Shown here: positions 1 to 36,430 of the stretch, in pieces | Position numbering within the stretch: position 1 is the stretch's first letter | Layout of the letters: each line of letters starts with the position of its first letter | Source: Elusimicrobiota bacterium | GTDB lineage: Bacteria > Elusimicrobiota > Elusimicrobia > UBA1565 > UBA9628 | Direction of reading: 5' to 3' | Assembly (NCBI GenBank): GCA_027327915.1 | Contig: DAHVWT010000013.1 | Coordinates: 1 to 36,430, forward strand | DNA: 36,430 nucleotides | The notes under the pieces: generated by a model | What the model was told of the DNA's origin: nothing | The model's database searches: none | What the model saw: only the letters and a program-made list of their open reading frames with translations | Program-made: the position numbers and the translations under genes

Positions 1-1355
1 CCGGACGTGTAAGAATAAACGCCGCTGCTGTAGTTATAGAAATCGTCATACACCTTAAAGCTCGTCGAGAGGGGGCCATAGAGGGCCAGAGCGCTCTTGA
101 GAGCGGCGACATTGGGCAATACCAGCGAGGCGGGGACGTTGAAATAGGCGTCGATCTTCGTGGTTTGAGACTGCCAACCCCGCCGGGCGTTGGAACAGGA
201 ATTGTTCGTTCCCGTGTAAGGGAAATACGAAACGGGCGGCAACCCATAAGTTTGGAGAAACGCGGCGGACAATCCCAACGTCCCTCCGTTGCAGTCGCCC
301 ACATGCCCGCAGGAAATCAAGGCCTGCTCCGACTCATCCGGCATGCTTTGGGCTCCATGGATGAGCATCTGCGATTCCAGTTGAGCCGTGCTCGCGAAAG
401 CCCAGCAGCTGCCGCAGGAGCCCTGGTTTTCGATGGGGCTTACCGCATGGAGGCCATTGTGATCTCTCCAGTCGAAAACACCGCTCGGCGCGGGAGGCAT
501 GCCATTGAGGACCGCGTCGAGGCCGTTGACGAAAGAGCTCCACAGACCCGACGGCTTCTGGGAGGGAGCATTGAGCCCGAGCCTTTGCCCGCGCTCGGAG
601 CCGGAAAGGCGCGAAACGGAGGTGACGCGGGGGCACCACTTGGCTTCGCCGCTGGTCACGGCGCCGAGGATAGCGTTTATCTCCGGGGCCAGGGGATCCG
701 AGGGAGGGAGCTTAAACCCGCCGCAGACGCCGGCGGCGGCAGTCGTCGCGGTCCCGTTGCTGGAGGCCGCTCCCGCGCCTCCAACGGGGGCGGCGGACGC
801 CGGCGCATCATTGACGACGCCGCCGGCTGTCCTCTGGAAAAGCCCCTGGAAAAAGCTTGTCGCCGGGATTTTTGAGGAATGGGCCGGCGCCGCCGTCCGC
901 GCCGCAGCCGGGGCGGCAACCTGTTCGGGCGCCAGAAAGGGATTCGCAAAACGGCCTTGAGCCGGATAGGCGGGGACGCGGGGAGCGGGGAGCGGCGAGG
1001 ACGCGGGGCGCGCCTCGGAGTAGGAAGGAACTCCGGGGATTCCCCGGAATAAATTGGGATCGGTTGCCTGCTGCGGGATGAGAGCGTGGCGACTAGCCGG
1101 CGCAACCATGCTTGCGGCATTCAAGCTTTGCGTGGCCGCCGCCGAAAGAACCTGGCGCAAGCGGCCGAATACCTCGTAAGGATTGACCGAGGCGCCGGAG
1201 GAAACCTGAACGCCGCCGGGGCTTGTCGAGCCTTGACCGTTTCTGTCATCAGCGAGAGCGCGACGGGAATCAAGCCAGCCGAGGGCTAAGGCTTGGAACA
1301 GGACGCCCAGGGTCAAGCCGACCCTTCTCCAGGGTGATAGGACGCGTTGAGCCAT
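1..1355 (-). CDS. Secreted papain-family (C1A) cysteine protease, C-terminus cut by window edge
   Basis: A continuous reading frame runs from an ATG at 1353-1355 leftward off the window; about 451 codons are visible. Residues 1-35 form a Sec signal peptide (Arg-rich start, hydrophobic core, Ala-Leu-Ala end). Residues about 36-290 are rich in Ala, Pro and Ser and have no domain I recognise; they may act as propeptide or linker. The mature papain fold begins near residue 297 (VFDWRDHNG) and carries the active-site segment NQGSCGSCWAF, with catalytic Cys at residue 317 and the preceding oxyanion-hole Gln at 311. A GDCNGGTLG segment, typical of C1A enzymes, follows. The catalytic His and Asn lie beyond the window. 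Expected role: secreted or periplasmic peptidase. A sigma70-like promoter sits 9 bases before the ATG, so this gene is transcribed separately from the LMF gene upstream on the same strand. The family is sure; the substrate is unknown. Confidence 0.92.
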   Translation of the reverse strand, partial: MAQRVLSPWRRVGLTLGVLFQALALGWLDSRRALADDRNGQGSTSPGGVQVSSGASVNPYEVFGRLRQVLSAAATQSLNAASMVAPASRHALIPQQATDPNLFRGIPGVPSYSEARPASSPLPAPRVPAYPAQGRFANPFLAPEQVAAPAAARTAAPAHSSKIPATSFFQGLFQRTAGGVVNDAPASAAPVGGAGAASSNGTATTAAAGVCGGFKLPPSDPLAPEINAILGAVTSGEAKWCPRVTSVSRLSGSERGQRLGLNAPSQKPSGLWSSFVNGLDAVLNGMPPAPSGVFDWRDHNGLHAVSPIENQGSCGSCWAFASTAQLESQMLIHGAQSMPDESEQALISCGHVGDCNGGTLGLSAAFLQTYGLPPVSYFPYTGTNNSCSNARRGWQSQTTKIDAYFNVPASLVLPNVAALKSALALYGPLSTSFKVYDDFYNYSSGVYSYTS

Positions 1356-1364
1356 CGGTGCCGA

Positions 1365-1394
1365 AGTATATCCCCGCCAGCCCGCCTGGGTCAA
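1365..1394 (-). promoter_or_regulatory. Promoter of the papain-type protease gene
   Basis: On the minus strand TTGACC (1394-1389) is followed after 18 bases by TATACT (1370-1365). The predicted transcript start lies only two or three bases before the ATG at 1355, so the mRNA would be nearly leaderless. No Shine-Dalgarno sequence is present. Confidence 0.65.
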
Positions 1395-1417
1395 GGAAAA
1401 TCTTGGCAAAAGCCCCG

Positions 1418-3010
1418 CTATCGCGGAGGCGGATCGGCGCGGCCGTCCGCGGCTTGCTTCGATAGGGAAAGGACGGGGCAGTAAAGCCCCAGGAGTCGGC
1501 GCGTCCACCAGGCGCCGGTCGCCCTCCTCTGGCTCAGGTCCGTGAAATGATATTCGTAGATCAGAGCGCGCAGATACTTCGGCGGAGCGACGGGAAAAGG
1601 ATCGCCGGCGAGAAGCGCGAGGACGTCATGGTTGCCCTCCAGGATCTTGCCCATGAAGCCGAGAAACCAAGGGCTCCGCCGCCAAGGCCCCAAGGCCGCG
1701 AACCACATCTGCCAATCAAGCCGCGGTTGGTAGGGTTCGACGAAGCCCGGCCTCTTCATGACGTCATCGGGCTTCCATTTAAAAGCATAGGCCTTCCAGT
1801 CCTTGCCGTCCCGGCTCCCCTCGATCTCGATTTCCCGGCGAACCGTCGTCATCACCGCGAAAAGGCCGTAATGGTTCACCGTGCGCCATGGTTGCGCATC
1901 GTCAAGAAGCGGCTGGACGATGGAGAAGTAGGGAATCGTCCTTTCGAAGGCGCTCTCGACAAGCTGTGCCGCCCCGAGCACGAAGATCATGAGCGCGAAG
2001 GCGGCGAACGCGCCTTCCTTGGCGGACCGCGCGCCCACCCCCCGCCGCCATCGTCCCCAATCCTCAAGGCGCTTGGGGTCCGGCACCGCCTCCGCCGCCG
2101 CGAAGGTCCTGGGCAAAAGCCGCAGCTTCTTCCACAACTGGTCGTCGACGCACAGAAGCGCGAGCAGGATCGTCAGAAGGTTGAAAAAGCAGTAGTTGCC
2201 CGTGAGGGCGATCAGAATTTGCAAGCCGATGATGGCGGCGGCGGCCGTCCGCCTCGGCCAGCCGGGCCAAAACAGGAGCCAAGGGAGGGCCAGTTCGACC
2301 GTGAAGACGCCGCCGGCCGAAATCTTCTGGAACCATTCCGGCAGTTGGGCCGCGTACCACCCGATCCATGTCGGCAGGGGCTGGGTCTCGTAGTGGTAGT
2401 CGAGAGCCGTCAAATGCCGCCACGTGGGGTCGCCGCTCGCAAGCTTGACGATCCCCGACTCGATCATCAGGCGAAAAAGGAGCCACCAAAAAAGCCAAAG
2501 CGCCATCCTCGGCGGCCCACCCTCCCCGGGCCGGCCCAAGCGCGGCTTCCAGGGGGCCAGGAACGCCGCCAAAAACCCCGATTCGATCAGGAGCGCATCC
2601 CACTGGAAATTCATGAAATCCCCGCCGCCCGTGGCGATCGAAAGGTACAGCGCCCAGAGCGCCAGAAAGCTGGGGCCCGGGAAAAACCCCAAAAGCGGCA
2701 ACAGCGAGATCGCGGAGCCCGCCCAGAGGATCGCATGGAGGAACCCGTCGGTCGGATGGATCCACAATAAGGACGGCATCAGACGCCACGCCTTGGCGCC
2801 GAGGCTTTGCCGCAAAACCGGGAACATGCGGGAAAACGGCCAAATGCCCGCGCGCCCGACGAGGGCGTCCGCCTGGACGGCCCAGGATAGGAAAGCGATC
2901 AGGAAGACGAGGCCCAGTCCTCTCTGGAAAATACGGGAGGAGAACTCGTAGGTCGGGATGGGCTTGGGCTCCGCGATCACCCGTTCTTGGGAGACGCGCT
3001 TGCCCAACAT
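1418..3010 (-). CDS. Lipase maturation factor (LMF/DUF1222) family membrane protein
   Basis: The 530-residue product has several hydrophobic membrane segments in its first ~310 residues and a soluble C-terminal domain. Family hallmarks visible are FMNFQWDALLIESGFL, TGNYCFFNLLTI, NHYGLFAVMTT and PRLDWQMWFAALG. Vertebrate LMF1 helps lipases fold in the ER; bacterial members are common but their clients are unknown, so a role in folding exported enzymes is inference. The ATG at 3008-3010 is chosen because TATAAT (3022-3017) ends exactly six bases before it, giving a leaderless transcript. The last ~20 residues (VLSLSKQAADGRA...) fall outside the conserved family core and may come from a dispersed repeat. 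The gene is divergent from the DUF47 gene, with only 26 bases between the start codons. Confidence 0.9.
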   Translation of the reverse strand: MLGKRVSQERVIAEPKPIPTYEFSSRIFQRGLGLVFLIAFLSWAVQADALVGRAGIWPFSRMFPVLRQSLGAKAWRLMPSLLWIHPTDGFLHAILWAGSAISLLPLLGFFPGPSFLALWALYLSIATGGGDFMNFQWDALLIESGFLAAFLAPWKPRLGRPGEGGPPRMALWLFWWLLFRLMIESGIVKLASGDPTWRHLTALDYHYETQPLPTWIGWYAAQLPEWFQKISAGGVFTVELALPWLLFWPGWPRRTAAAAIIGLQILIALTGNYCFFNLLTILLALLCVDDQLWKKLRLLPRTFAAAEAVPDPKRLEDWGRWRRGVGARSAKEGAFAAFALMIFVLGAAQLVESAFERTIPYFSIVQPLLDDAQPWRTVNHYGLFAVMTTVRREIEIEGSRDGKDWKAYAFKWKPDDVMKRPGFVEPYQPRLDWQMWFAALGPWRRSPWFLGFMGKILEGNHDVLALLAGDPFPVAPPKYLRALIYEYHFTDLSQRRATGAWWTRRLLGLYCPVLSLSKQAADGRADPPPR

Positions 3011-3016
3011 GGCGCC

Positions 3017-3024
3017 ATTATACT
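3017..3024. promoter_or_regulatory. Overlapping divergent -10 boxes (LMF / DUF47)
   Basis: TATAAT on the minus strand (3022-3017) and TATACT on the plus strand (3019-3024) share four base pairs. The minus box predicts a transcript starting at the LMF ATG. The plus box predicts a leader of about six bases before the DUF47 ATG at 3037. No good -35 hexamer is visible for either direction. Confidence 0.6.
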
Positions 3025-3036
3025 ACAACCTCCTCA

Positions 3037-3666
3037 ATGCCCCTCAGGCTCATCCCGCGCGAGGAGAAGTTCTATGAGTTCTTCGAGGCGCAGGCCGCCA
3101 AAGCCGTCGAGGCGGCCCAGCTTTTTCATGAGCTGGCCGAGCACTGGCCCGAACGCTCGCACGAGCTCTTAAAGCGGCTGCAGGACGTTGAGCACGAAGC
3201 GGACATCACGACCCACGAGATTTACGACAAGCTCAACCGCACCTTCGTCACGCCCTTCGACCGGGAGGACATCCACGAGCTCGCCTGCGCCATGGACGAC
3301 ATCGTGGACCTCATCCAATCGATGGCGGCGCGCATGCCCCTCTACCGGGTCTCCCGCACCGACGGGAATCTCTCGACGCTTTGCGACATCCTGCTCGAGG
3401 CCGCGCAGACAGTCCGCAAGGCGATCCTCGAATTCAAGGATCCCCGCCGTCACCGCCGCCTCCTCGACCATTTAATCGAGATCAACCGCCTCGAGAACGC
3501 CGGCGACCGGGCCCTCGAGAAGGCCCTGGGCGAGCTTTTCGGCGGCACTCCCGATCCCCTCCAGGTCATCAAGTGGAAGGAGATTTACGAGGGCGCCGAG
3601 CGCGCCATCGACAAATGCGAGGACGTCGCCAACATCCTCGAAGCCATCCTCGTCAAGAACGCCTAA
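3037..3666 (+). CDS. DUF47 family protein (PhoU-like, Pit accessory)
   Basis: The 209-residue, almost wholly helical product matches the DUF47/PhoU-like family. It has the conserved segment TPFDREDIHELACAMDDIVD (residues about 69-88) and further helices with the D..D/E pattern expected of metal-binding PhoU-like bundles. DUF47 proteins are usually encoded just before Pit transporters and are thought to modulate them, and that is the arrangement here: the pit gene follows after 95 bases. It is cytoplasmic, with no signal or membrane segment. No Shine-Dalgarno precedes the ATG, and the -10 box at 3019-3024 implies a leader of only about six bases. Length is typical for the family (about 200-215). 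Confidence 0.92.
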   Translation: MPLRLIPREEKFYEFFEAQAAKAVEAAQLFHELAEHWPERSHELLKRLQDVEHEADITTHEIYDKLNRTFVTPFDREDIHELACAMDDIVDLIQSMAARMPLYRVSRTDGNLSTLCDILLEAAQTVRKAILEFKDPRRHRRLLDHLIEINRLENAGDRALEKALGELFGGTPDPLQVIKWKEIYEGAERAIDKCEDVANILEAILVKNA

Positions 3667-3670
3667 TTCA

Positions 3671-3756
3671 GCAACGGAAAGTTACGGCAAGCGACAGAAG
3701 GCCGCGGAAAGCCAAGGCATGACGCCCTTCCTTTGCCTTCCTTTGACTTCCGGAGC
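3671..3756. repeat. Degenerate decamer array with opposed arms
   Basis: The DUF47-pit gap is mostly ~10-base units. The left arm reads ACGGAAAGTT, ACGGCAAGCG, ACAGAAGGCC, GCGGAAAGCC. After a centre AAGGCATGACG the right arm reads TTCCTTTGCC, TTCCTTTGAC, TTCCGGAGCC, roughly the complement of the left-arm unit. The arms could fold into an imperfect hairpin in the DUF47-pit mRNA. A related array with the same AAGGCATGA centre lies at 32053-32155. I do not recognise the family. Confidence 0.6.
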
Positions 3757-3761
3757 CTCCC

Positions 3762-4766
3762 GTGGCTAATCCCCATCTCGGCTGGGTCGTCGTGATCGCG
3801 GCCATCGCCTTCCTCTTCGACTTCTTAAACGGCATGAACGACGCCGCCAACTCGATCGCGACGCTCGTCTCGACGCGAGTGCTTTCACCCCGAGCGGCCG
3901 TCCTGTGGGCCTCGTTTTTCAACTTCGCCGCGGCCTTCGGCTTCACCCCCCACGTCGCCGAGACCGTCGCGCGGGGCTTGGTCTCCTCGAACGCCATCGA
4001 CAACGCGGTGCTCTTGGGAGCCTTCGTGGGCGCGGCGCTATGGGACTATTTCTCGGTGCTGACGGGGCTTCCGACGAGCTCGACCCACGCCATCATCGGC
4101 GGCCTGCTGGGCGGCGCCATCTCGAAGGCGGGATTGGCTTCCCTCAAGGCGAAAAAACTCCTCCTTATCGCGGCCTTCATCGTGATTTCTCCCCTGTTGG
4201 GCCTTGCGGCCGGTTATTTCCTCATGATCCTGAGTTATTGGGCTTTCCGCAAGAGCGCCCCCGGCCAGGTTTCTCATCTATTCAAAGGGGGACAGCTCAT
4301 GAGCTCCGCGCTGCTCTCCCTTTCCCATGGCCTCAACGACGCCCAAAAAACCATGGGGCTCGTGGCCCTGGTCCTCTTCACGAACGGCTATCTGGGCGCC
4401 CGCTTCTACATCCCCAAATGGGTGATCCTGAGCTGTTATAGCGTGATCGCCCTGGGAACGCTCTCCGGAGGCTGGCGGATCATCAAGACCATGGGCCACC
4501 GGATCACGAAGCTCAATCTCCTCGGCGGTTTCTGCGCGGAGACCGGGGCCGGGGTCGCCGTTTTCGCCTCATCGCTTCTGGGGATTCCGGTCTCGACGAC
4601 GCACACCGTCGCCGGGGCGATCGTCGGAGTGGGCGCGACCAATCGGCTCTCCGCCATCCGCTGGGGAATCGCCGGCCGCATCGTCTGGGCCTGGATCCTG
4701 ACGGTCCCCTGCTCGGCTCTTGTCTCCGCGGGGCTCTACGAAGTTCTAAGACTCTTTCTTCGCTGA
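3762..4766 (+). CDS. pit: Inorganic phosphate transporter, Pit family
   Basis: The 334-residue inner-membrane protein belongs to the PiT family (metal-phosphate symport with protons, or sodium-phosphate). The two inverted signature repeats are clear: NGMNDAANSIATLVSTRVLS near residue 25 with GLPTSSTHAIIGG, and SHGLNDAQKTMG with GIPVSTTHTVAG in the second half. About ten hydrophobic segments surround them. The start is a GTG at 3762, with GGAG (3752-3755) six bases upstream as ribosome binding site; no closer alternative exists. It follows the DUF47 gene on the same strand, which supports a two-gene phosphate uptake unit. The last 21 bases overlap the convergent 3' end of mfd and no terminator separates them. 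Confidence 0.94.
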   Translation: MANPHLGWVVVIAAIAFLFDFLNGMNDAANSIATLVSTRVLSPRAAVLWASFFNFAAAFGFTPHVAETVARGLVSSNAIDNAVLLGAFVGAALWDYFSVLTGLPTSSTHAIIGGLLGGAISKAGLASLKAKKLLLIAAFIVISPLLGLAAGYFLMILSYWAFRKSAPGQVSHLFKGGQLMSSALLSLSHGLNDAQKTMGLVALVLFTNGYLGARFYIPKWVILSCYSVIALGTLSGGWRIIKTMGHRITKLNLLGGFCAETGAGVAVFASSLLGIPVSTTHTVAGAIVGVGATNRLSAIRWGIAGRIVWAWILTVPCSALVSAGLYEVLRLFLR

Positions 4767-7700
4767 CCCGAAACGCCCCAGGAAATCCTCAATCCAGGGG
4801 ATGGCCGAAGCGCCCGCGAGTTCCGTCCTCAGGCCGGGCCCCTCGCCGGCGGCGGGCGGCAGGAAGCGCAGGCGCGGCCCGTAATGATGGAGCCACCCAT
4901 CGAGCGCCCCCTCCGGAGCGGTGAAACCCTCGCAAAAGCGTATCTCGAGAGCGCCGTCTCTCTGCTCGATCCTCGCGATGGAAATCTCCCGTGCCCGGCC
5001 GCGGATCTCGGCGACGACGAAGAGATTTTGCACCTCGGAAGGAAACGGCCCGCACAGATCCTCCAGCTCCCGGCGCAGTTCCGGAAGCTCCGCGGGACCG
5101 GAAGCGATCAGGCGCTTGTAAAAATCGAGCCGGTCGAACTCGTTTGGCAGATAATCCTCGGGAATGAATGCTTTGAGGGCGACATCGATCGAGGCGGGGC
5201 GCGGCGCCGCCTTGGGGGCGCGCCCCTTGAGCTTCGATATCTCCTCCTCGAGCATCCGGGTATAGCCTTCCAGACCGATGGCCGCCATGAAGCCGTGCTG
5301 CTTCGTCCCCAAAAGCTCGCCCGAGCCTCGGATCTCGATGTCGCGCATCGCAAGCCAGAAGCCGGAGCCCAAGGCCGCGAACTCCTGCAGGGCTTGGAGC
5401 CGTTGGCGGGAGGGATCGGCCGCCGAGGGCGCTCCGTCCGGCCCTCCGAAGAAAAGGAGGCAGTGCGCCTTCTCCTTTTCCCTCCCGACCCGCCCGCGCA
5501 GCTGGTAGAGCTGGGAAAGCCCGAAGTCTTCCGCATGCTCGACGACGATGGTATTGACCGCGGGGATGTCGAGGCCCGCCTCGATGATCGAGGATGCGAC
5601 AAGGACGTCGGCTTTGCGGTGGTAGAACTCCCACATGGCCTTCTCGATCTCCTGAGGCCTCATCTGGCCGTGGACGAGAGAGAAGCGGATGCCCCTTCCT
5701 GTCGCGGCTCGAAGCTCCGACAGGCGCCGGGGCAAGGTTCGGACCCTGTTGTGGACGTAATAGACCTGCCCGCCGCGCTCCACCTCCGAGACGATGGCCG
5801 ACACGGCCAGGGACTCGTCATAGGCCGCCACGCTGGTCGAGACCTCCTTGCGCCCCGGGGGCGGCGTTTGGATGAGGGAGAGGGAGCGCAGCCCCGAGAG
5901 CGCCTGGAAGAGGGTCCTCGGGATGGGGGTCGCCGAGAGAAAAAGGCAGTGGGCGCTCCGGCGCAAGGCCCGCAGCTTCTCCTTGTCCTTGACGCCGAAG
6001 CGGTGTTCCTCGTCCACGACGACGAGCGCCAGGTCTTGAAAGGCGACGTCCTTTTGCAGGAGCCGCGCCGTGCCGATCACGATGTCGACGGCGCCGGTCT
6101 TCACGCCTTCGAGAACCCTGTTCGTCTCGGCGCGCGTGTTGAAGCGCGTGAGAACCGCCACTCTCACGGGGTAGTCCGCCATGCGGGAGCGGAAATTGTC
6201 GGCGTGCTGCTCGGCAAGGATCGTCGTGGGCACAAGAAGCGCCGCCTGCCTCCCGGACGCGGCCGCCGCGAAGGCGGCCCGCATCGCGACCTCGGTCTTC
6301 CCGAACCCGACGTCCCCGGCCACGAGCCGGTCCATGGGCTTGGGCCCGCGCAAATCCGCGAGGACCTCCTCGATCGCGCGCGCCTGATCCGGCGTCAAAT
6401 CATAGGGGAACGACGCCGCGAAGGAGCGCTCCATCTCGCTTGCCGGCGAGAAGGCGAGCCCCGTGACAGAACGGCGGGCGGCTTCGGCCTTGAGGAGCTT
6501 TTCGGCCAGATCCCGCACTCCCTCGCGCACCCGGAGCTTCGTTTTCTCCCATGAAGCGCGCTCCAAGGAGGAAAGCCGCGGCCGCGTTCCCTCGAGGGCG
6601 ACGTACTTGTCGACCTTCGAAAACTCCGACACCGGCAGATAAACCTTGTCCCCTCCGCGGAACTCGAGTTGGAGGCAATCGACGACTTCTCCGCCCCCGG
6701 CCGAGACGGGCTTCAAGCCCCGGAAGCGCGCGATGCCGTAGTCCACATGGGAGACGAAATCGCCGGCCTTGAGCGTCCTCAAGCGCAGGATCCCGCGCCG
6801 CCCCAGGCCCGCTGGGCGCCTGCGAGAGACGCGGACGGGGAGGCTGCGCCCGAAAAGCTCTCCCGCCGCCACGGCGAGGAGCTTGGAGCCCGGATGCGAG
6901 AAGCTGTCGCGCAGAGGGCCGACGAGAAACTCGAAGCCCGGCCTCGGCCCGCCCAAGGCCTCCTCGAGGCGCATGTCCTCGGCGCGGGTCATGGAATAGA
7001 GGAGTATCTTCCACCCCTCCTCAGCTCTCCGGGCGAGCTCCTCGCGCGAGCGCGTGAGAGCGCCCGGCGACAATCCCGCCGCCCTCAGGCCCAGATCGGC
7101 TTCGGCAAGCCCCGTCCTTTTGATAAGGCTTCCACCCTCGAAGACGCGCCCATGCCCTCCCCCCTCGAGAGGGAGGGTGAGGGCGGGGGGCAGTCCTTCC
7201 TCAAAAAGGGATTCGTCCACAATCCAAACGCTGCCGGAATCCAGCCAGCGCGCAATGGGCGCCGCGCGGCCGACGGCCTTTACGGGGATCGCGGCCGCCT
7301 CGGACAGATACTCCACCGTCTCCTGGCTCGACAGGTCGATCGCGCGAAGGCTTACGACCGAGTCCTCGTCGAAGAGGACCCGCACGGGACGCTCCGGCTC
7401 CAAGGCGTAGAAGTCGAGCACGGCGCCGCGCGCGGCGTAATCGCCGGGAGAACCGACAAAATCAACGCGGGCATAACCCCCCGCCTCAAGGGCTTGGATC
7501 GCCGCCGCGCGACGGAGCCCCAAACCAGGCTTCAAGACGAGCCTGCTCGACCGATAGCTCTCTTGATCGGGCGCCTCGGCCGTCAAGGCGGCGCCGCCCA
7601 ACAAGACGAGCCGCGCGCCGCCGACGAGCCGCTCCAGCGCCGCGAGACGCCCTTCCGGATCGTCGCCGAAAACCGCGCTCGCGAGCGGCGGAGCCCCGAA

Positions 7701-7886
7701 CACGGGAGCCAAGGCCTCGAAATCGTCCGCGACGCGCGCCGCGACGGCTTCGTCCCTGAAGGCCAACACCAGAGGGCCGGACGGCTCAGGAACGCCGCCG
7801 ACTTCCGGAAGGCCTCGGCCGTGGAGGATGAGCCTCGCCGCGTACGCCCAGGCCCCCGCGTTGACGAGGCCCCTCAGCCGGATCAC
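4746..7886 (-). CDS. mfd: Transcription-repair coupling factor Mfd
   Basis: Mfd is a DNA translocase that removes RNA polymerase stalled at lesions and recruits UvrA. The 1046-residue product shows the expected order: a UvrB-like N-terminal half; the CarD-like RNA-polymerase-interacting domain at about 370-435 (KAGDFVSHVDYGIARFRG, DKVYLPVSEFSKVDKY); Walker A AGDVGFGKTE at about 524; TTILAEQHADNF; the DEEH box at 625-628; SATPIPRTL; and the helicase motif VI segment QLYQLRGRVGR. A TRCF C-terminal domain follows. It is somewhat shorter than E. coli Mfd (1148). The start is a GTG overlapping the hemC stop by 4 bp (GTGA), so it is translated from the hemC transcript. An unusual Gly-rich insert near residues 233-251 derives from a palindromic repeat (separate entry). 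Confidence 0.97.
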   Translation of the reverse strand: MIRLRGLVNAGAWAYAARLILHGRGLPEVGGVPEPSGPLVLAFRDEAVAARVADDFEALAPVFGAPPLASAVFGDDPEGRLAALERLVGGARLVLLGGAALTAEAPDQESYRSSRLVLKPGLGLRRAAAIQALEAGGYARVDFVGSPGDYAARGAVLDFYALEPERPVRVLFDEDSVVSLRAIDLSSQETVEYLSEAAAIPVKAVGRAAPIARWLDSGSVWIVDESLFEEGLPPALTLPLEGGGHGRVFEGGSLIKRTGLAEADLGLRAAGLSPGALTRSREELARRAEEGWKILLYSMTRAEDMRLEEALGGPRPGFEFLVGPLRDSFSHPGSKLLAVAAGELFGRSLPVRVSRRRPAGLGRRGILRLRTLKAGDFVSHVDYGIARFRGLKPVSAGGGEVVDCLQLEFRGGDKVYLPVSEFSKVDKYVALEGTRPRLSSLERASWEKTKLRVREGVRDLAEKLLKAEAARRSVTGLAFSPASEMERSFAASFPYDLTPDQARAIEEVLADLRGPKPMDRLVAGDVGFGKTEVAMRAAFAAAASGRQAALLVPTTILAEQHADNFRSRMADYPVRVAVLTRFNTRAETNRVLEGVKTGAVDIVIGTARLLQKDVAFQDLALVVVDEEHRFGVKDKEKLRALRRSAHCLFLSATPIPRTLFQALSGLRSLSLIQTPPPGRKEVSTSVAAYDESLAVSAIVSEVERGGQVYYVHNRVRTLPRRLSELRAATGRGIRFSLVHGQMRPQEIEKAMWEFYHRKADVLVASSIIEAGLDIPAVNTIVVEHAEDFGLSQLYQLRGRVGREKEKAHCLLFFGGPDGAPSAADPSRQRLQALQEFAALGSGFWLAMRDIEIRGSGELLGTKQHGFMAAIGLEGYTRMLEEEISKLKGRAPKAAPRPASIDVALKAFIPEDYLPNEFDRLDFYKRLIASGPAELPELRRELEDLCGPFPSEVQNLFVVAEIRGRAREISIARIEQRDGALEIRFCEGFTAPEGALDGWLHHYGPRLRFLPPAAGEGPGLRTELAGASAIPWIEDFLGRFGSAKKES
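7154..7190. repeat. Palindromic repeat inside mfd coding sequence
   Basis: The run around CCCCCCTCGAGAGGGAGGGT has a CTCGAG centre with C-rich and G-rich arms. It resembles dispersed intergenic elements of the CCCTCACCCTCCC...GAGGG kind seen in many GC-rich genomes. Read on the mfd strand it encodes ALTLPLEGGG in frame, in the N-terminal half of Mfd between its UvrB-like region and the CarD-like domain. Confidence 0.5.
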
Positions 7887-8797
7887 AACAACCGCTTGGC
7901 GAGACCCGTCGCGAAGGCTTGGGACGGCTCTTGGGCGCCGCAGCGGCCGCTCCAGCGGACCGGACGGGTCCCATCGGGACGCGCGTGGAAAAGCCTCACC
8001 GACATGCCGCCCTGTTCGCTCCGTGCCAGCGCTCCGAAGGGAGTCCGGCAGCCCCCGCCGAAGACCCGGGCGAGGCCGCGCTCGAGCTCGACCTCGGCGC
8101 GGGTCGCCGCATGGTCAAGGCGCGAGACGATCGCGGCCGCGTCCTCCCGGTCCGACCGGACCTCGACCGCGAGAGCGCCCTGCCCGGGAGACGGGACGCA
8201 CAGCTCGGGGGAGAGAGGCTCCGCCTTGACGGCCGCGAGCCCGAGCCTCCTGAGTCCCGCAAGCGCCAGGATCAGTCCGTCGGCCGCGCCTTCCTCGAGC
8301 TTTTTAAGCCTCGTGTCGACGTTTCCCTGGATGGAGACGGCTTGAAGGCCGGGCTTGGCGGCGCGCAGCTGGATCTGCCTTCTCAGCGAGGCCGTCGCGA
8401 TCGTCGCCGATTCCGGAAGCTCGACCCAGGAGAGCCCCCCGCGACCGATCCAGGCGTCGCGAGGATCCTCGCGTTCGGGAAAGGCCGCCACGGATAGCCC
8501 CGGGGCGAGGGCCTCGGGGAGATCCTTGGCGCTGTGAACGGCGAAATCAATCGTTCCTCCGAGAAGCGCTTCTTCGATCTCCTTGACGAAAAGACCTTTC
8601 ATGCCCGCAGGAGCCGGGGTGGCGGGATCGGGGGTCGGCGAAACCCCATACCTGATCCCTAAAAAGTCGCCGCTGGTCTTGATGACGACGGTCTCGACCT
8701 TGACGCCGGGATGGATCTTCTCGATATGGCGAGCGACCCAGGACGATTGGGCGAGCGCGAGCTTCGAGCCCCGGGTGCCCATCGTTAAGGTTGTCAT
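7883..8797 (-). CDS. hemC: Hydroxymethylbilane synthase (porphobilinogen deaminase)
   Basis: HemC joins four porphobilinogen units into hydroxymethylbilane in cytoplasmic tetrapyrrole synthesis. The 304-residue product (family usual 300-320) has the N-terminal GTRGSKLALAQSSWV, the catalytic Asp at residue 84 in DFAVHSAKDLP, the TASLRRQ segment, the PSPGQGALAVEVR segment and the dipyrromethane-cofactor Cys at residue 250 in GGGCRTPFGA. Start is the ATG at 8795-8797 with no clear Shine-Dalgarno. It is first in a two-gene unit with mfd. The leader contains a 13-bp perfect hairpin and a TATAAT box at 8873-8868. No other heme gene is in the window. Confidence 0.97.
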   Translation of the reverse strand: MTTLTMGTRGSKLALAQSSWVARHIEKIHPGVKVETVVIKTSGDFLGIRYGVSPTPDPATPAPAGMKGLFVKEIEEALLGGTIDFAVHSAKDLPEALAPGLSVAAFPEREDPRDAWIGRGGLSWVELPESATIATASLRRQIQLRAAKPGLQAVSIQGNVDTRLKKLEEGAADGLILALAGLRRLGLAAVKAEPLSPELCVPSPGQGALAVEVRSDREDAAAIVSRLDHAATRAEVELERGLARVFGGGCRTPFGALARSEQGGMSVRLFHARPDGTRPVRWSGRCGAQEPSQAFATGLAKRLL

Positions 8798-8803
8798 TTT
8801 GAG

Positions 8804-8862
8804 GTTAGGGCAGGCTTCCGATTTTTCCGATTCCCGAAGCGCCGTAAAATCGGAAGCCTAAC
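8804..8862. other. Long inverted repeat in the hemC 5' leader
   Basis: GGCTTCCGATTTT (8813-8825) pairs perfectly with AAAATCGGAAGCC (8846-8858) around a 20-base loop. GTTA (8804-8807) and TAAC (8859-8862) extend the stem after a five-base bulge. In the predicted hemC transcript, which starts near 8861, this hairpin fills almost the whole leader and ends six bases before the ATG. It could be a translational control or mRNA-stability element, or a protein-binding operator between hemC and alr. Confidence 0.6.
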
Positions 8863-8866
8863 TCCA

Positions 8867-8873
8867 TATTATA
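8867..8873. promoter_or_regulatory. Overlapping divergent -10 boxes (hemC / alr)
   Basis: The minus strand reads TATAAT (8873-8868) toward hemC and the plus strand TATTAT (8867-8872) toward alr. The plus box predicts a start near 8879, about five bases before the alr ATG at 8884. No convincing -35 is visible on either strand. Confidence 0.5.
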
Positions 8874-8883
8874 GAATCCATGC

Positions 8884-9960
8884 ATGACGGCCGCGAGCCC
8901 CGCTCTCAAATGGATCGAAATCGATCTGGCGGGCATACGCGCCAACGTCCGTTGGACCCTTTCAAGGCTCAAAGCCGGGGTGTCGCTCGTCGCCGTGGTG
9001 AAAGCCGACGCCTACGGTCACGGGACCGTGCCGGTCGCGAGGGCTGTTCTCGCGGCCGGGGCATCAAGCCTCGGCGTCCTTACGATCGATGAGGCGCGAG
9101 CCTTGAGGGCCGCCGGGCTCAACACGCCCATCGAGCTCCTGGCGCCCGTTTTGCCGGGAAATGCCCGGGAGGCCGTGCATCTCAAAGCCGTGGCGCCCGT
9201 CGATAGCGTCGAACAGGCTCGCGCTCTCGCCGCAGCCGCGGGAGGGCGTCCCGTCGCGGTGAAATTGGAGATGGACGGGGGGCTCGGTCGCTGGGGAGCG
9301 TCGCCCAAGGACATCCCGGCCCTCGCCGACGCCGTCGCGCGCCTCAAACCCCTGCGGCTCGTCGGCCTTTCGACGCACATCGACTATGTCCCCGGGGAAA
9401 ACGCCGTCGAGGCGGAGGAAAAGCTGCGCGCCTTCGCCCGGATCGCCAAAACGCTCAAGGCGAAATTTCCGGGGCTCAAGGCCGAGGCCGCGAACAGCTC
9501 GGTCCTTCTCGATTTTCCGCACTGGAGCTTCGATCGCGTCCGCATCGGGAACCTTCTCTACGGCATCAGCCCCGCCCGCAAGGCCGCTTCCGGTCTTCGC
9601 AACCCTTGGAAATTCCTCGCGCGGGTGGTCGCCTTGAGGACGGTCGAGAAAGGCCGCCCCATCGGCTACGCGGCCGAATTCATCCCGTCGCGCCGGATGA
9701 GGCTCGCCACCGTTCCCGCGGGCTACGCGGACGGGCTCACGATGGAGCCCGCCCAGCGCTTGATCAGCCTCGGCCAAGGCTTCCGCTACTGGGCCATGGT
9801 GCGGGGACGCCCCGCCCCTTACGTGGGACGATGCGCGATCTCCCACGTTCTCCTGGACGTGACGAGGATCCCCGGCATCCGCATCGGGGAACCGATGATT
9901 CTGCCGGTGCGCCGCACGGCCGCGAACTCGCAACTGCCGCGGATTTATCGAGGCTCGTAA
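8884..9960 (+). CDS. alr: Alanine racemase
   Basis: Alr is a PLP enzyme that interconverts L- and D-alanine for peptidoglycan. The 358-residue product has the PLP-binding Lys at residue 40 in AVVKADAYGHG and the second catalytic base Tyr262 in RPIGYAAEF, followed by ATVPAGYADGL. The TIM-barrel part (1-235) precedes a C-terminal beta domain; length is slightly below the usual 360-390. The ATG at 8884 is chosen over the one at 8880, which opens a different, short frame. The predicted leader is about five bases and lacks a Shine-Dalgarno. Its last 16 bases overlap the convergent PBP gene. Together the two genes supply and polymerise cell-wall precursors, though they are not co-transcribed. Confidence 0.95.
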   Translation: MTAASPALKWIEIDLAGIRANVRWTLSRLKAGVSLVAVVKADAYGHGTVPVARAVLAAGASSLGVLTIDEARALRAAGLNTPIELLAPVLPGNAREAVHLKAVAPVDSVEQARALAAAAGGRPVAVKLEMDGGLGRWGASPKDIPALADAVARLKPLRLVGLSTHIDYVPGENAVEAEEKLRAFARIAKTLKAKFPGLKAEAANSSVLLDFPHWSFDRVRIGNLLYGISPARKAASGLRNPWKFLARVVALRTVEKGRPIGYAAEFIPSRRMRLATVPAGYADGLTMEPAQRLISLGQGFRYWAMVRGRPAPYVGRCAISHVLLDVTRIPGIRIGEPMILPVRRTAANSQLPRIYRGS

Positions 9961-12248
9961 GGTTTCTCGGGGAGCGGCCGCGGCTCCGGGGGCGGCTCGC
10001 CATCGGAGTCCTCTTCAAGCGGCTCCGGCGCGGTCGAGACTTCGACCGTCATCGTCGAAGCCGAGGCCTCCGCCTCGGCGGGATACGAGGAGACCTCCAC
10101 GGCCGGCCCGCCCCATTCCTTATGGAGCAGGGCCTCAAGCTGCGGCCGGAGATCCTTTTCGTGGTCCAGCGGGCAGAACTCCGTCGGCGTCGTGCCGTCC
10201 TTGAACGATTCCATGATCAGGGCCGAGCGCGGGCAGGTGGGAAGCGGCAGCATGCCGCTGATTCCGTCGATTTTCTGGAAGCTCACCCCGGCTGGCACGG
10301 GGAAATCCTTCTTCGGATAATCCTTGAGGACCTCTCCCATGATTTCGGTCCACCACGGAACCACCGTGGTCGCCGCCGTCCAGGAATGGATGGGGATGCT
10401 CATGAAATCGTCGTAGCCCATCCAGGCCGCCGCGACAAGGTCCGGCGTGTAGCCGATGAACCAGAGGTCCCGGTTCTCGTTGGACGTCCCGGTCTTCGCC
10501 GCGAGCGGGCGCTTGAGCCGGGAAGCGTAGCGCCCCGTTCCGGCGCTCACGACGCCCTTGAGAAGGTTCGTGACCAGATACGCGAGCTGCGGGCTGAACG
10601 CCTCGGACTCGGAGGCCTCATGGCTCTCGAGCTCCCGGCCCTTGTTGTCCTCAATCCGCTCGACCGAGTAGGGCGTCTCCCGGATGCCTCCGTTGGCGAA
10701 GGTCTCGAAAGCGTTCGCCATCTCCAGGGGCGTGACGACGGAGGTGCCGAGGCCCAGCGCCAACACGGGATTCAAATTCGAGACAATGCCCGCCCTGTGG
10801 GCGATCTCAACCACGCGCGGAGGGCCGACCCTTTCGACGAGACGGATCGACGCGATGTTGCGCGACTTCGCGATCGCGCGGCGCAGGGTGATCGGACCCA
10901 GGAATTTGTTGTCGAAGTCGGCCGGCACCCATATCTTGAAGTCCGGGGAGAGGGCGAACGGCGCCGTCGCCAGGCTGATCGTCGAGAAGTCCGTCGTTCC
11001 CTTGAGGAGGCGCCAGTCGCTGCCGTCGTAGTAATAGGCCAAGGGAGAGTCGTCGACCAAGGTCGCCGCCGTCATGCCCGAGTCGAGGGCCGCGGCCCAC
11101 ACGAAGGGCTTGAAAGTCGATCCTGGTTGGCGGCGGGCCTGCGTCGCGCGATTGAATATCGAGTTGCGTCCTCCGATCATGGCGCGGATGGCGCCCGTCT
11201 TCACGTCGAGGACCAAAAAGGCTCCTTGGATGGCCGCCGGCGGCGTCGACGACATCATGACGATCGAGGGATCATCGGCGGCCTCCTTCTGGCGGCGGGT
11301 CCAGTCGGCCAACATCCTCTGGTCAGCCTCCGATAATCGCTGATTGAACACCCGCTCCGCCGTCTGCTGGATGCCGGCGTCGAGGGTCGTGTAGATCTGG
11401 AGTCCGCCTTGCCAGAGAGCGTTGGAGCCGTATCTCCTTTCGATATCGTGCTGGATATAGCTGACGAAATAGGGCGCGACGTTAGACGGCCCCAGCGGGC
11501 GCGCGGCGGGAAGGGGGGTCGCGTTGGCCGCGTCGGCCTGCTGGGCGGTGATCAGGCCGAGGGACTTCATGCGGTCCAACACCACCGCGCGGCGCTTTCT
11601 CGCCCGGTCCGAATGGACGAAGGGCGAGTAGCCGCGCGGCGAGCGAATCAGCCCCGCGAGCAGCGCGCACTCTGGAAGGGTCAAGTCCTGGATGTCCTTG
11701 CCGAAGTAGACGTGGGCCGCGGCCTTGACCCCGTAGGCCCCCTCGCCGAAATAGACCTGGTTCAGGTAGAACTGGAGAATCTCGCTTTTGGAATAGTTGC
11801 GCTCGAGCTGAACCGCGAGCAGGGCCTCGCGCACCTTCCGGGCCATCGTACGCTCTCGGGTGAGGAAAATCTGCTTCGCCAGCTGCTGGGTGATGGTCGA
11901 GGCGCCCTGGACGACCCGGCGGTGGATAAAATTGATGATCGCCGAGCGGACGATGCCCTTGGGGGAGACCCCCCAATGGCTGAAGAATTGATCGTCCTCG
12001 ACGGCGATGACGGCGTTGCGGAGCTCGACGGGAATCTGCGCGAGCGTCAGCAACGTCCTTTTTTCGATCGAGAACTCGGCGATGACATCGCCGTTGCGGT
12101 CATAGACCCTCGTCGTGAGCGGCGGCGTGTAGGTCTCGAGCGAGCGGATGTCGGGAAGACCCAGAAGAAGCTTGCGCAGTATCCACGCCGCGACAAGGAC
12201 GAGGACGAGCGCGGCGGCGATGACATCCCAGAAGCGCCTTCGTGACAC
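9945..12248 (-). CDS. Class A penicillin-binding protein (bifunctional transglycosylase/transpeptidase)
   Basis: The 767-residue product has one N-terminal membrane anchor (about 9-30). A GT51 glycosyltransferase domain follows, with catalytic Glu84 in AVEDDQFFSHWG and QGASTITQQLAKQ near 114-126. The transpeptidase domain has SxxK at 377-380 (PGSTFKPF), SRN in KSRNIASIR and KTGTSNENRD. The C-terminal ~60 residues are Pro- and Glu-rich. It polymerises and cross-links peptidoglycan at the outer face of the inner membrane (PBP1a type, mrcA/ponA family). The GTG at 12246-12248 is chosen as start because TATAAT (12259-12254) ends five bases before it, implying a leaderless mRNA; an ATG two bases upstream is in another frame. 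A heptad-repeat array lies just upstream of the -10 box. Confidence 0.95.
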   Translation of the reverse strand: MSRRRFWDVIAAALVLVLVAAWILRKLLLGLPDIRSLETYTPPLTTRVYDRNGDVIAEFSIEKRTLLTLAQIPVELRNAVIAVEDDQFFSHWGVSPKGIVRSAIINFIHRRVVQGASTITQQLAKQIFLTRERTMARKVREALLAVQLERNYSKSEILQFYLNQVYFGEGAYGVKAAAHVYFGKDIQDLTLPECALLAGLIRSPRGYSPFVHSDRARKRRAVVLDRMKSLGLITAQQADAANATPLPAARPLGPSNVAPYFVSYIQHDIERRYGSNALWQGGLQIYTTLDAGIQQTAERVFNQRLSEADQRMLADWTRRQKEAADDPSIVMMSSTPPAAIQGAFLVLDVKTGAIRAMIGGRNSIFNRATQARRQPGSTFKPFVWAAALDSGMTAATLVDDSPLAYYYDGSDWRLLKGTTDFSTISLATAPFALSPDFKIWVPADFDNKFLGPITLRRAIAKSRNIASIRLVERVGPPRVVEIAHRAGIVSNLNPVLALGLGTSVVTPLEMANAFETFANGGIRETPYSVERIEDNKGRELESHEASESEAFSPQLAYLVTNLLKGVVSAGTGRYASRLKRPLAAKTGTSNENRDLWFIGYTPDLVAAAWMGYDDFMSIPIHSWTAATTVVPWWTEIMGEVLKDYPKKDFPVPAGVSFQKIDGISGMLPLPTCPRSALIMESFKDGTTPTEFCPLDHEKDLRPQLEALLHKEWGGPAVEVSSYPAEAEASASTMTVEVSTAPEPLEEDSDGEPPPEPRPLPEKPYEPR

Positions 12249-12253
12249 ATAAA

Positions 12254-12259
12254 ATTATA
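12254..12259 (-). promoter_or_regulatory. -10 box giving a leaderless PBP transcript
   Basis: TATAAT on the minus strand lies five bases before the GTG start of the PBP. The only -35 candidate, TTGCTG with a 19-base spacer, falls inside the heptad repeat upstream. Confidence 0.55.
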
Positions 12260-12268
12260 CGTAAAAGC

Positions 12269-12303
12269 GTTCAGCGCTCAGCAATCAGCTTGCGGCTTTC
12301 AGC
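12269..12303. repeat. Tandem heptad repeat (five units)
   Basis: Five consecutive 7-base units read GTTCAGC, GCTCAGC, AATCAGC, TTGCGGC and TTTCAGC (consensus NNTCAGC; complement GCTGANN). This resembles the short tandem heptamer repeats known from cyanobacterial and other intergenic regions. It lies between the divergent PBP and lipoprotein genes. The rest of the gap (12304-12379) shows nothing clear beyond an isolated TTGACA at 12352 with no matching -10. Confidence 0.7.
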
Positions 12304-12379
12304 GTGACGACTGGCCGGGATCCGACGGCTGAGCTCCGCACTTCTTGGCCGTTGACATCCGGTCCCCCAATGACGTCCA

Positions 12380-13075
12380 ATGGTGGGCATGAGAGCGTTC
12401 CGCGTTTTATCCGCCCTAACGGCCCTTTGCGCCTGCGCAACGCCTTTGAATGCGCCGAAGTCGGCGTCCGAGGGCGAGATCATCCGGGCGACCGGGAAGG
12501 CGGAGATTGACGTCCGCGCCCCCGAGTCGGCCAAGCGCAGGGCCCTCGAGGACGCGGAGAGGCGGGCCATCGAGGAGACCCTCTCCCTCCATATGCCCCA
12601 CGACCTCCTCGTCCGCAACGCCGACGCCCTCCAGTCCCATTTCCTCGACCATCCCAAAATCTTCATCCGCCGCCGCAAGGTGATCAAGACCTGGAAGGAA
12701 CCCGCCTACGTGAAAACGGAAATCGAGGCTCGCGTCGATTTCGCGGCCATCGAGCATCAACTGCTTAAGATGGGCTTGGCCAAGTCCATTGAAGCGGGGC
12801 CCCATGCGCGCATCGTTCTCTCGGGACTGGACGCCTGCGCGGATCTCGAAGGTTTTGAGAAGATCTTGGAAGCCGCCCCGGGAGTCGGCGACTATTTCGT
12901 CGAGCGATGCGGCGGCGGCCGGGCGCTCCTCTGGGCGGTCGTCAACGAGGGCCTCTCGAGCCGGCAACTGGCCGCCGACCTTTCCCAGCAGGCGGGGCTT
13001 GCCGCCAGAGTCGGCCCCGAGGAAGACACCCTCTCGGTAGACCTCAAGGCCCCGGCCGCGGAGCCGGCGCCATGA
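12380..13075 (+). CDS. Putative lipoprotein with FlgT N-terminal-like domain
   Basis: The 231-residue product starts with a short hydrophobic signal (RVLSALTALCAC). The lipobox would be Leu-Cys-Ala-Cys, which is not ideal. Residues about 30-140 follow the pattern of FlgT-N/LPP20-like domains: EIIRATGKAEID, an Ala/Arg-rich helix (AKRRALEDAERRAIEET), then a strand-rich part (VIKTWKEPAYVKTEIEARVD). FlgT is a flagellar basal-body outer ring protein in Vibrio, but the same fold occurs in non-flagellar lipoproteins, so function is unassigned. The C-terminal ~90 residues resemble nothing I recognise. Start could be ATG 12380 or 12389. It overlaps the next gene by 4 bp (ATGA), implying co-transcription. 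Confidence 0.6.
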   Translation: MVGMRAFRVLSALTALCACATPLNAPKSASEGEIIRATGKAEIDVRAPESAKRRALEDAERRAIEETLSLHMPHDLLVRNADALQSHFLDHPKIFIRRRKVIKTWKEPAYVKTEIEARVDFAAIEHQLLKMGLAKSIEAGPHARIVLSGLDACADLEGFEKILEAAPGVGDYFVERCGGGRALLWAVVNEGLSSRQLAADLSQQAGLAARVGPEEDTLSVDLKAPAAEPAP

Positions 13076-14493
13076 ACAGGGAAACAGCCGACGTCGCGAT
13101 CATCGGGGGCGGCATCACCGGCGCGGGCCTCGCCAGGGACTGCGCCATGCGCGGCTTGAGCACGATCCTCCTCGAGAAATCCCAGCCGGGACGCCAGACG
13201 ACCGCTTCCTCGAGCCGGCTCATCCATGGGGGGCTGCGCTACCTGCTTTACGACCGCCAGACGACACTCGAGACGAGCTGGGACGCGGGCTACATCCTAC
13301 AGATCGCGGCGCCCCTTTTGACGAGGCTCCCCATCCTCTGGCCCGTCTACCGAGGCCACGCCCACGGGCTCGCGGCGGTCGATTCCCTGCTCCAATCCTA
13401 TGACGGCTTCCAGAGGCTCAAGGGCGGCAAGCCCCATCTGCGTCTCTCCGCCGAGGAAGCGCTGCGCCTCCTTCCCACCCTCAGGAAGGAGGGCCTCAGC
13501 GGGGCGCTCGCCTTCGACGAATGGCAGGTGGACCCCGTCAGGCTCGTCGAGTCCAACCTGAGCTCGGCCGAGCGGCATGGCGCCTCCATCCGTCGGGACT
13601 GTCCCGTCGAGTCGATCGAGAAGACGCCGGGCGGCGGCGTCCTTCTTAAAGGGCCGAGCGTCGAAGTGGCGGCGAGACTCGCCGTGAACGCGGGGGGCCC
13701 CTGGGCCGGAGAAATCGCGCGCCTGGCCGGGGCCCGTATTCCTCTTATCCTGCGCCGCGGCACGCATCTCGTCTACGAGCGCCGGCTCGTTCCCTTCGGG
13801 CTCATTCTGGAGGCCGCGGACCGGCGCCGTTATGTCTTCGTCCTGCCGGGACCGGATTATACCCTCGTGGGACCGACGGACGTCGAGCACTCGGCGGGAC
13901 CCGGCTCCTGCGCCCCGAGCCAAGAGGAGACGTCCTATCTCCTCGCGACGGCCCGCCGTTACTTCAAGGATTTCCCGGAACGATTCGACCGCGTCGTCTG
14001 CGGCCTCAGGCCCATCGTGGGCGAGTCGGGCGGGAAAGAGCATCTCCTCTCCAGGGGATTCAAGCTCTATGGTGAAGCCGAGCAAGGAGGCCCCGAGGAG
14101 TTCCTCACTTTGGCCGGCGGCAAGATGTCCGATTACCGGCTTATGGCCGAGACGGCCGCGGACGCCGTGACGAGAAAACTGGGCCGGAAAGCGCCGTGCC
14201 GGACGGCGCTTGAAACCTTGGAAGGCAAGGAGATCTCCGCGTCGCCGCGCTTCGCGGCCCTGCCCAAGCCGTCCTCCCTCCTCCGCGACCATCCCCGGCT
14301 GCGCTACGCCCATTCCCTCACGTTCCTCGGGGCATGTCTCATGCGCCGCACGGCCGCGGACGCCATGCGAAGGCTCAAGTACTCGAGGGCTGAGGAATTC
14401 CTGGACGCCTATCAGTTGCCCGCGTCCTTCTTCGCGACGCAGCTCACGGCATTCTCGATCGTTCCTCCGCCCAGGACCAAGTCCCCGTCGTAG
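13072..14493 (+). CDS. glpD: FAD-dependent glycerol-3-phosphate dehydrogenase (GlpA/GlpD family)
   Basis: The enzyme oxidises sn-glycerol-3-phosphate to dihydroxyacetone phosphate and passes electrons to quinone at the inner membrane. The 473-residue product has the FAD dinucleotide fold VAIIGGGITGAGLARD (8-23), the family segment TTASSSRLIHGGLRYLL, a second FAD-contacting region AVNAGGPW, and GLRPIVGE with GGKMSDYRLMAE toward the C-terminal half. E. coli GlpD has 501 residues. The ATG overlaps the stop of the upstream lipoprotein gene (ATGA). The 3' end runs 82 bases antisense into mnmA. No glpK or glpF is nearby, so the substrate probably comes from lipid turnover (inference). A GlpD-like oxidase is the alternative. 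Confidence 0.9.
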   Translation: MNRETADVAIIGGGITGAGLARDCAMRGLSTILLEKSQPGRQTTASSSRLIHGGLRYLLYDRQTTLETSWDAGYILQIAAPLLTRLPILWPVYRGHAHGLAAVDSLLQSYDGFQRLKGGKPHLRLSAEEALRLLPTLRKEGLSGALAFDEWQVDPVRLVESNLSSAERHGASIRRDCPVESIEKTPGGGVLLKGPSVEVAARLAVNAGGPWAGEIARLAGARIPLILRRGTHLVYERRLVPFGLILEAADRRRYVFVLPGPDYTLVGPTDVEHSAGPGSCAPSQEETSYLLATARRYFKDFPERFDRVVCGLRPIVGESGGKEHLLSRGFKLYGEAEQGGPEEFLTLAGGKMSDYRLMAETAADAVTRKLGRKAPCRTALETLEGKEISASPRFAALPKPSSLLRDHPRLRYAHSLTFLGACLMRRTAADAMRRLKYSRAEEFLDAYQLPASFFATQLTAFSIVPPPRTKSPS

Positions 14494-15518
14494 AAGACGG
14501 CCGCCTGGCCGGGCGCTGGAGCGCGCTGAGGCTCCTTGAAATGCGCCCGGAGCGCGTCCTCACCCAGCCGTTCGAGGCGCGCGAGAGCGGGCCCGTGCCG
14601 GTGGCGGATGCGCGTCCAAGCGCGCTCGGGGAAAACACGGCCGCCGTCGCACCAAGACAGGTTCTTCACATCGATCGAGCGGGCGTAGAGAGCCTCCTCG
14701 GGCCCGACAACCACGGAGGACGTCTCGGGCTTGATGGCGACGACGTAGGACGCGGCGGCTCCTCCCGAGAGACCCAGGCCCCGCCTCTGGCCGACCGTGA
14801 AACCGATATAGCCCGCGTGCCGGCCGAGAGGTCGGCCCTCCCGGTCCACAACGGGGCCCCCGGCGGACGCGGCGGACGGAGCCCCCTCGGCTCCCAAGCG
14901 GGTCCGCACGAAAGAACGGTAGTCGCGGTTCGGGACGAAGCAGATCTCCTGGCTTTCGGGCTTATCCGCCGTGGCAAGTCCCAAGGCCCTCGCCTTCGCC
15001 CGCACGTCCTCCTTCGCGAGCTCCCCCACGGGGAAGCGGACGCTTGAGAGCTCCTCGGCGCGGAGCTGGTAAAGGAAATAACTCTGGTCCTTCGACTCGT
15101 CCCGGGCGCGCAGGAGCTTGCCGCCCTCCGCCCGGGCGTAATGTCCCGTGGCGAGGACCTCGGCTCCCCAGGCCCGGGCGAGCGCGAGGAGATGGCCGAA
15201 CTTGACCGAGCGGTTGCATTCGACGCAGGGGTTCGGGGTGCGCGCCGACGCGTAGTCGCGCACGAAGGAGGCGACGACGCGGTCCTCGAAAAGGGCGCTC
15301 AAATCCATGACGTAATGGCGGATGCCAAGGCGCTCGGCCACCCTCTTGGCGTCGTCGATGTCGGCGGGGGAGCCGCAGCAGCCGAATCCCGTCTCAAGCC
15401 GGGGCAGGAGCTTCAAGGTCACCCCCGCGAGCTCGTATCCTTGCTCGGCCATCAACGCCGCGGCGACGGAGCTATCGACCCCTCCGCTCATCGCGACGAC
15501 CGCGAGCCGGCGGCTCAT
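14412..15518 (-). CDS. mnmA: tRNA-specific 2-thiouridylase MnmA
   Basis: MnmA adds sulfur to U34 of tRNA-Lys, -Glu and -Gln. The 368-residue product has the PP-loop AMSGGVDSSVAAALM (9-23), the active-site cysteine Cys101 in NPCVECNRSVKFG and the second cysteine Cys193 in SQEICFVPN, then a C-terminal beta-barrel ending VFYDGDLVLGGGTIE. The position before the nucleophile is Cys98 rather than the Asp of E. coli (NPDxxCN), giving a CxxC plus C set. It overlaps the cysteine desulfurase by 4 bp (ATGA), a sensible pair because IscS supplies the sulfur. It is last in the long minus-strand gene chain. The C-terminal 14 residues past the conserved end lie in the antisense overlap with glpD. Confidence 0.96.
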   Translation of the reverse strand: MSRRLAVVAMSGGVDSSVAAALMAEQGYELAGVTLKLLPRLETGFGCCGSPADIDDAKRVAERLGIRHYVMDLSALFEDRVVASFVRDYASARTPNPCVECNRSVKFGHLLALARAWGAEVLATGHYARAEGGKLLRARDESKDQSYFLYQLRAEELSSVRFPVGELAKEDVRAKARALGLATADKPESQEICFVPNRDYRSFVRTRLGAEGAPSAASAGGPVVDREGRPLGRHAGYIGFTVGQRRGLGLSGGAAASYVVAIKPETSSVVVGPEEALYARSIDVKNLSWCDGGRVFPERAWTRIRHRHGPALARLERLGEDALRAHFKEPQRAPAPGQAAVFYDGDLVLGGGTIENAVSCVAKKDAGN

Positions 15519-16708
15519 GGCCGAAGAGCCGCCGGGACCCGACGCAGGGCCGCGACGACGCCCGGGAGCGCCTGGAGGAAGCGCTCGACGTCGGCCTCCT
15601 TGGTCGCAAAACCCATGGAAACCCTCAAGGCCCCCCGCGCGATCTCGGGCGCCATGCCCATCGCCAGGAGAACGTGCGACGGCTCGGGGGATCCCGAACT
15701 GCAGGCGGGGCCGCTTGAGACCGCGATTCCCTCGAGGTCGAGCGCCGCGACGAGCTCGGGCCCGGAAACTCCCTCGAAGCAGAAATGCGCCATGTGGGGG
15801 AGAACGCCATCCGGACCGGCCGTCAGCCGCGAGCCCGGAATCTTGAGCGCCTCCTGGAGCATCCGGCTTCGCAAAGCCGCGTAACGGGATGAATCGAGCG
15901 CCTCGGCCCGGCTTAGCCGGCAGGCCTCCCCCAAGCCGACGATTCCCGGCACGTTCTCCGTCCCCCCTCGACGGTTTTTTTCCTGGGCGCCGGCGATCAA
16001 TGGGACAAGGGCAATCCCCCGGCGTATGTACAGGGCGCCGATCCCCTTGGGAGCGCCCAGCTTATGCCCCGAAATCGACAGGAGATCCGCTCCGATCTCG
16101 CGCGCGTCGACCGGAATCTTCCCCGCCGACTGGACCGCGTCCGTGTGGAAAACCACGCCGCGCTCGCGGCAGATTCCGGCCAACTCCCGCACGGGCTGGA
16201 CGGCGCCCGTCTCGTTGTTGGCGTGCATGACGGTGACGAGGGCCGTGGAGTCGTCGAGCAGCCCCGGCAAGGCTTTGGCGACGACCGTTCCGTCGGCGCC
16301 GACCGGAAGGAGCTTGATCTCAAGCCCCCGCCGCTCCAGCATGTCGAGCGCGCCGAGAACGGCCTCGTGCTCGATAGGGCTTGAGACCACCGCCCGCTTT
16401 TTGCCTCCCGAGGACTCGAACGCCCTCAAGGCGGCGCCCCGGACGGCCATCGCGTCCGCCTCGGAGCCCGACGAGGTGAAGACGATTTCCCCCGCCGACG
16501 CCCCGAGGAACTCCGCGACCCGAGCCCGGGCCTCCTCGACCGCGCGGCGGGCCCGTTGTCCTAGGACATGCACGCTCGAGGGGTTGCCGAATTCGCCCAA
16601 GAGGAACGGCCTCATCGCCTTGAAGACCTCCGGGCGCACCGGCGCCGTGGCGTTATAATCGAGATAAACCGCGCGGCGCGGCCGCCGACTTGGGGTCGTC
16701 GGCGTCAC
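15515..16708 (-). CDS. iscS: Cysteine desulfurase (NifS/IscS family)
   Basis: This PLP enzyme takes sulfur from L-cysteine and forms a persulfide that feeds tRNA thiolation and Fe-S assembly. The 397-residue product has LDYNATAPV near the N-terminus, SSGSEADAMA, SSPIEHEAV, the HTDAVQSAGK segment, the PLP Lys at 216 in SISGHKLGAPKG, RRGGTENVPG, and the persulfide Cys at 336 in SSGPACSSGS. The Cys-loop SSGxACSSG is typical of NifS/IscS-type enzymes. The start is a GTG overlapping the upstream lipoprotein stop (GTGA). No IscU, IscA or Fe-S regulator adjoins, so with MnmA directly downstream its likely duty here is 2-thiouridine. The symbol could equally be nifS. Confidence 0.95.
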   Translation of the reverse strand: MTPTTPSRRPRRAVYLDYNATAPVRPEVFKAMRPFLLGEFGNPSSVHVLGQRARRAVEEARARVAEFLGASAGEIVFTSSGSEADAMAVRGAALRAFESSGGKKRAVVSSPIEHEAVLGALDMLERRGLEIKLLPVGADGTVVAKALPGLLDDSTALVTVMHANNETGAVQPVRELAGICRERGVVFHTDAVQSAGKIPVDAREIGADLLSISGHKLGAPKGIGALYIRRGIALVPLIAGAQEKNRRGGTENVPGIVGLGEACRLSRAEALDSSRYAALRSRMLQEALKIPGSRLTAGPDGVLPHMAHFCFEGVSGPELVAALDLEGIAVSSGPACSSGSPEPSHVLLAMGMAPEIARGALRVSMGFATKEADVERFLQALPGVVAALRRVPAALRP

Positions 16709-17427
16709 GGCCCGAAACCGAATCCTTTGAAAAGATCCTGCGAATCTCCAGCGTCCGCCGCGGCTGCCTTGGGCTTTTCTTTCGGCTTCGGGGCCTGTTC
16801 CTCGGCCGGGGGCTGGGCGCCGGGGAGCGCCGCCATCTTGGCGCCGCCCGGGTTGACGGCGGGGGCGACGATCGTCTTTCGGATGCCCTGGTCGAAGATG
16901 ACGGTTCCCGTCTTCTCGTTGTAGTAAAAGTGGAAGGGGCTTTCCTTAAGCTGTGGCTCGTAGGCGCGCCCGAGTTCGGTCTTCTCCTGCTCCCAGCCCG
17001 GGTTGAAAAGGAGCTTGCCGCGCAGGTCCACGATGCCGTCCAGAATCGGGAAGGAAAATCGGATCCGGTAGACGCCGTTGGTGTCGCTGACGCCCGGATC
17101 GAAGGAGCTCACATTGAAGCCAGGCGAGGCCTCCCCGGACTCGACCTCGGCCTCTCCCGAGGCCACGGCCCTTACGACCACGCCCTGGATGGGATGGTCC
17201 TGATAGTCGGTGATGATGCCTTGAAGGTAGCCGTCGAGAAAGGGGGTCTCCTTGGGGATGGAGAAGAAGAAAAGGTCGTGAGTCCCGGAGACTTTCTTCG
17301 TGACCGACAGATCGACCGCCTGGCCCTCGGCGTAGTCGTGCCGCACGAGGGCCTTGTTGGAGGGGCCGCAGGCGGCAAGGGAAAGCGCGATGGCCGGGGC
17401 GAGAACGGCGTGTCGGCGGCGGATCAT
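16705..17427 (-). CDS. Lipoprotein of the motor operon, function unknown
   Basis: The 240-residue product has a clear lipoprotein signal: MIRRRH, a hydrophobic core, lipobox LAAC with the acylated Cys at residue 20. The ATG at 17427 is chosen because it starts this signal and overlaps the motB stop by 4 bp (ATGA). Residues about 45-100 (SIPKETPFLDGYLQGIITDY, PIQGVVVRAVASG) resemble the beta-sandwich of carboxypeptidase-regulatory/PegA-like domains, and a later DTNGVYRIRFSFP strand fits this. The C-terminal ~45 residues are Pro-, Ala- and Lys-rich and low complexity. Its place straight after motB suggests an outer-membrane-anchored accessory of the motor, such as a periplasmic collar or anchoring part; this is inference. 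I recognise no named family. Confidence 0.85.
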   Translation of the reverse strand: MIRRRHAVLAPAIALSLAACGPSNKALVRHDYAEGQAVDLSVTKKVSGTHDLFFFSIPKETPFLDGYLQGIITDYQDHPIQGVVVRAVASGEAEVESGEASPGFNVSSFDPGVSDTNGVYRIRFSFPILDGIVDLRGKLLFNPGWEQEKTELGRAYEPQLKESPFHFYYNEKTGTVIFDQGIRKTIVAPAVNPGGAKMAALPGAQPPAEEQAPKPKEKPKAAAADAGDSQDLFKGFGFGP

Positions 17428-18116
17428 CCGCGGCCTTCCGGAGACGGCGCCGCGGCGGCCGCGGCGCCGCCGACTCCGGCCGCCGCGGGCTTCGTGGCGC
17501 CGTTTTTGACGAGGATGACGACGCGGCGATTTTTGGCCCGGCCCTCCGGCGTGGCGTTCGTCGTGACGGGGCGGTACTGCCCGTATCCCATCGCGCCCAG
17601 CCGGTAGGGCATGAGGCCGAATTTCTCGATCAAGAGCCTCGCGACGCTGGTCGCCCGCGCCGTCGAGAGCTCCCAATTCGAGTCAAAATATTGGTTCGAG
17701 ATCGGCTGGTTGTCGGTATATCCCTCGACGATAATGTCGTGGTCCGTCTCAAGCTTCTTGAGGACGGGAGCGAGCTTCGCCAGGATCCCCTCGATCGTGG
17801 ACGTGGGCTCGGCCGAGCCGCTCTTGAAGAAGGCGGCATGGCCCTCCTCATCGATCGAGATCTTCAGGCCGTCCTTATCGATCGAGACCTGGCCGTGCAT
17901 CGCTCCTTCCTTCATCATCTTCTTGACCTCTTGGGAGGCCTGCTGGACATTCTTGTTGAGCGCCGCGGAGAGGGCGTAAAGAATAATGAAAAAGCATACC
18001 AACTCTGTCATTAAGTCCGCGTAATTGACGAGCCAGGGCGGCGCCGGGTGGCCGATCTGCGCGACCTTGGGGTCGCTCTCGTCGATGAAACCCCGCGGCG
18101 GGCGAAGGACGGCCAT
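17424..18116 (-). CDS. motB: MotB-type stator protein
   Basis: MotB forms the ion channel of the rotary stator with MotA and anchors it to peptidoglycan. The 230-residue product has a short cytoplasmic tail, one membrane helix (about 27-50, PPWLVNYADLMTELVCFFII) with the essential ion-carrying Asp at residue 34, a linker, and an OmpA-like peptidoglycan-binding domain (about 85-205; VEGYTDNQPI, NWELSTARA, GYGQYRPV). The last ~25 residues are Ala-rich. It starts 16 bases after motA, with GGAG close to the ATG. Unlike the gliding stator proteins AglQ/AglS of Myxococcus, it keeps the peptidoglycan-binding domain, so it should work as a fixed flagellar-style stator. Confidence 0.95.
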   Translation of the reverse strand: MAVLRPPRGFIDESDPKVAQIGHPAPPWLVNYADLMTELVCFFIILYALSAALNKNVQQASQEVKKMMKEGAMHGQVSIDKDGLKISIDEEGHAAFFKSGSAEPTSTIEGILAKLAPVLKKLETDHDIIVEGYTDNQPISNQYFDSNWELSTARATSVARLLIEKFGLMPYRLGAMGYGQYRPVTTNATPEGRAKNRRVVILVKNGATKPAAAGVGGAAAAAAPSPEGRG

Positions 18117-18132
18117 GGGCTCCGGCTTCCTC

Positions 18133-18969
18133 CTACGCCGCCGGCGGCGCCGGCGCGGCGCCGGGCGTCGCGGCGGGCTGGGCCGCGGCCGGGGTTCCCG
18201 CCTTAATCACCATGCGCTTGGCGGGCTCGAGATAGGCTTTGAGATTGGCCTCGACGACGCTCGGGTTGGCCCCGCTCTGAAGCAGGAGAACCCCCCGGAT
18301 GATGATTTCCTTGACGAGAAGCTCCTCTTCCGAGCGCCGGCGGAGCTTGCCGCCCATGGGAAGGAAGATGAGGTAACCCGAGCCCAAACCAAAGAAGGCC
18401 GAGGCGAGGGCCAGCGCCATGCGGCGCGGCACGGCGGACACGTCGCTGATCGTCGCGAGCATCATGATCATGCCCAGCACGGTGCCGATGATGCCGAAGG
18501 CCGGGGCGTAAGTTCCCATGGCGTTGAAGATTTCCTGGCCCACCTTGTGGCGCTCCCGAATGAAGCCGATCTCGGTCTCGAGCATGTTCCGGATGAACTC
18601 CGCGTCCGCCGCGTCGATGACGAGCTGGATGCCCCGGCGCATGAAGTCGTTCGGAATGTTCTTGATCTCGTTTTGAAGGGCGAGAAAGCCCTCCTTCTTC
18701 GCCTTCTGGGCGAGGGTCACAAAAGTGCCGACGATGTTCGAGGTGTCCTCCCCGCTCGAGAAAAGGACTTTTCTGACGATGCGCCCGAGCCCCACCACCT
18801 GGCTCAAGGGGTAGTTGACCAGGGTCGCGCAGAAGGTCCCCCCCATGACGACCAGGAAGGCCTCCATGTTGATGAAGGGCTTAAAACCTTCCATGCCCTC
18901 GCTGTGGTAGATGTTGGCGACGACCATCAAAAACCCAACGAGAATCCCCAGCACCGTCGCTATGTCCAC
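18133..18969 (-). CDS. motA: MotA-type stator protein
   Basis: MotA is the inner-membrane stator subunit that pushes on the rotor protein FliG. The 278-residue product has four membrane segments (about 3-20, 35-52, 150-175, 190-212) and a large cytoplasmic loop. The two conserved prolines are Pro156 in YAPAFGIIGTVLG and Pro204 in IFLPMGG. In the rotor-contact segment KAKKEGFLALQNEI the position of E. coli Arg90 is Lys91, and the position of Glu98 is Gln99, so one of the two key charges is missing. The C-terminal ~30 residues are Ala/Pro-rich. The start is a GTG with AGGGGG upstream, six bases after flbD. Confidence 0.96.
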   Translation of the reverse strand: MDIATVLGILVGFLMVVANIYHSEGMEGFKPFINMEAFLVVMGGTFCATLVNYPLSQVVGLGRIVRKVLFSSGEDTSNIVGTFVTLAQKAKKEGFLALQNEIKNIPNDFMRRGIQLVIDAADAEFIRNMLETEIGFIRERHKVGQEIFNAMGTYAPAFGIIGTVLGMIMMLATISDVSAVPRRMALALASAFFGLGSGYLIFLPMGGKLRRRSEEELLVKEIIIRGVLLLQSGANPSVVEANLKAYLEPAKRMVIKAGTPAAAQPAATPGAAPAPPAA

Positions 18970-18975
18970 GAGTTT

Positions 18976-19203
18976 CTAACCCCCTTTCTCCGTCTGCGCG
19001 ACCAAACGCACGGCCTCGACCTTCGCCAAAAGATGGGCCCTATATTCCAGCACTTTTCGGGTGATTTCGTCAGCGCTCTCCATGACGATGTAACGGTTCC
19101 CGTTCGTGAGCGCCACGACGGTTTCCCGGCCGGGCTCCATGTTCTCGATGAGCTCGGCGTTCACCACGATCTGGCTCCCGTTGAGCTTGCGCAGCGTGAT
19201 CAT
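18976..19203 (-). CDS. flbD: FlbD/SwrD family protein
   Basis: The 75-residue product matches FlbD/SwrD: MITLRKLNGSQIVVNAELIE, then ETVVALTNGNRYIVMESADE. In Bacillus SwrD raises flagellar torque, apparently through the stators, and flbD genes commonly precede motA in flagellar operons, as here. The ATG overlaps the stop of the coiled-coil gene by 4 bp, and motA follows after six bases. It is a small cytoplasmic protein without membrane segment. A role in loading or powering the MotAB stators of this locus is inferred from the family and position. Confidence 0.92.
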   Translation of the reverse strand: MITLRKLNGSQIVVNAELIENMEPGRETVVALTNGNRYIVMESADEITRKVLEYRAHLLAKVEAVRLVAQTEKGG

Positions 19204-22010
19204 TTGGAGGAAGGTTTTTTCTTGCGGAGAACGTCCATCCAGGAACGGGACTCCGCCTCCTCAAGCCGGCGCTTGAGCTTGGCGATTTCCTCCTTGTTCG
19301 CTTGCGCCTGGCGCCGCCACACGTCCTCCGCCTGCACCTTCTCGGAGATTTCCTTTAATTTCGCGTCGGCGGCATCCCGGGCCTTGCCGGCGTCCTTCTT
19401 GGCCGCGGCGAGCGCCTCCTCGAGCTCCTTGATGCGGCGGGCCGACGCCTCCTCCTGGGCCTTGGACGTGCCGGCGAAGGCATCCTTCCACCGCTCCATC
19501 TCTTCGAAGCGCTTCTGGTACTCGGTGAGCCGCGACTGAGCCTCCTTGAGCTCGGCTCGGGCGAAGGCGGCCTCCTGGAGCTTGGAGGAGGACTCCATGA
19601 TGCGCCGGCGAAGCTCCGCGAGCCTGCTTTCGAGCTGGGCATACTCCTCTCTCGAGTTGGCGAGCTGCCGTTCGAGTTCGGCCCTTCGCGCCTGGGCCTC
19701 GCGCTTCTCCTCCATCACGGCCGCGATCGCCGCGGCGCGACCGCGCTCCCGCTCGAGCTCGGCCTCCTCGCGCAGGTCCTTGATCTCGGCCCCTTGAGCG
19801 GCGAGCATCCGGCGCAGGTCCTCGTTTTCAGCGCGCAGTTCCGTGACGCCCTCCGGAGAAAGCCGCACGAGCTCCTTGGAAAGCTCCTCGTTGCGCTCCG
19901 CGGCTCCTTTCGCTTTCTCCTCCGTCTCGCCCAGCCTCCGCTGGGCCGAGGCGAGCTCGGAGCGCAGTCCCTCGAGGGCCTGGTCCCTTTGAGCCAGGCG
20001 CTCCCGCATCTCGACGCGCAGGGCCTCGAGGGCCCTCTCGCGCTCGGCGAGCTTCTCCGCGAGCTCGGAGCGGAACGACTCCACGCCCCTTTCCTTCTGC
20101 AGAAGCTTCTCCGACCACTCGGCGTCCTTGTCCGAGAGGGCCTTGTGGTGGAGGGCGATCTCCTCCTGGAGGCGCATGATTTCGGCCCCCATCCGCGCGC
20201 GAACACCCTCCCATTCGCTCCGCAGCTTCTGCATCCGGTCGGGAAGGCTCCGCTCGAACTCCTCGCGGAGAACCGCCTCGCGGCGCGCGATCTCGTTGGC
20301 CTTGTCGCGCTCCATCTCCTCGATGATGCGGGCCTTGATCTTCTTGATCTCCTCCTCGGCCAGCGTGCGGATTTTCACCTTCTCGAACTCGATCCCCTCC
20401 GCGGCCTTCTTCGCCAAGGCGGATTGGACGGCGAGCTGCCGCTCCAGAACGGCCTTGTGGTTCATGAGATCCTGTTTTTCCTTGGCGGACGAGGCAAGCT
20501 GGATCTTGAATTGCGCCGCGGCGGCGCGCAGCGGCGCCGCTTGGCGCTCCATCGCCGAGCAAATTCCACGAAGCCGCAGCATCTCGGCCTTGAGGCGCTC
20601 CGAGTCCTTGATCGCGGCCTCCATCTCGAGGGCCTTCCTGTCCCGCTCGGCCTCGGCCTTGGCGGCCTTTTCCTTGAGGACGTCCATCTGCGCGCGCTCC
20701 TTGAGGAGCTCCGCGACCTTTTCCTCGATCGACGCTTTTTGGACGGCCGTGCGCTCGGATTCGGCCTCGGCTTTCGCGATCTTTTGTTCGAGAGCCTCGA
20801 TCCGGGCGGCATCCTGGCTCTTCACCTGCTCCGCCTGCGCCAGCCGGGCCTCGATCGCCGCGCGAGCCGCGGCCGCCCGGGCGAGGTCCTCCTCGGCCCT
20901 CGCGGCTCTTTCCTTAAAAGCCTCCACCTGCCGGCGGTCCTGTTCGAACTCGGCCAACCGGGACTCCGCCTCGCGCTGCTGCTTAAGCGCCGATTCGATC
21001 CGGCTCTCCGCCCTGGCGGCCTGCTCCCGGGCCATCGACAATTCGACGGCCGCCGCCGAACGGGCGCCCTCCAGCTCCGTAAGCCGCGCCTCTAAATCCT
21101 TGCTCCGCCTCTCGACCCCATCTTTTTGCCGAAGCGCCGCGTCGAGATCGCTCTCCGCCTTGGAGGCCCGTTCCCGGGCCGCTGATAATTCGGCCGCGGC
21201 CGCCTCCAGATCCTGGACTCGCCCCTCGGCGCGCTCGAGAGCGATCTGGGTCTTCACGGCTTCGGCGGCTCTTGCCTTGAGCTCGTGCAGCTCGGCTATG
21301 ATCGAGGCCCGCTCCCGGGCCATGTCGCCGATCTTGCCATCGGCTTCTTTTTTATGAAAAACAGCCCGCTCAAGATCGAGTTCGACCGCTCGCAGCCTCT
21401 CCGCCAGGGGGCGGAGGGTCCGGATCTCCTCCTCCTTGGCGAGAAACGCCCGCTGCCATTGCGCGCGCTCCTCGAGGCTCCGGCGCTCGAGCTCCTGGAT
21501 GCGAAGCGCGAAATGGGCCTCCATCTCCTTGTCGGCGGCATCCCGGCCCTGCATCTGAGTTCGCAAGGAGGACATCCAAGTCTCGCGCTCGGCCGTGAGC
21601 TTCTCTTCCATCTGCCGGAGCCTTCCCTCGAGATCGAGGCGGCGCCCCTCCTCCTCCTGGTCACGGCGCTCGCGGCGGACCTTCTCCTGGAGTTCCTTGA
21701 TGGCCGCCTCCACCTTGCTGGCGGTTTCGGATTCCTGCTGGCTCTTGAGGCTCGCGAGGAGGACCTTTTCGCGCTCCTGGACGAGGCGGCTTTCGAGATC
21801 GGCGACCTTCTTTTCAAGGTTCTCTTTCTCAGGGGCTGCGGGCGGCGCCTGGAAGGCGCCGAGAGCCGATGGCGGGGGCGGCAGCCCCGGGCCCAAGGAG
21901 GGCTTCGAAAGCGGCGGGGGCGGCGGGGAATTCAAGGGGTTCAGAGGGTTCAAGGGCGGAAGCGGCGGCAGCTGCGGAGGCCTGGGTTCCTGGTTTTTGT
22001 CGCTGGACAT
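19200..22010 (-). CDS. Long cytoplasmic coiled-coil protein of the motor operon
   Basis: The 936-residue product starts with a Pro/Leu-rich tract (residues about 8-60, units such as PLNPLN) and is then almost entirely coiled coil to about residue 920, ending in a basic tail (LRKKKPSSK). Composition is dominated by Glu, Ala, Arg, Leu and Lys in heptad patterns (for example LAEREREALEAL-like runs). There is no signal peptide, membrane helix, ATPase motif or Cys pair, so it is not an SMC protein. It sits 23 bases after the FliF/FliG-like gene and overlaps flbD by 4 bp, tying it to the motor. A cytoplasmic scaffold linking rotor units, loosely like AglZ in Myxococcus gliding, is one possibility (analogy only). 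Confidence 0.85.
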   Translation of the reverse strand: MSSDKNQEPRPPQLPPLPPLNPLNPLNSPPPPPLSKPSLGPGLPPPPSALGAFQAPPAAPEKENLEKKVADLESRLVQEREKVLLASLKSQQESETASKVEAAIKELQEKVRRERRDQEEEGRRLDLEGRLRQMEEKLTAERETWMSSLRTQMQGRDAADKEMEAHFALRIQELERRSLEERAQWQRAFLAKEEEIRTLRPLAERLRAVELDLERAVFHKKEADGKIGDMARERASIIAELHELKARAAEAVKTQIALERAEGRVQDLEAAAAELSAARERASKAESDLDAALRQKDGVERRSKDLEARLTELEGARSAAAVELSMAREQAARAESRIESALKQQREAESRLAEFEQDRRQVEAFKERAARAEEDLARAAAARAAIEARLAQAEQVKSQDAARIEALEQKIAKAEAESERTAVQKASIEEKVAELLKERAQMDVLKEKAAKAEAERDRKALEMEAAIKDSERLKAEMLRLRGICSAMERQAAPLRAAAAQFKIQLASSAKEKQDLMNHKAVLERQLAVQSALAKKAAEGIEFEKVKIRTLAEEEIKKIKARIIEEMERDKANEIARREAVLREEFERSLPDRMQKLRSEWEGVRARMGAEIMRLQEEIALHHKALSDKDAEWSEKLLQKERGVESFRSELAEKLAERERALEALRVEMRERLAQRDQALEGLRSELASAQRRLGETEEKAKGAAERNEELSKELVRLSPEGVTELRAENEDLRRMLAAQGAEIKDLREEAELERERGRAAAIAAVMEEKREAQARRAELERQLANSREEYAQLESRLAELRRRIMESSSKLQEAAFARAELKEAQSRLTEYQKRFEEMERWKDAFAGTSKAQEEASARRIKELEEALAAAKKDAGKARDAADAKLKEISEKVQAEDVWRRQAQANKEEIAKLKRRLEEAESRSWMDVLRKKKPSSK

Positions 22011-22033
22011 GGCGTTTTAAGCTCCTTGATGTC

Positions 22034-23977
22034 TCATCGTGATGTCGCTTGAGCCTTGATGCCCTCGACCCACGCCTGCAGTTGCGGGTCGGGGCGAAGT
22101 CGCAGCAGCTCGTCGAAATGCGGGAGGGCCTCTCCGGTCCTCCCCATCTGGTGCAGGGCCGTGGCCAGGTACTGCCGGGCCTCGGCGTAGGCCGGATCGA
22201 GCGAGACGGCATACTCGAAATACTGGAGAGCCTCCTGAAGGTTGCCGGCTTGATAGAGGCCGGCCCCCGCGTTGAAATAGGACTGCGCCTGCTGGGAGCC
22301 CTCCGAGGGCCGCGCGGCTGGCGCGGGCAGGGCCTCCGAGCCGCCTTTTCCGGCGAGACGGGCCTGGCGCCTCTCCCGCACCGACATCTCCTCCTCCATT
22401 CCCTCGAGGCCTAGCCCGCCCTCGGGACGCTCCCGGACGCTGATCTTCCCCTCGCGCTCGAGTTTCCGGATCTCGTCTAAAATTTTGGCCCGCTCCTCGT
22501 CGATCTGGGCGGTGGTGGTGTTCGCGGCGTATTCGATCGCTTCCTTAAGAAGGGCGGCCGCGCCGCTCGACATGTTGGAGAGGAACTTGTTGACGACCTC
22601 GGGGGCGGAGTTCTGGAGCGCCCGCGCCATGATCTCGGGCTTGAGCTCCCGCACGATGATCTGCATCTCCCTGTCGGGGAAGCGCGTCACGTCGTCGAAG
22701 GTCAACACGAACTTGCGCACCCGCTCATAGAGCGTCGGCTTCTCGTTTTTGAGGTAGTTGAGGATGTTGTTGCGCGTCGTCATGTCGGCTTCTTCGAGCA
22801 GCTGGGTCAGCCGTTCCATCCCTCCGACCACGAAGTCGACGTTCTCCTTGACCTCGGCGTCGATCGCGAGGACCTGCTCGCGCGAGAGCTGGCGCACGGT
22901 CAGGGCCTCGAGCGCGACCTTGGCCTGGAGCTCGATGGGAAGGGAGGTGAGGACCGCGCGGGCGTATTCGGGCCTGAGGTAGCTCGCCACGACCGCGATG
23001 ACCCAGGGCTCCTCTTTGCGCAGGAGGAACATGTAGACCAGGCGCTTGATGTTCTCCTCGTTAATATAGGCGAAAGGCTCGAATTTCTTCATCTGTTCAT
23101 CCTCCTCGGGCGGAGGCTCCGGGGGCTTGCGCTGGAGGGTGATGTCGAGCTTGCCCTCTTCGAGAAGATCCTCCCCCCCCTTGCCGCCCCCCTCTTCCCC
23201 GGGCTTTTCCTCGATGTTGACCTCCGCTCCGGGCTTTTCCATCAAGGCCCGCACGTACTGCCGGAAAAACCGCGCGAGGGGACCGAACAGGAACGCGAGA
23301 AAGAGGAGAAGCAGCAAGGCGTAGAGAAGCGGCAGGTAGACGTTCGGCTTTTTGACGTCCTCGCGCCAATCGATCTTGACCGGGGCCGTATAGAACGGCG
23401 TCGCCCGGAAAAAGACGTCCTGGGGCTTCAACTGGTACTGCGCCATGGCGTCCACGATGCGCGAGCGCACGAGGTCCTGCTCGGTCTTCGTCTTGAGCGT
23501 CGTGTCGTCGTGGATCACGGTGACCGCGAGCTTCTTGAAGACCGGGATGACGGCGAAGCGCTGCTCCTTGAGCCCTTTGACCTGCTGGGCTTGCTGGGCC
23601 TGCGCCGCTTCGGGCGGGATGGGAGGAGCCTTGTCCCCCGAGATCGTCTTCGGCTTGGGGATGCCGGGCATGAGCTCGAGCGTCTGCAGACCGGCTGATT
23701 TCGCCCCCTGCTTCTCCTTGTAGCGCTCGGCCAAGCCCATGCCGGAGCGCGACGACTCCTCGCTTTGTATCTTGACCTCCATCTCGACGTCGACGAAGGC
23801 CTTGGCTTTCCCCTTGCCCAGGATGGGATCGAGGATGTCCTCCTGGATCTTCTGCTCCGCCTCGTCCTTGATCCTGTTCTGCTCCTTGAGAAGCGAGATA
23901 TCCGGAGACTGGAGGGCCGCCGACGCGGTCGAAACCGCCGCTAGGACGCATAAAGCCGTTGTTTTCCATCCTTTCAT
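22034..23977 (-). CDS. FliF-like / FliG-like / TPR fusion protein (putative single-chain rotor)
   Basis: This 647-residue protein has, in order: a signal peptide (1-21); a periplasmic part (about 30-210) with FliF-like features (EQKIQEDILDPILG, VDVEMEVKI, FKKLAVTVIHDD); a membrane helix (213-233); an acidic linker (245-298); a FliG middle and C-terminal region (about 305-515); and TPRs (about 561-640). FliG-like landmarks are EEPWVIAVVASYL (322-334), VVGGMERLTQLL (383-394), FDDVTRFPDREMQ and KFLSNMSSGAAALL (464-477). The FliM-docking EHPQ motif reads EEPW. The positions of E. coli Lys264, Arg281, Asp288, Asp289 and Arg297 are Gln455, Gly472, Glu479, Ala480 and Thr488. ATG 23977 is chosen because it starts the signal peptide and lies below the promoter at 24002-24030. 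It heads the motor operon. Confidence 0.85.
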   Translation of the reverse strand: MKGWKTTALCVLAAVSTASAALQSPDISLLKEQNRIKDEAEQKIQEDILDPILGKGKAKAFVDVEMEVKIQSEESSRSGMGLAERYKEKQGAKSAGLQTLELMPGIPKPKTISGDKAPPIPPEAAQAQQAQQVKGLKEQRFAVIPVFKKLAVTVIHDDTTLKTKTEQDLVRSRIVDAMAQYQLKPQDVFFRATPFYTAPVKIDWREDVKKPNVYLPLLYALLLLLFLAFLFGPLARFFRQYVRALMEKPGAEVNIEEKPGEEGGGKGGEDLLEEGKLDITLQRKPPEPPPEEDEQMKKFEPFAYINEENIKRLVYMFLLRKEEPWVIAVVASYLRPEYARAVLTSLPIELQAKVALEALTVRQLSREQVLAIDAEVKENVDFVVGGMERLTQLLEEADMTTRNNILNYLKNEKPTLYERVRKFVLTFDDVTRFPDREMQIIVRELKPEIMARALQNSAPEVVNKFLSNMSSGAAALLKEAIEYAANTTTAQIDEERAKILDEIRKLEREGKISVRERPEGGLGLEGMEEEMSVRERRQARLAGKGGSEALPAPAARPSEGSQQAQSYFNAGAGLYQAGNLQEALQYFEYAVSLDPAYAEARQYLATALHQMGRTGEALPHFDELLRLRPDPQLQAWVEGIKAQATSR

Positions 23978-24001
23978 TAATAGGAAGAGCCTCGACCGCT
24001 T

Positions 24002-24030
24002 AGTGTAAAGAGCGCATGTAAAATTTTCAA
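24002..24030 (-). promoter_or_regulatory. Promoter of the motor operon
   Basis: TTGAAA (24030-24025), 17-base spacer, TACACT (24007-24002) on the minus strand. The predicted start near 23995 leaves an ~18-base leader containing CGAGG before the ATG at 23977. No terminator hairpin is visible between the PorV gene and this promoter, so read-through from the riboswitch-controlled upstream promoter is also possible. The rest of the 80-base gap (23978-24057) shows nothing else. Confidence 0.7.
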
Positions 24031-24057
24031 GACAAGACATAAAACTCTTTAAGCCCC

Positions 24058-25680
24058 TCATTTGCGCACGGAGTCCATGAACTGCCGGACTTCCTTGTTG
24101 TTGGGGTCCAGCTCCAGCACCTTCTTCCAGACCGCCATGGCCTTCTCCTTGTCGTTCATCATATAGAAAGCGCTCCCCATCATCTCGAGGGCCGTCACGT
24201 TGTTGGGCTCGATGTCCAGGATGTCCTGGGCGCGGCGCACGGCGAGGCTGTACTGACCCTGGTAGACCGCCTGGCGGGTGTCGTAAACCTTCTGATCCAC
24301 CCATGTGAAGATCCCGGGGCCCTCGACGCGGCGCGTGATCTCGACGCCGGCCTCCTTCTCGACCATATTGAGCAGGCCCAGCAGCTTCTCGTCCTTGGGG
24401 TTCTTGTTGTAGGCATAACGCAGGTCGTTGATCGCGGCGTGGATGTCGACGCCCTGGACGTAGGCGATGGCGCCCTTGCGGGTGAAGAGCTGGTATTCCT
24501 GGCTTCCCATCGCCTGGGGGACGTAGTCGGTCACCGCCATGAGGCGGGCGAGCAGAAGCTTCGCCTTCTGGTTTGTCGGGTCGGCCTGAAGCGCCTGGCG
24601 GAATTTCTGGCCCGCGAGCGCGAAGTCGCCGCGGTTGAACGCGTCGAAGCCCTGGCGCAGGAAGTTCTGGACCAAGCCGCGCGTCTGCGAGCGGGTCGAC
24701 TCGCCGAAACGGAAGGTGAGAGAGACCCGCGTGCTGGCGCCCAGGCTGCTCTGAAGGCCCTCCGCGAAATCGAGCATGAGGCCCGAGAATTTGAATCCGA
24801 ACCCGAAATCCGTCTCCTGGATGCTGGGGAGCCCCATGAGGCCGAAGCGCGCCGCGAACCATTTCGCGACCCAATACTCGCCGCCGAAGCGGATGTCGTT
24901 GCCGCCGGTAAGATTCTCATTGAGATCGGCGGCCACGGTGAGCCTGTTGTGAAACAGATTCACCGCGTTGCCGAGGTTGATGATGGGAGGAAGATGGTCG
25001 GACGTGCCCCCGGTGGCCTCCTCGAAAACGTTCTGGAAATCGAGGCCGAGGTTGTAGAATCCGAAGCGGCGCATCATGCCGAGGTCCACCGTCTCGAAAT
25101 GGCTGACGGAACCGTCAAGGCTGTTGGAAAGATAGTCGAGCGTCGCGCCGAAATTCGTCTTGTCGGTGACGGCTTTGCCCCAGGAGAGCGCCATGGCCTG
25201 CTGCGTGTTGGAGAAGCTGCCGCCGCTCGTGATCGAGGTGGCGGTCCCGTTCGCGTCGAAGACGGCGTTGACGGCCTCGAAGCCGGACGCGGAGAGCTGG
25301 GCCACGTCCACGCCGAAGGTGCCGGAGTTCTTCGTCGGCTGGGCGTAGCCCAAGTAGAGCAAGCTTGCCCCCTCGTAGAGGGAGGCGTCCATGGCGGTGG
25401 CTTCCTTGCGCTGGAGCTGCGCCAAGCCCGAGGGGTTCCAGAAAGCGGCCGATGCGTCGTCCGAGACCGCGGTGAAGGCGCCGCCCATGGCCAGGGCCCG
25501 GGCCCCGACCCCGAAATTGAGAAAAGCCCCGGGCTGGCCGCCGTACTGGGCGAGGGCGGTAGCCGGTGACGCGAGACGCGCGAGTATAAAATAAACAACC
25601 GCCACGGCGACGCGCCACGCCGCCGCGGCCGGCCGACTACGACGCCTAGGGACAAAGCCCCAAGGTGCTCTTTGGGCCAT
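24058..25680 (-). CDS. PorV/UPF0164-type outer-membrane beta-barrel with C-terminal TPRs
   Basis: The 540-residue product has an Arg-rich start and hydrophobic signal ending ATALAQ (about residue 45). A PorV/UPF0164 barrel (about 46-335) follows, recognised by GVGARALAMGGAFTAVSDDA and FWNPSGLAQLQ, then alternating amphipathic strands (LGASTRVSLTFRFGE). TPR-like helices (about 340-540; GQYSLAVRRAQDILDIEPNN, WKKVLELDPNN) end the chain. PorV proteins act in type IX secretion in Bacteroidetes, but this family is wider than that system; none of the other T9SS genes are here. The ATG at 25680 lies eight bases past the riboswitch. A GTG at 25605 is an alternative start if the hairpin at 25657-25677 acts as a switch. 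It could be the outer-membrane partner of the motor encoded next. Confidence 0.85.
   Translation of the reverse strand: MAQRAPWGFVPRRRSRPAAAAWRVAVAVVYFILARLASPATALAQYGGQPGAFLNFGVGARALAMGGAFTAVSDDASAAFWNPSGLAQLQRKEATAMDASLYEGASLLYLGYAQPTKNSGTFGVDVAQLSASGFEAVNAVFDANGTATSITSGGSFSNTQQAMALSWGKAVTDKTNFGATLDYLSNSLDGSVSHFETVDLGMMRRFGFYNLGLDFQNVFEEATGGTSDHLPPIINLGNAVNLFHNRLTVAADLNENLTGGNDIRFGGEYWVAKWFAARFGLMGLPSIQETDFGFGFKFSGLMLDFAEGLQSSLGASTRVSLTFRFGESTRSQTRGLVQNFLRQGFDAFNRGDFALAGQKFRQALQADPTNQKAKLLLARLMAVTDYVPQAMGSQEYQLFTRKGAIAYVQGVDIHAAINDLRYAYNKNPKDEKLLGLLNMVEKEAGVEITRRVEGPGIFTWVDQKVYDTRQAVYQGQYSLAVRRAQDILDIEPNNVTALEMMGSAFYMMNDKEKAMAVWKKVLELDPNNKEVRQFMDSVRK
25657..25677 (-). terminator. Possible riboswitch expression-platform hairpin
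   Basis: Just after the aptamer the RNA reads GCCCAAAG (25677-25670), loop AGCAC, CTTGGGGC (25664-25657), pairing 7 of 8 positions, followed by UUUGU. The U-run is short and the hairpin lies within the first codons if ATG 25680 is the start, so a terminator role is only tentative. Confidence 0.35.
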
Positions 25681-25685
25681 TCAGT

Positions 25686-25755
25686 TCGGCAACCTGACGC
25701 TCCCTTGCGGGAGTCATGGCTTTGCGCCTCCGCCTTACGGCGGATTTGCCTTTAT
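25686..25755 (-). ncRNA. c-di-GMP-I (GEMM-I) riboswitch aptamer
   Basis: Read on the minus strand: the joining segment AUAAAGGCAAA (25755-25745), where GGCAA (25750-25746) pairs with UUGCC (25692-25688) as P1. Stem UCCGCC-GUAA-GGCGGA (25744-25729) has a GNRA tetraloop. The hallmark GCAAAGCCA runs 25725-25717. The second arm is UGAC-UCCC-GCAA-GGGA-GC-GUCA (25716-25695). These are the conserved elements of the GEMM-I aptamer: ligand-stacking A in GCAAAGCC, GNRA loop and closing GGUUGCCGA. The base at the Vc2 G20 position is G, which favours c-di-GMP over the A20 variant selecting cGAMP. It lies in the leader of the PorV-TPR gene, downstream of a strong promoter. The leader upstream of the aptamer (about 25756-25838) is G-rich with no second aptamer that I can see. 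Confidence 0.88.
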
Positions 25756-25844
25756 CGCCTGCCTGGGAGACCGTCCCTGCGGCTACGCCCCGGGGGCCAA
25801 CCCCGTCCCCCCAATAGCCCTCCTCCTGGCAGGAAACGGCTGGA

Positions 25845-25872
25845 AGTATAACAGGAATTGCTCGATTGTCAA
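25845..25872 (-). promoter_or_regulatory. Strong sigma70-type promoter of the riboswitch/PorV transcript
   Basis: On the minus strand TTGACA (25872-25867), 16-base spacer, TATACT (25850-25845). The start near 25838 gives a leader of about 158 bases containing the GEMM-I aptamer. It is the best match to a consensus promoter in the window, and the surrounding 75 bases are unusually AT-rich. Confidence 0.8.
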
Positions 25873-25935
25873 TACCTCTTGTAATTTGCAATTCTATATG
25901 ATGATGGTTGCAATTGCCGTTGCGATCCCTTTTGC

Positions 25936-26007
25936 GGCGAGGTAGCTCAGTGGTAGAGCACCGGTCTGAAAAACCGGGTGTCGTCGGTTCGATCCCGACC
26001 CTCGCCA
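25936..26007 (+). tRNA. tRNA-Phe (anticodon GAA)
   Basis: A full cloverleaf is visible: acceptor GGCGAGG/CCTCGCC, D arm GCTC-AGTGGTA-GAGC, anticodon stem CCGGT/ACCGG with loop CTGAAAA (anticodon GAA, Phe), five-base variable loop, and T arm GTCGG-TTCGATC-CCGAC. The discriminator base is A and the CCA tail is not encoded. It is convergent with the yciH-like gene and divergent from the riboswitch promoter. Confidence 0.97.
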
Positions 26008-26010
26008 CAC

Positions 26011-26022
26011 TTCCCGCGGGAA
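26011..26022. other. 12-bp perfect palindrome between tRNA-Phe and yciH
   Basis: TTCCCGCGGGAA fills the gap between the convergent tRNA and yciH-like gene. It may help end transcription from either side, but there is no loop or U-run, so it is not a standard terminator. Confidence 0.4.
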
Positions 26023-26313
26023 TTACGCGCCGACGCGCTTGATCTTGTAGCCTTCTCGCGAGAGCTCGGCTTCGATAAAGTCGCGGTGGTCGCCCTGAAT
26101 TTCAAGAGTCCCGTCCTTGATCGCGCCGCCGCAGCCCAGGCGCCTCTTGAAGCGGCTGAGGAGATGCTCCTTGAGCCTGGGATGAAGAACAAGCCGCTCA
26201 ATGCGCGTCACGCCGCTGCCCTTGCCTTGGCGCTGAAACGAAAGCCGCAGAGGCTCGGGCTGGCGGCTCTTAACCCGGTCGGGGTCCGTGGAATAAATAG
26301 GGCCTTCGTCCAC
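26023..26313 (-). CDS. yciH: SUI1/YciH-type translation initiation factor homologue
   Basis: The 96-residue product matches the eIF1/SUI1 fold of bacterial YciH: VTRIERLVLHP, then RFKRRLGCGGAIKDGTLEIQ and GDHRDFIEAELSREGYKIKRVGA. YciH binds the 30S subunit and affects initiation fidelity, acting on poorly initiated mRNAs and leaderless transcripts in E. coli. The GTG at 26311-26313 is chosen because TATAAT (26324-26319) ends five bases before it, so its own mRNA would be leaderless. Length is typical (about 105). It is monocistronic, between tRNA-Phe and a GNAT gene. In a genome with several leaderless-looking genes this factor may matter more than usual (inference). Confidence 0.93.
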   Translation of the reverse strand: MDEGPIYSTDPDRVKSRQPEPLRLSFQRQGKGSGVTRIERLVLHPRLKEHLLSRFKRRLGCGGAIKDGTLEIQGDHRDFIEAELSREGYKIKRVGA

Positions 26314-26318
26314 GCCGT

Positions 26319-26324
26319 ATTATA
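26319..26324 (-). promoter_or_regulatory. -10 box giving a leaderless yciH transcript
   Basis: TATAAT on the minus strand with five bases (ACGGC) before the GTG start. No clear -35 is visible. Confidence 0.55.
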
Positions 26325-26365
26325 CCTGTCCCGGACTTAGGCGCTCCCGCATTTCTGGGCGGCAA

Positions 26366-26394
26366 TTGCGGTTTGAACGGGCGAGAGTTAGAAT
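26366..26394 (+). promoter_or_regulatory. Possible promoter of the GNAT gene
   Basis: TTGCGG (26366-26371), 17-base spacer, TAGAAT (26389-26394) on the plus strand, with a predicted start near 26401, about 13 bases before the chosen ATG at 26414. Both hexamers deviate from consensus. Confidence 0.4.
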
Positions 26395-26413
26395 GTCGGC
26401 ATGCGTACTCCTC

Positions 26414-26974
26414 ATGTCTCAATCTGAACTCATCTCCAAGGCTCCGGTGATCGAAACGGAGCGGATCTTGTTGCGCGGCCATCGTGTGAGCGATTTTTTG
26501 GAATGCGCGAAAATGTGGGCCGACGACGCCGTGACGCGGCACATAACGGGCAGGCCGTCCTCGTCACAACAGACTTGGTCCAGAATCCTCGGCTATGCAG
26601 GGCACTGGAGCCTCATGGGCTACGGCTACTGGGCGATTGAGGAGAAAAAATCAAAGGCTTATATCGGCGAGCTCGGCTTCGCCGACTTTAAGCGCGAGAT
26701 AGACCCAGCAATCCAAGGAACACCTGAAATGGGCTGGGCGCTCAAGCCCTCGGCGCAAGGCCTGGGCTATGCGAAGGAAGCAATCCAGACGGCGCTGGCA
26801 TGGGCCGATGCCAATTTAAAATGCGATAGGACGGCTTGCATCATTAATCCGGATAATCTGCGCTCGATCGCCTTGGCCGAGAAGTTTGGTTTCCGCTGGT
26901 TCCGAGACACCCGGTACATGGACGCAGCTGTGAAGTTGTACTTTAGAATCCGCGCCCTCCCCTGCGGTGATTGA
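26414..26974 (+). CDS. GNAT acetyltransferase (RimJ/RimL-like)
   Basis: The 186-residue product has the layout of RimJ/RimL-type GNAT enzymes, which transfer acetyl from acetyl-CoA to an amine. It begins APVIETERILLRGHRVSDF; the acetyl-CoA loop is in PSAQGLGYAKEAIQTALAWA (motif A, Q/R-x-x-G-x-G/A type), and the last motif is CIINPDNLRSIALAEKFGF, where N-x-x-S-x-x-x-x-E-K-x-G-F is classic. The ATG at 26414 begins the conserved part; upstream TTG and ATG codons at 26366 and 26393 would add residues with no family match. The substrate is unknown: it may be a ribosomal protein N-terminus, an antibiotic or a small amine. Confidence 0.9.
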   Translation: MSQSELISKAPVIETERILLRGHRVSDFLECAKMWADDAVTRHITGRPSSSQQTWSRILGYAGHWSLMGYGYWAIEEKKSKAYIGELGFADFKREIDPAIQGTPEMGWALKPSAQGLGYAKEAIQTALAWADANLKCDRTACIINPDNLRSIALAEKFGFRWFRDTRYMDAAVKLYFRIRALPCGD

Positions 26975-26992
26975 CCTTTCCGCGGGCGCGGG

Positions 26993-27030
26993 CCAAAGAA
27001 AAACCCCCGTCCACTTTGAATGGACGGGGG
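26993..27030 (-). terminator. Rho-independent terminator of the subtilase gene
   Basis: CCCCCGTCCA (27004-27013) and TGGACGGGGG (27021-27030) form a perfect 10-bp stem with a 7-base loop. On the minus strand it is followed by TTTTTCTTTGG (27003-26993). It lies 40 bases after the subtilase stop and points away from that gene. It is the only textbook terminator in the window. Confidence 0.9.
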
Positions 27031-27070
27031 TCCCCCTTGACTGGGCCCCGGCCTCACCGAGGCGACGGGA

Positions 27071-28420
27071 TCAGCGGAGGAGCTTCTTGGCGTCGATCAT
27101 GCCGAAGCCCTGCTGATCCTTGGTCAAACCCTTGAGCGGCGTCGCCGCGGCCTGAAGCCTGGAGAGAACCTGGTCGAAGCCGCGCGCCCCCTCGCTCACG
27201 GCCAGGGCCGCGAGGGCCGCCACGTGCGGGGAGGCCATCGAGGTTCCGGAGGCCATGGCATAGCCGCCGTTCATCCAGGTCGAGACGATCTTGTCTCCGG
27301 GGGCGATGAAGCGCACCTGGGGTCCGCGGCTTGAAAAGCTCGTCACTTGGTCGTTGATGTCGGAAGCGCCCACCGCGATCACCTCGGGATAGGCCGCGGG
27401 ATAGCCGACGGCCTTGCCCGAGTTGCCGGAGGCGGCGATCGGCACCACTCCGTGAGCCTGGGCGTACTTCACGGCCCGTTCCTCGGAGACGGCGGGAGTG
27501 TCCGAGCCCAGGCTCATGTTCATCACTTGAGCCTTATGATCCGCGCACCACATGATCCCGCGGACGATGTCGCTCAAGCGGCCCTCGCCCTGGGCATTCA
27601 TGACCTTGACGGCATAGATGCTCACTTGCGGAGCGACTCCGACCACCAGCGTGGCCTTGCCCTGCACCGTCGCGGCATAGCGGCCGATGGCCGCGATGGT
27701 CCCGGCCACGTGCGTTCCGTGGCCGTTGTCGTCGGCATAATCGTTGTTTCCCGCGATGATATTGACCCCACCCGCGACGACTCCGGCGAGGTCGGCATGA
27801 TTGGGATCGACCCCGGTGTCGACGACACAGACCTTGACACCCGCCCCTTTCGTCGCCGGCCAAGCGGCCGGGGCGTCGACGCGCGCGACCCCCCACGGAA
27901 GCTGGGGCTTGACATTCGCGCCCGGCGCGGGCTTCGGAGACGGCTTCTTCCCATTGGAATCAGCAGGCGCCGATCGCATCAGCTGGCTGGATAACGGGGG
28001 GATGCCCAGATCACCCATGGAAGCTCCGTCGAGAAACGGCGTCTTCTGAAAGGAAACGCCGTGGAGCCAATTAGTCCAAAAATCCTCCTCGACCTGGACG
28101 TCCTGGGAGTCGAACCCTTCCTGGCCCGCGATCTTCGCCGAGACTCCTTGGATATCGACCGGAGAGGAATCCTCCGTATCGGGGACCTCGACAACCTGGG
28201 CCATGAACTCGCCGCCTCCCTCGGAATCGGCGATGTTGAAGAGCCGGCTCGCGCGCAGACGCTCGATCACCCGGTCCCTCAGGGACTTGGCGGCCGTTCC
28301 ATGACGGTAGCTGATGATCAAGCGCCTCGCGTGCGCCGAAGGCGCCGCCAGCGCGAGAACAGCGAAAATCCCCAAGATCGTCTTGAAGGCCTCCAGGCCG
28401 CTTCTTTTGTCTTTGTTCAT
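27071..28420 (-). CDS. Secreted subtilisin-like serine protease (S8)
   Basis: The 449-residue product has a signal peptide (1-30, ending PSAHA), an N-terminal region (31-155) that may act as propeptide, and an S8 catalytic domain. The triad is visible: Asp in CVVDTGVDPNHADL, His in NGHGTHVAGTIAAIG, Ser in GTSMASPHVAALAAL, with oxyanion Asn in AASGNSG. The ATG at 28420 is chosen over the upstream GTG/ATG codons because it starts the signal peptide; AGGAGG (28440-28435) lies 14 bases upstream. It should be an exported general or processing protease. The gene is monocistronic, followed by a strong terminator. It could process exported clients together with the C1A protease at the start of the window, but no link is shown. 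Confidence 0.95.
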   Translation of the reverse strand: MNKDKRSGLEAFKTILGIFAVLALAAPSAHARRLIISYRHGTAAKSLRDRVIERLRASRLFNIADSEGGGEFMAQVVEVPDTEDSSPVDIQGVSAKIAGQEGFDSQDVQVEEDFWTNWLHGVSFQKTPFLDGASMGDLGIPPLSSQLMRSAPADSNGKKPSPKPAPGANVKPQLPWGVARVDAPAAWPATKGAGVKVCVVDTGVDPNHADLAGVVAGGVNIIAGNNDYADDNGHGTHVAGTIAAIGRYAATVQGKATLVVGVAPQVSIYAVKVMNAQGEGRLSDIVRGIMWCADHKAQVMNMSLGSDTPAVSEERAVKYAQAHGVVPIAASGNSGKAVGYPAAYPEVIAVGASDINDQVTSFSSRGPQVRFIAPGDKIVSTWMNGGYAMASGTSMASPHVAALAALAVSEGARGFDQVLSRLQAAATPLKGLTKDQQGFGMIDAKKLLR

Positions 28421-28617
28421 GACCAGCTTTCCAGCCTCCTTTAAGTTGCTCCGGTGATCCCGTCCGCGCGTCGCCGCGCCCTGCAACGTTGCGTATTGTA
28501 CTTGGTCACGCCTTCGCGGGCTAGGAGCCTAGGACCCAACCGTCCGGGGACCGAAAGGCCTACGGCGCGTGGCAAACCTGCCCCATTTTTGGGATACTTA
28601 AAAGAAGTTTGAGCCCC
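28421..28617. promoter_or_regulatory. Divergent control region between subtilase and histidine kinase
   Basis: For the subtilase, TACAAT on the minus strand (28500-28495) predicts a leader of about 68 bases. Directly below it is the perfect palindrome GCAACGTTGC (28482-28491), a candidate operator at the transcript start. For the kinase, GATACT (28593-28598) lies 19 bases before the ATG. A second inverted repeat CTAGG-AG-CCTAG sits at about 28520-28531. No riboswitch motif is seen. Confidence 0.4.
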
Positions 28618-30231
28618 ATGAGCCAACCTAAGACCGCGGACACCCTCGAACTCCTCGTCGAGGCGGGCCGGCTCCTCAGCTCCAAGCTCGAGGTCGGAGA
28701 CGTTCTCAAGGAGGTCCTGCAGCTTGCGACGCGTCTCGTTTCCGCCAAAACGGCCTCCCTCCTCTTGTATGACGAGAACAACCGCGAACTCTATTTCGAC
28801 GTGGCGCTGGGCTTGGCGCCAGAGCTCCTCAGCCTGCGGTTCAAGATCGGGGAAGGCATCGCGGGCGTCGTCGCCCTCGGCCGGAAGCCCTTTGTCGTCG
28901 ACGACGTCAGCCAGACAACGCTTTGGAATCCCCGCGTCGATCATCAATCCGGCTTCAAGACGCGCTCGATGCTCGCCGTTCCCATGCTCTTCAAGGACAG
29001 GCTGGTAGGCGTGCTCGAGGCCATCAATAAAATAGAGGGGGCTTTCAGCCCCTCCGACGTCGCCGTCCTCGAGTCGCTTGCGATGCAGGCGGCGATCGCG
29101 ATCGAGAACGCGCGTCTTTTCGTCCGGCTCCGGGAGGAAAAATCGAAGCTCGACAGCATCTTTAAGGAAATGGCCGACGGGGCAGTCCTGGCCGATCAAA
29201 AGGGCCGCGTCCTCCTCGCCAACCCCGCGGCCGTCCGCCTCACGCAGGGCTCGGCCTCCCCCTTCGAAACCCTGGATCAGGTCTTCGACGGCTTCGAGGC
29301 GACCCCGCCTCTTCGCGGGCTGGCGGACTCCTCCACGCCGCACGCGCTCGACTTCATCGCCGAGCGCCGCCATTCCAAGAATCTCGTCCTGGCTGGCAAG
29401 GCCCTGCGCGTCGACTTGGCCGCGAAGCGCGCAACGAGCGACGGCCATGTCGAGACCGCCCGTCTTCTCATTTTCAGGGACGAAACCGAAAAGGCACGGG
29501 AAGACACTCTCAAGCGCACCTTCCTCTCCCTCATCTCCCACAAGCTCAAGACCCCGCTGACCTCCATCCTAGGCTACGCCGAGATTCTCTCGGATGAAGG
29601 GGCCGCGGCCCGCGCCGACGATCCGGAGACAAGAGCGCGCCTGCGGCAAAAAGCGGCCTCCGCGATCGTCTCCCAGTCTAAATACCTGTCCTCGCTCGTC
29701 GACCGCCTTCTCCTTTACGTCAGCCTCGAGGACCCCCTCCGCCCCTCGGAAATGGAGATATTTTCTCTCGAGGAAGCCGCTCGCCAGGCCCTCCAAGGCC
29801 TCGCCGAATGGCTCAAGGCCAAGAATGTCCAGATCGTGGAGGACATGGCGGGACAAAGTCCCGTCCTCGGCAATAGGAACTTCCTGCGCGTCGCCGTCAA
29901 GAACTTGGTCGAGAACGCGGTTAAATTCAACACTCATTCCATGAAGAAAGTTCTCCTGCGCCTGAGCCGGGAGGACGGCTTTGTCCTCCTCTCGGTGCAG
30001 GATAACGGCCCCGGCATCCCGCCGGAGGAGCAGGAACGCATCTTCAGCCGTTTCTATCAAGTGGAGCCTTCCTTCACCGGCCAAACGGAAGGTTGGGGAC
30101 TCGGCCTGCCGCTCGCCCAGAGAGTCGCACGCTGGCACGGCGGCCGACTGAGCCTCAACTCGAGGCTGGGCGCGGGAACAACGGTGACCCTGGCTCTCCC
30201 CCTGGCCGACACCCCCGGCAATGCCCGCTGA
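28618..30231 (+). CDS. Sensor histidine kinase, GAF-PAS-HisKA-HATPase
   Basis: The 537-residue cytoplasmic kinase starts with a GAF domain (about 10-165; SAKTASLLLYDE, FKIGEGIAGVVA, RSMLAVPM). A PAS-like part (about 175-285; LDSIFKEMADGAVLADQKGR) follows, then the dimerisation domain with phospho-acceptor His in FLSLISHKLKTPLTSILGY. The ATPase domain has the N box NLVENAVKFN, G1 DNGPGIP, F box FSRFYQ and G2 GWGLGLPLA. No membrane segment or receiver is present, and no response regulator adjoins, so it is an orphan kinase in this window. ATG 28618 is preferred to the TTG at 28609. It overlaps tldD by 11 bases and so is likely co-transcribed with it. Confidence 0.93.
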   Translation: MSQPKTADTLELLVEAGRLLSSKLEVGDVLKEVLQLATRLVSAKTASLLLYDENNRELYFDVALGLAPELLSLRFKIGEGIAGVVALGRKPFVVDDVSQTTLWNPRVDHQSGFKTRSMLAVPMLFKDRLVGVLEAINKIEGAFSPSDVAVLESLAMQAAIAIENARLFVRLREEKSKLDSIFKEMADGAVLADQKGRVLLANPAAVRLTQGSASPFETLDQVFDGFEATPPLRGLADSSTPHALDFIAERRHSKNLVLAGKALRVDLAAKRATSDGHVETARLLIFRDETEKAREDTLKRTFLSLISHKLKTPLTSILGYAEILSDEGAAARADDPETRARLRQKAASAIVSQSKYLSSLVDRLLLYVSLEDPLRPSEMEIFSLEEAARQALQGLAEWLKAKNVQIVEDMAGQSPVLGNRNFLRVAVKNLVENAVKFNTHSMKKVLLRLSREDGFVLLSVQDNGPGIPPEEQERIFSRFYQVEPSFTGQTEGWGLGLPLAQRVARWHGGRLSLNSRLGAGTTVTLALPLADTPGNAR

Positions 30232-31603
30232 TCTCAAGTTCGAGGACATGGCGGCCTTCGTCGGGGGCGCCGACTACGGCGAGGTCTTCGTCGAGTCCTC
30301 CGAGTCTCGCTCCCTGAAGTGGGAGGACGGCAAGCTCGCGGACGCCGCGGCCAGCAAGGATCGTGGGCTCTCGCTGCGCTACCTGCGTCGGCGGGACCAG
30401 GGGGTGGAAACCCTGCTCGCGAGCGACCAGACCCCAAGCCTCGATGCCCTCTCCGAGCTGAGGCGCCGCCTCCTCAACCTCCCCCCGGCCTCCCGCCCGG
30501 CCTCCCGCAAAAGTTCGGCCTCCGCCGAGACGATCGCGCGCGTCGATCCCTTCGGCGTCCCCCTGCCGGATAAAATCGAACTCTTCTCGTCGATCGACCG
30601 CGCCCTGAGGTCGGAATTTCCCTCGATTCGCCAAGTGAGCCTCTTTTACTCGGAAAGGCGCCGCCGCGTCGCTATCGTTAATTCGGAGGGCGCCGCCCTG
30701 GGAGACTCCCGCCTGGGGGTGATGCTTGCCATTCATGTCGTCTCAAGCCGCGACGGCGTCCTGCAGACCGGCTCCGAGATCATCGGGGGACCGCGGGGCT
30801 ACGAGCTCCTCTTGGAATCGGACCCCTTGCGGATCGCGCGCCGGGCGGCGCGCCGGGCGGAGCTCAAGCTCGCGGCGCCCAAGGCCGCGGCGGGAGAGAT
30901 GCCCGTCGTCCTCTCAAGCGCCGCGGGCGGGACCTTCATCCACGAGGCGATCGGACACTCCCTCGAGGCCGATCACGTGCAGGAGGGGACGTCGCCCGCC
31001 TACCACGGCAAGCGCGGCCAGGCGATCGCCTGCGAGAAAATCACGGTGATCGACGACCCGACCCTCCCCCACGCGCGAGGAAGCTTCCGTTTCGACGACG
31101 AGGGCATCGCGGCGGCGCCCGCCGTCCTCGTCAAAAAAGGCGTGCTCGAGGACTACCTTTACGACCGTTCGACCGCTTTCAAGGAGAACCGCGCCTCCAA
31201 CGGCCACGGCCGCCGCGAGTCCTACGCCTGCTCGCCCATCCCCCGCATGTCGAACCTCTATATCGCGCCCGGTCCCGACGACCCGCGCCGGATCATCCAA
31301 AGCCTCGACTCCGGCATCCTCGTCACCCGCATGGGCGGAGGGCAGGTGAACACCGCCACGGGCCGCTTCGTCTTCGAGGTGGACGAGGGCTTCCTCGTCA
31401 AGGACGGCGTCGTGCGCCACATGGTGCGCGACGCGAATCTTCTCGGCGTGGGCCCCGAGATTCTGCGTTCGATCGACCTCGTCGGCTGGGACATCGGCTG
31501 GGGGATCGGCACCTGCGGCAAGGACGGGCAAGGAGTCCCCGTTTCCGACGGTCAACCGACGCTCCGTATTCCAAAAGCTCTGGTGGGAGGAAAAAACGAA
31601 TGA
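30221..31603 (+). CDS. tldD: TldD-type metalloprotease
   Basis: TldD and TldE form a cytoplasmic heterodimeric protease that digests unfolded peptides such as the microcin B17 leader and the CcdA antitoxin. The 460-residue product has the zinc motif HEAIGH at residues 241-246 (within FIHEAIGHSLEADHVQEG) and the third-ligand Cys near the C-terminus in IGTCGKDGQGVP. Motifs HGRRESYACSPIPRMSNLY and GGGQVNTATGRFVFEV also match the family. The presence of HExxxH identifies the TldD rather than the TldE subunit. No TldE/PmbA gene is present in the window. It overlaps the kinase by 11 bases and the next gene by 4 bp. Confidence 0.94.
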   Translation: MPADLKFEDMAAFVGGADYGEVFVESSESRSLKWEDGKLADAAASKDRGLSLRYLRRRDQGVETLLASDQTPSLDALSELRRRLLNLPPASRPASRKSSASAETIARVDPFGVPLPDKIELFSSIDRALRSEFPSIRQVSLFYSERRRRVAIVNSEGAALGDSRLGVMLAIHVVSSRDGVLQTGSEIIGGPRGYELLLESDPLRIARRAARRAELKLAAPKAAAGEMPVVLSSAAGGTFIHEAIGHSLEADHVQEGTSPAYHGKRGQAIACEKITVIDDPTLPHARGSFRFDDEGIAAAPAVLVKKGVLEDYLYDRSTAFKENRASNGHGRRESYACSPIPRMSNLYIAPGPDDPRRIIQSLDSGILVTRMGGGQVNTATGRFVFEVDEGFLVKDGVVRHMVRDANLLGVGPEILRSIDLVGWDIGWGIGTCGKDGQGVPVSDGQPTLRIPKALVGGKNE

Positions 31604-32052
31604 AAAAGCCGTCTCTGATCCTGTGCCTGGGCGCCGTCGCGGCGACGGGAGCCGCCCAGCCGCCGTCGCCGTCCGCCACAACGCGCCCCAAGCCGCCCAA
31701 GCTCGAATGGCATGGAGCCTTTTCGTCCGTCGCCAAGCCCCGTTCGCTCGTCGCCGCCGACGCCGCGGCGTGGAAGCGCCTGTGGATCAAGGATATCGGC
31801 ACGAGCGCGCCTGCCTCCGTCGACTTCAAGAAATACGTCGCCGCGGCGGTCTTTCTCGGTCAAAAACCGACCGGAGGCTATGACGTCCTGTTCTCGACCG
31901 TCCCCGCCGCGGGAAAACGTGGAACCGTCATCGGCTACCGAGAGAAAAAACCGTCCCACGGAGCTTTTGTCATCGAATCCCTGACCCAGCCCTATGCCAT
32001 CCGCCTTTACCCCAAGCCTCGAGGAAAGGTTTCCATCAGGAAGCTTCCTTAA
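31600..32052 (+). CDS. Exported protein with PrcB C-terminal-like domain
   Basis: The 150-residue product has a signal peptide (1-19, LGAVAATGAA), a short Pro-rich spacer, then a ~105-residue domain resembling PrcB_C: AAAWKRLWIKDI, VDFKKYVAAAVFLGQKPTGGYDVLF and TQPYAIRLYPKP near the end. The name comes from a Treponema protease-complex subunit, but most members are uncharacterised exported proteins, perhaps protease inhibitors or chaperones. The ATG overlaps the tldD stop by 4 bp (ATGA). Pairing with tldD may be only positional, since one product is cytoplasmic and the other exported. Confidence 0.75.
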   Translation: MKKPSLILCLGAVAATGAAQPPSPSATTRPKPPKLEWHGAFSSVAKPRSLVAADAAAWKRLWIKDIGTSAPASVDFKKYVAAAVFLGQKPTGGYDVLFSTVPAAGKRGTVIGYREKKPSHGAFVIESLTQPYAIRLYPKPRGKVSIRKLP

Positions 32053-32155
32053 GGAAAGAAAGGCGCGGAGGGCCGCGCAAGGCATGAAAAAATTTTTACG
32101 CGATAGCCTTTCGTTGCCTTCCATCGCCTTTCTTGGCCTTCCGTGGCTTTCCATG
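32053..32155. repeat. Second degenerate decamer array, overlapping a gene start
   Basis: The left arm (AAGGAAAGAA, AGGCGCGGAG, GGCCGCGCAA) leads into the centre GGCATGAAAAAATTTTTACG. The right arm reads GCCTTTCGTT, GCCTTCCATC, GCCTTTCTTG, GCCTTCCGTG, GCTTTCCATG, five successive 10-base units. Unit type and the AAGGCATGA centre match the array at 3671-3756. The right arm encodes the hydrophobic start of the next protein. Confidence 0.6.
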
Positions 32156-33262
32156 GCCCCGGGCGGGATGATCGCCGCCCAGGAAAACGACGCCGCGATC
32201 AAGTCCGAGGAACGCGCTGCGTTCTCCAACAGCCTTTTCGACGGAAGCGGCGTCGACGTCCCTTGGGTCTTGACCCGCGGCCCGCAGGCGGCGCCTGCGG
32301 CGGCCGCGGGCGCGGGGCCGGTCGGCGCCTCGGCGGCGGCGCCTCCGGAGCGGTCGGGCTTGAGCCTCGACCGGCTCTCCGCGTCCGATCCGACAGGCTA
32401 CTCGCCGCAGGTCCTGATCCTCCAAAGCCGGCTCAACGCCGACCGGCCTCCGGGAACGCCCGAGCTTCGCATCACGGGAAGGCTCGACTACCAGACCCTC
32501 GCCTTCCCGGCTCTGATCCTGCGCGCCGATCTCGACAGCCTCTCCCATGAGCTCGGCCGCCTTCCTCCCGCCGGCGGGCCTGGCAAAGCGAAGGGAACTC
32601 CTTGGACCACGGCTCTCCAAAAGGCCCGCACGGCGATCGACTCCTTCGCCCGCGCGGCTCTTTCGGCGCGCGATCCCTCCCGGATCCGACCATCCCTTCT
32701 CCGCGAACTCAGTCTCCGGCAAAAAGAGGCCGAACGCTGGGCGAGCATCGCCTGGCTTGAGGGAGATCTGTCCAGGCTCGGCGTCGAAAGCCGATTCCTG
32801 ACGCCGGATCTCCGCGCGACCATCAAGTCCCTGCCCGAACCGGCGGCGTCGAGGGACGATTACCTACGGGCGGGCGAGACGCGGCGACGTCTCTTGGCGT
32901 CCCTGGAGCACGACGACAAGACGGACGCCCGCTTGCTCGAATCTGCGGGATGGCTCGCCCATTACCGCTCCGTCCGCCAAGCGATCGCCGACAACCAGCG
33001 CCAAGAACTCATCCTGGATCGGTCGGTCAGGCTTTACGCGGCCGTTCCCTATGCCTTGTCGGAGCTTGCGGCGCCGCAGCCGGCGCCGAAGCGCTTGCTC
33101 GAGAAGCTGACCGTCCGATTTTTTCCCGACAGCCGCCGCGCCAAGGAGATCGAGACGAGGCTGCGAAGGCTCCGCCAGATCGAAGGCGCCTTCCTCCAAA
33201 TCGCGGCGGAAAAATCAGCGCCGCGAAGCGTGGCCGGGCGGCCCCGTCCTCCGGGCTCTTGA
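32084..33262 (+). CDS. Secreted or anchored protein of unknown function
   Basis: I do not recognise this 392-residue protein. From ATG 32084 it begins MKKFLRDSLSLPSIAFLGLP and continues hydrophobic to about residue 30 (GMIAAQ), which looks like a signal peptide. A Gly/Ala-rich linker (about 70-85) follows, then a mostly helical, Arg/Leu-rich body; a segment SPQVLILQSRLNADRPPGTP with RITGRLDYQTL recalls peptidoglycan-binding-like helices only weakly. The signal sequence is encoded entirely by the decamer array, so the real start may instead be further down. It lies 31 bases after the PrcB-like gene and is probably last in the kinase-tldD operon. Its 3' end overlaps the convergent HAD gene by 48 bases. 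Confidence 0.7.
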   Translation: MKKFLRDSLSLPSIAFLGLPWLSMAPGGMIAAQENDAAIKSEERAAFSNSLFDGSGVDVPWVLTRGPQAAPAAAAGAGPVGASAAAPPERSGLSLDRLSASDPTGYSPQVLILQSRLNADRPPGTPELRITGRLDYQTLAFPALILRADLDSLSHELGRLPPAGGPGKAKGTPWTTALQKARTAIDSFARAALSARDPSRIRPSLLRELSLRQKEAERWASIAWLEGDLSRLGVESRFLTPDLRATIKSLPEPAASRDDYLRAGETRRRLLASLEHDDKTDARLLESAGWLAHYRSVRQAIADNQRQELILDRSVRLYAAVPYALSELAAPQPAPKRLLEKLTVRFFPDSRRAKEIETRLRRLRQIEGAFLQIAAEKSAPRSVAGRPRPPGS

Positions 33263-34411
33263 AATCTCTCCGAACGCCGGCTGCATAAGCCATCCCCGGG
33301 CCCGGGCGCGCTTGGCTAAGGCCTTGTCGCCCGAATCAAGGAAGACGCTCAGGCCTCCGGAGAAGCCCAGGATGTCCATGTCGCCCTCCCCGCCGCCGAC
33401 AACCAGACGGGGGCGGCGGCCGATCTTCTCCTCGATGATGGCCACCTTGCCCGCGCGGTAGGGCACGGGCTCACGGACCTTGGATGAGAGGACTCCTCCC
33501 CTGCTCTCCAGCCCGATGCCGACCGCGCGGGAGGGATCGACGCCGTAGAGGGAAACGAGGGACCGCATCTCCGGCTCGGGCGAGTCCGCGACGATCCACA
33601 CGTCGAAGCCGTTGCCCCTGAGCCGGGAGACGAGGTCCGCGATCTCGGGGACCACCCGCAATCCCCGCGGAACCTTGATCGGCTCCGGGTCGTCCAGGGA
33701 GTCCTTGATCTCCTCGAAGCCCCGCGGTCGTCCCGCCTCCTCGTCCCAGACCCGCAGGGCGAGCGACTCCGCCGCCTTTTCCCGGAGCCCCGTCAGGAGC
33801 CTCGCCAGATAAACCCGGCATTCCTTGCGGCTCACCCGGGAGCACATGTCGAGATAGGAAGCGACCATCATCTTGCGGTAGGTCAGATACGACGGCTGGA
33901 GGCGCCAGATGTCTTGCGGGAGCGCGCGGAATTGCTCGACATCCGAGCGCATCGGCTGGCGTCCAAAGACGATGGGAACCACGTCCCAGAATTCGTCTGA
34001 GAACCGGAACGCGGCGCTTGTGTCAAGAGAAAGAAAGACGGCGAAGGCCGAGTCTCCCCAGACGGCTCCATCGTCCCAATTCAAGACGGCGGCCGGAGGA
34101 TGGTCGCGATCGTAGCGGGGGCTTAAGCGGCCTTCCCCGCGGATGAGCGCGTCGATCGCGGAGCGGACTTCGGGGCGCCAACGTCCGGGACGCAGAGCCT
34201 CGCCGGCGCTCCCCGCGCCTCGGGCGGGCTTCCCGGCGAAGGCGCGGGGAGGCTTTTTCCTCGCGCGCGACGGGCGCCGGGGCTGCTTTGTTGATTGAGA
34301 CGTTTGGCGGCGCGGATTGAGCGTCTTGCGGTAATGGTAGCCGTCCGAGGCTTGCGCGGCCGGAAGCAACGCCATCAGCGCGACGAGAAACGGTGCGCGA
34401 CGGATTGTCAT
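33215..34411 (-). CDS. Exported HAD-superfamily protein, possibly inactive
   Basis: The 398-residue product starts with a signal peptide (MTIRRAPFLVALMALLPAAQA), then a basic Arg/Lys/Pro-rich stretch (about 25-75). The HAD-like domain resembles secreted phosphoserine/phosphorylcholine-type phosphatases: motif I region AVLNWDDGAVWGDS, motif II VWIVADSPEPEMRSL, motif III Lys in YRAGKVAIIEEKIG, motif IV GGGEGDMDIL. In motif I the nucleophile position (usually DxD) is Asn, so catalysis is doubtful. The ATG at 34411 is chosen for the signal peptide and the TATAAC box 13 bases before it. It is divergent from the DHS gene. A phosphatase on exported substrates or a non-catalytic binding protein are both possible. 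Confidence 0.8.
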   Translation of the reverse strand: MTIRRAPFLVALMALLPAAQASDGYHYRKTLNPRRQTSQSTKQPRRPSRARKKPPRAFAGKPARGAGSAGEALRPGRWRPEVRSAIDALIRGEGRLSPRYDRDHPPAAVLNWDDGAVWGDSAFAVFLSLDTSAAFRFSDEFWDVVPIVFGRQPMRSDVEQFRALPQDIWRLQPSYLTYRKMMVASYLDMCSRVSRKECRVYLARLLTGLREKAAESLALRVWDEEAGRPRGFEEIKDSLDDPEPIKVPRGLRVVPEIADLVSRLRGNGFDVWIVADSPEPEMRSLVSLYGVDPSRAVGIGLESRGGVLSSKVREPVPYRAGKVAIIEEKIGRRPRLVVGGGEGDMDILGFSGGLSVFLDSGDKALAKRARARGWLMQPAFGEISRARRTGPPGHASRR

Positions 34412-34432
34412 GGGAAGGTCACATGTTATAAA
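34405..34432. promoter_or_regulatory. Promoter of DHS-agmatinase genes, overlapping a HAD -10 box
   Basis: On the plus strand TTGTCA (34405-34410), 16-base spacer, TATAAA (34427-34432) fits a sigma70 promoter with a leader of about 33 bases before the ATG at 34472. On the minus strand TATAAC (34430-34425) overlaps the same box and serves the HAD gene with a leader of about seven bases. The plus -35 hexamer overlaps the HAD start codon. Confidence 0.7.
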
Positions 34433-34471
34433 ATGGCTCACTCTAAAAAATTCCCAGGGGAGAAAATCCAC

Positions 34472-35557
34472 ATGGCCGGCAATAATGAGAGTTCCAAGAA
34501 GTCCGAGAAGTCCGACTACTTGAAGGATCCTATCGTCCACTTCGACATCGCCAAGCACGACCTCGTTTCGCTCGTCGACGACATGGGACGCATGTCCTTC
34601 ACCGCGCGCGACCTCTCCCGCGCTTCCCAAATCTACGCGCAAATGCTCGCGGAGGAGTCCTGCGCGGTGATCCTGTGCCTCGCGGGGAGCCTCTTTTCGT
34701 CGGGGCTCAAGCGCTGCGTCTTCGACCTCGTCAACAACAACATGGTCGACGCCATCGTCTCGACCGGCGCCAACATCGTGGACCAGGATTTCTTCGAGGC
34801 CCTGGGCTTCAAGCACTACCGCGGAACGAAGTGGGTCGACGACCACCGCATGCGCGCCCTGCGCATCGACCGGATCTACGACACCTTCATCGACGAGGAC
34901 GAGCTCGGCGACTGCGACATGACGATCTCCGAGATCGCCAACACCTTGAAGCCCCAGCCCTATTCCTCGCGGGAGTTCATCGAGGAGATGGGCCGCTACC
35001 TCGCTGGCCGCAAGCTCAAGGTCAAGGACTCCGTCGTCGCCGCGGCCTACCAGAAGGGCGTGCCGATTTTCGTGCCGGCCTTCTCCGACTGCTCGGCGGG
35101 CTTCGGGCTCCTCCATCACCAATGGCAGAACCCCGAGCAACACGTCTCGATCGATTCCGCCAAGGACTTCCGGGAGCTCGTGCGCCTCACGCTCGCGTCC
35201 AAGGAGTCGGGCCTTCTGATGCTGGGCGGCGGCGTCCCCAAGAACTTCGCGCAGGACGCCTCGGTCGGCTGCGAGATCCTGGGGCTCGAAAGCCGCATGC
35301 ACAAATACGCGATCCAGATCACCGTGGCCGACGAGAGGGACGGCGGTCTCTCCGGATCGACCTTGCGGGAAGCCTGCTCCTGGGGCAAGGTGGACACGGT
35401 CCACGAGCAGATGGTCTACGCCGAGGCCTCGCTTGCCTTCCCGCTCCTGGCCTCCTACGCCTATCACAAGGGGACCTGGAAGAAGCGCAAGCCGCGGCGA
35501 TTCAGCGACATCCTCAACACGAAGGATACCGCCCCCCTCCCGGCCGCCGCGAAGTGA
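34472..35557 (+). CDS. Deoxyhypusine synthase family protein
   Basis: DHS moves the aminobutyl group of spermidine to a lysine of eIF5A in eukaryotes. Bacteria lack eIF5A, and bacterial homologues have been linked to homospermidine synthesis from putrescine and spermidine. The 361-residue product has the NAD-binding Rossmann elements (AGSLFSSGLKR, STGANIVDQDF, LGGGVPKNF) and the active-site Lys at residue 306 in CSWGKVD, followed by YAEASLAFPLL as in human DHS. ATG 34472 is chosen because AGGGGAG (34457-34463) lies eight bases upstream; an ATG at 34433 falls inside the -10 region. It overlaps the agmatinase gene by 4 bp (GTGA), which fits polyamine synthesis. Confidence 0.92.
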   Translation: MAGNNESSKKSEKSDYLKDPIVHFDIAKHDLVSLVDDMGRMSFTARDLSRASQIYAQMLAEESCAVILCLAGSLFSSGLKRCVFDLVNNNMVDAIVSTGANIVDQDFFEALGFKHYRGTKWVDDHRMRALRIDRIYDTFIDEDELGDCDMTISEIANTLKPQPYSSREFIEEMGRYLAGRKLKVKDSVVAAAYQKGVPIFVPAFSDCSAGFGLLHHQWQNPEQHVSIDSAKDFRELVRLTLASKESGLLMLGGGVPKNFAQDASVGCEILGLESRMHKYAIQITVADERDGGLSGSTLREACSWGKVDTVHEQMVYAEASLAFPLLASYAYHKGTWKKRKPRRFSDILNTKDTAPLPAAAK

Positions 35558-36430
35558 CGCGGCGCCCCGCCACGGCCGCCGCTTGGCCGCGGGAGCCCCT
35601 GAAAGCCGCGGGCGAGTTCATCGACGGCGTTTTCATGGGCGTCCAGGCGCCTTTCGAGGCCGCGCGCTTTCTCGTCCTGCCCGTTCCTTTCGAGCGCACG
35701 ACGAGCTACAAGAAAGGCACCGCCAAGGGCCCGGACAAGGCGATCGAGGGCTCCTGCGGCGTCGAGCTCTGGGACGAGGAGACGATGTCCCAGACCTATC
35801 TCGCGGGCATCCACACGTTAAAGCCCGTCCCGATCTACCCCAACGAGCAGGCGCCGACCGCCTTCCCCAAAATCGAAAAGGCGGTCGAGGGCTGGGCCGC
35901 GCTCAAGGACAAGACGCTCTATTCGATCGGGGGAGAGCACTCCATCACCCAGGCGCTCGTCCCGCCCTACGCGAGACTCTACCCGGGACTCTCGATCTTC
36001 CACTTCGACGCCCACGCGGACATGCGCGAGAGCTTCGAGGGCTCTCCCCACAATCACGCCTGCGCCGTGCATCCGCTCGCCAAGCTCTGCCCCCTCATCC
36101 AGGTGGGCATCCGGTCGGTGGCCGAGGAAGAAGCTCACTATCTCAACACCGGCAACGTCCGCACCTTCTTCGCGCACGAGCATCCCGACGTCGGGAGGCT
36201 CATCCCTCAAGTCCTCGACGCCCTGACGGACACGGTCTACATCACGATCGACCTGGACGGCTTCGATCCGAGCGTGATCCCCGGCGTGGGAACCCCCCAG
36301 CCCGGAGGCTTCTCCTGGCGGGAGGGACTCGCGCTCTTCAAGGCCGTCATCGAGGCGAAAAACGTCGTCGGCGTGGACGTCATGGAGCTCTGCCCGCTCC
36401 AGGACAACGTGATCTCGGAGCTCGCCGCGG
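35554..36430 (+). CDS. speB: Agmatinase/arginase-family ureohydrolase, C-terminus cut by window edge
   Basis: The GTG at 35554 overlaps the DHS stop (GTGA) and 292 codons are visible before the window ends. Mn-binding motifs of the ureohydrolase family are present: GGEHSIT, FDAHADMRESFEG and DLDGFDPSVIPGVGTPQPGG. Agmatinase converts agmatine to putrescine and urea; formiminoglutamase and guanidinobutyrase share the fold, so the substrate is inferred from the DHS neighbour. Putrescine would be the acceptor for a homospermidine-synthase-like DHS. The N-terminal ~40 residues before FLVLPVPFERTTSYKKGT are typical of bacterial agmatinases. The enzyme is cytoplasmic. The C-terminal residues lie beyond the window. 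Confidence 0.92.
   Translation, partial: MTRRPATAAAWPREPLKAAGEFIDGVFMGVQAPFEAARFLVLPVPFERTTSYKKGTAKGPDKAIEGSCGVELWDEETMSQTYLAGIHTLKPVPIYPNEQAPTAFPKIEKAVEGWAALKDKTLYSIGGEHSITQALVPPYARLYPGLSIFHFDAHADMRESFEGSPHNHACAVHPLAKLCPLIQVGIRSVAEEEAHYLNTGNVRTFFAHEHPDVGRLIPQVLDALTDTVYITIDLDGFDPSVIPGVGTPQPGGFSWREGLALFKAVIEAKNVVGVDVMELCPLQDNVISELAA

Follow-up and report, generated by a model that had tools for sequence, protein, structure and literature searches.

Bacterial flagella build their rotor from FliF and FliG as separate proteins bound to each other through the FliF tail, with about 34 subunits in the FliF ring. What role could be played by a single chain that carries domains of both, encoded in an Elusimicrobiota genome without a flagellum? 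The gene lies on the minus strand at positions 22034–23977 of the window (the whole 36,430-nucleotide stretch of contig DAHVWT010000013.1 that was analysed). To our knowledge, torque-generating rotor–stator pairs with a FliG ring are found only in flagella. We consider it probable that the fusion acts as rotor subunit in a rotor–stator motor of the Elusimicrobiota that is independent of the flagellum.

Domain architecture of the fusion protein

The fusion is encoded by a single uninterrupted frame of 647 amino acids, in which Pfam, profile–profile comparison, AF2 modelling and Foldseek identified a FliF RBM3/collar region, a transmembrane helix, the middle and C-terminal domains of FliG, and tetratricopeptide repeats (TPRs). 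A hydrophobic N-terminal segment (residues about 1–21), predicted to be an export signal and present in 77 of 78 near-full-length homologues, is followed by RBM3 (residues about 27–193), with a disordered collar loop (residues 76–137) holding three prolines (P104, P107 and P109) that are invariant in an alignment of 24 orthologues. Beyond a clearly called single membrane helix (residues about 211–239) and an acidic linker that is disordered in the AF2 model (residues 249–296) lie FliG_M (residues 318–379; Pfam 7.6e-10), FliG_C (residues 409–513; Pfam 1.2e-24), a second linker and two to three TPRs (residues 564–635), all three of these Pfam assignments being above cut-off.

As a single sequence, the first 250 residues had no match in Pfam, and the family alignment of the 24 orthologues, from which a separate N-terminal sub-alignment was made, was therefore needed for the assignment to FliF. 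Residues 24–252 were assigned to the FliF RBM3/collar by four routes. For example, profile–profile comparison (hhalign) against five FliF sequences (E. coli, Thermomicrobium, Rossellomorea, Granulicella and Pseudarthrobacter) aligned the N-terminus to FliF 234–397, the RBM3/collar, with a probability of 95% (E 2.6e-8), and YscJ_FliF_C was matched singly by 10 of the 24 orthologues (best 1.9e-5). Similarly, the AF2 model runs from a helix through a long strand, a disordered loop, a second long strand, a helix and a strand to the membrane helix, giving an RBM topology with a long beta-collar hairpin, and FliF MS-/S-ring structures made up all of the top 13 PDB matches when the model of this region was searched with Foldseek. 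The PDB profile search was weak (best E 0.021), its top three matches being MxiJ, SpoIIIAG and FliF, all ring-building proteins. A non-RBM N-terminus, suggested by the blank Pfam result and the weak PDB profile, was overruled by the profile–profile and structure comparisons.

The model of the complete chain (mean pLDDT 77, pTM 0.33) places the domains poorly relative to each other, and in Foldseek it matched FliG M and C (1lkv, 1.8e-10) and also FliF, while the FliG part matched PDB 1lkv at 2.4e-55. The chain scored 95.2 bits against TIGR00207, the FliG equivalog, under the cut-off of 226.7. A FliG_N match at residues 328–397 was below cut-off and sits on FliG_M, and was rejected as a cross-match of the repeat fold. 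A preliminary description, made from the sequence alone, had proposed one 647-residue chain comprising a signal peptide, a FliF-like periplasmic part, a membrane helix, the FliG middle and C-terminal domains and TPRs, and its coordinates, frame and domain order were borne out. Its FliF-like part would have been refuted by the lack of an RBM fold and its FliG part by another identity; the former is indeed FliF RBM3/collar, though the third motif only, and Pfam, 1lkv and Foldseek agree on the latter, from which FliG_N is missing.

RBM1 and RBM2 are absent from the fusion, RBM3 beginning no more than about 6 residues after the export signal, and the FliG-binding tail of FliF and FliG_N are absent also, with the disordered linker at residues 249–296 in their place. 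The whole FliF–FliG interface is therefore gone, in keeping with the loss that the preliminary description had anticipated. The FliF tail and FliG_N of flagella fold together as one domain (PMC7355467), so it is exactly this joint that the fusion replaces. Engineered FliF–FliG fusions in Salmonella, including a deletion fusion without most of FliG_N, form rings that rotate (PMC7355467; PMC10128058); the deletion fusion is motile with smaller rings and an altered bias (PMC7355467), and a Vibrio FliFG fusion forms 34–35-mer rings (PMC11481574; PDB 8z4d and 8z4g). These resemble the Elusimicrobiota protein in their covalent FliF–FliG connection and, for the Salmonella deletion fusion, in the loss of most of FliG_N, but they are laboratory constructs operating in complete flagella, whereas the natural fusion has TPRs and neither RBM1 and RBM2 nor a flagellum. 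No natural FliF–FliG fusion was found in the literature searched, though as coverage was incomplete its status as not described is provisional.

Distribution, operon and paralogues

Fusion orthologues were recovered at 80 independent loci (median 648 aa), all in Elusimicrobia or unclassified MAGs. The contig scan rested on short family patterns and thus leaves room for similar fusions in other phyla. The family alignment matched 103 of 295 genomes of the phylum at E<=1e-30 (55 of 90 genera), and matches spanning the RBM3 region to the TPRs were present in 88 of the 295 sampled genomes. Together, these 88 genomes and the 80 independent loci rule out an artefact of assembly or frame. A tblastn search of plasmids returned FliG-region matches only and no full-length fusion.

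The genome itself lacks FlhA of the type III export gate (PF00771), FliM/FliN (PF01052) and rod proteins (PF00460), with positive controls for the FlhA and rod searches; FlhA was found in 3 of 97 relatives and FliM/FliN in 2. FliG_C occurred in 73 of the 97, with up to eight matches per genome. Elusimicrobiota with the fusion are nearly all without flagella. One flagellated relative (G061) encodes a separate FliG of 356 aa, which groups with flagellar FliG at full support and apart from the fusions; the FliG tree leaves the relation of the paralogous fusions to the window-type fusion unresolved.

The fusion is part of a conserved operon. In 67 of the 69 loci that allowed a test, the fusion is immediately preceded by a gene for a 540-aa outer-membrane barrel of the PorV/PorQ family (24058–25680, minus strand; NF033709 96.6 bits, cut-off 90), which has C-terminal TPRs and a weak UPF0164 match and scores below the cut-offs of the T9SS-specific PorV and PorQ equivalogs. 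Its putative link to the fusion rests on gene order only. Downstream, 51 of the 52 loci that could be tested carry a gene for a protein with a proline-rich start and a long E/A/R/K-rich presumed coiled coil (19200–22010, minus strand; 936 aa), inferred to be cytoplasmic as it has no evident export signal. It is followed by a 75-aa FlbD-family protein (18976–19203, minus strand; PF06289 4e-21; 49 of 52 loci), a 278-aa MotA-type stator subunit with a GTG start (18133–18969, minus strand; MotA_ExbB 1.3e-26), whose best NCBIfam matches are MotP/MotA/PomA at 208–226 bits, under the equivalog cut-offs, and a 230-aa MotB-type subunit (17424–18116, minus strand; MotB_plug 2.2e-12, OmpA 2.4e-19) with a plug/transmembrane segment bearing the conserved YAD aspartate and an OmpA-like peptidoglycan-binding domain. 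The last gene encodes a predicted lipoprotein of 240 aa (16705–17427, minus strand) with the lipobox SLAAC and no Pfam match, a homologue of which adjoins MotB in 49 of 80 loci. All are on the same strand; the end of the coiled-coil gene and the beginning of FlbD overlap, as do the MotB and lipoprotein genes, and the remaining gaps are <85 bases. The order coiled coil, FlbD, MotA, MotB after the fusion was retained in 48 of the 52 loci that extend 6.8 kb or more downstream and on which the downstream counts are based. In three divergent (Endomicrobia-type) loci (L111–L113), MotA and MotB are not adjacent to the fusion, though the genomes concerned do have MotB genes at other sites. Not given in the preliminary description of the fusion are this conserved MotA/MotB/FlbD/PorV operon in a flagellum-free genome, the phylum-wide occurrence of the protein and its diverged paralogues. 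Elsewhere, the window encodes a 530-aa homologue of lipase maturation factor (LMF1; 1418–3010, minus strand) and a 231-aa frame (12380–13075, plus strand) with a weak, below-cut-off match to the FlgT N-terminal domain (E 0.03).

The same genome contains a second fusion of 495 aa (G000:C98:42351; L002:346-1833 and L003:11197-12684, both plus strand) which has FliG_M, FliG_C and a YscJ_FliF_C match above cut-off but lacks TPRs. Next to it are genes for a HAMP/HisKA histidine kinase and for another HATPase protein, and upstream is one for a PorV/TPR-like protein. A second MotA/MotB pair (G000:C164:6123; L128:725-2859, minus strand) is located beside two response regulators and a histidine kinase, and no FliG gene was evident within the 16 kb examined there. 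At most of the diverged paralogue loci retrieved from nine other genomes, the FliG gene has as neighbours MotA, a PorV/TPR protein and either one or two MotBs. No other evidence that the four parts work together is as strong as this linkage, which recurs independently of the first operon. Other arrangements also occur. One locus (L147:6709-7685; G047:C33) has three consecutive short frames (90–116 aa), each FliG M/C-like, and a class of long paralogues (L153, L148 and L151; G015:C11, G047:C32 and G045:C44; 828–956 aa) carries several hundred residues ahead of RBM3 and also adjoins MotA, MotB and PorV.

Torque residues and a proposed motor

Residues on which stator and rotor function depends in flagella were compared across homologue alignments. 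In MotA, K88, G93 and F94 were each conserved in 62/62 sequences, position 90 (R90 in flagella) was basic in all 62 and lysine in 61, position 92 was acidic in 62/62, and the channel prolines P173 and P222 were retained wherever aligned; the YAD aspartate of MotB is likewise retained. In FliG, the GG hinge was present in 81/81, position 287 was basic in 79/79 and D288 was replaced by glutamate in 79/79, while R281 was glycine in 79/79, D289 was mostly lost and R297 was replaced by threonine or serine. The FliM-binding EHPQ motif reads E(E/D)PW in the fusions, a change to be expected as FliM is absent. From this conservation, both stator and rotor look functional, with a torque interface that differs from the flagellar one given the changes at 281, 289 and 297. 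The flagellar pairs are MotA R90 with FliG D289 and MotA E98 with FliG R281 (PMC7564593). Residue 98 of MotA (Q or E) could not be paired cleanly with any FliG residue, since position 281 is always glycine, and a simplified interface of MotA K90 with FliG E288 is inferred from the alignments.

The N-terminal signal would export the fusion so that the RBM3/collar domains build a periplasmic ring, and the single membrane helix would place FliG M and C in the cytoplasm, there to form a torque ring lacking FliM/FliN. Ion flow would turn MotA5MotB2 units, held to peptidoglycan through MotB's OmpA-like domain, and these would push FliG_C as in flagella, rotating the ring. The preliminary description had also seen a docking platform in the TPRs, and in the absence of FliM/FliN we infer that they are a likely cytoplasmic docking surface that could stand in for those proteins, possibly for the adjacent coiled-coil protein. 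The proline-rich collar loop may couple to the PorV-like protein, either by itself or with the lipoprotein as intermediary, and so exert torque on the cell surface. The most likely use would be motility, or the displacement of structures on the cell's exterior, on solid surfaces. What the sequences establish is the domain make-up, the conservation of the operon, the lack of export, rod and FliM/FliN genes and the retention of stator and torque-loop residues. That the subunits assemble into a ring, that it turns, that it is coupled to PorV and what it drives are all inferred, and neither a ring nor its rotation nor a phenotype has been seen.

Possible output of the proposed motor and alternative explanations

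Surface (gliding) motility is our leading guess for the output, though it is unproven and we hold it at slightly below even confidence. The same rotor–stator machine could instead serve protein secretion or surface presentation, energising a type-IX-like export system (a SprA-like translocon with a PorV-type shuttle) in the role of GldL/GldM, which we regard as unlikely though not negligible. In Bacteroidota, the type IX system is driven by the ion-powered GldLM motor (PMC13104615), and the Elusimicrobiota module shares with the type IX/gliding machinery (GldLM, PorV and SprA) an ion-driven inner-membrane motor and a PorV-family partner, directly upstream of the fusion and beside most paralogues. 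Together with this PorV neighbour, a SprA/Sov-like protein points to a type-IX-like connection; it is encoded in the same genome by one 1950-aa frame (G000:C153:41388-44417; L172:4151-10000, minus strand) containing three partial matches below cut-off, and SprA-like matches occurred in 87 of 97 relatives, all likewise partial and under the curated cut-off. However, all nine sampled genomes of a small-genome family (f12) have SprA-like matches without FliG_C, indicating that SprA does not need the fusion motor, weakening the case for SprA as an obligate partner and tilting our reading from secretion towards motility. GldM was found in 0 of 97 relatives, but its controls were silent and the search thus had no positive control. 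Unlike the type IX motor, that of the Elusimicrobiota comprises MotAB and a FliFG ring, missing in these SprA-bearing relatives.

A Tol-Pal-like force generator serving division or the upkeep of the envelope, in which the FliFG ring would not rotate but hold MotAB as a static scaffold, would account for the trans-envelope parts (the OmpA-like MotB, lipoprotein, outer-membrane barrel and TPRs), but seems improbable given that FliG_C and the MotA torque loop are retained, that the genome already encodes three TolQ/ExbB-size proteins (207–210 aa) apart from the MotA-size ones, and that the module is missing from many viable relatives. That the locus is a decaying remnant of a lost flagellum with no motor function appears very improbable indeed. 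Most flagellar genes are absent, FlbD–MotA–MotB is of flagellar type, and a survey found rotor genes without filament genes in 11% of non-motile species, raising another function as a possibility (PMC12199754); yet the fusion is uninterrupted in 88/295 genomes, its operon is fixed, its functional residues are invariant and it has repeatedly been duplicated along with stators, and the separate FliG of the flagellated G061 falls among flagellar FliG sequences, apart from the fusions. A degenerate flagellum was dismissed on this conservation and duplication.

The motor proposed here resembles the flagellar rotor and MotAB in its RBM3/collar and second membrane helix of FliF, FliG M and C, MotA/MotB with plug and OmpA domains, and FlbD beside motA–motB, but differs in its single FliF–FliG chain without RBM1, RBM2, FliF tail or FliG_N, in the lack of FliM/FliN, export gate and rod, in its TPRs and PorV partner, and in the loss of R281 and R297. 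The Agl-Glt gliding motor of Myxococcus (AglRQS) similarly uses a MotAB-like stator without a flagellum, but the Elusimicrobiota encode a dedicated rotor ring alongside the stator; a 2022 review of Agl-Glt names neither FliF nor FliG (PMC9120999). A 2026 review of gliding mentions neither FliG nor Elusimicrobiota (PMC13104615), and a 2025 paper on MotAB evolution does not mention Elusimicrobiota in its main text. On balance, we slightly favour a trans-envelope rotary machine class of its own, neither flagellum nor type IX motor, with a minimal RBM3–FliG–TPR ring, dedicated MotAB and coupling to PorV, duplicated and re-specialised up to eight times per genome with some copies near two-component genes.

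The Elusimicrobiota locus thus offers a concrete and conserved test case for a non-flagellar rotor, accompanied by a dedicated stator but by neither export gate nor FliM/FliN, and suggests that the flagellar engine serves bacteria in some role other than the turning of a flagellum. If this is true, the minimum rotor would be RBM3, a transmembrane helix and FliG M/C in one chain, a natural counterpart to the engineered FliF–FliG fusions, and torque generation would be separable from export and switching. Such a motor may also explain movement or surface handling in the uncultured Elusimicrobiota.
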